Shown here in pieces: positions 1 to 64,000 of a stretch of 64,000 bases of DNA. Origin of the DNA: Euryodendron excelsum (taxonomy: Eukaryota; Streptophyta; Magnoliopsida; Ericales; Pentaphylacaceae); the NCBI GenBank assembly GCA_033060915.1, contig CM065384.1, forward strand, positions 35,622,501-35,686,500. The letters are read 5' to 3'. The notes beneath the pieces are model-generated. The model did not search any database. It was not told the DNA's origin and was given only the letters and a program-made list of their open reading frames with translations. The stretch's first letter is position 1; the number at the start of each line of letters is the position of its first letter. The position numbers and the translations under genes were made by a program.

Positions 1-1965
1 ATTCAAAAACAAGTAAAAATAATTGATCAAGGGATTGGTATGGTCAGTGGTTCTAACATCTCTTGCCTCGCAGTGCAACCAGCAAAACGGTATATGCATT
101 CTTACTGAGTATGACTTTCCTTATCTTTGTTTATGCAATTAGTTGCTTGAATAAGTTGAATGATTTCGCACTGGGTTAGGTGCAAACAGAGTCATAAAAG
201 TAACCACAGGACGCTTAGGAAAATATTGCTATGGTTCTCTTGGTTGTCACCTTACTATTGTCCACTTCCCTTATAATTCTACAATGAACCCTTTTATTAT
301 TCCATTGCTAACTTCATTGATATTGTTGCATCAATTTCATCCATGTTGCTCAGGTCATCAAAGTAAAGAAACACACTAAAGTTCTTTTTCCAGTGTTCTA
401 ATCACTCATGTGTCATTCAAGTTCTTTAAATTGCTTATGGCATTTCAAACATGTATTGTCATTCTTATACTTCACAAAAGATGCAGCTGCACAGCTACAC
501 CACATATATTTTCAATTTTGTGACCACCAAACATGGATGTAATTATCATAGTCTCCAAACATCTCTCAGAAGAATTATTTTCAATTTTGTTGGTCACTTT
601 CCAAACATGGATGTAAAGTGACCAACAAATTCAATAATTGAACATGTTACATACGAAGAAGTTTACAAAGGTAATAAGTTGGAAAAGAAAATTCAAGCAA
701 CACAAAGCAACAATTAGTATGTAAAGAGACTTTTTTTTTTTTTTTTTGGGTTGATAAGTGAAGTAAATTAAAATATTAAAAAAAAAAGTGCCAAGGGGGC
801 ATCACCAACACAAAGCAACAGAAGCAAAGAATAGTACAACTACTCAAGCCTCTATGGAGACCCAAAAGACCACAAAAGGAACAAAAAAGTTGATTGGCCT
901 ATCCAAGTTCTTCAACTCCCTTCCACTCCTAGAGCTTTGCTTCCCCCACTCCTCCTAGCAGAGTTATCATCCATCTTTGGCCTCTTATTGGCTCCAATAA
1001 AAGATAACAGCCTCAAAGAATCATTCTCAAATCTTTCACAAGGAATTCCATAAATTTACTTAGACCTTTAACCCTTTTCCTAACCCAAATTTGGAAGACA
1101 ACCCATCTTCCTTCATTTTCAAATCCCCATGGAAACTCTACCTTTTTCCCATCACCCAAACTTAGAAGACAAACTATCTTCCTTCATCTTCACATCACCA
1201 TCAGAAACTATACCCTGATCATCCACTTTTTCTTCCATCCAACCCCTCTCCAAGCTATCCCCTACTGGAGCCATATCTCCTTGACCCCTGCAAGGGATAA
1301 ACCTACCACATGTGAAAGATCCTGACCTCCCAGAAGCTGTAATTCTCTCTCCCATCGCTTTGATCTTCTTCCACTTAACCAGCCCTCTGCCTGCCTCTTC
1401 AACATCCCCCAATTGACAAGGAGACACGGCTAAAAATCAAGCTTTCTTCACACCTCTCAACTCATAACAGCAAGGAACATCTCAAATTCTTTATGGCTAC
1501 ATGAATAAGGCCATAAGACCATCCCTAAAAGAAAGACAAAGACCACGAGCAGATTCCCCCTTCTACTCAACTAGAAATTCCTCTCCCAGATACTTCATCA
1601 CAATTTCCAATAACCAAGCATATTAGGCAAAACCCCCCTCCTACAAACCCTCAGCATCCAGTGAATCTTAGTCCAAATTCCTATTCAATTCCACGTTTTC
1701 CGCCATCTTAGATAGGCCAGCCCATTAATCTCAAGGAAGAGCAATTTTTCTCACTAAACCACTGCTCCATCAAACTCCATGGAAACTTGCCTCAATGCCG
1801 AACTTCCTCTTTTGCCTTCTGCAACTCCCACTGAATGAGCTTCAGATGACAGAACAGAACTCTCCCTCTCCTCCAATGCACAATCAAAATGGGAGTTAGC
1901 CAATTTCTAGGCTTAAATGAAATTTCCAGACTCCAGACGGACTTCACCATCACAGGCTGCCCCAC
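1..1965. repeat. Segmental duplication A, copy 1
   Basis: This stretch is closely similar, in the same orientation, to 43312-45159 followed by 54752-55200. The match runs from the first base of the window, so the true left edge lies outside it. Small substitutions and indels separate the copies. The largest visible gap is about 300 bases present at 44010-44340 and absent here near 700. Copy 2 is split by a Tat retrotransposon, and the uninterrupted sequence near 1540 of this copy is the empty site. No protein-coding gene is convincing: open frames here are short and lack family motifs. Confidence 0.9.
587..628. repeat. Short perfect inverted repeat (hairpin)
   Basis: The arm TTGTTGGTCACTTT at 587-600 is the exact reverse complement of 615-628, with a 14-base spacer. 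The same hairpin is conserved in the duplicated copy at 43890-43931. It could be the core of an old foldback MITE; no target-site duplication was identified. Confidence 0.7.
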
Positions 1966-2246
1966 CAGAACTCTCCCTCTCCACCAATACATGTGCCTAA
2001 CCTTACTTGGGCCACCTGCCCCATATTTGCAACTCTGGGCTCTACTTGTTCTATCTCCTTCGATTCCAAGCCTTTTACCCTTATCGGCCGAAGAAAATTT
2101 GTGTACGCTGAAATCTTCCTACAAGGGATCAATGGAATAGGCCCATTAGCATGTGGCCCTCTCATGGCCAAGGATAAAGAGAAAGATCTATTCTAATATA
2201 TAAAGGCAGCACATCAGTGGGTGTCTCCCCAAAATTGTCCTATATA

Positions 2247-3460
2247 TATTTTATTCTATTCCACCAAAAATCAATTGAAATTAATTAATTATAATTAACA
2301 TCACTAATCCATTACATATCTCTCTGGGCAAAAATGGAAAAACATTCTATAACAAATACCCCATGTTTATCCAACTGCCTCAGTTATTTTTTCCTCCAAG
2401 ACTCTATCATCTTAACTCCCTAAAAATTATCTCCAATCATCTTTGTCGAAGATAACAGTACAGTTTCTAATCCTTGATTATCTCCGGCGACAATAAGAAT
2501 CCAATCAATATTGGCAATGGCCCAACGTAAGTTTTGTTGAATATGCCTGCTATGGCATAAATGTTCCATGGTTCCAAAATTTGCAGTTGGGCATGAGATA
2601 TGGGTCCCTAGGTTCCTGTAAATTTCTCTTCTCTCTTTTGTCTTTTAATTGTGTAGTATATATCAGAAGCTTCTTTATATTGTACAAAGCATCAAGGTAT
2701 ATGCTCCATGATAATGCTTGTTGAATATTTTCAAGAAAATATGCTCGATGTGTAATTTTTTTTTTTAAATGAGATCTTGAAGAGGCTTTTCTTTTTTTTT
2801 CTCGAAAATATTCAACAAAACATGACCCACCGAAGAGATTGTGATATTTTATTCTATTCCACAAAAAACCAATTGAAATTAATTAATTACAATTAACATC
2901 ACTAACCTATTACATATCTCTCAGGGCAAAAATGGAAAAACATTCTATAACAAATACCCCACCCTTACCCAACTGCCTCAGTTACTTTTTCCTCCAGGAC
3001 TCTATCATCTTATGCTCCCTAAAGATTATCTCCAATCATCTTCGCCGAAGATAACAATACAGTTTCTAATTCTTGATTATCTCCGGCGACAATAAGAATC
3101 CAATCAATATTAGCAATGGCCCAACTTATAGCAAATTGCAAGTTTGAGAACCAAATCCATTGGGGCTCCAAGGTAAGTTTTGTTGAATATGCCTGCTGTG
3201 GCATAAATGTTCCATGGTTCCAAAATTTGTAGTTGGGCTTGAGATATGGGTCCCTAGGTCCCTGCAAATTTCTCTTCTCTCTTTTGTCTTTTAGTTGTGT
3301 AGTGTATATCAGAAGCTTCTTTATATTGTATAAAGCATCAAGGTATATGCTCCATGTATTTGATAATGCCTGTTGAATATTTTCAAGAAAATATGCTCGA
3401 TGAGTAATTTTTTTTTCAAATGAGATCTTGAAGAGGCTTTTCTTTTTTCTTTTCTTTTTT
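2247..3460. repeat. Direct tandem duplication, period about 600 bp
   Basis: The block starting near 2247 repeats from about 2845 in the same orientation, beginning with the stretch that reads ATTTTATTCTATTCCAC. The second copy carries about 50 extra bases near 3125-3175. The end of the first unit (about 2800-2843) is also the reverse complement of 3470-3513, so direct and inverted repeats are combined. No gene was recognised. Confidence 0.75.
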
Positions 3461-4905
3461 TATAAATTACACAATCTCTTCGGTGGGTCATGTTTTGTTG
3501 AATATTTTTGAGAAAATATGCTCGATGTGTAATCTTTTTTTTCAAATGAGATCCTGTAGAGGCTTTTTTTTTTTTTATAAATTACACAATATCTTTAGTG
3601 GTTCATGTTTTGAATTCCTGCAGTTTTAGAATGGTGGTTGGGTTATGCACTGGTTTTTTTTTTTTTTTTGTCAAGACTACATTAAGCAAACATCACCCAT
3701 TGTTAGGTTTTTGGAATTACACATTCTCTTTGGAGGGTGTCATGTTTCGAATTCTTGCACTTTTAGAATGTTGGTGGGGATATGCAGAGTGATTTTTTTT
3801 TTTCTTTTCCGAAAACTGCACGAAGCAAACATCACCCATTTTTAGGCTTTAAAACAAATCTTTAGGTCGTTGTTCCATTGGCTTTAAAAAAAACTATGGC
3901 CATTGCACTGTTTTTTTTTTTCCTCCCCTTTATGAGAACAAAAAAGAATGCTAGCAAATGCAATGAGTATCAAAGGTTGTAAAGAACGTAAAAGGGACAT
4001 AGGAAGCATATATTTGTATGACCTAAGAGGACCCATGTCAATGAGCCTACATATCATTCGAACCCAACAAAATGATATTAGGAAAGTGTGAGCAGAACAT
4101 ATTTCTTTGAAGTTTATGGAATTAATTAAATAAAAATAAATAAATGATGAAGATGAAAAAAAAAACATGAACAACAAAATAATCAATAGAAAGTGATGAG
4201 GTAAACTATAAACTAACCCCAACCTATTTGCGTGGCTGATGCCCCTTTCAGTTGCATTATGATTTTCGACCAATGGTCCCCCACCAAAAACTAAACACAA
4301 CCAATTAGGAAGTTTAACTTAGCAACAATAATTTCTTATCATTAGAGAAAAAAAAAAACAGACTATACATATACCAACAATAAAAAAAAATAATGGGTTG
4401 CATAATTGTGCATGGTTACCCAATTTATCTATTTCGTCCTTGCAGTACGTTACATGAAAAGCTAAAGTTACATTTGGAAGTGCTTCTGATTATTCACTAC
4501 CTGAACATCATGCATTTTCAGATAATCCATTTTAATTATTCATATATCAAATATACTTGCTTAATTTTTTATTCATTAATTTGTTTTCTATTTATTTTGT
4601 ATTTAATAATGACTGTTGAATATTTTTCAAAAAATATGCTCGATGTGTAATTTTTTTTCAAAAGAGATCTTGAAGAGGCTTTTTTTTTTCTTTTTAAATT
4701 ACACAATCTCTTGGATGGGTCATGTTTTCAATTCTTGTGGTTTTAGAATGGTGGTTGGGCTATGCACATGTTTTTTTGTTTTTTTTTTTTTTGGAAACTA
4801 CATTAAGTAAACATCACCCATTGTTGGGCTTTTGGAATTACACATTCTCTTTGGTGGGTCATGTTTTGAATTCCTGTGATTCTAGAATGATGGTTGGGCT
4901 ATGTT
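3373..4905. repeat. Degenerate repeat cluster with T-rich runs
   Basis: Two short modules recur. One contains AAATATGCTCGATG followed by a T run and GAGATCTTGAAGAGGC, and is seen near 2730, 3390, 3505 and 4630. The other contains GAATGGTGGTTGGG and CATCACCCATTGTT, and is seen near 3620-3720 and 4740-4830. The rest is AT-rich. No protein family is visible, and the short open frames are dominated by Phe from the T runs. Confidence 0.6.
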
Positions 4906-5365
4906 TCTGGAATAATTCCAAAGTATTGTGTATCTTATAAATATTGTGTACACTACAATAACTATGTATATGTATAGATAAAAAATTATGTTATATTTTA
5001 AAATTCTGTCATATATGGTGTTTAGAATATTTCAAAATTTAGTAATCTATAGATTTAAGCTAACAAAATAATGAATAGAATGAAGAAATACATAAACAAA
5101 AGAGGCAAAAACAAAAATAAAGGAATCAACTATCTCAGTTCATTTTTTATATATAGACATGCCTTAATCGAGTTGCACATGCATCGCATGTGGCCCATCC
5201 TCTAGTACACATAAACTTACCACGATAAGGCAAGAAAAAAGGAAAAGATTCAAACAATGTTAATAGTCTATATAACCTTTTAACCACCATCTTAACCATG
5301 AAAAATTATCCTTTGTCACCATCAAGCCACATCATCATGTTTATGTGGTAAGAAGGTAAAACCAG
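4906..5365. other. AT-rich intergenic DNA, nothing recognised
   Basis: This spacer joins the T-rich repeat cluster to the first copy of the 4 kb repeat unit. It has no long open frame, no terminal inverted repeat and no LTR-like end that I could identify. Confidence 0.5.
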
Positions 5366-5494
5366 GTGTAGAGAGAGAAAATACTTTTTGAGAGCTGTAT
5401 GGTAGCTTTTCAAATTTAAAATTCTTGCTATGTAAATAATTTCAAACATCACAATTTAATCACGTTCAACTCTTGCCAAGTGCAAGAGTTCCCC

Positions 5495-5610
5495 TAAGGC
5501 CATTGGCCTGGTAACTACCTGGTTTGTGTGAGGCTGAGGGACTACACATATCTCAAGATTACTTGAGGTGCACGCACGCTGGCCCGAACACTTAGTTAGC
5601 AAAATGACAT
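5495..5610. repeat. SINE-like (tRNA-derived) repeat segment
   Basis: The segment has GGCCATTGGCCTGGTAACTA near its start and a tail with TTGAGGTGCACGCACGCTGG, ending near a short A-rich stretch. Related sequences occur at about 22665-22850, 23040-23150, 55400-55520 and 61815-61945. Layout and wording resemble plant SINEs with tRNA-like heads, but the tRNA box B is weak, so the class is an inference. Confidence 0.45.
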
Positions 5611-6094
5611 GGTGTGACAGTTATGAATAATTACCACATTATTGCATCCTTATCTTTTGTTTTTATGTGTTTATATATATATATACCCTTTTTTTCACCC
5701 ACCCCTACCCCCATTCACGAGTAACTATTCAGTATAATGGCGATATCATTGACATGTTACCACAAGTCAATAGAATTACACCAAAAAATGGTTTTGATCA
5801 TCGTCACCTAGAATTAAGGAGCTAGTTAAAATATTTTATCCACATTACTCTACTAATTGATGTGACATCTCATTACAACATACTCATGTAGATGTATTTT
5901 ATTAGCTTGTGACACCACGTCAACAAAAATAACGTGGTATCACTGTTGAATTAAATATTTTCTCCTCATTCACTCACTAATAACTGCCACCATACCAACA
6001 CACTAACAAACTATCACATAAACTTGGGATCTTCTCCCTTTTTTATATAGTTTGTATGTAAAACTTGAACTTAAAAATATTCATTGTATCACTG

Positions 6095-6268
6095 TATCTA
6101 TGCGCGCGTGCACGCACGCGCACACACACACACACACACATATATATGTTATACAAGAAAAATATATTATTAGAGCCAATCAAACACAACCTTATTTCTT
6201 CTTCTGATTGAATCTTGCTTGGCTCCACTTCGATCTACTAGTAGGTCTCCAAATCAAACCCACTTAGC

Positions 6269-6308
<40 letters not shown>

Positions 6309-6322
6309 CTCTCTCTCTCTAC
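6095..6322. repeat. CA/GC and CT microsatellites
   Basis: An alternating purine-pyrimidine run, GCGCGTGCACGCACGCGCAC, is followed by CA repeats and TATATA at about 6101-6150. A pure CA array covers 6271-6304 and runs directly into CT repeats to 6322. The homologous copy at 62631-62660 has only CT repeats, showing rapid change of the array between copies. Confidence 0.9.
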
Positions 6323-7039
6323 ACGTATACACTAACAAAGCAATTTATTTTTTGGTATCCAGTCAATGGACATTATAATTATAAACTATTTAATTTTATT
6401 AGGTATACAAGACCCACAAAATAAAAGCTTATTCTCTATCATATTATTGGGTAAGATGTACGGTTATACAGAAAAAATAGGTTAGACTCATAATTTATTA
6501 TACAAAAATTTTAAAATTTTGGTTGCCCTGGCCCAAGGAGATTGCCCAAGCCTAGGGGCTTACTGGGCTTACCCTAGAGCCGGCCTTGAGTCTAACTTGT
6601 CCCTAATCTGCCCTATTGTCATCCCTACTCAGGGATGTCTGAGATAACAATTTGTCCCTATCTCCATTGAGCTATTCCTTGAGATTAATATAAGGGAGCC
6701 TGCCCAAGTCTGCCTATTATTTATAGGCTTGAGAATTTTTTTAGACACTATTATGTTAATGGGCGGGCTTGTGATTTTTCTTTGAAGCTCCATTTGGACA
6801 TAAATATATGTAAAATAATATTTTTAAAAAATTCTGGTTAAATGGGTAGGCTCGCGTGAGTTTGACAATGTAATTTTTTAAATGGGTGAGTTTGAAATTT
6901 ATTTCAAGACCCAATAAATATTATTTCTAATTTATGTCTAACCTGGTTTGACCTGACTAATGTTCACCCCTATATTAATATAAGTACTGATTTATTTTAA
7001 AGAAAAACACTTTTTTTTTCGTAATTAAATGCTCTCATT

Positions 7040-7195
7040 CATGTAGTCTGTGTAAATTTTTTTGGTTGAATGAATTTCCCTTGTAAATAGACCCCTTCCC
7101 CTCATCAAAAACACACTCATTTCTCGTGAAAGTAAAGCGCTCAATTTCTCTTTTTCAAGAACACACAACTCCTCTGTCTAAGTTCTGCGGGTGAA
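7040..7195 (+). promoter_or_regulatory. Promoter and leader of small gene family, without its gene
   Basis: This is homologous to 59280-59440, which leads into the broken small gene, and to the region upstream of the intact minus-strand gene at 21057-21434. Shared elements in order are a TATA-like site (TTGTAAATAGA here, TTATAAATAGA at 59321), a CCCCTTCCCC stretch, ACACACTCATTTCT, and GTGAAAGT followed by AAGCGC. Here the leader joins another repeat (GAAATGAGGAGAGAG) where the start codon would be, so it drives no recognisable gene. A second such copy lies near 63390-63540. Confidence 0.65.
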
Positions 7196-8563
7196 ATGAG
7201 GAGAGAGATAGAGTGGAGTGGCAGAGATGGTGTGTGAGGGGCCAACGCTCGGGTAATGGGCCCACTGAGTGACAGATTTGGGCGGAGGTTGAAGTGGGTA
7301 GGAGACGCTGAAAATTGATCATAGCTGTTGGTTTGAAGTCAAATTAAATCTCAACCGTTCTAATGAATATCTAATAGACATTTTAAAAACGAGCTCTGTG
7401 TCATTATATAGATTTGGTAGCTCTCTCTTGTTTTTTTCCCCCTTTTTCCAAATAACTTCTACTCTGTTTCATTATATAGATTTGGAGTTTTCCTTTTTTT
7501 TTCATTAGGTAATGTTATATAACAAAAACATTCATACAGAACTTATATACAGAATTATGTGATTGAATTGTGGGTTTATCAATTTAAAACAAAGAACCCA
7601 CTAAGATATATTTTAATTATAAAACTGTCACTGTCATATCATTATGATGCAAAATTATGTATAATAATTATCAAAGAATAGCATTTTTCTTTTTCTTTTT
7701 TGTGATTTCGGATTTTTACATAGGTGATTTGGTCCCTGAAATGCCTTCAGCTGCACACAACAAAATTTCACCGTCTTGTTTTAGGTGTTCAAGCACAAAT
7801 CACAGTGAGAAGCTGGCCCAAAAAACGACAATGGAAACTAGTATTAGACTTGATTGAAAATAACGTTCAATCTCATATTCAAAAGAAAAATTCTACACTT
7901 GGTCTGTTAACTGGAGGGAACACAGAAGGGAGGAGAAAATGAAAAATAAAATATTGCAAGAGAGAAAGAAGGGTTGTATTAAAGTAAGGCAAAAAGTTCA
8001 TATAACAAGGAGAAGGAAAATGACAAAAAAACAAAAGAAAGGAAAAAGGAAGAAAATAATGGATGCTTTTTTGAAGGCAATTAAGAGGTCGGAGTAGAAT
8101 ATAGTCGAATAGCTTAGCAAAGTCCATGCCTAAATTTCTATCTGAGGTCTTCTTTTAATTTAAGAGCACCACCAAGAACAAATGACAAAAATATTTCGGA
8201 ATGTACATGTCAACCTGGCCATTTCACCCTAGAGATTGGCTAGGTTAGAACTAAGAAATAGACCCGAGCTAGAAGCTAGAAAAGGTTATCATGAGCAATT
8301 GCAGTAAGCGGGTGAATTGATATTCCTAGAATAGTAGATGCCAACACACATACAATCATAGTCAATTCATTAAAATTTTTTTTTACAGAATGATATGTCT
8401 GAATAAGAGCTTATCACTTCAAAAAAAATACTCACTATAATAACTTTTAATTACAAAACTGTCATTGACATATTATTCTGGTGAGAGTTTATATAAAATA
8501 TTATGTAAAAATAGCAATTTCCTTGTGTTAAGTATCAGAATGATAACTTGGAATTAAAGAGAC

Positions 8564-8875
8564 TAGGGGTGCTCATGGGCCGGGTCGAGTTGGAGAGTCA
8601 CCCGCCACTCAACCCGACCATATCGAGTTGAAAATTTTGAAACCGCATTCAACCCTGTGGGTGATCAAGTTGGTTCGGGTTAGCTGGGGTTGGGTGAAGA
8701 AACGAAATTTTAGTATTAAAAAATCGGGTTAGGTCGGGTTCGAAAAATAAAGGCCTACCATCTAAATCGAATATAGTCGGATTGATCAAAATTCACCCAT
8801 ATGGTGATCGGGTTGGTGTCGGGTCAAGTACGGCAGGCTGTTTGGCCAGGCCGGTCGATTTTTTGAACAAGCCTA
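8564..8875. mobile_element. hAT-type MITE, copy 1
   Basis: The ends TAGGGGTGCTCA and (reverse complement of the right end) TAGGCTTGTTCA form a short imperfect terminal inverted repeat. Flanks AAAGAGAC and ATACAGAC are a decayed 8-bp target duplication. The interior is rich in GGTCGGGTT-like words and codes for nothing. The related repeat copy near 61045 lacks the insertion and represents the empty site, supporting these ends. A homologous insertion is at 15945-16251. Confidence 0.8.
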
Positions 8876-9009
8876 ATACAGACTATTTGAACCTGCTACC
8901 AAAAAAAAAAGAACATTTTTATGGCTTGCCACTCTGCGAATATTCATTGGGCCACATCAACAGCAAAATGACCATTATTGACAGAAAAACCGCATCCTAT
9001 TCATGCCAA

Positions 9010-10346
9010 GAAAAAGAAATAGAAGTTCAAGAAGTAAAGAACATGCAAGATTTGCATATACAATCATGAAATTAACATTAGTCATAAGATCAATTAGGTT
9101 GGAAAAAGGGTATTTTGACTTACAAAAACCACTAACAATTACAAAAGGCAGTGGGGTCCCACAATTCTTACACAGATATCATCACCACTTGCGATGGTGG
9201 AAGCCTCCATAGCCACACCTCACTACCGATTTTTGCCTTTGTTTGCTTGAGAGAAAGCATTTGAATTTGTACCCTTCTTTTTTTTGGGAAAGGGAGGGTA
9301 TTAGAGTGAGAAAGTCGGTAAGTGCTTTGGCCATGGGATTTTAGAGAGGGGAATACAAGAGAGCTGGGTGGTCTCTGTGGGGTACGGTATGGTGGTGAGA
9401 GTCTCCATGGCTTCCATCACCATAGATATGGATCAATGGACCATTTCAATTGAGCCGATGCAATTGTCGTCGAACCGAAGAGAATGTGTTTGTTCAATTG
9501 TTTTGGCTAGTGCGGCAACAATGATGGATTCCAGTGATGCCACGACCATGGTTTTATGAGAACAAAGAAACTAAGAGATACACAAATGGGGTAGATCTAG
9601 AGAGAGATATATATATATATATAGTGGAGTGGCAGAGATGGTGTGTGAGAGGCCAACAGTTAGGTAATGGGGCCATTGAATGACAGATTTGGGCGGAGGT
9701 TGAAGAGGGTAGGAGAAGTTGAAAATTGGTGACATGATGATGTGGATTGCATAGCAAAAGATTACTTAGAGACCTGGAGGTGTCATTATGCGCGGACCAG
9801 TGGTCGGTAAATTTCAATCGGTTATAATTTTTTATTCGTAACTCCGTTTTCCTATTATAATATGTTTTCGAAAAGCTAGTGACGAGCCGTAAAAAAGGGA
9901 AAACATAAAATGATTTTCCAGCCTAGGAAAATGTGAAAAAATGCCTCTAAGTATATTTTTGGTCCGTTTTGTGTTTTGGGCTTTTTTTTAGGCTTTCGTC
10001 TTTTTTTTTTAATTAACCCGGTTTGTCCCGGGCCCTAGGATTTTGTGTCGCATATTTATACTCATGTTAGGACATTTTTTCACAGCTTTTGAAGATTAAT
10101 ACAATTTCTGTGCAATTTTGCACATTTTCAATCGTTCAGTATTTTCTACGAAAATCAACGAGTGTTTGATGCCCTAAAACCTAGCATTCGTGGTGAATCA
10201 ATAGGTTGCAGGATGACTCTTAATCCGGTATTCATGGTGAATCAACGGATTAGGGTTGGTTACCTTGTTCTAGCGATCTCGCTGCATCACATGACCATGG
10301 TGTTATGAGAACAAAGAAACTGAGAGACACATAGATGGGGTAGATC

Positions 10347-10386
<40 letters not shown>

Positions 10387-10735
10387 GAAATGAGGGGAGA
10401 GATATAGTGAAGTGGAAGAGATGGCAGAGATGATGTGTGAGAGGCCAAAGGTCGAGCAATGGCCCCATTGAGTGCAAATTTGGGCAGAGGTTGAAGTGGG
10501 TAGGAGAAGTTGAAAATTGATCCTAACCATTGGTTTAAAGTCAAATTAAATCTCAACTATTCTAACAAATTGTATCTAATATACATTTTAAAAACCAGCT
10601 TTGCTTCATTATATAGATTTGGTAGCTCTCTCTTGTTTTTTTTTTTGGTTCCTTTTTTTTCCAAATATCTCCTGCTCTATTTTATGATTGGTAGGATTTT
10701 GTCTTCTTGTCTATCTTTTGCCAATCCTAATTGAT
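9010..10735. repeat. Repeat block P, copy 1, with AG-repeat subunits
   Basis: 9010-9260 matches 13295-13536, and 9256-9735 matches 14050-14570. A subunit starting with GACCATGGTGTTATGAGAAC, then an AG microsatellite, then CAACGGTCGGGTAATGG-like sequence, occurs near 9545, 10293, 14330 and 14572; its second half is also at 7190-7320 and 63530-63680. The long Ser-Leu-rich open frames on the minus strand are AG-repeat artefacts. A solo LTR (9738-10289) splits the block. Confidence 0.75.
9738..10289. mobile_element. Solo LTR of an unclassified retrotransposon
   Basis: The segment begins TGATGTGGATTGC and ends CTCGCTGCATCA (TG...CA ends with a TGATG/CATCA inverted terminus). Identical 5-bp flanks CATGA lie at 9733-9737 and 10290-10294. 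The related site near 14572 reads straight through (GCCATGACCATGG), so it shows the uninterrupted state. There is no primer site or coding sequence next to it. Orientation and superfamily are not established. Confidence 0.75.
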
Positions 10736-11128
10736 TTAAAATTGTCATGACTGATGCTAGCCGTATTGGCTATGGTAGTATTTTAACACGAATTGCTCCT
10801 AATACCAAACAAGTAATTCTTGTTCGTTATACATCTGGTAAATGGACCACAACTGAGTGGAAATATGCAATTGTTCGGAAATAACTTCTTTCCATTGTAA
10901 AGTGTGTCTCCAAATTTCAGGATGACTTATTCAATCAAAATTTTTTGATTAAAACAGATTGTCAAGCTGTAAGATATATTTTTAGCAAAGATATTAAACA
11001 TGATGTCTCTAAGCATATGTTGCTAGATGGCAAGCTATTCTATCAGCTTTTGATTTTGATATCACTTATATTAAAGGACATCATAATTCTTTTCCTGAAA
11101 TCTTGAGTCGTGAATTTTTGAAGGAATG
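10736..11128 (+). pseudogene. Endogenous pararetrovirus remnant, RNase H end of the polymerase
   Basis: The translated sequence resembles the RNase H domain that ends the reverse-transcriptase polyprotein of plant pararetroviruses (Caulimoviridae). Visible landmarks are a TDAS motif near the start, a TTTEW motif and a later TDC motif, the usual spacing of the acidic active-site residues. An in-frame stop near 10880 and a frame change near 11030 break it. No reverse transcriptase core, protease, coat or movement protein region precedes it; the left side joins repeat block P. It is a dead genomic fossil. The genus (possibly florendovirus-like) is inference. Confidence 0.65.
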
Positions 11129-12565
11129 ATACCCTTTGATAAAGGACGTGGACATGGCCAAGGGAGGGGTAATACTCCTTAAGGCAGAGACCATGGAAAT
11201 ACCCACAAAGGCTCAACGTCAGGTTTTAAAGAACCTATCAAAGCAACGCTTATAACTGTTGATGATCCCTTATATGAAACTGTTAAAAAATTGCTTGAAC
11301 AACAAAGAAACCAATGTCATATTGGCCAAACATCACAACCTTCGGATGACCAATCCCCTGCATTATATGCTAAGGCATTGGAAGAAGAACCAACTAAGTA
11401 TGAAATACTCCCTTCTATAGACCATATTCTGTACCTCGTACCTATTGATATTCAATGAGAAAATGATTCATGGTATATCAGGGACAAATATTTTTAACAA
11501 TTTTTCTATGCTTTTCAAAGCAATAAATACATATCAGTGATGCAAAATATTTTAATAGTCACTGATTCTTGTAAATTTACAAATTTTTATACAAATATGA
11601 CCACTAAGGTTGGTCCTATTAATTTTAGTAAATGTTATATTAAGAGAATAATATTTCCACCCAAATGGGGACTTAGTCCTCTCAATGAGAAAATGTTTCT
11701 TCAGGTTGATGTTAAACACACCTGTAATTATTAGGATTATATCCAAACCTTTAAATTCACTGTTTATTAAAAGGAAACATACGTGGTGGATTAAATTATC
11801 TCCATAAATCTTTAAAAAAAGGTTTTCCTAGATGGTTCCATTCTTGGTGGAAAATATTTGGTCTACCTTATACCATTCTTCCTGACATTCTTCAGGAATA
11901 ATTGGGCCAATGGGCTTCATATAGTCCAAAACTTGTTGGACTAGATCCTATCAGTTATATTGAAGGATCTGATCTTATTTATTTCTTCACTGAGTTCGGG
12001 ATACCTTGAATTTAGAAATGGACACCTATTGTCAAAAGAAATTATGATAATATCCTTTATCTTTATTGCCAATTCCATGTTGGATATTGAAAAAAGTTTA
12101 ATAAGACTATGGATGAGACTATAACAGCGATGCAAGCTGCTATTCAAAGTTATCAAAAAGAAGATGAACTCATACGATGCAGAGCTTCTCATCCCTAGTC
12201 CACATTCTCCAATAAATTGGTTGTTGTTCAACATTCATTAAAAATGAAGAATCCACTCATAACTGAGCAAGAAATAATGTATGAATGTATGCAACAGGTC
12301 AAGAATGATTTTATGACCCTTTTCTCCAATGATTCTTCTGATAAGGATACATATATGCATTCTTAATCCTCTCATCAGGCTAGTACCCTTGAAGATACTC
12401 AAGACTCCTAGGATCCATATGATCGTGGACCTATGCCCAAGAATTCCGATCTTTGGGAATCTATGCTTGAATATTTTGAAGAAAAAGTCAAGAAAGTTGG
12501 AAAGCGTCGATCTCACACCTCTCCAAAAAGGGATAAGGGCAAGGGGACAACCTAGCCGCCCTATG
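11129..12565 (+). pseudogene. Endogenous pararetrovirus remnant, second open reading frame region
   Basis: Immediately downstream of the RNase H remnant, several short frames continue in one direction with related composition: a Gly/Arg-rich start near 11140, an aromatic-rich middle (about 11540-12080) and a Lys-rich acidic end (about 12380-12550). They are interrupted by stops and frame changes. Some caulimovirids carry a second frame of unknown function here, and the layout fits that. The match rests on position and general character, not on a family motif I can name. Confidence 0.45.
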
Positions 12566-12659
12566 TGATCCCTTGTGCAATGAGACCCCCCCATGTCTTC
12601 ATAAGACAACAAAGCAGATTGCTTTATATCACATGGTCAACCAACTCCATCACTTAAGG

Positions 12660-12900
12660 ACTCCCCCATGTGATTCTTTATCTACTGTAAAAAGTTTTAC
12701 TATTTACTTTTTGATGTTTTTGACAGTTTACTGTGCGGACATGTAATTGTAATTTTGAAGTCCGAAACAGTCCTCTGTTTTGTCTATATAAGGGAAACCT
12801 CACCTATTTGCTGAGGCACGGTTTTCTTTCATTCTCTCCCTCTCTCTCTCCTATGTAATTATATTCGTTTCCTTTTGTAAGTTCTAGACTCTTTTACAAC
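12660..12900 (+). promoter_or_regulatory. Pararetrovirus-like intergenic promoter region
   Basis: A TATA box (TATATAAG, 12785-12792) sits in CTGTTTTGTCTATATAAGGG and is followed by a CT-rich leader (CTCTCCCTCTCTCTCTCC) near 12835. It follows the viral coding remnants directly, where caulimovirids keep their genomic promoter. I did not find the initiator-tRNA primer site after it, so the fragment probably ends before that point or has decayed. Confidence 0.5.
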
Positions 12901-13289
12901 GGTTTGTTTGTTGATTATATTGTTTGTTTATATATTTTTATATTTTTATTTTTTTTGTTTGTTTATATATTATTATTATTTTAAAGAGGTGACGCTCTCA
13001 TTCCAAAATCTCATAAGTGAAAACACTTGGAAATGTGAATATCACATACCCATCTACTCAACCCATTGAAAAATCCTTAAACCCTTGGGATTTGTCAAGG
13101 GTTTCAGCGAGGTCTTTAGTTTTGACCTAAAATCTGCATCTAATAGATGGCCAGTAATGGTCATCTTCAAAAGCAACTGATTGGCTAGAGACATTTGCAA
13201 AATTCAAATGAACAGTAGCAAATAAAAATTATAATATTAAAAGATTAAACTCCCCATTTTCTCATACAAACAAGGCGAACAAAGCCAAG

Positions 13290-14380
13290 AAAATGAATAA
13301 GAAGTTCAAGAAGTAAAGAGCATGCAAGATTTGCATATACAATCATGAAATTAACATTAGTCATAAGATCAATTAGGTTGGAAAAAGGGTATTTTGACTT
13401 ACAAAAACCACTGACAACTACAAAAGGCAGTGGGGTCCCACAATTCTTACACAAATATCATCACCACTTGCGGTGGAGGAAGCCTCCATAGCCACATCTC
13501 ACTACCGATTTTTGCCTTTGTTTGCTTGAGAGAAAGTGTGGGCCCAATGAGAGCCAAGCCCAAAACCTAAAAAAGACTAGCTCAGGGAGGTTGGCCCAAG
13601 GATGCCGACTTTGTAGGCCGAGCCCATGCCCATCAGGGGCTAAGACCCAAAAGATCTAGTCCAAGGATCCTAATCCAAAAACTTACAAGGGCCAATGGGT
13701 CCATAATACAAATCATACTCCTAAGTGGAGTAGGGCAAACAAAGAATAAGTCCAATGCGTTAAACCGACTCAAACAAGAAAGATTTCTAGTAGGAAAGTG
13801 ACTCCAATTCACAAAGGAAACGTGACATTCTGAAACCTATAAATACCCTCTATGTACTAAAGGGGGAAGATACATTCACTTGAGTTCTAGCTTTCAACAC
13901 TTTATTCGATTTATTGTGATTAAGCATGCTAACTTAATCATTGGAGTACCATCACTCCAAAGAGGGTCGAGTCATTCTCATTGTTGTTCATGCTCGTCGA
14001 GTTAGTTTGAGAGTTCAACCAGGCTTCCTACAAAATCCCATTTACAAAAAGCATTTGAATTTGTACCCCCTTTTTTTGGGGGGGAAAAGGAGGGTATTAG
14101 AGTGAGAAAGTCGGTAAGTGCTTTGGCTATGGGATTTTAGAGAGAGGCGGGTGGTCTCTGTGGGGTACGATATGGCGGTGAGAGTCTCCATGGCTTCCAT
14201 CATCATAGAGATGGATCAGTAGACCATTTCAATTTAGCCGATGCAATTGTTGTCGAACCGAAAAGAATGTGGTTTGTCCAACTGTTTGGCTAGTGCGGCG
14301 ACAACGCTGGATTCAGGTGATGCCACGACCATGGTGTTATGAGAACAAAGAAACTGAGAGATACACAGATGGGGTAGATC

Positions 14381-14429
<49 letters not shown>

Positions 14430-14570
14430 GTTGAAATGACGATAGAGATATAGTGGAGTGGCAAAGATGGCAGAGCGGACAGGCCAACGGTCGGGTAATG
14501 GGACCATTGAGTGACAGATTTGGGCGGAGTTTAAAGTGGGTAGGAGAAGTTGAAAACTGGTGCCATGACC
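13290..14570. repeat. Repeat block P, copy 2
   Basis: This is the second copy of the block at 9010-9735, with conserved words such as AAGCCTCCATAGCCACA and GATGCCACGACCATGG. It is interrupted by the solo LTR at 13537-14046, which is absent from copy 1 near 9255. Two AG-rich subunits follow at 14330-14830, with AG arrays at about 14381-14425 and 14617-14650. Confidence 0.8.
13537..14046 (+). mobile_element. Solo LTR, same family as the gypsy element at 55.7 kb
   Basis: It begins TGTGGGCCCAATGAGAGCC and ends CCCATTTACA. Flanks GAAAG (13532-13536) and AAAAG (14047-14051) are a nearly intact 5-bp target duplication, and repeat block P copy 1 near 9255 has the empty site. The 507-bp 5' LTR at 55708-56214 shares its start, its AACCTATAAATA TATA region and its end. 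No internal sequence remains, as after LTR-LTR recombination. Confidence 0.85.
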
Positions 14571-14613
14571 ATGGTGTTATGGGAACAAAGAAAATGAGAG
14601 ATACACAGATGGG

Positions 14614-14654
<41 letters not shown>

Positions 14655-14799
14655 GTGAGTGAGTGGGGGTGAAATGAGGGGAGAGATATATTGGACAGGC
14701 AGAAATTGTAGAGATGGTGTGTGAGAGGCCAACGGTCGAGTAATGGGCTCATTGAGTGACAGATTTGGGCAAAGGTTGAAGTGGGTAGGAGAAGTTGAA

Positions 14800-16965
14800 A
14801 ATTGATCCTAACCGTTGGTCTGAAGTCAAACTAAATCTCAACCGTTCTAACGAATTATATCTAATAGATATTTTAAAAACCAGCTCTGTTTCATTATATA
14901 GATTTGGTAGCTCTCTCTTGTTTTTTTTTCCTTTTTTCCAAATATTTCCTCCTTTGTTTTATGATTGGTAAGATTTGTCTCGTCCTTGAGTGAATCCTTT
15001 GATTTGGAGTTTTACTTTTTTCATTGGGTAATGCTATATAACTAAATTTTTTTTTACATAATTTATATCCAGGACGATGTGATTGAGTTGTGGGTCTATC
15101 AATTTAAAATCCAAAAAACCCACTAAGATACATTTTAGTTATAAAATTGTCACTGTCACATCATTATGGTACAAAATTATATACAATAATTATGAAAGAA
15201 TAGCCTTTTTCTTTTTCTTTTATGTGATTTCACATTGAAAAGTTGGTCTCCTAAAATGCCTTCAGTTGCACACAACAAAATTTCCCGCTTTGTTGTGGGT
15301 GTTCAAGCACAAATCACAGTGAGAAGCTGGCCGAAAAAAAGATATTGGAAACTGGTATTAGACTTGATTGAAAATAACGTTCATTCTCATATTCAAAAGA
15401 AAATTTCTACACTTGGTCTGTTAACTGGAGGGAACACAGAAGGGAGGACTGGGGAGAAAATGAAAAATAAAATATTACAAGAGAGAAAGAGGGGTTGTAA
15501 AAAGTTCATATAACAAGGAGAAGGAAAAGGACAAAAAACAAGAGAAAGGAAAAAGGAAGAAAATAATGGATGCGTTTTTCAAGGCAATTCAGAGGTCAGA
15601 GTAGAATGTAGTCGAATAGCTTACCAAAAAGTCCATGCCTAAATTTCTATCTGAGGTCTTCTTTTAATTTAATAGCAAAAAAAAATGACAAAAATATTTC
15701 CGAATGTACATGTCAACCTAGCCATTTCACACGTACAATCAGAGTCATTTCGATGGAATTTTTTTTACAGGATGATGTATGAATGAGAGTCTATCACTTC
15801 AAAAAAAATATTCACTATAATGACTTTTAATTATAAGTTTGTTATTGACACGTTATTTTGGTGGGAGTTTATGTATAAATATTATGTAAAATTAGCAATT
15901 TTCTTGTATTAAATATCGGAATGATAATATGGAATTAAAGAGACTAGGGGTGTTCACGGGTCGGGTTGGGAAGTCACTCGCCACCTAACTTGACGATATC
16001 AAGTTGAAGAATTTTGGTACCGCATTGAACCCAATGGGTGATCGAGTTAGTTTGGAATGGGTGAATAAATGAAATTTTAGGGCAAAAAGACGGGTTGGTT
16101 TTGGATGAAAAAATAAAGGCCACAATCCGAATCAAATATAGTCGGGTTGGTCGACATCCACCCTTTATCCACCTATATGGTGATTGGATTGGTGTTGAGT
16201 CCTGTTGAATCGGTCGGCTAGCCAGGCCGGTCAATTTTTTGAACAGTCCTGAAAGAGACTATTAGAACCTGCTACAAAAAAAAAAAAAAAAAAACGAAAA
16301 CACTGTTATGGCTTGCCACTCTGTGAACATTCATTGGGCCACATCAATAACAACATGACCATTATTCACAGCAAAACCGCATCCTATTCATGCCATGCTA
16401 TGTGTTCACCATTTTAGAGAGGGACAACACTTTTAAAATGGCATTATCATAGGTAAATGGTTGTGTTTTCAAATTTAAAATTTCTTCAATGAGAAAATAA
16501 TCACAAGTGTCACAAACCAAACAAGAAAATATTTGCCTATGTTGGGTTGATTTGTGCAACTTGAGAGTTTGATAATTTCACTAATTATAATATGAGATTT
16601 GGATCATCAATTGATAATTATAACATGAGTTTAATAATATCACTAATTATAATAGTTTTCCTCAAAATTTTGATTTTAAAAAATAAAATACATGTGTGAT
16701 ACTATTATTGATTCCTTTTAATTTCTTCATTCTCAACTTCATTAATGCTATCCATTAATCATCCATTGATCATTATAGTAATAGTTTTAATTATAATCCT
16801 CCTAAAAAATCTTTATTAATCATAAATTATATTTTAAAATAGAAAGAACACAAACTCATACTTCAATCCTTGGCATAAGCAACATCTTTCCATGGATGAA
16901 GAAGAAGAAGAGTAAACCTTGTCATCAACTTTCATCAGGCATGTTCAATCCACCTTGGTCGGAAT
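14800..16965. repeat. Dispersed repeat unit U, copy 2
   Basis: It parallels the later part of copy 1 (from about 7330 onward) and copy 3 (59950-61740). It extends past the point where copy 1 diverges (near 9003), matching 61180-61740 to the end of ATGTTCAATCCACCTTGG. It shares the hAT MITE with copy 1 but not with copy 3. The promoter segment and small gene are absent. No coding gene was recognised. Confidence 0.8.
15945..16251. mobile_element. hAT-type MITE, copy 2
   Basis: It begins TAGGGGTGTTCACGGG and ends TTTTTTGAACAGTCCTG. The termini TAGGGGTGTTCA and CAGGACTGTTCA pair imperfectly. Perfect 8-bp flanks AAAGAGAC lie at 15937-15944 and 16252-16259, the length expected of hAT elements. It is in the same place as the MITE at 8564-8875, so the insertion predates the split of these two copies. 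Confidence 0.85.
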
Positions 16966-16975
16966 GGGATAGGAT

Positions 16976-16977
<2 letters not shown>

Positions 16978-17030
<53 letters not shown>

Positions 17031-17085
17031 GGGGTCGGGGGGTCGGGGGGGGGGCGGGGCGCGCTCGTTGGGGTTGGGTTTGTTT
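16978..17085. repeat. Long guanine homopolymer
   Basis: A run of 52 consecutive G residues (16978-17029) is followed by more G-rich sequence broken by T, TC and C. It begins just after the end of repeat unit U copy 2. A Gly-rich frame across it is an artefact. It could be a G-quadruplex-forming tract or an assembly artefact. Confidence 0.95.
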
Positions 17086-17500
17086 CACTTATTCGGAGTA
17101 GACAAAGTTATACCTATAAATGTACCCTCGTAAATACAAACAATGTGAGAAGAAAAATGTTATTCTTCCAGATAATTTGTACAAAAAATTTCACCATTAA
17201 CATTTTTGTTATTAAGAGCCACTATAATTAGTGTTATGTTTATAAGTGACTGATTCTCATTAAGCCACATTATTTTAGTAAAAAGTTTTATATGAATTTA
17301 TTTTTCTTGACTGGGTGTCCAAACAAGTTTATGCATACCTCGACTAATTATGAAACCTATGGTTCCCTCATCCTACACAAATCAAGCAATTACCCACCCA
17401 AAGATCCTAGGATGACTCCAAGAAGTTGATAGTACTTAAAAAATTTCAAAGCTGAGACCTTGTGAAAAGCAAACCTCCAAGCCCTTGGCCTTGACCACCA
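17086..17500. other. Intergenic DNA, nothing recognised
   Basis: AT-rich spacer between the G tract and the hAT element. It has no long open frame or repeat boundary that I could support. Confidence 0.5.
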
Positions 17501-17508
17501 GGCCAAAC

Positions 17509-19921
17509 CATAGTTATTAATCTTGTACCGGCCAGGGTACCGATTTTTTTATTAGTACAGTACATATCGGTGCCAGTACAACACTGAGTACCGTCTCGAA
17601 TTTGACGCTATAAACATTATATATATACATATATATCAAAAATATATATAACACAAATATACTATCTGCAATCAAATTGTTCAAGAGTTCCAACAGTCAT
17701 TTCCATTGTCAATTACATGTAAAAATCCAACATAACCATATACTCACACTAAATATAAACATAACTTCCAACTTCCAAGATAAACACATTATTCATTATA
17801 GGAAACATAAACATACAATATAAATATAAAGTTTCACAATCATTAGTTCCAACTTCCAAGTACTTCATAAGAACTTAAACACACACCCATTATAGTAACA
17901 AACTACTACCAAATAAGTTCTCCCAAGAGACTTCAAAAGATACATAAATTACTCATAAAAGAAATCATTCAACATAAACATAAGGATCATCATCTCCTCC
18001 AAAGAATAAATTTGTAGCACCCCTATTATATTGGCTGTTATTCTCATTTGAAAGATTTTCATCACCATCATCAAAATGAGGCTCACTATCCTCCAATGTC
18101 AATGCTTTCAAATTCAATGGTGGTTCAATAATCTCCCTTCCAAGATCTTCTCCATCAAGTAGAGCAGGTTATTTAGACAACCAATCTTCTATTAAATATA
18201 TGTTGTCAAGACTAATGGGGTCAAGAGCATTCTTTTTGCGGCTAATATTCCTACAAATGTAACTCAATTTTTTATTAGTTAATATAAGATTATTGCATTT
18301 CAATGCATTTACTTTGGAGTGGCAAAATTCTCCAACATCAAGTCTATGCAATGGGTTGCACGAGGAGACCAAAAGAATCTTTTGTACTTTGTTTGCAACC
18401 TTTTTCCTGCAGCTTTGTAAGAAGCTTCATTATCTGTTACAAATTGTTCAATATTAGTCGGTCCCACAAGTTGAACAACTTCATCAAAAATACTAAATAA
18501 TGTGTCAGCATCCTTAATAAGGCCTGCTGTATAAAACATAGTGCCTTTGGGACAATACACAAGAGAATTTATAAGTGTCTCTTGCTTTCTATTCGTTCAT
18601 CTATCGAACATAACTGAGCATCCATAAGTCTTTCATGATTCTTGAATTTGAAAAGGATAGTCTTTAACTTCACAAACATTATTATTCAAAAGACTACACC
18701 TCAAGTCATGATAAGAAGGTCCCTTGAAACCCGATCCAATAGCTAGCATTGCATCTATCATTTGTTGGTAATACGTAGATAGAGCTGCATTAAACGGAAC
18801 ATTAGCATCATACCACCATCAAGTCACTGCCATTTTTTCTTGATCAACCATTTCCTTGGATGCCATTGCACTTCTTATCGAAGGTTGAGAGCTTGGGCTT
18901 GTTCTTGGAGCAAAATAACTGCTTGGTTGCTTTCTTCTCTTACTCCCATCATCTCTAGATTGAGCATTACTAATTGAAGGGGGGCTCAGGGGGTAATCAA
19001 CTTCATCGTCTCCCTCAAATGCAAGCCCTTGTCCAATGTCTTTCTTTAACCTTGCACTTCTTTCTTTCTCTCTGCTATTCTCTCCAAGCAATTGTTTCAT
19101 TTGCCATTTGACGTCCATCGACACCTTCTTGCAAGCACCAACTTCACCGCTAACCCCAGCAAGATGTTTCTTTAATCGAGTGATTCCACCACCTTGAAGG
19201 TGCTTATTACACTGGAGGCAAATAGTATTGTTCTTTTTACCAACAACCATTTGTGCATGAGCCCAAGCAGGATCATCTGATCTTATAGGAGTTGAGGCCA
19301 CTGATGTAGCAACACTTGAAGCATTATCAGTCATTTTTAAAACTTTCTGAAAATTTATAAGTAATAGCATATGGTCAGTTCTACTGTTAAACAGAGTTGA
19401 GAAAAATAATGATGGCTTATCCAAATAGCAATTGACATACTGAATAGCATATGGTTTGCCTTTATCCAAATAGCATATGGTTGCCTTTATCTGCTTGGCT
19501 GCTTTTTGCAGTAATTGAATGAAAAACAAATCTCCATATGCTATTATGGAGACCCAAAAAAAATCTGAGAGATATAATGGAGACTCAAAAAAATCCAACA
19601 CAAAAAAAAAAAAAAAATAGAAAGCACGTCACACTCACACATGCTGATATAATGAGGAAAGGAAAAATGACAAGAAGAACAAGGAAAGGTCGTCAAAGCG
19701 GGGTTTCATAAAAAAAAAAATGAAAATTTTTTACATTTTGGGCTTTGTTTTGTTGCAAGGCCTATATTGATTTCTCCTAGTGAACTGGGTAATTGATAGT
19801 CATAAGTCATGAACAAAAAATAAGTGAGAAGGAGGTTAATTAGAGCCTTACTTGGAAATGGAGCTTGCAAAGACTGATGAGAGATCACCAAGAGTTGGAG
19901 GCCGAGAGATCGTAGCTTCAT

Positions 19922-19952
<31 letters not shown>

Positions 19953-20243
19953 ATCAGTAAAGATAGAATGAGAGTGAGAGAGGATTTTCGCAGCTAGGGC
20001 ATCACAGTGTTATATCTAGGCATTCCTTTCAGTTTTACTACGAAAATACCAAGAAACAAAACCGGTACCCCGAAAAATCCGGTACCATCCAGAATGCCCA
20101 GTATTTCCGGTACCACCCAGTAAATAGCGGTATTGCTCGAGAATTTAGCCAGAACGGTATTGCAGGCTAGAGGTACCTGTTATTTGATGGTACGATACGT
20201 ACCGGTCGATACTGGTCAGTACGGTACGAGATTAATTACTATG
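17509..20243 (-). mobile_element. hAT DNA transposon, defective, with intact ends
   Basis: Terminal inverted repeats are CATAGTTATTAATCTTGTACCG (17509-17530) and the reverse complement of 20222-20243, matching at 20 of 22 positions. They are flanked by identical 8-bp target duplications GGCCAAAC (17501-17508 and 20244-20251). Subterminal regions, especially 20060-20220, are dense in GGTACC-like words, the kind of repeated site hAT transposases bind. The transposase remnant lies on the minus strand (17965-19334). An AG microsatellite is at about 19921-19948. At 2.7 kb it is shorter than typical autonomous members because the transposase core is deleted. Confidence 0.92.
17965..19334 (-). pseudogene. 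hAT transposase remnant (BED finger, DUF659, C-terminal tail)
   Basis: The ATG at 19334 starts MTDNASS. Residues about 20-75 form a BED-type zinc finger (CLQCNKHLQGGGITRLKKHL then GAC). After a broken stretch, 18560-18309 encodes the DUF659 region found in plant hAT transposases (YCPKGTMFYT, TDNEASYKAAGK, FWSPRATHCIDLMLE). The next bases jump to a late segment (ISRKKNALDPISLDNIYLIE) and end in an acidic tail, GGDDDPYVYVE, with stop at 17965-17967. The central catalytic part and most of the hAT dimerisation domain are missing, and several stops occur. It cannot make active transposase. Confidence 0.88.
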
Positions 20244-20354
20244 GGCCAAACCCATGGGTTTCTGCATTAATTTATTACCCTTGTTAGAAAGGGGCTTCTT
20301 AGGGAGAAAAGGATCCGCAAAAAGAAAAAAAAAAGTCACTAAAAGCTTATTTAG

Positions 20355-20545
20355 GAAGTGTTTGGATGCATTTTTTTATTAGCTTTGTAGCTTAAGCTTT
20401 TAAACTGTGTTTGTTAAGGCCTTAAAAAAAGTCACTTTTAAAACTAACTACTAGTCTGAAAAGCTATTTAAAAAAAAAAATAACTTTTTAAAACTAGTTT
20501 AAACTTTTGGCTTATAACTTTTTTAAACTACAATCCAAACACCCG
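20355..20545. repeat. MITE-like element with GTGTTTGGAT ends
   Basis: The left end AAGTGTTTGGATGCA and the right end CAATCCAAACACCC are inverted relative to each other. The interior contains complementary AAGCTTTTAAAC and AAAACTAGTTTAAAC stretches. I could not define a target duplication, so the superfamily is open. Confidence 0.5.
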
Positions 20546-21056
20546 ATTTGATAGAATTGTGCACGTCGGTCATCAACCAAATACATTTATAGATAATTTT
20601 CAATCCAAACATTTGAAAATCTAATAAAACCCCTTGTGAGTTGTGACTCCGCATACTCTTCTGCAACATACACCTTATTCTCATCATATTTATATATTGA
20701 GGTTTTTTAACCTATTTGGGGGCCAAACATGGCGTTGTCCATGACTAAGTACTCATCTTCATAATTATTGAAATAGGTTCGCGTTTTTCATGTTAGTTAT
20801 AAATGGAAGTTAGAATTCATACTTTCTGTTAAAACTAAAAAAAAAAAATAGAGATCTCTCTACCAAATCATTATTATTTCATTGACGACGTCATATCTAA
20901 AACAGAGTGAAAGAACGAGAACCATGCATCTACCCATACCCCTAAGGGGAGGGAGAGATAGAGGAAAGGAAAACTACAGTACCCAACTTATATAATTTAT
21001 TAATACTACTTCTACTACTACACCCAAACTTATTTGATCATGAGAGAGCAATGACA

Positions 21057-21434
21057 TTAAGTAGGCCAGGCCAGGCTCTCGTAAACGCGACGACTAATTG
21101 GGTCATCTTTAGTATGTGCTACAATGGGATTAAAGTGCACAGCATTTTCTTCTGCGATTGCTTGAATGTGCGGGATATTGTCCACAAGTGCTACGATGAC
21201 CAACTTTCCCCTCCATCTAGTAGTTGTTGCAAAGTGCACTGCCGCCTTCATCTCACCCTTGTCAAAAACCACGATGTGCTTGTAGTTTTTGCTTTCCATC
21301 CTCCGTATAATGCTAGAAATGCTTTCTTCATCGGCAGCTACTCTCTCCTCAGCTTCCTTCAACATTTGATCTAGTTGTTTGAGAAGACTCTTAGCAGCAC
21401 ATTCCATCTCTGTCTCCTGGTTGCCTTGATCCAT
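21057..21434 (-). CDS. Small conserved protein of unknown function, 125 aa
   Basis: A single intact reading frame runs from ATG at 21434 to the stop at 21057. The N-terminal half is charged and probably helical (KSLLKQLDQMLKEAEERVA), followed by a more conserved part with KNYKHIVVFDKGEMKAAVHF and WRGKLVIVALVDNIPHIQAI. There is no signal peptide, membrane segment or catalytic motif I can name, and I do not recognise the family. A clear paralogue with a frame break is at 59440-59816. Conservation of the amino-acid pattern and a shared TATA region (TATAAATA, 21573-21580 on the minus strand) argue for a real gene. An upstream in-frame extension to 21491 lies in the leader and is not conserved. 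Confidence 0.75.
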   Translation of the reverse strand: MDQGNQETEMECAAKSLLKQLDQMLKEAEERVAADEESISSIIRRMESKNYKHIVVFDKGEMKAAVHFATTTRWRGKLVIVALVDNIPHIQAIAEENAVHFNPIVAHTKDDPISRRVYESLAWPT

Positions 21435-21568
21435 TATCTTGTAGTTACAGAAGATAGATGTGTGTTCTAGAGAGAGAAACACACACAACACTCAGAGAGA
21501 GAGAGAGAGTACTTAATTGAGTGCTTCACTTTCCCAGGTAAATGTGAGAGTTTGTGTGGAGGGGAAGA

Positions 21569-21581
21569 GGTGTATTTATAA
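21569..21581 (-). promoter_or_regulatory. TATA box of the small gene
   Basis: On the minus strand this reads TTATAAATACACC, about 135 bases before the ATG. It is followed by CCCCTCCACACAAACTC and GTGAAGCACTC, which align with the region 59321-59395 before the paralogue. The leader then holds a short CT repeat. Confidence 0.65.
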
Positions 21582-21781
21582 GGAAATAGACTAGTTTGGC
21601 CTAACTTCATCCTCCCAATTAACCATAATGGTCCGGTAACATGTACAGTAAATGTTCAATTGAAAAATGCATGGTATTCTTCCATAATTTTTGTGTGCAT
21701 AATCTGGCATCAAAATGATATGGGGCGACAGTTCTACAACATCAAATGATGAGTGGGTTGGAGGTTTTGCAATTTAAATTA

Positions 21782-21963
21782 GATTTTAGTTTTGATACAC
21801 TGACAGTGTAGAATTTTTTATGCAAGCAAGGCACCAGAGTTTGACACGTGTCTTTTAAAATTTAAATACAACATAAACAAGCAAAATTCATGGACACGTG
21901 TCACATTCTAGTGCCCTGATGTGTAAACAAATTCTACAATGTCAGTGCACCAAAATTAAACTC
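21782..21963. mobile_element. Foldback MITE with 9-bp target duplication (Mutator-type)
   Basis: Identical 9-bp flanks TTTAAATTA lie at 21773-21781 and 21964-21972. The left end GATTTTAGTTTTGATACACT pairs with the reverse complement of the right end (GAGTTTAATTTTGGTGCACT). Similarity between arms continues to the central GACACGTGTC words, giving arms of roughly 70 bases. The 9-bp duplication is the mark of the Mutator superfamily. It is non-coding. Confidence 0.85.
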
Positions 21964-22664
21964 TTTAAATTACTTCTGGTGTATTTTCTTGTTTTTGTTT
22001 TAACTTTTAAGTAATAGACTTACAATTCAAGGACAATGCTATCCTTTTAGAAAATTTGTGCATAAAATATCACTAGCATAATGTGCCCATGACTTTTATA
22101 GTTAAGAACCATCATAATAGTTTTTTTTTTTAAATGAAAGACTCGCATTTAACCACATTAATCTATACATAAATATTACATGAATTTATTAATTGTATAG
22201 AATTACTCCTTTATTCAACTCTAACGTTTTATCGTTTTTCCTTTTCTTATTTTTTTTCCTTCCATTTTTCTGTTAAGTTTGGGGACCCACAGCCCAATGT
22301 ATCAATGTTTTCGAAACTACACCGAGCGAACCAGCTAAAGTATTGGCTCAAGGTCACTAGTTCAATTATTGGCCAACTGGAATCAAATTACATCATCTTA
22401 TATCATACATATGTATATGCCAAAGTTTATCAAAAAGCCTAAATTTTCTTGAATTCAAATGTTTTCTTTATTTGTAGAACTGCAAAAAATGATAATTAAC
22501 AAAATAAAAAATTCATGGATGGGTGTTGAAGATGTTGATATAGTCATAAGCTCTAAGAAGTCCTTAAATTGAATTGATATATTTTTTTATATTATCTAAG
22601 GGTGACAATATTTTGCACTTCGTGGCACATACACATGGCGAACTTGATGAACCTTTTTAACCCT

Positions 22665-23150
22665 AAGGGGTTGGCCTAATGGTCAACGTCTGGGCCTGAG
22701 GATCTACTCCATCTAAGGTCTCTTTTTGTGGCCACTATCAGGGACTTTGGTCTACTATTACTCAATTTGTGTGGAACGGGGAAAATGCATAGGTCCTGAA
22801 ATTAGTTGAGCTACACGCAAGCTGGCCAAGACACTTGATTAGTGAAAAAAAATAGTTCTTAAAGTCCCAGAGAGAATATAGATATATGCATATATATAAT
22901 AATTATGCATATATCTATATTCACATAGTGTGCCAGTTTATGTATGTGAAGCTATGTGTGTATTTTATTTTAGAGGGAGACACCATTATGTGAGAAATTA
23001 GTACGCATTATCATAGCCCAAGTATGGTTTTAAATTATCTAGGTTTTTGATACGGTAATTTCCCGGTTTATGTAGGACGGGGGACAATATAGGTTTGAGA
23101 ATTAGTCAATGTGTGCGCAAGCTGAACCGAACAGCCAGTTCACGGGAAAA
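22665..23150. repeat. Two SINE-like repeat segments
   Basis: 22665-22850 begins with a tRNA box-A-like TTGGCCTAATGGTCAACG and ends with GAGCTACACGCAAGCTGGCC followed by an A-rich end. About 23040-23150 retains only the tail half (TGTGTGCGCAAGCTGAACCG). Both are related to the segment at 5495-5610. A long hairpin lies between them. Confidence 0.45.
22874..22922. repeat. Perfect 19-bp inverted repeat
   Basis: GAATATAGATATATGCATA (22874-22892) is exactly complementary to 22904-22922, with an 11-base AT-only spacer. It could extrude as a cruciform or be the core of a small foldback element. It lies just after the A-rich end of a SINE-like repeat. Confidence 0.9.
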
Positions 23151-24446
23151 AAGGGTAGGGTTTTAAATTTAAAATTCCTGCCATGAGAAAAAGGTAATAA
23201 GTATCACAACTTGATTCCAACATAACCCCACATTAGCACGATGATGTAATGCAGGGGCAAGATCTACAATTTTTGTTCATGGTGAAATTTACATACAATC
23301 ATGAGTGAGAAATATAAATATTTCACTAACCAAGTGAAATATTATAAAAGATACTCAAATAAAAAAAAAATAAGTATAAATACATATCCAAATGGTACAC
23401 GGCCACATATACAAGGCAGGAGAATTTCTCCAACTCATATTGGAGGAAATCCACATCCATATTCACTACTTTGGGTCAAATAAATATAAACACACAAATT
23501 TGAAAAATAGTAAAAGTTGTCAAGTAGATCCGCCACTGACGTCCCTAGATAATTCCTAATGAAGTAGAGCACTATGTGTTTCTTTTGTAATTTTGGATTT
23601 ATATTGCTATTCTATATACAATACTATAATAGATTGTAAACCATGGATATAGTAGATGTATAGATATAAAGTAGAGAACCATGTGTTTCTTTTGGGATGT
23701 TTTTTAAGCCTTTTTTTATCCGAATTGATGAACTTATCTACATATTAATGACATTCTCAAACTATTTGCTCTTCGGTTAATACACTCACAACTCACAAGT
23801 ATGAGAGTAACGTGCATGTAAGTGGAGAGGAGAAGTTAGCCAAGTGGTAATGGTGCCTCCACCAGTGGCATAAAGTCATGGACTCAGCTTTCTGTCTTTT
23901 TTTCTAATTATTTGGCCCCTCCAATATATTAAAATAAAAAATAAAAATTCATGTACCATAAAAAATACTAATACAAGGAAATTTTTAAAAAAGTTTTTCT
24001 AATTATTTGGCCCCTCCATTATATTAAAATGAAAAATAAAAATTCATGTACCGTAAAAAATACTAATACAGGGAAATTTTAAAAAAAGAAATTGATAAAA
24101 TGCAACAAAAATGCATTTTCGATTTGCAATCCCCCAACGAGTCTCTCTTCTAAAAATGTTGCTAGGAAGTCTATCATGACAAGTGTGATAAAGTTACTTT
24201 TAATGAGTGCAGTTAACACCATTTAACTTGAGTCTTCACCCTAGAATCTCAGCATTTATTTCATGAAATCGACAAATAGCAACCTTTCTCTAAGGCTATT
24301 GTAGACTTTTCAACCCAAAAACTTCGGTTAACTCCAGAGTTAGTACGTACCCTGAAGAGGGGTTAGCCTAAGTTGTCCAGCTAAAAGTGTCGCACTTACC
24401 CATGCCTTAAGTTATGGGTCCGACTCATTCCACCAACTATTTAACT
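23151..24446. other. Intergenic DNA with a 96-bp tandem duplication
   Basis: The segment 23898-23993 is repeated almost unchanged at 23994-24087 (shared words CTAATTATTTGGCCCCTCCA and AAAAATTCATGTACC). The remainder is AT-rich. No gene with a recognisable family was found. Confidence 0.7.
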
Positions 24447-25130
24447 AGTAGCGGAGCCAGAAAGTCTGTTGGGGGGAACATTTACTCACAAGAAATTTTT
24501 TTTTTCAGCAAAATGCTACACAGTCATAATTTTTATACAAAACTTGATAAATCAGTTTCAAAACTTGTTTTCAATAATTTTTTTAATACACCCTAGTTTG
24601 AGGAGCAAAAAAATTATTTTCTAAATTTTGTGAATAATTTTCATGCATAAATAAAAGCAATGGTATTTTTTATGGTCCCATTTTTTGTTTATGAGAACAC
24701 GAAAAAAAATGAAAAGTTCCTTTATTTCCAAAAATAAGAAAAAACTATAACTAAACATAATATTCTAGTTTCCTTTTATATACTATCAACAGTGAGCTAC
24801 TTGACTTCCATATATTTATATATAAGCTTATACAAAAAAGAATTTTTAAAGCAAATTAACATTTTAAGGTGACATTCATAAATTTTTAAAGAAGGGAAAT
24901 TGACACAAAATTTTTGAAAATGCAAGAACACTTCCAAATTTTTAGGGGAGAAATTGACAAATATTCTAAAATTATAGGTCCAAGCATATTTTTTGAAAAT
25001 GTAGAGGCACTTACAATTTTTCAAGGGGGGCAAATTAAAAAAATTTCTTAAAATTAGAGGTAAAAATAAAATTTCTAAAAGGTTGACGGGGACAAGTAAC
25101 CCCTCTGAGCCTCACATGGCTTCGCCCTTG
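24447..25130. repeat. Repeat bounded by GCGGAGCCA / TGGCTTCGCC
   Basis: The left end AGTAGCGGAGCCAGA and right end CACATGGCTTCGCCCTTGG are roughly inverted relative to each other, and the interior is AT-rich and non-coding with GGGGGG-like words next to each end. This pattern resembles a widespread plant repeat with 'gcggagccagg' ends. No target duplication was defined. Confidence 0.45.
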
Positions 25131-25354
25131 GATCTAACTCTAACTTGTATACATCAGGTCCTCGAGATAGGTTCGACCCATCCATTATCAAATGATGTTC
25201 TCTTCTACGGCCAAAAAAAAAAACAACTCCCTAGCATGTTAATAATAAGTTCACAAATACTCTCATTATAAAAGGGGAAAAGCATGTTAATTCACTCATC
25301 ATTGACTTTTCTCGAAAACACTCTCATTAGTTAATCTAGGGAAGTCTTTGGTTG

Positions 25355-26014
25355 ATGTAGACTTGTCTCGAAAATCTGTAAGGACCCGACCAATTCCTCT
25401 ATTCTAATAAAATCAACGTCTCTACTTTCTTCTATAGCAGTAATCTTGGCTTGGAATTTATCGAATAAAGATCTCAAAATTTTTCAAACAATTTTTGAAG
25501 AAGAGATCCTTTTGCCAAGGTTAAAACTTGAGTTGACAATGTCACTTAACTTTGTATAAAATTGATGAAAGGTCTCATTGTCTTCCATTCTCAAGTTCTC
25601 GAAGTTTGTTGTTAGTCACTGAAGTTTAGAAATTTTCACAACTGTAGTTCCCTCATGTGTAACTTCAAGTATATCTCATGCTTCTTTAGCATTCTCACAC
25701 GTTGACACACATTTGAATTCATCAAGTGAGAGAGCGTTAAAGATAATATTGAGACCCTTACTGTTCCCACCGCTATTTGCGTAATCAACTGTACCCCAAT
25801 CTTTTTCATCTTTAATTGTAACAACGATAACAGTAGGGGTAAAAGTAGATGTGCTTGTAGTTGTGGGGGGACTCCAGCCAATGGCAACTGACAGCCATAC
25901 TTTTTCATCTATAGATTTAAGAAAAGCTCTCATGCAAACTTTCCAGTAGGCATAGTTGGTTCTATCAAATAATGGAGGTCTATTGGTAAAGTTGCCTTCG
26001 TGTAGTAAATCCAT
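25355..26014 (-). pseudogene. Copia gag polyprotein remnant
   Basis: The ATG at 26014 starts MDLLHEGNFTNRPPLFD, followed by TNYAYWKVCMRAFLKSID, the typical opening of copia-type gag (UBN2 family). The frame continues past a stop in EA-stop-DILEVTHEG, where Trp TGG has probably become TGA, then through LQ-stop-LTTNFENLRMEDNET and EELVGSLQ. At least three stops are present. The zinc knuckle and everything downstream are not seen. Confidence 0.8.
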
Positions 26015-26086
26015 GTAATCAAATTATCAGGACCTCACTCTTTGAAAAAAGAAAACTAGTTTTGAATGTCTTGCTCTGAGACCAAT

Positions 26087-26990
26087 TGAAATTTCCTATC
26101 TATTTGGATTTATAATCACTTAAAGGTGTGCTTGATTGATACCAATTAACTAATCTAATCAATCACACTCTAATTAAATCAAATGCATGTAAAGTAAAGC
26201 AATCACACAATAGACACACAATTTTTGTCGTGGAAACCCAAACTGAGAAAAAATCATGGGACCTAGTCCAGCCCAAGTTCCAAGCACTATCAACAATTGA
26301 ACAATTTACAAGAACACTTGCACCTATATCAATTTGAATCCCATGAATCTAAGTTGAAGTCAAACATTGCTTACATACCCCGCAATTAACTGCTTTCCTG
26401 TGCTTGAACCACGATGAATACCATGCCGTGAATCCTTACCTTAATGCACCACCAAGACACTTTGATGTCAATGAAGATTTGAAGTTCTTCAACTTGCTAA
26501 GAAGAATTTAGGGTTTGTCTTTGGAGGCTCTCAATATCTTTCATATGTATGTTAACCCTACAAGTCAAAGCTTTGAAGTTTATATAGGCATTAAAGCTAT
26601 TTGGAAACAAAATAGTAGTAGTTTCCTAAAAAAACATACAGGAGTTCGTGGGGGCGAAAAGGTAGCGAGAAAACCTTCACGATCTCGCTGGGGTGAGAAG
26701 GTAGCTAGAAGGTGGGGACATGAACTGTCCAGAACCTTCAAGTCTCGTTGGGGCGAGAAGGTGGTGAGACCTTAGTGACGGTCACTGCCCAATTTTTTCA
26801 AATCTCACTGGGGCGAGACCTTAGCAAGAAGGTAGTCAACTCTACAACATTATCCAGTTTTGAACTCCTTTGTCCTTGAATAGATGTCGAAGCCCTCCTT
26901 AGCATTGGTTTGAACATATATGACATACAAGGACATAAATACAATATTTTTTTATCACATGATTGTGCCAATTACAATATATATCTTACA
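26087..26990 (-). repeat. Copia 5' LTR (904 bp) and primer-binding site
   Basis: On the minus strand it begins TGTAAGATATATATTG and ends GGAAATTTCA (TG...CA). One base later comes TTGGTCTCAGAGCAAG, matching 11 of 12 bases of the usual initiator-tRNA-Met primer site TGGTATCAGAGC. Inside the LTR, 26640-26830 holds several imperfect repeats of TCTCGCTGGGGCGAGAAGG. Confidence 0.85.
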
Positions 26991-27024
26991 CTAACCCAAC
27001 TACAAAAAGTGTCCAATGTAAGGG
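26991..27024 (-). pseudogene. F-box gene fragment beyond the Athila insertion
   Basis: On the minus strand the bases left of the Athila element (CCCTTACATTGGACACTTTT onward) continue the F-box frame that stops at 39759. Joining across the 5-bp target duplication gives in-frame residues around LKTLTLDTF, typical of this family. After about 30 bases the copia LTR begins at 26990. The remaining 3' end of the gene was not found further left. Confidence 0.65.
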
Positions 27025-28476
27025 TGATTCCACTCTAAAAGTGTAATCTTTATCCCCTAATTAAGTGTTTGTTAGCCTCTATATGGGTATTAGAATAGGT
27101 TTTTAGCAATAAATTGATTTAAAGTGATTTTCTATGTGTGTTGTAGGTTTTTGGTGATAAAATGGTGAAAATGGCCTAAAGAGAAGAAGTCTATCCAGAC
27201 GGACCGTTCGGACGGTTAGACCGTTTGGACAGTCCGTTTGGATGGGCGAATTACCGTTCGAACGTTACGACGGAGATCGGTGTTCCAGAGTCGATGTTTC
27301 CCGTTCAAAGCCGTTCCAGAGTCCATTTTTCCCGTTCTAAGCTATCACAGAGTCGTCTTTTTCCATTCGAAGAAATGCAGAGCCAAGATTTTTCGTCTGG
27401 AGACCGTCCGAACGGTTACTCCACCGTCCGGATGGTGCATCTGGACGTCATTTAGACAGCCTTAAGACGCACTTCGGACGGTGAGCGCAGATTTTCCCTA
27501 CAACCCAGCAGTCAAAGAAAAAGTGATGTTATGTTAATTTTTAGGGTTTCAGCTGTGGGTAGAGAGGGAGAATAGGGGAAAAACATGTATTTTGCTTAGA
27601 TTTATTTTACATTATTGTATTTAGGACTTTGGGAAGGGTTTAGATAGATTCTTAGTATTGTTTAAGTGTAATCTTTCACATTTTCCATAGTTCAATATAT
27701 ATATACACTTTTGATTTGAAGTCAAGATGTTGTTTCTACACTTTGGAAAGCTTTCAACCATGGAATCTTCAAGCTAAGCTCATTATTTGGGAACAAATGT
27801 GAAGATCTACCAAGGAAGGCATAGAAAATGAAAGGGGAGTCCTAAATCTTGTTGAATATCTATTTTGCATATTTTTCTCTAATTATATTGGAATTAATTG
27901 TTGTAGAAATTTTAGATCTATAATCATAGTTAGTAACATGTGATTTATTTCTAAAGAACCCATGAATGGTGATAAAACTTAATTCCAAAATAATTAGAGA
28001 TTCATAAATTTTCAAAGCTAAACTTTCCGAATCAAGGGCCTTTGGACGGTCCTTGATTTGAGTTAACCCAAACTTCCCCTTTCAAATTTCGAGCTAGAAT
28101 TGGTAGATTGGAACATTTGGAATTTCGGTTAAATCAAGAGTTAATTTAGTCATAATTGTGGTTGTTGCAGTAGATTTTTCATAATTGTCAAATTACTTTA
28201 GCTAGAATCAAGTTGTTAGGTTTAATTTCAATTCAATCATTTGCCTAGTTATTAGCAAAACAACTCTTCAAACACCAAAAGATTTTCGGTCAAATTTTAG
28301 TTACCGTAGGTATCGATTCCACTCTTGGTTTGCGATTGCAATTTGCATAGGTTTTTAAACTCTACTCGTTTCGATTGCTAGATTGGCACAAGTCTCATGA
28401 GAGAACACGATAGTGGGAATACCCCCACTTAAACTACAAGCACCTCCATCGCGGTGAGCGTGGCGGGAGCAAGTCA
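27025..28476 (+). repeat. Athila 5' LTR (1452 bp)
   Basis: Begins TGATTCCACTCTAAAAG and ends GGGAGCAAGTCA. It aligns along its length with 38209-39758. Around 27195-27480 it holds several imperfect palindromic CCGTTCGGACGG words. Compared with the 3' LTR it lacks about 50 bases in the palindrome region and about 50 bases near 28120. Confidence 0.93.
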
Positions 28477-28478
28477 AG

Positions 28479-28500
28479 TTTTGGCGCCGTTGTTGGGGGC
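28479..28500 (+). other. Athila primer-binding site
   Basis: TTTTGGCGCCGTTGTTGGGG directly follows the 5' LTR. It is close to TGGCGCCGTTGCCGGGGA, the tRNA-Asp-type primer site usual in Athila elements. Confidence 0.8.
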
Positions 28501-29014
28501 TTGAAGGAACGAGTAAAGTGCGAAAACGAAAAAATTGCAAATCGTAAAAACAAGGTGGGAATTGATCACCCACCTACGAGGGAAGTATCTACGGCTTCGG
28601 GCCGAGGTAATTTCTTCAAACTCAATGTGGATACCATGTTAGGATTTTTATTTCTTTCTTTTCAATAGTTTCTTTTGTTTGATTAAATAGTAGCACTACA
28701 TATTGTTAGGTGCATTAGAGGAGTTAGGATAGTGTGCACTTTATTTGCTAATCGGTGGTAATTGAACACGTGGAGTGGGAGATTGGAGTTGAAAAGCCAT
28801 TGTCTGTTAAAGAGAAAAAGCCGTTGTCCGGCATATATATATTGTTTGTGTATGATGTGTTGACGAGGATTGAGGCATCCTATTTGTGCATTTCATTTGC
28901 ATGTCCCATTGGGCACGAATTGACAATAGACGCCTTTTACGAGTCGACCCACCATCACCGGCTAACACACTTTCTCCTGAAATTTCATTAGTAGTCGACC
29001 TAGGTGCAACTTCC

Positions 29015-30280
29015 ATGGATGACATGAACAATGAAGGTAGGCTACCTAATGTTGCTCCACCCAATCCAAATGTTTTGCTAAACCCATCGATGGGTGGATT
29101 GCCACAACAACCTCCTTTATATCCGACCCATGGTTTGGGGGGTGAGAACATGGAAAATGCGAGCAACCATGGGGATATGGGGGCTCCCCAATTCGAACCC
29201 ACCGTGGCAAGCACCAAGTTCTTGCCTTGTTATTCCACCCCACTATGCCGCTTTGAACATAAGGCCGGGCATAATGTAATTGCTTCCTCAATTCCACGGA
29301 GTTGATTCGGAAAGGCCTTACGCCTTCATTAGGGAATTTGAGGATGCATGCTCCTTAGTGACGGACAACTCGTGTCCACGGGAAATCTTTTTTCTTCAAA
29401 TCTTTCCATTTTGTTTAAAGGATACCGTCAAGACGTGGTTCAATTCTTTGAGACCACTTTCTATCCACTCTTGGCAAACTCTTCAAGGAGAGTTTTTGAA
29501 AACAAAAATTTCAGAAAAATAGAACGAAGGCGCTTAGACGCCAAATCTCACAATTTTCTCCAATGTTGGGAGAATCATTTTTTCAGTGTTGGGAGCGGTT
29601 TAAAGAGCTTTTAGTTTCTTACCCACACCATGGCTTTGCCGAATGGCACATTATCAACATCTTTTACTCTTCTTTAACGCCCCAACTCAAGCAATTCATT
29701 GAGACTATGTGCGCGGCAACATTTATGGATAAGCAACCTCACGAAGCTTATTAATACTTTGATTATCTCGCTAATTTGGCTCGCGATTGGGCGACCACTG
29801 GGACCCAAAATCCCGAAGGTAGACCAAACACACAAGGGGTGAAATATCAATTGAAAAGGTTGATGATATGAATGTTAGGCTTGCCACCATGGCGAGAAAA
29901 TTAGAGGCTCTAGAGTTTAAGAACGTAAGTTTGGTGGGGAGTGAAGAGCCTAAGGGAATGTGTTGTGTGGTTTGTGAGACCAAAGAGCATGACACCGCGT
30001 CATACCCGGTTATCTCGGGGATTAAGGAAGCCTTGCATGGCCAAGCCTTACATGGCCAAGCCAATGCTATTGGGCAATACAATTGAGGTGGGGGAAACCC
30101 CTACTCCAATACTTACAACCTGGGATGGAGGGATCATCCTAACTTTGGATGGTGTAATGAGGGGACTTCAAATCCCCAAGCTTATCAAGGAGGGTATAAC
30201 AACCCTCAATCTTATCAAGCACCTCCTCCACCATCACACCCACAACATTACCAACCTCCACAGGTCACATCATTTCCAAC
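29015..30280 (+). pseudogene. Athila gag remnant
   Basis: The capsid-like region is recognisable at 29280-29520 (LPQFHGVDSERPYAFIREFE, then LFPF-like IFPFCLKDTVKTWFNSLRP) and 29580-29750 (CWERFKELLVSYPHHGF). It is spread over three frames, so at least two indels occurred. A Pro/Gln-rich linker leads toward the protease. Gag would form the particle that packages the element RNA. Confidence 0.8.
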
Positions 30281-30284
30281 CCAA

Positions 30285-33200
30285 TTGAAACCATTCCAAC
30301 CTCCACCTCAAGCTCAACCCAACTCATACCACCCTCCACATCGAAAGCCGTTGGAGGATACTCTCCAACAATTCATCCAAACCCAAGGGGGGGTAAATTC
30401 ATGGGTTGACAAAACTTTAGATGACATCAAGAGTCAATTGACTCTTCTTACTCAAGCTTTGACCCTTACTGAGAAGGGTAAGTTGCCTGCACAACCTCAA
30501 CCCAATCCTTCTAGGCAAGTGCATTCCACCGAAACCTTGGCCCAACCATCAATTAGCCACGAGAATGTTTTGGCCATCACCACTTTGAGGAGTGGTAAAG
30601 CTATTGATAAGACTATCCTTCCTAGGGACCCTAAGGGTGGGGTAGAAGTGTCTAAGGTAGTTGGAGGGTTGGGCGTTAATGAGGAAGAGCCTAGAAAAGA
30701 AAAAGAAGGTGAGAGACTGCCAAGTGAGAAAGAGGAGGGGAGTGAGAAAGAAAAAAATGAGAGGGAAAAGAAAGAGGCAGGGAATTGTGAGAAGAAAGAG
30801 CTGAGTGGGTCCATGCCCAATGGTGAGGAAGTTTTGAGAGAGGAACGTGAAATCTTGGCTCACGCTCCATTTCCTCACCGGTTAGTTAAACCCAAGAATC
30901 AATTAAGTTCGGAGATTTATAAGACTTTCAAGCAAGTCAAAATAAATCTACCACTCCTTGAAGCCATTAAACAAGTGCCCTCTTATGCTAAATTCCTTAA
31001 GGATTTATGTACTGTTAAGAGGAGATTAAATGTGAGGGAGAACACCTTTCTAGGTAAGGATGTCCATTCCGTGGTCTAAGTCAAAACCCCACCAAAGTAC
31101 AAAGATCCTAGTTATCCTACCGTGACTTGTGTCATAGGAGACCATAGAATAAAGGGGTGCCTTCTAGACTTGGGGTCGAGTGTGAATCTATTGCCGTACT
31201 CGGTGTACGAGTAATTGGGATTAGGTGAGTTGAAACCTACGAGGATCACACTCCAGTTAGCAGACCGATCGATCAAAGCTCCTAAGGGAATAGTTGAGGA
31301 TGTCTTAGTGAAAGTTGATAAGTTTTATTACCCGGCCGATTTTGTGGTCTTAGACACCCACCCAGTTGTAGATGCCCATGCCTGGAATCACATTCCTATC
31401 ATTTTGGCCCGACCCTTTCTAGCCACATGTGATGCCATTATCCATGTGTGAGGGGGTCTCTTGAAGTTGTCCTTTGGAAACATGTCTGTTGAACTTAACA
31501 TGTTTAACGCAGGAAAATAACTGGGGGATTTAGAGACATCCGGGAGGTGAATCTTATTGACTCGATAGTACAAGAGCACTTCGAGAGACAAATGGTAGAA
31601 GACCCTTTGGAAATAATGTTGACATTTAGTAAGTGTCTAGATTGCTTGTGAGATGAGGAAGAGGGGGATGTTTTTAATAAGGGTAGTGGTCTAGAGGTGT
31701 GTCCTATCATGGCGGTGGGTCAATGGACCCCCACTTTTGAACTTTTGACCCCTAACCTTACTAAGCCCCAACCATCCGAACTAGAGGCTCCTATGCTCGA
31801 TAGGAAGCCTTTGCCTTCTACCCTTAAATATGTATTTTTGGGTAAAGGTAAATCTTATCCCGTAGTGATATCTTCATTACTCACGGAGGCTCAAGAAAGG
31901 AGCTTGTTAAAGGTGCTCAAGAAGTACAAGAAAGCCATAGGTTAGACAATCACCGATTTGCACGGCATTAGCCGTCTTGTATGCACTCATCGCATATATT
32001 TTGAGGAAGGGGCTAAGCCGATGCGCCAAATGCAACGGTGATTGAACCCAACTATGAAAGAAGTTGTGAGGGGTGAGGTGTAAAAACTTCTTGATGCGGG
32101 TATTATATACCCAATTGCCGACTCTAAATGGGTGAGTCCCACCCAAGTTGTCCCCAAAAAGTCCGGGGTGACGGTAGTTGCAAACGAGAATAATGAATTA
32201 ATACCTACCTGAATCCAAACCGGGTGGCGTATGTGTATCGACTACCGTTGCTTGAATGCCATAACTATCAATGATCATTTTTCCCTTCCCTTCCTTGACC
32301 AAGTCTTGGAGCGGGTAGCAGGACAGGCTTACTATTGTTTCCTTGATGGGTATTCTGGATATAATCAATTGGAAATCGCCATGGAAGACCAAGATAAAAC
32401 CACATTTACATGCCCCTTTGGCACATTTGCTTACAAGTGATTGCCCTTTGGGTTATGCAATGCTCCCGCCACTTTTCAGAGATGCATGATAAGTATTTTT
32501 AGTGATATGGTAGAGCAAATTTTAAAGGTCTTTATGGATGATTTTTTCGTATATGGGGACAACTTTGCTCAATGTCTTCAAAACTTAGAGTCGGTACTAA
32601 ACCGTTGTGAGGAGAGCAATCTAGTGTTGAATTGGGAGATGTGTCACTTTATAGTGACACATGGTATAGTTCTAGGCCACATCATCTCCGAAAGGGGCAT
32701 TGAGGTAGATCCCGCCAAGGTCGAGCTTATTCAAAAGCTACCCGCCCCTAGGAACATAAGAGATGTGAGATCTTTTCTTGGGCATACCGGTTTTTACTGA
32801 CGCTTCATTCAAGCATTTAGTTCCATTTCTAGGCCCTTATGTGCCCTCTTGGCAAAAGATGCTCCATTTGAGTGGACCCTATCTTGTCAGCTAGCTTTTG
32901 ATAAGTTGAAAAATTATTTGACTATGGCTCCCATAATCCGGCGTCCAGATTAGAGCCTACCCTTTGAATTAATGTGTGATTCTAGTCACTTTGTTGTGGG
33001 GGCCGTGTTAGGCCAACGAAATGAGAAGAAACCTCATGTGCTCCATTATGCGAACAAAACTTTGAATGAGGCCCAAATAAATTATACCACCACCGAGAAA
33101 GAACTGTTGGCTATTGTGTTTGTTCCGGACAAGTTTTGCTCTTATTTAGTGGGGTCTCATGTGATAGTTTTCACCGAACACACTGCACTTAAATACCTCT

Positions 33201-34714
33201 TGTCCAAGCAAGACACAAAGCCTCGACTAATTAGGTGGATTCTCCTTCTTCAAGAGTTTGAACTTGAAATTAGGGATAAGAAGGGGGTGGAGAACGTTGT
33301 CGCGGATCATTTATCCCGCCTCCCTTTTGAGCACCCTACCAAAGATGACTCTCCTATTTGTGAGACCTTCCCCGATGAGCAACTCATGTCTTGCAACCCC
33401 TCGAATCAAGCCTTAACTCCATGGTACGCCGATGTGGCCAACTATTTGGCTACAAAAGTCATTCCTTCTCATTGGTCCGCAGTGGACAAGATGCGATTCT
33501 TTAGGCTAGTGATACAATTTTTTTGGGACAAGCCTTATTTTTTCAAATATTGCTTGGATCAAGTGGTACGACGATGTGTGCCGGATGAGGAATTTGAAAG
33601 TGTAATGAAATTTTGTCACTCTCATGCATGTGGGGGCCATTTCTCGTCGAAGAAAACAGTGGTAAAAATTTTACAAAGTGGACTCTATTGGCCGACTATG
33701 TTTAAAGATGTGCATTCATTTTGTGTGGCATGTGATAGATGTCAAAGGCTAGGGAGCCTTACTAGGAAACACATGATGCCCCTTAACCCTATCCTTGTTT
33801 TGGAGGTTTTTGATTGTTGGGGCATAGACTTCATGGGTCCATTTCCTAGTTCTTTTGGGTATCTTTATATCTTAGTGGCCATTGATTATGTTTCCAAATG
33901 GGTAGAGGCAATATCGGCATGAACCAATGACCACCAAGTTGTGGTCAAAATTTTTAAAGAATATATTTTTTCACGGTTCGGTATGCCTCGGGCCATCATA
34001 AGTGATGGTGGCTCCCATTTTTGTAATAAGCCATTAGGGATACTCATAAGAAAGTACGACATTATTCACAAGGTTGGTTTGCCATACCATCCCCAAATAC
34101 AAGGTCAAGTCGAATTAGCTAACCGTGAAATAAAGACAATCTTGGAAAAGATGGTTAATCTGTCTCGAAATGATTGGTCTTTGCGCTTAATTGATGCATT
34201 GTGGGCCTATCGAACGGCTTACAAAACCATTCTAAGTGCCTCCCCATACCGTCTTGTGTATGAAAAAGCATGTCACCTCCCAGTTGAGGTTGAACATAAG
34301 GCATATTGGGCTATTCGACAATATAATGAGGGGTTAGGTGAAACCGGCGACCACCGGAAGCTACAATTGAATGAGCTAGATGAAATACGAAATGATGCGT
34401 ATGAAAATGCAAAAATTTCAAAGGCTAAAATGAAAGTCCATCATGACCAACACATTCATCGCAAATCTTTTCATGTTGGTCAAAAAGTTCTCCTCTACAA
34501 TTCTCGGTTGCATCTCTTTCCGGGAAAGTTGAGGAGTAAACGGTTTGGCCCCTACCAAATTAGGGAAATCTTTCCCTATGGTGCTATTGAGGTGCAAAAT
34601 TTTACGAATGACACACCTTTTAAGGTCAATGGGCAAAGGTTAAAGCCCTACTTCGAGCCCTTCCGAGGCGAGGTAGATTGTGTGGATCTCATTGATCCAC
34701 CCATCTTGACTTGA
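30285..34714 (+). pseudogene. Athila pol remnant: protease, RT, RNase H, integrase
   Basis: The protease active site reads LLDLGSSVNLLPY (about 31165). RT spans about 31950-32800 with MCIDYRCLNAITI, the catalytic FMDD (about 32533) and LGHIISERGIEVDPAKV. RNase H follows ([17 protein letters not shown]). Integrase has an HHCC zinc finger ([13 protein letters not shown] to CVACDRCQ, about 33617-33745) and a core with [17 protein letters not shown] and [11 protein letters not shown]. From 31697 to 34714 one frame is kept, broken only by stops that all fit C-to-T or G-to-A change (for example TGA for CGA before LPFGLCNAPATF). Confidence 0.93.
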
Positions 34715-34971
34715 TGATTGTCCTTTATGAGCTCCCACCCTGACGTGGTTGTTGTCCCGGTCTTTTTCGTGTTATTGTTGCTTTGAGGACAATGCAACCT
34801 CTTAAGTGGGGGGTGGGGCGAGCTTGTTTTGAGCTCGTTTTTATGTAAATTTGTATATTTTGGTTTGTTTTCTTTTGTTCATTTGCAGTTTTTTTGAAGT
34901 TTAAGTTAGTTTTTGTATAGTGTTTTGAGTTTTTTGGGTTTTCCTGAGTCAATTCAAACTTTTTTGTGATT

Positions 34972-35225
34972 TACCGTTCGGACGGTGCGTCCGAACTCAT
35001 TTATCCGTTCAGACGGTGCGTCCGAACGCATACTTTACTGTTTGGACGATGAATTCGAACGGCCCGTGGTGCAATTATTTCCTGTTCGGATGGCTTCCAG
35101 CCGCGCATCGATCGATCCGTTCGAACGCCATTTTCACCGTTCTGATGCCCTTTTAACCGTTCGGACGCTTCTTGACCATTCGGACGGTGCGTCTGAACGC
35201 ACTTCGGACGTGCGTCGAACGCATG
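34972..35225. repeat. Cluster of CCGTTCGGACGG-like palindromes
   Basis: About ten imperfect copies of CCGTTCGGACGG, or its half-site with GCGTCCGAACGC, occur within 250 bases. The same motif is in both LTRs (near 27195-27480 and 38385-38720). The word is nearly self-complementary. Confidence 0.85.
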
Positions 35226-35439
35226 GCCTCTCCTATAAATAGGGAGCGTCCGTATTGAGTTCAGACTCACTACAGACGCTATACAGGGAGTTTTTGAGAG
35301 TTTTAAGAGCTTCTGGACGACAGCGGAGCCCTGTCGGAGCCCGAGCACGTGCCTTTGACTCCTACACCATTGATTTCACGCTTCCCTAGGTATTCCAGTG
35401 CCCTTTCTTTGTTTACTTTCTACAGACCCTATATAGTAC

Positions 35440-36556
35440 TTGAGCGCCAGAAGGACTTAGATTAGTTTAGGGACCCCGAGTTTTTGTGGGCACAGATCTT
35501 TGTGGCCTGGGGTTGGGTCCCTCTCACTACCTTCGAGGGAGAGGCCATATTTACCTTGCTCGCTGAGTTTATGGCTTGAACATGTCAGCCTGTTGTATTA
35601 CTCCAGGACACGAGCAGATTATGTCTTGGGTTAGGGGGCATGACATTGGAATCACCCCCGGCACCTTTGCGGAGTTGTATAGACTTCCTAGGGTGGCAGA
35701 CCTTCAGTATGGTTTCCCAACTAGGGGAGCCCCGGATGACTTCAGGGTCATTTCCGATGAGATTTGCCTCCTAGGCATTGATTAGGGTATGCGTCAGCAA
35801 GTGGCGGTTAGCTCGTTGCTCCTGGGTTATGCCCCCTTATACATTTTTTACTGTCAGTCAGTTTACCCCATTGCTAGACATTCTGAGATTAAGAGGGGTA
35901 GGGCGAGTCTTTTGTGGGCCATTGGGACGGGTAGGACCATAGATCTCCCGTTATTTCAGTTTAGGGCCCTAGCGGAAGAGGTCTTGCACCTACGTGCTTA
36001 GGGATCTATCCCATTCGCGGTTCTTTTGACGCAGGTGATCGAGACTCCATTCGGGGCCCCTGCTATTGGACTTCCTCGTCTCTCGCAGTCGAGGGAGGCC
36101 ATTGGTAGATCCACTAACTAGTGGGGATTAAGATCTCGCAGACTACAGCAGCAGCAGGAGCAGTTCCAGCCACAACCACAACAGCAGCAGTTGGGCCTTG
36201 CTGAGCCGGATCTTGCTGACCCGGACTAGTACGACCCAAATATTCATCAGCAGCAGCACTTTCAGACACCGCCGATGCCCGATCCGGCATTGCAAATGCT
36301 TAAGCAAATGAGGCAGACCTTAAATATGTTAGCTGCTGGATCAGCACAGCAGTCTGCCGACATTGCTAGGCTGAAGACTGCCCACACAGCTCATTTTGCT
36401 ACACTTGAGGGCCAGATCTGAGCCTAATTTGAGCAGATTACAGCACTTCAGGGTCAGACCCGAGGGCAGACCAGGATCATAGAGGAGTTATTCGTTGAGG
36501 TCCGGGCCCTTAGGTCAGTTGTTGCGCCTCCTCCAGATGATGATGGAGATGATTGA
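35440..36556 (+). pseudogene. Athila post-pol open frame (plant transposon-type protein)
   Basis: From about 35565 one frame reaches 36556 with several stops, mostly TAG where CAG (Gln) is expected. The first part (VRGHDIGITPGTFAELYRLP) resembles the 'putative plant transposon protein' domain found after pol in Athila elements. The middle is very Gln-rich (about 36145-36260) and the end looks coiled-coil, closing on PPPDDDGDD. One frameshift near 35575 separates an upstream part (about 35470-35573). Athila elements often carry such an env-position frame; its role is unknown. Confidence 0.65.
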
Positions 36557-38208
36557 TTAGAGTCTAGGATTGTGATGCCTTTTGTACACACATAGCATAT
36601 CATTGCATCATGTTTTGTATATTGTTTTGACATAGAGTATATTGTTTTGATATAGTAGATTATGTTTTGAGTTTTCTTCACTGTACATCATTTTTTTTGT
36701 CTCCCCTTGTTATCTTTCTTGTATTTTTGGATTGTTTAGCTACATGTGTTCTCAGATTTTGGTTTATGTACTCGCCTATACCATTTTGATGGGGATTTTG
36801 GTATTGTATGGTATCAGTATCAGTCTACATTTCTCTCACACATCTAATTACATCTCTTATTATGTATGTTTTGCTAGCTTTTGCGATAGATGCGTTGACT
36901 CCTCATTTTTTATGCACTATAACACTGTTTTTGACATTAAGACCCAACTTAGATTGAGATGGACTCGTTGTCTTACTTTTGACTCCATAGAAAGTGCTTG
37001 ATTCATGCATTGGTAGAAAGTTATACTCTTTTCACATGAGTTATGCTTTGCAACATATTTTTATTACTCTACTTTGCATTTTCGTCCATACTTAGTGGAG
37101 ATTATCACCTTGTGAGCTTTAGAGCGTTTACCGTTTTTTTGAGAGTCTACATTTACTCGATGATTGATCTTTCACCCTCATTTCTCTTGAATAACTTCTT
37201 TATGCTTGCATTTGGTTCATAAGATGAGTTCTGATCTTGACATTGATACTTTTACTCTATGGAATATTATAATTTGGTATCTTTATGTAATTCTATGCCC
37301 ATATCCTTCTTGATAGCCATTATAATTTTTATTTCACCATATAACCCATTTATCATTTCATTTATCACCAACTTCTTCCTCGAGAGATATCATTGATATT
37401 TTTTGTACTTCAGAACCCTTTCTATACTATGTTGGGGAAATGTAGATATAGATAGACAAAAAAAAAAAAAAAAGAGAAGAAGAAGAGTAAGAGAAAAGAA
37501 AAAAAGATGTGGGTATATGATAAAAAAAAAAAAAGAGAAGGAGTTTTAAAAATTGAAAATGTCTATTGTTCGAATCTTTGGGTACATAACAAGAGAGGAG
37601 TTGAACATGATATCTTTTCATCTCCTCATTGACACGTGATGTGTTTTGTACTTACCTTTCATCATTCGTACTTTACCTCTTCGCCTTCCAAATCACTTAA
37701 TCGATCTAAAGATGCTTCATTATAATTTTCATTAGAGTAAAAGTTTTATCTTGTCAATTCTTTGAATCATTGAGCATCTATGAACATTCTTTCATGAATT
37801 CATGCTAAAGGCGATACACATACATGTTGTCCGGTTCTTTGTTTTGGATATGTTCATTTGTTTTGCCTTGTACATTTACTCCATTGTTGAACATATCATT
37901 ATGTGAACCATGTGGGTCTGTCATTCTGAGTGTATGCCCGGTGAGGATTAGATCAAAACTTTACAGTTCGGAAGTGCATAATTGAGTTCCTTATATGTTG
38001 CTTAGCATTGGCTTATCAAGCACATGCGCACAAACTTCTCTAGTGTATGAATTTTTGCATAATCTTCTACATGTGTTTGAGGTTTGAGATGCATCCATCG
38101 ATATCTTGAGTGGGTTGTGCATATTTTGTTTCTTTTATCGTCTTTATTTATTTCCTTTCTATAATACATTTTTTTCAAAGGACTAGCAAAAACTAAATTA
38201 GGGGGTGT
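36557..38208 (+). other. Athila 3' untranslated region and polypurine tract
   Basis: AT-rich and without recognisable coding, with poly-A/AG-rich runs near 37453-37540. It ends with the probable polypurine tract AAATTAGGGGGTGT just before the 3' LTR at 38209. Confidence 0.7.
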
Positions 38209-39758
38209 TGATTCCACTTTAAAAGCGTAATCTTTATCCCCTAATTAAGTGTTTGTTTGCCTCTATACGTGTATTAGAATAAGTTTTTAGCAATAAATTG
38301 GTTTAAAGTGATTTTCTATGTGTATTATAGGTTTTTGGTGATAAAATAGTGAAAATGGCCTAAAGAGAAGAAGTCCGTCCAGACGAACCGTTCAGACGGT
38401 TCCAACCGTTCGGACGGTGCGTTCGGATGGATAAATAACCGTTCGGACGGTTAGACCATTTGGAAGGTCCATTCGGACGGACGAATTACCGTTCGAACGT
38501 TACGACGGAGATTGGAGTTCCAGAGTCGATATTTCGCGTTCAAAGCCGTTCCAGAGTCCATTTTTCCCGTTCTAAGCTATCATAGAGTCGTCTTTTTCTA
38601 TTCGAAGAAATATAGAGCTGAGATTTTCCGTCTAAAGACTATCTGAACGGTTACTCCACCGTCCGAATGGTGCATCCGGACGCCATTCAGATGGCCTTAA
38701 GACATACTTCGAACGGTGAGCGCAGATTTACCCTACAACCTAGCAGTCGAAGAAAAAATGATGATATGTTAATTTTTAGGGTTTCAGCTATGGGCAGAGA
38801 GGGAGAATAGGGAAAAAAACATGCATTTTGCTTAGATTTATTTTACATTGTTGTATTTAGGACTTTGGGAAGGGTTTAGATAGATTCTTAGTATTGTTTA
38901 AGTGTAATCTTTCACATTTTTCATAATTCAATATATATATACACTTTTGATTTGAAGTCAAGATGTTGTTTCCACACTTTGGAAAGCTTTTAACCCTAGA
39001 ATCTTCAAGCTAAGCTCATTGTTTGGGAACAAATGTGATGATCTACCAAGGAAGGCATAGAAAATGAAAGGGGAGTCCTAAATCTTGTTAAATATCTATT
39101 TTGAATATTTTTCTCTAATTATATTGAAATTAATTGTTGCAGAAATCTTAGATCTATAATCATAGTTAGTAACATGTGATTTATTTCTAAAGAACCCATG
39201 AATGGTGATAAAACTTAATTCCAAAATAATTAGAGATTCATAAGTTTTTAAAGCTAAACTTTCCGAATCAAGGGCCTTTGGATGGTCCTTGATTTGAGTT
39301 AACCCAAACTCTCCCTTTCAAATTCCGTGCTAGAATTGGTAGATTGGAACATTTGAACCCAAACCCCCTTTTTAATCAAGTTAAATCCTTGTGTTCATTT
39401 GGAATTTCGGTTAAATCAAGAGTTAATTTAGTCATAATTGTGGTTGTTGTAGTTGATTTTTCATAATTGTTAAATTACTTTAGCTAGAATCAAGTTGTTG
39501 AGTTTAATTTCAATTCAATCGTTTGCCTAATTATTAGCAAAACAACTCTTCAAACACCAAAAGATTTTCGGTCAAATTTTAGTTACCATAGATATCGATT
39601 CCACTCTTGGTTTGCGATTGCAATTTGCATAGGTTTCTAAACTCTACTCATTTCGATTGCTAGATTGGCACAAGTCTCATGGGAGAACACGATAGTGGGA
39701 ATATACCAACTTAAACTACAAGCACTTCCATCGCAGTCAGCGTGGCGGGAGCGAGTCA
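38209..39758 (+). repeat. Athila 3' LTR (1550 bp)
   Basis: Begins TGATTCCACTTTAAAAG and ends GGGAGCGAGTCA, followed by the target duplication AAGGG. It carries one additional palindrome-rich segment (about 38436-38483) and one additional segment near 39355-39400 relative to the 5' LTR. TATATATA lies near 38933. Confidence 0.93.
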
Positions 39759-39763
39759 AAGGG

Positions 39764-40637
39764 TCTTGAGGCAGCATGAAATCTTAGCAAAAAATTCATT
39801 CAACAAAAAACCAAAATAGGAGCTATCAATGTACCCTCTAACGGATACATCAAGTGAGGGCACATTCTCGAGAAGCAACTTTATCTTTCATCCATGGTAC
39901 TTAAAGGAAACAAGATTTACGTCAGATATCTCGATGGATTTGATGTAGCAACAATTCAATATCTCCAAGTACTTCAACACACAGAGTTGGCCAGTAAGTT
40001 TTAGATTAACCAAAGATAAAGAGCTACGGATAGATAATCGTTCAAGCACTGGGCAGTTGGACAGAAGGAACTCAACAACTTCATCACCAACTTGCACATA
40101 CTTTAAACATTGTGATTTAAGGCATTTCAGGCCAACTAATGTACGATGGGCCATGGTGCCAAACCTTGGACTCAAACAAGTCCCTTTGCTGTTGTCAAAT
40201 AGCTCTCTAGGAAAAGTATATACCTCTCAATGTCAACATCCCTTGACAAGTCCAACTCAAGCCTCTGAACTCTCCGTGACGAAGCAAACTTGATCCACTC
40301 ATCAATGTCATACTTGGATCGTTTATCCAAAACATAACAAACTTTAAATTCTTCTATAGTACCGGCATCATGCAATTCCAAAATTTCATTAACCCAATTG
40401 ACAAAATTATGCTTCTGAGTGTTATGAAACTCCGGTTTCCAACTTATTCTCTCATAGGATTTCAAGCGATCAAACTTGAGAAAGCTGATCAGCGTCCAGA
40501 GGCTCCTCCATTTGGTAGAAAGGATGCTGGTGCGTACTGCGTCCCTCAGTGGCAATCGAGACAATACAGATGCAAGAATTTCATCCGGGAAGTTGCTAAT
40601 CTGATCCTCCAAAACAGAATCATCGCCCTTGTTTCAT
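39764..40637 (-). pseudogene. F-box/FBD-type gene, broken and interrupted by Athila
   Basis: The F-box motif reads ISNFPDEILASVLSRLPLRD then RTSILSTKWRSLW, followed by linker and leucine-rich-repeat-like sequence (CPVLERLSIRSSLSLVNLKL). Such proteins are substrate adaptors of SCF ubiquitin ligases. Lesions: the likely ATG at 40637 is out of frame with the F-box, with a stop between; a TA unit is duplicated near 40216-40221 (TATATA), shifting the frame so that family-like FDNSKGTCLSPRFGT reads in the next frame; and Athila cuts the exon at 39759-39763. The FBD C-terminus is lost. It is a pseudogene. Confidence 0.88.
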
Positions 40638-40639
40638 CG

Positions 40640-43311
40640 CCAATAATGAACATAAATCAATCAACACAATGGTTTGCAAAAAAAATAAAATTGAAATATA
40701 AAATCACCTCAATTAACTTCATATGAGATAAAGATCTTAAGACTGTCCATCATGAAATTCAATAATTTAAAAATCCTTCATTAACGTCGTGTAACGCTAT
40801 ATAGCAAGTCACAAGAGATTAGAGAAACGACATAGAAAAACACGCTTTAGCAAAAACACCAAACTTATTTTCTTCAAATACTACAATTAGAAGTAAATTA
40901 CATGACATAAAAAGTTTTAGCAGAGCTGGAAAGGCCATTCATCATCATAAAAAAACATAAACATATACATCCCACTAAAACAAAGAGCCGTGAAGAATAT
41001 AAAATAAATAACATGCTTAGAACTAGAACTCAAAAAATTCAAACACTTGCAACAATAGCCCAAAAAAAAAAAAAAAAATTTTGGGAGTCACCTTGTTTTT
41101 CCTGTGTTTGTGGGTAACTTTAAACTTTATCCTCCCCATGAATTTGAAAGCGTCAGAGTCCTTTTGGTAATTGACTTTAGATTCTAAAACCCCCAACTCA
41201 AGTCAAGCAAATGTAGATGCGGATATGTGGTGATATGTGTATATATATCTAAGGTTTTGCCGACCTCTGTGTGTAACATGGAATTACACAGAGCCGCAAA
41301 GCACCCTATTTAATATATTACTGGAAGGTAGAGCAACTCTCCTACTTGCAACACTTATAGAGACGAGAGATGAGAAAAACTAATATTCAAATTCAGAAGC
41401 ACTTTGAATGGTCAAAATTACACTTGTTGAAATTTATAAAGTGAGGCAAATATGTAATATTCAAAAATTTTCAGGATATTTTTTAAAAGTGAATAAGATA
41501 AGCAGCATCCAAGGTGAATTAAAACAAATTATTATATTTATATATACTAGAAGATATGGCACACATGACGCGTGTGCAACTCTTTTGCAGCAGTTACAGA
41601 TACGCGAGGGAAGACATTCAATTGCAAAAAGGAATTTAAATAGTTAAAATTACCCTTAATTATTTCAATTTATAAATTAAAATAAATATGCAAATTTTAG
41701 AAATTTTAAGGATAATTTTGACAAGTAAAAGAAATACGCAACTTCTAGAGTATTGTCATTATATATTAGAATAGATGTACAGAGCCCTACTATGTCGGGC
41801 TCGAGCTGAATGATCCACGACCTGAGAGATGGCCCAATTAGAAGTACTAGCCCAACCCCAGATGGAAAACACAAGTTCTGGTACTATATTAAATAATTTT
41901 GTGTTATGTTGTAGAATCAAGACTTTTTAAAACTATAAGTCTTCACTAATATTAATGCAGCCTTTAAATATTAGAATGTAAACTTTTATGATAATATATA
42001 TATTTTTTTTGAAGGGGCACTTAGGTGCATTTTAAACATCTCACTAAATTTCAATTAATATTCTCTTATTTTAGTTTTTTACCTTACACCAATATTGTCC
42101 TTATTCTTATTTATATTTGTCATATTTAAATAATAGTAATAATAAAATAAGTACTTAAAACACTATACCTTACAGCTCATAATCGAGTTTCATCTCATAA
42201 TTATGAGAACCTCTTGCACTGCACTGAGCAATATTATATGTTCGTGTTGCTATGTAAGTTTGAAATGAGCTGTAAACCTGCAAAGGAAGGCTTAGCAATA
42301 TCACGGGCCAAACAACATCAAGAGATGGGTTGCAAAGGAGGGCAAAGCACACGGGCACAAAAGGACCAAAAAGGGGCGGGAGGGGCCATGGGCCCTTTAA
42401 ATTTTTGAAAATTTACCTTAGATCCTATATATTGGCATGTTTGATTTTTGGACAAGCTAAAGAGTCTTGAGACTAAGAGTCTAATGACTAAGTAATCATA
42501 GGACTCGTAGCTCCAAACTATTCCTAAATCTCATTTTTGTTTATACATGGAATAAAAGTTGAGATTAATCCTATTAAAGCTGTGAAAAAAAAAACTATTT
42601 ATCCCTTACTAAATTAGAAAAGTAATTTATACTCAATTAATATATATTGATTTATTATACAATACGATATTATACTAATTATAGTATATTATATATTATA
42701 ACATAATAGTATATTATATATATATTATATTATTATATATCAGTACATTACAAAATTTGATACGTTTATAATTTTATATTAATTTATATTTTCTAATTTT
42801 ATATATTTTAATGTACTACACTGTAGTATAATATATAATATATGGCACACAAATTTACTAATATATAATTTAGTATTACTGTATTTTAATGTATTATAAT
42901 GGAATATAATATATAATAGTCATATATAATACTAATATAATATAATTTTTTAATGCATAATATTACAATATTTTAATATATCACAATGTAATATAGTATA
43001 TAATAGTAAATAATGTATCCAACTAGAGGTAATTAAGTCATTTAGGTCATTTCAGCTCTTAACCTAGTCTCAAGATTACGAAACTCACCCTCTCCTGGAA
43101 CAGCATAAGAACTAGTATATACTTCGTATCGGTAATCAAATAATGACACATAATACTGCAAAGTCTCATGAGCAAACCACAACAGACAAACTATTAATAT
43201 TATTAGTTTAGTTAAGGCAGAAGGGGCTTCCGGTGAGCTATAATAATAACATATTAGCTGACTTGGTGACACCATTTTGGTTCATATTTGCATGATAAAG
43301 ATGCTAAAAAC
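40640..43311. other. Intergenic DNA, AT-rich, no gene recognised
   Basis: It contains an A run near 41065-41080 and a possible old repeat between about 41545 (TACTAGAAGATATGGCAC) and 41790 (TATTAGAATAGATG). An extremely AT-rich stretch at about 42600-43020 is made of TATAATATA-like words. Open frames are short and show no family motif. Confidence 0.55.
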
Positions 43312-45159
43312 AATTCAAAAAACAAGTAAAAATAATTAATCAAGGGATCGGTATTGTCAGTGGTTCCTCGCAATGAAACCAGCAAAATGGTATATGCATT
43401 CTTACTCAGTATGACTTTCCTTATCGTTGTTTATGCATTTAGTTGCTTGAATAAGTTGAATGATCTCGCACTGGGTTAGGTGCAAACAGAGTCATAAAAG
43501 TAACCACAGGACGCTTAGGAAAATATTGCTATGGTTCTCTTGGTTGTCACCTTACTATTGTCCACTCCCCTTATAATTCTACAATGAACTCTTTTATTAT
43601 TTAACTGCTAACTTCATTGACATTGGTACATCAATTTCATCCATGTTACTCAGGTCATCAAAGTAAAGAAACACACTAGAGTTCTTTTTCCAGTGTTTTA
43701 GTCACTCATGTGTCATTCAAGTTCTTCTTTAAATTGGTTATGGCATTCCAAACATGTATTGTCATTCTTGTAATTCACAAAAGATGTAACTGCAAAGCTA
43801 CACCACATATATTTTCAATTTTGTGACCACCAAACATGGATGTAATTATCATAGTCTCCTAAGATCTCTCAGAAGAATTATTTTCAATTTTGTTGGTCAC
43901 TTTCCAAACATGGATGTAAAGTGACCAACAAATTCAATAATTGAACATGTTACATACGAAGAAGTTTACAAAGGTAATAAGTTGGAAAAGAAAATTCAAG
44001 CAATATGTGATGCAAAATATACACACAATATACTTTCAGAAGAATTAAAAACAATTTGCAACATAATAATTTGTAACCCAAATATGATAGAAGAATTAAG
44101 CAGTATTACACCTTATAACATATCAATCGGTACAAAAAGAAGATATACCCAAACGCAAAGTATCCAATTAAGTAGTTTTTTTGATAAGTAGAGTACCGAA
44201 GTAAGTATAGAGAAACATCTATTAAATCTCAATGTGTCGAATGAATAAAAGTGAAACGAGAACCACACCAATTCAACAACAGTAATAACTTATTACAGAA
44301 AGGATTAACAATGCTTTAACTTATAACAATTAGCATGGAAACAGACCTTTTTTTTGGGTTGATAAGTGAAGTAAATTAAAATATAAAAAAAAAAGTGCCA
44401 AGGGGGCATCACCAACGCAAAGCAACAGAAGCAAAGAATAGTACAACCACTCAAGCCTCCATGGAGACCCAAAAGACCATAAAAGGAACAAAAAAGTTGA
44501 TTGGCCTAACCAAGTTCTTCAACTCCCTTCCACTCCTAGAGCTTTGCTTCCGCCACTCCTCCTAGCAGAGTTATCGTCCATCTTTGGCCTCTTATTGGCT
44601 CCAATAAAAGATGACAGCCTCGAAGAATCATTATCAAATCCTTCACACGGAATTCCATAAATTTACTTAGACCTTTAACCCTTTTCCTAACCCAAATTTG
44701 GAAAATAACCCATCATCCTTCATTTTTAAATCCCCATGGAAACTCTACCCTTTTCCCATCACCCAAACTTAGAAGATAAACTATATATCTTCCTTCATCT
44801 TCACATCACCATCAGAAACTATACCCTGATCATCCACTTTTCTTCCAACCAACCCCTCTCCAAGCTATCCCCTACTGGAGCCATATTTCCTTGACCCTTG
44901 CAAGGGATAAACCTACCACATGTGAAAGATCTCGACCTCCCTGAAGCTATAATTCTCTTTCCCATCGCTTTGATCTTCTTCCACTTAACCAAGCCTCTGC
45001 TTGCCTCTTCAACATCCCCCTATTGACAAGGAGACATGGCAAAAAATCTAGCTTTCTCCGCAACTCTCACCTCTTAATGGCAAGTCACATCTCAAATTCT
45101 TTATCACTACATGAATAAGGCCATAAGACCGTCCATAAAACAAAGACAAAGACCACAAG
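43312..45159. repeat. Segmental duplication A, copy 2, left part
   Basis: It aligns collinearly with 1-1540. It carries about 300 extra bases at 44010-44340 that copy 1 lacks; which state is ancestral is unclear. Its right edge is the insertion point of the Tat element, and the duplication resumes at 54752. Confidence 0.9.
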
Positions 45160-45716
45160 GGATAATACGACAAGTCTAGCCGGTCTGCCCCTTCGATGGA
45201 CAGACTGCACGAGCTTGGGCTACGTCACCAGGCTAGGACTCCCGAACCCCCTCCCAAACCAAGCCTGTAACGGATCGGGAAGGGCAGAGCTCCAACAGTA
45301 CACCTGGCGCTGCCATTAAGACACCTCGAGATTCTCGCCTAATGATCAGCTCCCACGATCTCATGATTGGGACGGCTCCCCCATAACTGGAGGACATGGT
45401 CCTTGGAGTCTAATATCAAGGCACGATACATCCCCACGATTTTGGATGCATAATTTGAGGGCACGATTGGCTCTCTTATGAAGGTGCCCACGATCCGAGC
45501 CAATACTCCAATAAAAAGGGGCAGTCAGCATCTCCAAGAGAGGTACAAGACACATCAACCCTTGAGCATTGTTACTCTGCCCATTTCTCTCTAGCCTAAC
45601 TTTGGCCTCGGAGTGTTATTGGCAAGCACCACACTAGTGTCCCAAGTAGGAGGATCCATCTCCTCTATCATTCGCATCAGTGGTTGGGAATGACGTACAA
45701 ATTCACTGCATCATCA
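45160..45716 (+). repeat. Tat 5' LTR (557 bp) and primer-binding site
   Basis: The first base is changed (GGATAATACG for TGATAATACG). It ends TGCATCATCA. TTGGCGCCGTCTATGGGAAC directly follows (45718-45737), a primer-site sequence common in Tat-type elements. Confidence 0.93.
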
Positions 45717-45754
45717 GTTGGCGCCGTCTATGGGAACGACATTTTAGTTGTTTC

Positions 45755-47220
45755 ATGGTCTTGACCCGATCCGGTGCTACATCAATCAGGCTAGACGAAG
45801 CAATGGAGGAACAGAGTACTCCAAGGATCGCTGCCTTAGAGCAGCAGATCATTGAAATGATGGCATCCATGAACCAGCTCTAGGCTCAGAATCAGGAGCT
45901 GCAGAGGAGATTGCCCCCGCCACCAGTGGCATCGACAGTGGTGGATCTTCCACTGCTGGAGGACCCACCGATGCCTGCAAACCAGCCGGCGGCAAGGAAC
46001 TGAGAGGGCAACGCCGGCAAGGGGGCGAAGGACCCAATGTTTCCTGGGGAAAATCCTCCCCCCAGAGGGGGCCGGAACCCACGCCGACGAAGCCTAGAGC
46101 CACATCACCCAATTCAAGGTGGCTACTGTGGTGCTTCCGAAGCACACGAGTGAAACTCGCCCAGTGTGGCACGAGTAGTTGAAGGAAATGCAGGCTAAAC
46201 TGGCTGGTGTGATTGCCGCGGTAAAAGAGAAAGGCCTTAGCATGGTAAAAGAGCTGGTGAATATGATAGACACGCCTTTCACGCTAGGAGTAATGAGGAT
46301 GCCCTTACCCCCGAAGTTCAAGATGCCCACATTGGAGTCCTTTGATGGCACAAAGGACCCCCTAGACCACCTGGAGACATATAAAGCCCTGATGGACCTC
46401 TAGGTGGTCCCTGACGAAATTATGTGCAGGGCATTCCCTACCACCCTTAAAGGCCCAATCCGGATCTGGTTCCACAGGCTTTCCCCTTGGATGATTGACA
46501 AGTTCGTGGACTTGAGCAGGTTGTTCATCAGCCACTATATCTAAGGGTAGAGGCAGAGGAGGCCCTCCACTTCCTTGTTCAATATTAAGCAACGCGAGAA
46601 GGAAACCCCGCATGAGTTTGTCACTCGTTTCAACTAGGAGACTCTGTACGTGGATGACTTGTATCAGAAGGTGGCAGTAGCGGCGTTCATTGCAGGTGTC
46701 AAAACACTCAAGTTCCTGTTTTCCTTGGCCAAGGAGGCGCCTAAGACCATGGCTGTGCTGATGCTCCAAGCACAAAAATACATGAACGCAGAGGACACTC
46801 TCAAGGCCAGGGAAGACCCGGAGAGTGCCACTCCAAGCCAGGATAAGAAAAAGACGGTTAAGGAGAATAAGGATAACAGGGTAGTGAAAGCCCCTAGAAT
46901 GGCTGAGCAGAAGCACAGAGCATAGGGTGATAGGCTCAAGCTGGCCAGATACAGCCAGCCTTTTACCCCCTTAAACACTCCTTTAGATCAAGTACTTTAT
47001 GAGATCAAAGGGGATCTTGCGCTAAAATGGCCAGGACGGATGAGGTCCTCCCAACAGAAAAGGCCAACTAACAAGTGGTGCCGATTTCACCAAGACCATG
47101 GCCACCATACGGAGGGCTGTTATGACCTCAAGCAGCAGGTTGAGAACCCAATCAAGCAAGGGAGATTAGGCAGGTACATAGCAGGGGGGAGGCGTGACGA
47201 TAGGCTAGACTAGCCCCCAA
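45755..47220 (+). pseudogene. Tat gag remnant
   Basis: The ATG at 45755 starts MVLTRSGATSIRLDEAMEEQ. The capsid-type region is at 46290-46640 (FKMPTLESFDGTKDPLDHLE, then IRIWFHRLSP), and a zinc-finger-like CRFHQDHGHHTEGCYDLKQQ is near 47070-47130. A frame change lies between 45990 and 46180. Several stops are TAG where CAG fits (MNQL-stop-AQNQ, HRA-stop-GDR). Confidence 0.85.
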
Positions 47221-47475
47221 GGCAAGCCCGAACGAAGAAGCCTTGAGAGGGAAAGGCAAAATCAGCAGCCCATGGGAGAAATAAGGGTCATCTTTGGAGG
47301 GTTCGCAGGTGGTGGTGAATCCTCATCCGCCAGGAAAAGACATACTAGGGAGGCCCAGAGCCAGAGGGAAGTCATGTCCATAGATCAATCAGCCAAGAAA
47401 TCCAGGGCAAAGCATGACCCTATCACATTCACAGATGAAGAGGCTTAGGCTATATGTCAACCTCACGATGACCCC

Positions 47476-47790
47476 TTGGTCATATCAACAGTGGTGTCCA
47501 ATTTCTTGATTCGGAGGGTCCTGGTAGATAGTGACAGCTCGACATATATTCTCTTCCTAAAGGCCTTCGAGCAGTTAAAGGTCGGCAGGAAAAAGTTACA
47601 ACCAGTCAATTTCCCCCTGGTCGGCTTCAGTGGCGATAGAGTTACACCTTTGAGCTCCATAGCCCTACTAGTAACGCGAGGAACTGCACCCCAACAAGCT
47701 ACCAAGATGGTAACATTCTTAGTAGTGGATTGCCCTTTAGCATACAACATCATTTTGGGCAGAAATCTGAAAAGGGCATGGACTTCACAA
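47476..47790 (+). pseudogene. Tat protease remnant with altered active site
   Basis: RRVLVDSDSSTYILFLKAFE occupies the position where D-[TS]-G-[SA]-[SA] is expected; the active-site glycine is replaced by Asp (DSDSS). The end of the domain (VDCPLAYNIILGR) is intact and then runs abruptly into RT sequence. Confidence 0.75.
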
Positions 47791-48870
47791 ATCTGAAAAG
47801 GGCATGTCCGAAGGATAGCTTCCCCTTACCCATAATAGACCAACTGGTGGATTCAACAGTAGGGTACGAGATGCTAGCCTTCATGGATGCTTTATCAGGT
47901 TACGACCAGATAAAGATGGTAGAGCACGACCAGGAGCACACGGCGTTTGTGACAGACAGAGGTCTGTACTACTACAAAGTAATGCCTTTCAACTTGAAGA
48001 ACGCAGGAGTAACTTACCAGAGGCTTGTCAATCGCTTGTTCAGCAATCAGATTGGAAGAAACATAGAAGTCTACGTCGATGACATGCTGGTAAAAAGCAA
48101 ACAAGCCACCAATCACCTAATAGATCTGGAAGAGACGTTCAAGAACTTACGGACCTATAAGATGAAGCTTAACCTTGCCAAATATGCCTTTGGAGTAGCA
48201 TCTGGCAAATTCTTGGGGTTCATGGTTTCTAACAAGAGGATAGAGGCTAACCCCAAAAAAGTCAGGGCAGTACTCGATATGCAGTCCCTAACATCCACCA
48301 AAGAAGTCCAAAGACTGGCAGGCAGAGTGGCAGCACTAAACAGATTCATCTCCAGATCAACAGATAAGTGCCTTCCTTTCTTTAAAATTCTGCGTAAAGC
48401 TTTCGAGTGGACCCCCGAATGTGAATAGGCTTTCCAGCAACTTAAAGGATATCTAAGTTCAGCACCGTTACTAAGCCGGACTGTGGAAGGTGAAGAACTC
48501 TATCTTTACCTCGCCATGTCAAACACAACAGTGAACTCAGCCGTGGTTAGGTAAGAGGAACGAGTCTAAAAGCCTGTCTATTACACAAGTAGGGCCTTGA
48601 GGGGCGCCGAGGAGTGATACCCCAAAATAGAGCTGCTGGCCCTCGCCCTTGTAACTTCAGCACAGAGGTTGAGGCCATACTTTCAGGCCCACACCGTAAT
48701 TGTCTTGACAGACCAGCCATTGTAAAAGATCGACCTCTAGCAGACTTGTCAAATGGTCCATAGAACTTAGCCAATTCGAGATCCAGTGCAGACCAAGACT
48801 GGCGATTAAGGGGCAGGCTATAGTAAACTTCATCGCTGAATTCAGACACCCAACAACCAACCCAATTGAT
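47791..48870 (+). pseudogene. Tat reverse transcriptase and gypsy-type RNase H remnant
   Basis: RT begins only at DFTNLKRACPKDSFPLP, so its N-terminal part and the usual protease-RT spacer are deleted. The catalytic motif YVDDML is near 48072, followed by GKFLGFMVSNKRIEANPKKV. A gypsy-type RNase H/tether region (LYLAMSNTTVNSAVVR, YYTSRALRGAEE, IELLALALVTSAQRLRPYFQ) follows from about 48440 with many stops. Confidence 0.88.
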
Positions 48871-48885
48871 AACACCCTGGAGCCC

Positions 48886-49260
48886 CAATGGGTGCTCAAT
48901 GTTGACGGCTCTTTCACTGAAAGAGCAAGTGGGGTCGGGGTCGTCATTGTCACACCCGAAGGGCACAAACTTGAATATGCTGTCAAGTTCAAATTTCCCG
49001 CCTCCAACAACGAGGCTGAATACGAAGCCTTGATAGCTGGCCTCCGAATGGCTCGACGAATGGGGGTAGAGCATATCCTGGTGCGCAACGACTCTCAACT
49101 TGTGGTAGAACAGGTCCAAGGCAAATATGAGGCCAGGGGAGAAAAGATGCAAGAGTACTATGAAATGGCCAAAAGCCTGGCCAAAAAATCCCCCAAAATA
49201 CTACTAGAAAGTGTACCAAGATTGCAAAATGAGGAGATAGATGGACTGGTCATGATAGCC
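48886..49260 (+). pseudogene. Second, archaeal-type RNase H (aRNH) of the Tat element
   Basis: LNVDGSFTERASGVGVVIV, then NNEAEYEALIAGLRMARRMG and VRNDSQLVVEQVQGKYEARG. These carry the D, E, D active-site pattern and the NEAEYEAL signature of the aRNH family. It is in one open stretch from 48892 to 49431. Having both RNase H types is characteristic of the Tat clade. Confidence 0.9.
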
Positions 49261-49529
49261 TCGTCTCAAGAGCATGACCCTGGAATCCCCATGGAAGTGC
49301 TAGATTCGCCAAGCATTCAGAACCTAGAAATACTCCAGGTAGAACAAGAAATGGAGTGGGCAACACCAATCAGAAACTACTTGGAGCGTGAATCCTTACT
49401 AGTGGACAAAGTTGAGGCAAGAAGGATCTAGTACAGAGCTAGCAGGTACGCCCTTATCAACGACTTTCTGTATAAAAGGGGACACACCCTACTCTGGCTA
49501 AGGTGTGCAGGAAAAACAGACGCTAATTA

Positions 49530-50591
49530 TATTTTGAGAGAAGTGCACGAAGGGGTTTGCGGCAACCACTCAGGAGGGAAAGCTCTTGCCAAGAAGATCC
49601 TTCGGGCAGCCTATTACTGGCCCACGATGGAAATGGATGCCCAAGATTTTGTGAGGAAGTGTGACAAGTGCCAGAGGTTTTCAAACATCCCAAGGCAACC
49701 GCCCCAGGAGCTGATGCCCATCTAGAGCCCTTGGCCTTTTGCCCAATGGGGAATTGACATAGTGGGGCCTTTGCCTTTGGGAAAAGGTCAGACCAAGTTC
49801 GTAGTGGAAGCCATAGACTACTTCACCAAGTGGGCCGAGGCTGAAGCCGTCGCCACCATCATTGAGCAGGAAATGAAGAATTTCCTGTGGAAGAACATCA
49901 TATGTAGATTCAGGATCCCTAAGGTAATCATCATAGATAATAGGAAACAGTTCGAGGGCGGTCAGTTCGGTCAGATGTGTTCAGACCTCCAGATTAGCCA
50001 TCACTTCTCTTCCCTAGAACATTCCCAAACCAACAGCTAGGTCGAAGTCACCAACCAAACCATGTTCAACATTATCAAGGCGAAGCTAGAAAAGGCGAAG
50101 GGCTTATGGGCTGAGGAGCTTCCCAATATTTGTGGGCCTACTGAACGACAAAGAGGGTGGCAATAGGGCACACCCCTTTTTCCCTAACATTCGGGTCTGA
50201 AGTGATCATCCTAGTGGAGATAGGCCTGTACAGCCCCAGGGTTGAACACTTCGAATAAGAGGCCAACAACGACGCCCTGGAGGTGAGCCTAGACCTATTT
50301 GAAGGGAGAATGTTACAAGCAGCCATAGAAGTAACTACCTATCAACAAAGGGTGCGCAAATATCATAAAGCCAAAGTAAAACCTAGGGCATTTAAAGCAG
50401 GAGATCTGGTTCTCAAAAGAGTCAATCAGTCTACCAGGAAGCTCAGTGACAGGAAACTGGGGCCAAATTAGGAAGGGCCATACACAGTTAAGGGGTTCTC
50501 TAGAAAAGGGACCAATTGGTTAACCGGAATCGATGGCAACGACCTCCCCAACCCTTGGCATGCTGAGCACCTGAGAAAGTACTATGTTTGA
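49530..50591 (+). pseudogene. Tat integrase remnant
   Basis: HHCC zinc finger: HEGVCGNHSGGKAL to CDKCQRFSNIPRQ (about 49546-49695). Core: FAQWGIDIVGPLPLGKGQTK, FVVEAIDYFTKWAEAEA, then VIIIDNRKQFEG, and VEVTNQTMFNIIK with the presumed third acidic residue. It ends with WHAEHLRKYYV and a stop at 50589-50591. Stops include TAG before SPWPF and before VEVTN, both fitting CAG changed to TAG. A frame change occurs near 50140-50280. Confidence 0.9.
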
Positions 50592-50649
50592 TGTAACCAG
50601 CACTCATTAACGAAATCTTGGCACTTCAAAGCCCCAAAATGATCGTCTA

Positions 50650-51245
50650 CTCGCGTGACTCATGAAACCCAAGGCTATTAAGCCCAACTGGTCAGTCTCG
50701 ACGATTGACCAGACAAGCCAAAAGGCCACAAAGCTACTTAGCCCAAGTGGTCAATCCTAACGATTGACCAGACAAACTGAAAGGCCATAAGGCTATTAAG
50801 CCCAAGTGGTCAATCCCAACGACTGACCAGACAAGCCGAAAGGCCACAAGGCTACTTAGCCCAACTGGTCAGTCCTAACGACTGACCAGACAAGCCGAAA
50901 GGCCACAAGGCTATTAAGCCCAATTGGTCAGTCCCTATGACTAACCAGACCAGCCGGAAGGCCATAAGGCGACCATACCGCAACTGGTCAACCCCCAAGG
51001 CTGACTAGACAAACAGAAGTCACGAGGCTACTAAGCGGAACTGGTTAGTCCCTAAGACTAACCAGACCGACCCAAAGGCCCTGAAACATGAAGCCCAACT
51101 GGTCAATCCTGAAGACTGACCAGCCAGACTCGGAAGGCTTGCAGGTTAACGAGTCCACCTGGTTAGTCCAAGAGACTAACTAGATTCGCTTAGATAATCA
51201 TAAGGCTACTGACCTCATCTGGTTAGTCCTATGACATTACTAGTG
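50650..51245 (+). repeat. 59-bp tandem repeat, about ten units, each with a hairpin
   Basis: Unit starts are at 50688, 50747, 50806, 50865 and 50924, exactly 59 bases apart, then less regular to about 51245. Each unit contains CTGGTCAGTC and GACTGACCAG (or close variants) separated by about five bases, so it can form a 10-bp stem. Other shared words are AAAGGCCACAAGGCTA and AAGCCCAA. It lies just after the pol stop. Confidence 0.92.
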
Positions 51246-51407
51246 AAAAAAAAAGAGAAAAGAAAAAAGGGAAAAGGTAATCACAGGCATTTGAACAAAA
51301 GAGCACGGAGCATAGAGCACAGATTAGAAGCAAAAAGGCATTTTCATTAATGGAAGGAAGTTACAAAAAAAATATAAAAATTACAAGGCTTGGGTCTGTT
51401 GATAAGC

Positions 51408-53580
51408 TCAGGATTGAGCATCATCCTCCTCTTCTGCTGCAGGGGTCTAGTCTTCCCCACCAAGCGCTTGGGAGGTGGTATCATCAGACGGCTTCAGGGT
51501 GGAGAAATCCAAGTCTGGGAAGAGCTTCTTTGCTACAACCTTAGCATCAATGAAACCCTCCATGTAAGTCCGCTGACCTCCTCCTGGAAGGATGCCTAAC
51601 CTTAAACTCCTCTATAGCCCTCTCTTGAGCAGTTTTGAGCTGCCCCTCCAGCTCAACTACCCTCAAGCCTAGAGAGTCTCTGACTGCTTTGAAGGCCTGA
51701 GCATCAAAAGTCAACACTTTAACCTTTTTCTTGAGCTCTGCCGATTCGTCCAAAATGAAAGATTTCTCTGCCTCAGCAGCTGCCTCGGATTCCTTGGCAT
51801 TTTTGACTTTATTCTCCAGACCATTGATCGTCTCAATCAAGGTCTCGATGACTTGACCTTTTTTAGAGCTCTTAGTCGTCTTCGCTTTCAAGCGGGTAGA
51901 CAGACAGAGCGCTTTCACATGCAACTGCAAAAGGATGGGAGGATCAGTATCAATAAACCAGAGCAGTCAGATGAAAAACAAAAGTTAACCAGAATCATCA
52001 CCTTGACAGCATCATGGTTCATGCCCTTTATCAGTTGGGCGTTGTTCCAGTTGGCAAGGGGGCCCACGTCCTCTATACTGATGAATTGCTACATCCTCTC
52101 CCAAGCAGCCTGGACTTCTTCCACAACGAGGGGCTCGCCCTGCTGAGCTGGAGGTGTAGGGACCGTAGGTGTTGCTGCAGCAGGCAGAGGCATAGGCATT
52201 CCAGCGCTAGACTTGGAAGACTGACCAAGTGCTTGGGCAGCAAATGAAGCCTTAGCTATCGGGGGCGGGGGGGGGGGGGGGGGGGGGGGGGGCGCGCAAC
52301 CACCGTAGGACCCTTGTTAGGGGAATGCTCAACAGTCTTGCCCCCAGAGCTGGACTGATGGCGTTTGCTAGGTCTCTCTCCAGTGGCCTTTGCCTTCTCC
52401 ATTTCCTCGAATTTCTTCCTAGCAGAGAATCCTATATTCCTCTTGTCAAAACCCATGGTAGGTCCCTGTCCTGCAAAGCACACAAAACAAAGGTCAGTGC
52501 ACTCATTGAAAAGTAACTATTACAAACATATTAGACTCACTCCTCTCAGTGCGAAGGGCTTCAATGGAAGGGTCTGGACCTAAGAGGTAGGCTACCAAAC
52601 TCTCACCAGCTACAAGGGGCGCCCGGTTCTTGACTGGGTGCTCCCTCACCCTCGCTAACCAGCCTTCCCTCGACTCATCCTCCAGCATAGGAAGGCGTGC
52701 TGAGCAAAAGAAAAATGGATGATAGTTAGACCACTACCTTAAGAAGGGATCAAGCATAAAAGCACGAAATGCGCTTACCCTTCCTACCTAGACTACCCTA
52801 TTGTCTGGGTATGCGAGGCATCTGATCGGTCACATCCTTTCAGTGGGCAATCTCCATACCCTCACCATAAACAAAGAAATACTTCTCCTTCCAGCGCTTG
52901 TGAGAGACTGGGAGATTAGTTATTAGAGTAGGCTAACCATCCCGAGCTAAGAAGTAATACCAGCCTGAGCTCTCGCTCTCCGTTATTTTATAACAGAAAA
53001 AGAAGTCTTCAGGGGTCAGGATTTCCTCCTTGTCGGTAGCGGCTTGCCACAAGGTAGCACAGCCTGCAAGAATGCGCCATGAATTGGGCATGAGCTGCCC
53101 AGGAGTTAGCTTGGCCCTGCTCAAGACTCCCCTAATGGGAGGAGCAATAGGAAACCTCAGCCCCCCGGTCAGTGCACTCTCATACACCATGATTTCCCCA
53201 GGGCAAGGGAGGCACGCTCTGTCCTTGCTCCCAGGAACTCTACAGCTCATGGAGGCCAGGAACTAGTAGGCAGACAAGAGCATTCTCACATTTGCCCCGT
53301 ATAGGATGGAGGCTATGTGCCTCGCCTCGTGGCTACAGTCTGGGGCAGAGGGCAACGCAGCTCTGGCCTTGGCCACAGCCACAGGGGCACTTTCAAAGGT
53401 GTCCACGATGGCCACAGGGCTCCTCGCCCTTGTTGGCCTTACCTCTTAGGTAACATCCGCAGTATCGGCCCTATAGTAGTTCGCGGAGGCACTAGAAGCC
53501 TCGTCTGGCCTAACCCTATCCAGATCCATCGAAGCAGTGCGCTTAAAGCTGGGTGATAGGGTGATTGGGTGGGGATTCAT
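51408..53580 (-). pseudogene. Antisense intron-containing gene in the Tat element (aORF)
   Basis: ATG at 53580 (MNPHPITLSP). Exon 1 carries a segment typical of the 'putative gypsy type transposon' domain (GGLRFPIAPP, PGQLMPNSWRILAG, about 53175-53060). Three introns have canonical ends on the minus strand: 52778-52700, 52540-52471 and 52001-51925. Exons 1 (802 nt) and 2 (159 nt) give consistent phase-1 joins. The third exon encodes MGFDKRNIGFSARKKFEEME and a poly-Pro run from the C/G tract; the last has a long coiled coil (51930-51600) and ends near FPDLDFSTLKPSDDTT. Stops (e.g. VT-stop-EVR) and an indel in the G tract inactivate this copy. Confidence 0.82.
52261..52292. repeat. Guanine homopolymer inside the antisense gene
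   Basis: Five G, one C, then 26 G. On the coding (minus) strand this reads as a Pro-rich run. Its length variation probably accounts for the frame mismatch between exon 3 and exon 4 of the antisense gene. Confidence 0.95.
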
Positions 53581-54190
53581 GATCTTAGGGTCTTCTATTT
53601 CGCGAAGAGTAGCGAAAGTAGACCTAGAAGCCTCTAAAACGCCCTAGTACACATACTCAACAAAGGAGGGGTTGCCTATGAACCCTAGAGGGTACGTGGC
53701 CCTAACTCTCCACTCGTAATGCCAGATGGTCTTCTGTAGAAGCCAAAACATATACCCACACACCTTAAATACCTTGATGAGTAGAAAGGTTGAGAGGAAT
53801 GTTTGAGTTTGCTTCGAACAACCAGCAATGGTGAAAGAAATGGGGAAGAAGACAAGAGAAATCACTTGCCGAATAACCCGAAAAAGATGTGCAAAATGGA
53901 GGGCCCTTTTGTGAACCGCCAAGGTTTTATAGGCCCCCTCTTTTCAAAATCAATGACGTGGATCTGCACAGGGTTCACAGATCAAACGGTTGGTGATGGA
54001 AACATCCAATTGATATACGGGGCCAACCCTATGAAGCCATGTGGCACAAACTCCAAGGGTCGCTTTGATTCGGTAAGCATAGTAATCATGATGATTTTAC
54101 AGTGCCATAAATGCGCTTCAGGGCTGGTACCCCGTGACTCTTTGGAATTCCCACTGGCCGACCTTGGCTGCCAAGGGAATTGGGGACATC

Positions 54191-54746
54191 TGATAATACG
54201 ACAAGTCTAGCCGGTCTGCCCCTCCGATGGACAGACCGCATGAGCTCCAGCTATGTCACCAGGCTAGGACTCCCGAACCCCCTCCCAAACCAAGCTTGCC
54301 ACGGATCAGGAAGGGCAGAGCTCCAACAGTACACCTGGTGCCGCCATTAAGGCACCTCGAGATTCTCGCTTGATGATCAGCCTCCACGATCCCATGATTG
54401 GGTCGGCTCCCCCACGACTGGGGGCTTGGTCCTTGGAGTTTAATATCAAGGCACGATACATCCCTACGATTTTGGATGCATAATTTGAGGGTAGGATTGG
54501 CTCTCCCATGAGGGTGCCCACAATCCGAGCCAACACTCCAATAAAAAGGAGTAGTCATCATCTCCAAAAGAGGTACGAGACACGTCAACCCTTGAGTATT
54601 GTTACACTGCTCATTTCTCTCTAGGCTAACTTTGGCATCAGAGTGTCTTTGGCAGGCACCACACCGGTGTCCCAAGCAGGAGGATCTATCTCCTCTATCA
54701 TTCACATCAGTGGTCAAGAAGGACGTACAAATTCATTGCATCATCA
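54191..54746 (+). repeat. Tat 3' LTR (556 bp)
   Basis: Begins TGATAATACGACAAGTC and ends TTGCATCATCA; target duplication ACAAG follows. The purine-rich AAGGGAATTGGGGACATC just before it is the likely polypurine tract. It differs from the 5' LTR at scattered positions. Confidence 0.93.
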
Positions 54747-54751
54747 ACAAG

Positions 54752-54834
54752 CAAATTCCCCCTTCTACCCAACCAAAAATTCCTCTCCCAGATACTTCAT
54801 CACCAATTTCCAATAACCCAGCATATTATGCAAT

Positions 54835-54867
<33 letters not shown>

Positions 54868-55200
54868 CCCCCAACAACCTCTTAGCATCCACTGAATCTT
54901 AGTCTAAATTCCTATTGAATTCCACGTTTTCCTCCAACTTAGATAGGCCATCCCATTAGTCTTAAGGAAGAGCAATTTTGCTCACTAAACCACTACTCTA
55001 CCGAACTCCATGAAAACTTGCATCAATGCCAAACTTCCCCTTTTGCCTTATGCAACTCCCACTAAATCAGCTTCAGATGACAGAACAGAACTCTCCTTGT
55101 CCTCTAATGCACAATCAAAATGGGAGTTAGGCAATTTCTAGGCTTAAAAAACATGTCCAGACTCTAGACGGACCTCACCATCATAGGCTGCCCCACCTGA
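54752..55200. repeat. Segmental duplication A, copy 2, right part
   Basis: It continues the match to copy 1 from about 1543 to 1965 (CAAATTCCCCCTTCTACC onward). A run of 31 C (54836-54866) replaces a run of about six C near 1630 of copy 1. Similarity ends near 55195. Confidence 0.85.
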
Positions 55201-55282
55201 TTTCTAGGCTATAAAAACAGGCCAGACTTTAGCCTAAAGCCTCCTTCCTAATAGAACTCACCTAGGCATTCGTGTAAAGCCA

Positions 55283-55707
55283 TGTGTAGAGAGAGAAAAT
55301 ACTTTTTGAGAGCTGTATGGTAGCTTTTCAAATTTAAAATTCTTGTTATGTAAATAATTTCATGCGTCACAATTTAACCACGTTCAAGTCTTGCCAAGCG
55401 TAAGAGTTCCTCTAAAGTCGTTGGCTTAATAATTACTTAGTTTGTATAGAGTGGAGGGACTACACAGATCTCGAGATTAGTTGAGGTGCATGCATGCTAG
55501 CCCGAACACTTGGTTAGCAAAAAAATAAAAAGAATGTCATACCATATAAACATGATGATGTGGTATGACAGTCATGGATAATTACCACGTCATCGCACCC
55601 TTATCTTTTGTTTTTATGTATATATATATATATATACCCTTTTTTCACCCACCCCTATCCCCATTCACGAGTAATTATTCAATATAACGGTGATATCACG
55701 TCATTAT
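55283..55707. repeat. Dispersed repeat unit U, partial copy
   Basis: It matches 5366-5740 and 61743-62110, including AGAGAGCTGTATGGTAGC and the SINE-like segment, up to GGTGATATCACG. It is cut at 55707 by the LTR of the next element. Confidence 0.85.
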
Positions 55708-57290
55708 TGTGGGCCTAATAAGAGCCAATCCTGACACAAAGGATAATTAGCCTAAGAAGGTCGGCTCAAGTTTGTCGACCTAGCAGGCCAGGCCTGCCCT
55801 GACCTTGGGCCAAATCCCAGGGGGACTGGCCCAAGGATTATAGACCAAGCCTTATAAGGATTAGTAGGAGCAGCGAATACAAATCCCTTTCCTAAGTGGA
55901 CTAAGATAAATAAAGGATAAATCCAATATATTGTAAACTAACCTAAAAGGGGAGACTCCTAGGAGGAGATTGATTCCAACTCCCAGAGAGAACATGGCAT
56001 TCCGAAACCTATAAATATCCCATGCACTAAAGAGGCAAGGTACGTTCACTCGAGTTCCAGCTATAAATTCTTTGTTCAAATCATTATGATTAAGCTTGCT
56101 AACTTAATAATTGGAATGATATCGGCCCAAAGAGGATTGATGCATTCTCATTGTGATTAAGTTCATCAATTTGGTTCGTGTATTGAATCAAGTCTTCTAA
56201 AAAATCCACTTACAATTGGTGCCGTCTATGGGAAGGTCTAGCAAAGATGAGTACTAGCTTTCTTAGATGGATGAGTTGAGCCCACCAGTAAGGAAACTGA
56301 AGATAGTCGAAACGTTCCCAGTAATGAGGACGTACACTTGTCAGACCGCTAAGATAGTGCAACACAAAGTAAGGGAGGTCAGCCGATAAGATCAAAGATA
56401 CAAATCCTTGATGATAACCGATAGGGAAGACGAGAGGAACAATAGTGGGATCAATCGCATGAACTTGAACCCCTTACCCTCTAGTGGACGTCTGTCTAGT
56501 AATGTTTCGCCCCGGGTAGCCAAGCAGGAACTCCAACGGTTGGCTGAAGAGATAGCCCACCTTAGGTATCAAGTAGAAGTTACGAGATGGGCGATTGCCA
56601 GAAGGGATGGATGAGTCGGGAGAAGATCACCAGATCATCGTAGAAAAAGGAGAACAAATTGTAGAATCACGAGCCCCCTTACCACATGTTTGACTGTAAG
56701 TCACGCCTCCAACACTCGACATTACAAGGACAAACAGAAAGATTGGCATCGTGAGGGAAATCAAACTCCACCTAGAGATTCGAGAAGAGCCAATTCAAAA
56801 CAGTAGGAATGGGTCCGATGGCTAAACGAGCGGCTAGACAATAGGGACAAGCGCCGTACAGGACGGATTGCCCATAACATAGCCAAGAGAGCCCTTGACC
56901 AAATCGCGTCCAGACCTTTTACAGTGAAAATTAAGGCTCGCTGACCTCCAAAAAAATTTATGCCGCCAAAGTTTACACCCTATGATGGGAAGTTGGATCC
57001 TGTTAGTCATGTTCGACACTTCAAACAGATGATGGTTCTGTGGAGTGGAGACGCGTCATTAATGTGCCAAATTTTTCTATCAAGTCTTGGAGAGGTAATT
57101 TTACGATGGTTCAACAAGTTACCGTCAAGATCAATAGTAAGTTGGAGACAACTCGCCGAGCTATTTACCGATCGCTTCATCACAAACAGCAAGCAGCCTA
57201 AAGAGGTAGACTATTTACTTACCTTACAGAAAAAAGATGGAAAAGGGTTACGAGTATAGAATAGATTTTCATATGCTGGTCTGGTTAGTC
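55708..57290 (+). mobile_element. Ty3/gypsy element, 5' part only (LTR, primer site, gag)
   Basis: The 5' LTR is 55708-56214 (TGTGGGCCTAATAAGAGCC to TCCACTTACA) with a TATA region near 56010. The primer-site region ATTGGTGCCGTCTATGGGAA follows at once. Gag remnants are at 56408-56610 and 56960-57259. The latter starts MPPKFTPYDGKLDPVSHVRH and continues with LGEVILRWFNKLPSRSI and LLTLQKKDGKGLRV, a Retrotrans_gag-type domain. No zinc knuckle, pol or 3' LTR follows, so the element is truncated near 57290. Confidence 0.85.
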
Positions 57291-58860
57291 AAGTTTGATC
57301 AAATAAAGGCCATTAGTTTATGTTCTCGATCTCTTTCCCTTTATATATAGGTATATCATGTATATATATCATTTATATGTATGGATATATGTTTGCATAT
57401 GTGGGTATGTAAAATTATATAGTTCGATGAGTTGTTTGGTCTACTGATGAATCTTTTGAAGTTGTAAAGTGCTCTGTAGGTGAGAAGTTGCTTAGTTTTC
57501 TACTAGTTTTATCTTCTAGTATAAATTAACTTTGTGAAAACCAAGTCTTTGACAGAGTGATTGGAAAAGGGCGGGATGGGATAAATCTTTGGTAGTTGGT
57601 GCATCAAGTTGGTCATGTCATGTGCCCCAAGTGGGAAAAAATTGGCACTTTTAAAGTAAAAAAACAATGTAATGGACAACGGAAGGCTCGAGACAATTTA
57701 AGGTTTAAAGTGACAATTTCAAATGGGATTTTGTTTTTATATTTTTAATATTATTATAAAAGCTTTTATCTAATTTTTTGTTGATAAATGGCTTTTCCTT
57801 TTTTCTTTTGAAGCTTACCCTTGATTTGGTTTTAGGCCTTCTAATTATAACCGGACTCTTTTTTCTGATTTAGACCGGCCTCTTTTAAAGAAAAAAAAAA
57901 AAAGGATATGTAACTATATAGAATCTTCATAACCTTGAGATATTAAAAACTTGGAGCTTCAAAAAAATTTCTATTTATTTTAAACCAATGGTTTTTTTTT
58001 TTATTTTGTCTTATTTTATGGCTGGCTTTTTTTTTTCATATGGAGCTGGGCTCTTTTTTAGAAATGACAGAAAAGCCATAGGGCCATGTGAGATTTTAAG
58101 AAATTGGAGATTTTATTCAATGTTTTTTTTTTATTTTTAGAAACAGTGTTAAAAACTATATAGTGTCTTTATTTATCATGTACAATTTTAAAAAATTTGA
58201 AGCCTATAACAAATATGTTATTTGTACGACTCATTTATCTTTTCGTTAAAACCGTATTTCTTTCGTGAAGTTCACTAGTGCACTTGAGTTTGGGTTTCTT
58301 GTTTCACTAGTAATAAATCTCTTGCGGCCTAGTCTCAAAAAAATTGTCAAATTTTGAACTCAAGATTAAGGACGACAATTTGATCCAAAAAAACTCGAAA
58401 CCTGTTTCACCCCGCCCCTAATAGTAGGGGTTTGGCGTATGAATAAATGAGTTAGGCCGGTTACAAGGAAGAAAATAAAACCCGAAATAGGTTTTGGGGC
58501 AGTGTAAGTTTAGGTCACTTCATCTCGAACCCGTTCCAATTATTTGTGAAATACATTATATAACACTATTACATACTAATGATACAAAATACCTTTTCTT
58601 TGTTATAAGTAAATGGCAGGGTTTTGATGTTATCTTTTATATTTTAGGATTTAGCTCTTTTTTTAATTTTATAGTGTGTTTATGCTTATATAACTTGTAT
58701 TATTTTTAATTTTGAAGAATTATTTTTATTTTGAGTCTTTGTGCGGGTTTAACCTGAACCCGATTAATTTGAGAGGACGGGGACTTGGTAGGAATGTTCA
58801 ACCCATCATAAGTTTGGGGCCAGATGCATAGTGAAAATTTTTCATTAAGGGCAAGGTAAG
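57291..58860. other. Intergenic AT-rich DNA, no gene recognised
   Basis: Many T runs; TATATATAGG-like words near 57345. A segment from about 58380 to 58800 has GAAACCTGTTTCACCCCGCC at one side and GTTTAACCTGAACCCGATTA at the other, reminiscent of a plant repeat, but no ends could be fixed. Open frames are short and hydrophobic. Confidence 0.5.
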
Positions 58861-59320
58861 GTTTAGTTTAACTAGTTCCAAATCTGACCTATTGTCATTC
58901 CTACTAAGGAATTTTTGAAATAACAGTTTGTCCCTATTTCCACCAAGCTATCCTTGAGATTAATATAAGGGAGCCCGCCCAAGTATGCCCATTATTTATA
59001 GCGCTTGAGAATTTTTTTTAACTTGTGATTTTTCTTTGAAGCCCTGTTTGAGCATAAATATATGTAAAATAATATTAAAAAATTTCAGGTTAAATTGGCA
59101 GTCTAGGGCCAGTTTGACAAATGTAATTTTTTAGATGGGTGAGTTTGAGATTTATTTCTAGATCCGATAAATATTATTTCTAATTTATACCCGACTCACC
59201 CCTAGATTAATATAAGTAGTGATTTATTTTAAAGAAAAACACTTTTTTTTTCGTGATTAAATGCTCTCCTTCTCCCTATCATGTAGTCTGTGTGAAATTT
59301 TTTGGTTGAATGAATTGCCC

Positions 59321-59331
59321 TTATAAATAGA
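59321..59331 (+). promoter_or_regulatory. TATA box of the small-gene paralogue
   Basis: TTATAAATAGA lies about 115 bases before the ATG at 59440. The two gene-less copies of this promoter (near 7085 and 63426) have TTGTAAAT instead, so their TATA box is weakened. Confidence 0.65.
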
Positions 59332-59439
59332 CCCCTTCCCCTTCTCATAAACACACTCATTTCTTGTGAAAGTGAAGCGCCCATTTCTGTCTTTCAAGAA
59401 CGCACAACCTCTGTGTCTAACTTCTGGACCTGTAAGACA

Positions 59440-59816
59440 ATGGAAGGCGAGAGCAACCAGAACCGGGAGAAGGATCTAGTACATGCTGCTGACGCGCATT
59501 TGGCTAGGCTGTCTGAACTGTTGGAGATGAAAAGAGATGCTGAGAAGAAAGTAGATGAAAGAGTCTCTACCATTGTAGGGACGATGCGCAACAAAAACTA
59601 CCCACACATCGTGGTCTTTGATGAGGGCGAGATGAAGGCAGCAGCCTACTTCGCCAGCTCAACTGGATGGAGAGGAAGATTGGTGCTTTGAACAACATCC
59701 CATCCATTCGTGCGATCGCAGAGGCCAATGTTGAACACTTCACCTCCATTGAAGAACATGCCAAAGACGTCTGAGTTAGGAGGCTGGCCTAGCTAGGTCG
59801 TCATTCTCATGCATGA
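59440..59816 (+). pseudogene. Broken paralogue of the 21 kb small gene
   Basis: The ATG at 59440 starts MEGESNQNREKDLVHAADAH. Like the gene at 21057-21434 it has a charged helical N-terminal part and then KNYPHIVVFDEGEMKAAAYF and WRGRLVL. At 59685-59690 several bases present in the paralogue (between its GKLV and ALVDN codons) are missing. The frame ends at a TGA, and the homologous IPSIRAIAEANVEHFTSIEE continues in another frame. A further TGA near 59773 stands where the paralogue has sense. A polyadenylation-like AATAAA is at 59859-59864. Confidence 0.8.
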
Positions 59817-61742
59817 ATAAGTTAGCTCTAGTTAGCTAGGATGTACTGATGTAGTATTAATAAAGTTCGGTGTAGTTTTCCTTCCCTCTATCTCGCCCTT
59901 TGGGGTTAGTTCCTTCTCTCTCCCTCTATTCTTTGGCATCGTCTATGAAATAACAATGATTTGGTAGCTCTCCTTTGATTTTTTTTTTTTTTTTTTGCCC
60001 TTTTTTCCAAATATCTCCTCCTCTGTTTTATGATTGGTAGGATTTGGTCTCCTCGAGTGAATCCTTTGATTTGGAGTTTTTCTTATAAAATTGTTAATGT
60101 CGCATCATTTTGATGCAAAATTATGTGCAAAAAATTCCGAAAAAACAACATTTTTTTTTTCTTTTTTGTGATTTCGGGTTTTCACATAAGTGATTTGGTC
60201 TCTAAAATACCTTCAGTTGGACACAACAAAATTTGACTGCATTGTTTTGGGTGTTGAAGCACAAATCACAGTGAGAAGCTGGCCACCAAAAAAAAATTAA
60301 ATAAATAAAATTGGAAACTGGTATTAGACTTGATTGAAAATAACGTTCAATCTAATATTCAAAAGAAAAGTTCTACACTTGGTCTGTTAACTGGAGGGAA
60401 CACAGAATGGAGGAGAAAATGAAAAATAAAATATTACAAGAGAGAAAGAGGGGTTGTATTAAAGTAGTGCTATATAGGCAAAAAATTCATATAACAAGGA
60501 GAAGGAAAAAGACAAAAAAACAAGAGAAAGGAAAAAGAAAAGAAATAACGGATGATTTTTTCAAGGCAATTAAGAGGTCGGAGTAGAATGTAGTCTAATA
60601 GCTTAGCAAAGTCTATGCTTAAATTTCGATCTGAGGTCTTCTTTAACTTAAGAGCACCACCGAGAACAAATGACGAAAATATTTCGGAATGTATATGTCA
60701 ACCTAACCATTTCACCGTAGAGATTTGCTAGATTAGAACTAAGAAATAGACCCTAGCTAGAAGCTAGAAAAAGGTACTATGAGCAATTGCAATAATCGAG
60801 TTCATTGATATTCCTAGTATAGTAAATGCCAGCACACGTACAATCATAGTCAATTCGATGAAAATTTTTTTACAAAATGCTATTATGAATGAGAGCCTAT
60901 CACTTTAAAAAAAAATGTCCACTACAATGACTTTTAATTACAAGACTGTCACTGACTTATTATTCTGGTAAAAGTTTATGTACAAATATTATGTTAAAAT
61001 ATCAATTTCCTTGTATTGAATATCAGAATGATAACCCGGAATTAAAGAGGTGATTAGAACCTGCTAAAAAAACAAAAAAAAAAAAAAACACTTTTATGGC
61101 TTGCCACTCTGCTAATATTCATTGGGCCACATCAAGAACAGCATGACCATTATTCACAGATAAACCACAGCCTATTCATGCCATGCTATGTGTTCACCAT
61201 TTTAGAGAGGGACAACACATTTAAAATGGTATTATCATAGGTAAATGGTTGTGTTTTCAAATTTAAATTTTCTTCAATGAGAAAATAATCACAAGTGCCA
61301 CAAATCAAACAAGAAAATATTTGCCCACATTGGGTTGATTTGTGCAACTTGAGAGTTTGATAATTTCACTAATTATAATATGAGATTTGGATTATCAATT
61401 GATAATTATAATATGAGTTTGATAATAGCACTAATTATAATATTTTTTTCTCAAAATTTTGATTTAAAAAAAATAAAATACATGTGTGGTACTATTATTG
61501 ATTCCTTTTAATTTATTTATTCTCAACTTCATTAATGCTATCCATTAATCATCCATTGATCATGATAGTAATATTTTAAATTATAATCCTCCTAAAAAAT
61601 TTTTACTGATCATAAATTATATTTTAAAATAGAAAGAACACGAACTCATACTTCAATCCTTGGCATAAGCAACATCTTTCCATGAAGAAGAACAGTACAA
61701 CTTGTCATCAACTTGCATCAGGCATGTTCAATTCACCTTGGT

Positions 61743-62629
61743 TTTCAAATTTAAAATTCTTGCTATGTAAATAATTTCACACATCACAATTTAACCACGT
61801 TTGACTCTTGCCAAGTGCAATAGTTCTCCCAAGATTGTTGGCCTGGTAATTACCTTATTTGTATGAGACGCAGGGATTACACATATCTTGAGATTAGTTG
61901 AGGTACACACACGCTGACCTGAACACTTGGTTAGCAAAAAAAAAAGAATGTCATATCATGTAAACATAATGACGTGATATGACAATTATGAATAATTACC
62001 ACGTCGTCGCATCCTTATCTTTTGTTTTTATGTGTTTTTATATATACATATACCCTTTTTTTCACCCACCCCTACCCCCATTCACGGGTAACTATTCAGT
62101 ATGACGGTGATATCGCTAACATGTTACCACAAGTCAATAGAATTACACCAAAATATAGTTTTGATCATCGTTACCTAGAATTGAGGAGCTAGTTGAAATA
62201 TTTTATCCACATCACTTTACTAATTGATATGATATTTCATTACAACATACTCATGTAGATATATTTTATTAGATTGTGACATCACGTGAACAATAATGAC
62301 GTGGTATCACTGTTGAATTAAATATTTTCTTCTCATTCACCCACTAATAATTGACACCATACCAACACACTAACAAACTGTCACATAAAAAGGATCATTT
62401 TAACATTTGGGATCTTCTCCCTTTTTTTATATAGTTTATATGTAAAACTGGAACTTAAAAATATTCACTGTATTACTATATCTATGCACACACACATATA
62501 AATATATCATATACAAGAAAAATATAATATTAGAGACAAAATAAAAAACAACCTTACTTCTTCTTCTGATGAAACCTTCCATGGTTCCACTTTGATCTAT
62601 TGGTAGGTCTCCAAATCAAATCCATTTAG

Positions 62630-62662
<33 letters not shown>

Positions 62663-64000
62663 GTTTACACTAACAAAGCAATATACTTTTTGGTATCCAG
62701 TCAATGGATATTATAATTATAAATTATTCAATTTTATTGGATACAGAAGACCCACAGAATAAAAGTCTATTCTCTGTCATATTATTGGGTAAGATGTACA
62801 GTTATATAAAAAAAATAGGCAAGACTCATAATTTATTATAAAATTTTTTAAAAATTTAATTGCCCTGGCCTAGGGGGTTGCCCAAGCCTAGGGGCTTGCT
62901 GGGCTTACCCCATGGCCGGCCTTGAGTCTAACTTGTCCCTAATCTGCCCTATTGTCATCCCTACTCAGGGATGTCTGAGATAACAGTTTGTCCCTGTCTC
63001 CACCGAGCTATCCATTGAGATTAATATAAGGGAGTCTGGCCAAGTCTACCCATTATTTATAGGGCTTGAAAAATTTTTTTAGGCACTATTATGTAAATGG
63101 GCAGGCTTGTGATTTTTTTTTTTGAAGCCCGATTTGGACATAAATATATGTAAAATAATATTTCAAAAAAAATTCAGGTTAAATGGGTAGATTTGGGCGA
63201 GTTTGACAATGTAATTTTTTAAATGGGTGATTTTGAAATTTATTTCAAGACCTGATAAACATTATTTCTAGTTTATGCCGGACCTAACATGACTAATGTT
63301 CACCCCTATATTAATATAAGTACTGATTTATTTTAAAGAAAAACACTTTTTTTTTCGTGATTAAATGCGCTCATTCACCTATCATGTAGTCTGTGTGAAT
63401 TTTTTGGTTGAATGAATTTCCCTTGTAAATGGACCCCTTCCCCTCCTCACAAACACACTCATTTCGCGTGAAAGTAAAGCGCTCAATTTCTCTCTTTCAA
63501 GAACGCACAACCCCTCCGTCTAATTTCTGGGGCTGAAATGAGGAGAGAGATGTAGTGGAGTGGCAAAGATGGCAAAGATGGCAAAGATGGTGTTTGAGAG
63601 GCCAACGGTTAGGTAATGGGCCCATTGAGTGACAGATTTGGGCAGAGGTTGAAGTGGGTAGGAGAAGCTGAAAATTGATCATAGCCATTGGTTTGATGTC
63701 AAATTAAATCTCAACCGTTCTAACGAATTGTATCTAATAGACATTTAAAAACCAGCTCTGTTTCATTATATAGATTTGGTAGCTCGCACTTGTTTTTTTC
63801 TCCCTTTTTCCAAAGATCTCCTACTCTGTTTCATTATATAGATTTGGAGTTTTCCTTTTTTCGTTGGGTATATAATGCTATATAACAAAAATATTCATAC
63901 AGAACTTATATGCAGAATGATGTGGCTAAGTTGGATGCTTATCAATTTAAAACAAAGAATCTACTAAGATATATTTTAATTATAAAACTATCACTGTTAT
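61743..64000. repeat. Dispersed repeat unit U, copy 4 (runs off the window)
   Basis: Collinear with about 5410-7640 of copy 1: SINE-like segment (61815-61945), CT microsatellite (62631-62660), promoter-like segment (63390-63530), then the GAAATGAGGAGAGAG repeat. As in copy 1 the promoter joins a non-coding repeat. The copy continues beyond the window. Confidence 0.85.

Follow-up and report, generated by a model that had tools for sequence, protein, structure and literature searches.

Results

A decayed four-exon gene lies opposite to pol in a Tat/Retand-type element

The window analyzed here, a stretch of 64,000 nucleotides from Euryodendron excelsum (contig CM065384.1, positions 35,622,501 to 35,686,500), contains a Ty3/gypsy LTR retrotransposon. 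In the region that separates pol from the 3' LTR, the minus strand of this element harbors a gene of four exons, now decayed, whose product would combine a TRP28 (Transposase_28) domain with a probable coiled coil (Table 1). The element is bordered by two copies of the target site duplication ACAAG (45155-45159 and 54747-54751), and its LTRs are 89.4% identical (K2P 0.117). If 1.3e-8 or 7e-9 substitutions accumulate per site each year, this divergence corresponds to an insertion age of about 4.5 or about 8.3 million years, respectively. The sequences flanking the element (44325-45159 and 54747-55200) are 83-92% similar to a single unbroken stretch at 709-1969, and as both flanks match this one stretch, the element is nested in another repeat, of which the paralog at 709-1969 represents the empty site. 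Elsewhere in the window, a second LTR pair (27025-28477 and 38209-39759, 87.6% identical) encloses RT_RNaseH and integrase matches and is another Ty3/gypsy element on the plus strand, and a BED zinc finger is found in an open frame of 269 amino acids on the minus strand (18822-19628).

Table 1. Features of the retrotransposon and of its antisense gene (window coordinates)
Feature	Position	Strand	Remarks
LTR retrotransposon, Ty3/gypsy, Tat/Retand type	45160..54746	+	9587 bp; from LTR pair, boundaries, target site duplication and pol domains
5' LTR	45160..45716	+	557 bp
pol, broken into pieces	47640..50037	+	Pfam
RVT_1	47640..48425	+	Pfam, in broken pol
RNase H (RT_RNaseH) remnants	48429..48722	+	Pfam E 2.3e-4, below cut-off
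RVT_3	48709..49428	+	Pfam E 5.3e-20
Integrase zinc-binding	49432..49722	+	Pfam
Integrase core	49726..50037	+	Pfam
59-bp tandem repeat array	50670..51138		between pol and 3' end of antisense gene
Exon 4	51408..51924	-	probable coiled-coil part; frame change in this copy
Intron 3	51925..52001	-	77 nt, phase 0, GT...AG
Exon 3	52002..52470	-	homopolymer run of 32 nt at 52261-52292 and frame change in this copy
Intron 2	52471..52540	-	70 nt, phase 1, GT...AG
Exon 2	52541..52699	-	159 nt
Intron 1	52700..52778	-	79 nt, phase 1, GT...AG
Exon 1	52779..53751	-	TRP28 domain; 802 nt if counted from 53580
Likely start codon	53749..53751	-	ATG in 20/21 copies; codon-position signal begins here
TATA-box candidate	53925..53934	-	CTATAA (~53931) kept in 20/21 copies; ~180 nt upstream of ATG 53751
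3' LTR	54191..54746	+	556 bp

A reading of the DNA made from its letters alone (hereafter, the sequence-only reading) had assigned the antisense frame to a Tat-type retrotransposon, an assignment borne out by the pol domains. According to the Pfam matches, these follow the order RVT_1, RNase H remnants, RVT_3 and integrase, the RNase H matches being weak because the pol frame is broken. We take the RVT_3 match to be the archaeal-type RNase H (aRH). On this equation, a second RNase H is present besides the RT_RNaseH remnants, and it is located between these weakly matched remnants and the integrase. A second RNase H domain of archaeal type has been described as the mark of the Tat clade, and the order RH, aRH, INT as that of Ogre and Retand (Neumann 2019, PMC6317226). 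The presence of an antisense TRP28 frame between pol and the 3' LTR further agrees with Retand, and so do the dimensions of the element: the LTRs, the internal region (8474 bp) and the distance from pol to the 3' LTR (about 3.7 kb, as measured to 54190 from the last listed pol-like piece, at 50468, which is without Pfam match) all fall within the published Retand ranges of 315-1194 bp, 7380-12869 bp and 2933-6566 bp, respectively (PMC11963269).

The three introns of the antisense gene have the positions and terminal dinucleotides given by the sequence-only reading, and the lengths and in-frame joins that it had described for exons 1 and 2 are likewise correct. Introns are richer in U than exons (43-45% versus 19-23%). 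When scored with a rough plant consensus, the donors of introns 1, 2 and 3 rank 3, 33 and 9 among the 114 GTs of the region and the acceptors 2, 1 and 7 among its 211 AGs; at rank 33, donor 2 is left unproven by site strength alone. In the window copy, exon 1 has one in-frame stop upstream of 53580 and five downstream of it, which, together with the frame changes in exons 3 and 4, means that this copy encodes no intact protein. The window copy of the gene is therefore a dead pseudogene, and the sequence-only reading had been silent on the exon 1 stops and on both frame changes.

All three introns are present in the aligned copies of the same genome

Using the gene as query in a DNA search of the 1.06 Gb assembly from which the window derives, we scored the best 40 of 494 candidate places and took from these 20 near-full-length paralogs, mostly by rank and with some near-full-length rows left out, which together with the window form an alignment of 21 copies. 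All three introns are present in each of the 21 copies, with lengths of 78-81, 69-72 and 76-78 nt. GT is kept at donors 1, 2 and 3 in 19, 20 and 21 copies and AG at the corresponding acceptors in 18, 18 and 19, so that conservation of the splice-site dinucleotides amounts to 0.85-1.0, compared to a mean of 0.74 for the other window GTs and AGs of the region, several of which, within introns 1 and 2, equal the splice sites in conservation. The TGA stop that ends exon 4 (51410-51408) is kept in 20 of the copies.

No copy without intron 1, 2 or 3 was encountered among the 21 aligned copies. Similarly, a 180-base probe for the spliced junction 3 yielded 78 partial matches (best 40 scored of 314 candidates), none of which continued for more than 8 bases past the junction, in line with an origin of new copies from sense RNA. 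Missing splice sites along with an uninterrupted frame in close relatives had been named by the sequence-only reading as the observation that would speak against splicing; this combination was looked for in the 20 paralogs and was not seen, in a comparison of decayed copies throughout, each of the 21 having 2-9 in-frame stops along the spliced frame.

The spliced frame was under selection while the family moved

We analyzed the distribution over codon positions of shared variants, defined as those found in at least three of the 21 copies and mostly older than the insertions. Along the spliced frame, shared variants occur at 158/609, 129/609 and 245/608 sites of codon positions 1, 2 and 3, an excess at third positions (245/608 versus 287/1218 at positions 1 and 2; p = 2.8e-13, assuming independence of sites). 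Private variants are evenly distributed (141, 142 and 131; p = 0.44 under the same assumption). Positions 52299-52241 and 51619-51567, where the window copy changes frame, were left out, as were columns with letters in fewer than 17 copies. By exon, the shared variants at positions 1, 2 and 3 number 63, 50 and 103 in exon 1, 11, 15 and 27 as well as 26, 23 and 35 in the two parts of exon 3, and 30, 19 and 52 as well as 14, 13 and 19 in those of exon 4, while exon 2 (14, 9 and 9 of 53) shows no third-position excess by itself. In addition, the copies contain 2-9 stops each in the spliced frame versus 31-46 in each other frame, and as the sense-strand frames over exon 1 hold 6-16 stops per copy, the signal in exon 1 is not due to a sense gene.

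Since it is the shared and not the private variants that favor third positions, selection acted on the antisense protein during the time in which the family moved. As read from the alignment, the pattern is that of a protein kept by selection in the source elements, with free decay in each dead copy. This result also bears on the proposal that the antisense transcript functions at the RNA level, for instance through dsRNA and siRNA formed with the sense RNA, the protein being incidental. Such an activity has been put forward as a possible additional role (PMC7264820), but the preference of shared variants for third positions demonstrates that a protein was selected, and we regard this explanation as unlikely; a dual role, of RNA and protein, is possible.

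The likely start codon lies upstream of the position first proposed

The sequence-only reading had described an ATG-initiated gene starting at 53580. The coding frame was confirmed, whereas the likely start had to be moved 57 codons upstream, to an ATG at 53751. Between 53751 and 53581, shared variants are found at 19, 9 and 30 of 57 sites for codon positions 1, 2 and 3, a signal that is gone further upstream (22, 25 and 24 of 49 sites, 53900 to 53752). The ATG at 53580 is itself kept in 19/21 copies; within the added 57 codons, a single codon reads as a stop in 8/21, the window among them.

Upstream of the start codon, the minus strand also contains a donor-like AAG|GTA at 53772, with AG|GTA in 20/21 copies, making a 5' leader intron possible. 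No acceptor for this donor was clearly right, the candidate at 53644 was dropped as it is not conserved among the copies, and the coding signal starts at ATG 53751.

Antisense TRP28 is common to other subfamilies of the genome

We further analyzed 20 TRP28 loci of other subfamilies in the same genome, taken from the first 23 of 150 listed, with 3 skipped. In all 18 loci with a pol match (two had none), pol is opposite in strand to TRP28. The motif at the end of exon 1 was located in 10 of the 20 loci, and in another subfamily (about 30% identical) G|GT, as read by eye, occurs near the homologous place in 9/10.

A multi-exon layout with introns is what a host gene would bring, and capture of genomic DNA would keep the introns. 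A recent capture, by which such a gene was inserted or transduced antisense into this element or family, is nevertheless very unlikely and was rejected on the strength of the 18 antisense loci above and of the published occurrence of antisense TRP28 in Retand (57/104 antisense ORFs and all but two of 63 clusters; Vicient 2025, PMC11963269). A capture that dates back to the root of the lineage is possible and would be compatible with our main reading, which is set out below.

Relatives in other plants share the intron positions and phases

Searches with the translated exons retrieved three Actinidia rufa proteins with 45-52% identity over 81-98% of the query and, as weaker matches, one Castanea and one Humulus protein. 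Of the A. rufa models, P0001 is joined at both intron 1 and intron 3, P0002 at intron 1 and P0003 at intron 3; at intron 2, P0001 and P0002 take another donor, and P0003 is without exon 2 and P0002 without most of exon 4. The Castanea model P0004 covers exon 2 completely. Castanea and the window differ by a few codons in the placement of donors 1 and 2. For P0003, the N-terminal part of the protein could be aligned with the antisense strand at the 3' LTR border (54185-54108, E 2e-4), indicating that its gene adjoins LTR-like sequence.

Protein searches (120 of 190 and 120 of 1,696 matches listed) reached Castanea, Quercus and Lithocarpus as well as many contig ORFs. Neither viral contigs nor contigs of prokaryote genomes yielded any relative. 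Of the 123 proteins evaluated at junction 1 among the matches listed, 11 models are spliced gaplessly, 8 ORFs continue through the junction with 27-37 inserted residues, 65 end in a tail, the tail is too short in 1 and 38 fall short of the junction, these fractions, like those given below, describing what was found, as the searches favor certain ORF lengths and the proteins are related and hence no independent draws. The donor-spanning codon at this junction is G, as for G|GT, in 66/73 unspliced ORFs. At junction 2, P0015, P0018 and P0022 read KK-SKY and then end, which fits a phase 1 donor of the form A|GT, the donor of the window (A|GTGAG, likewise phase 1) being located about five codons earlier; P0014 and P0091 suggest that one Quercus subfamily may use another donor here. 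At junction 3, the insert begins with V, as for GT in phase 0, in 29/29 read-through ORFs and ends with K in 14, Q in 11 and S in 4, the latter rejoined in another frame, and Q precedes the junction in 26/28 exon-4-only ORFs with upstream residues. One Quercus suber model (P0100) fuses TRP28 to alpha-N-acetylglucosaminidase domains, which is either an annotation artefact or a chimeric gene.

The sequence-only reading had held the in-frame joins to be unlikely by chance, had raised the possibility of a conserved multi-intron structure and had proposed translated searches as a check on intron positions. The matching places and phases in Actinidia and Fagaceae relatives, along with the introns of the 21 aligned copies, support both of the former propositions.

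Many of these relatives are annotated as single uncharacterised genes, and the spliced models might accordingly be domesticated TRP28 host genes, the element copies being unspliced remnants. We consider this highly improbable, because the paralogs of the element family show selection during their spread, because P0003 reaches into sequence matching the LTR border, and because many candidates of the families exist in one genome (2221 and 494 candidate places, with the best-scored listed). The view that GT/AG pairs and frame joins arose accidentally and unspliced in decayed sequence with antisense ORFs, in favor of which stand the rank of donor 2 by the rough consensus, the existence of stronger unused sites and the many stops of the window copy, is extremely improbable and was rejected, being contradicted by the same junctions and phases in other plants, by the introns common to all 21 copies and by the codon-position test.

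The predicted protein shares the TRP28 domain with antisense ORFs of Retand elements

The TRP28 Pfam match of the window gene scores 23.3 bits (E 7.6e-5), below the cut-off of 26.2, and a Castanea relative carries PF04195. In an AlphaFold model of a Castanea relative (mean pLDDT 53), confidence is moderate for the TRP28 part and low for the remainder, and a long C-terminal helix spans residues 460-567, with pLDDT values of about 80-91 over 491-560; this predicted helix is a probable coiled coil. Across two models, the TRP28 parts are of low to moderate confidence, and Foldseek with the first AlphaFold model gave no match at E <= 0.001.

DNA binding has been predicted for TRP28 (Vicient 2025, PMC11963269), and for GENE23 of Grande nuclear localisation and a promoter of its own have been reviewed (2020 review, PMC7264820). 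By analogy, the antisense protein would most likely be a nuclear regulator of the element, a role borrowed from these relatives, as it relies on the published TRP28 and GENE23 data.

Discussion

A model for introns facing backwards in a retrotransposon

Taken together, we consider it quite likely that the minus strand carries the antisense accessory gene of the family, with four exons joined by splicing and with introns that are retained because the element replicates via sense RNA. In this model, RNA polymerase II would start at the TATA box candidate between the 3' LTR and the gene, the spliceosome would remove the three short U-rich introns from the minus-strand RNA, and the resulting mRNA would be translated into the protein with TRP28 domain and C-terminal coiled coil. 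Replication of the element would in turn proceed through the sense RNA, in which the introns read backwards (CT...AC), could not be spliced and would thus be copied into each new insertion. The introns would therefore persist for as long as independent transcription and splicing of the antisense gene continue.

More tentatively, and with somewhat less than even confidence, we propose that the antisense ORFs of eudicot Retand elements (TRP28, 'Smc', 'TolA' etc.) may be one spliced gene, the introns of which would predate the split between the Actinidia and Fagaceae lineages and would have been kept since only the antisense RNA is spliceable. Splicing might then serve as a strand mark that allows expression of the regulator without loss of introns from the replicating RNA.

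If the gene is indeed spliced, an abundant lineage of plant retrotransposons carries a conserved multi-intron gene opposite to gag-pol, which would explain the fragments in surveys that seek unbroken ORFs and would show that backward-facing introns can be carried for long by an RNA-copied element. Spliced minus-strand reads would provide a clean marker for the time and place of antisense gene expression, and since spliced models allow prediction of the complete protein, TRP28 function would come within reach.

Comparison with known systems

The Retand ORFs surveyed by Vicient (2025, PMC11963269) resemble the window gene in their antisense orientation, their position between pol and the 3' LTR, the TRP28 domain, the tandem arrays and the long region between pol and the 3' LTR. 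They differ in that the survey proceeds ORF by ORF (600 bp or more), whereas the window gene is predicted to be a single spliced gene with three introns; the word 'intron' is absent from the main text of that paper, and several of its separate antisense ORFs ('Smc', 'TolA') may be later exons of the same gene. Grande (gene23), RIRE2, Silene Retand and PvRetro13 likewise have an accessory gene in antisense orientation in the region from pol to the 3' LTR (PMC7264820). The main text of this review mentions no intron, and the original descriptions of Grande, Silene Retand and extra ORFs may hold an earlier mention.

Outside plants, HBZ of HTLV-1 is, like the proposed window gene, an antisense and spliced gene of an LTR element that encodes a coiled-coil (basic zipper) regulator (PMC2386809). 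In HBZ, the start is located in the 3' LTR, which contributes a single short exon (PMC2386809), unlike in the window gene, which has three introns within the coding region and a TATA candidate outside the LTR; we claim no homology between the two. Spliceosomal introns in plant LTR retrotransposons are known from Ogre and EVADE (PMC12786077, PMC6317226), referred to in a 2025 review as notable exceptions among generally intronless elements (PMC12786077). The introns of Ogre and EVADE belong to the sense RNA, where they have a role in gag-pol expression (PMC12786077, PMC6317226), in contrast to those of the window element, which are antisense.
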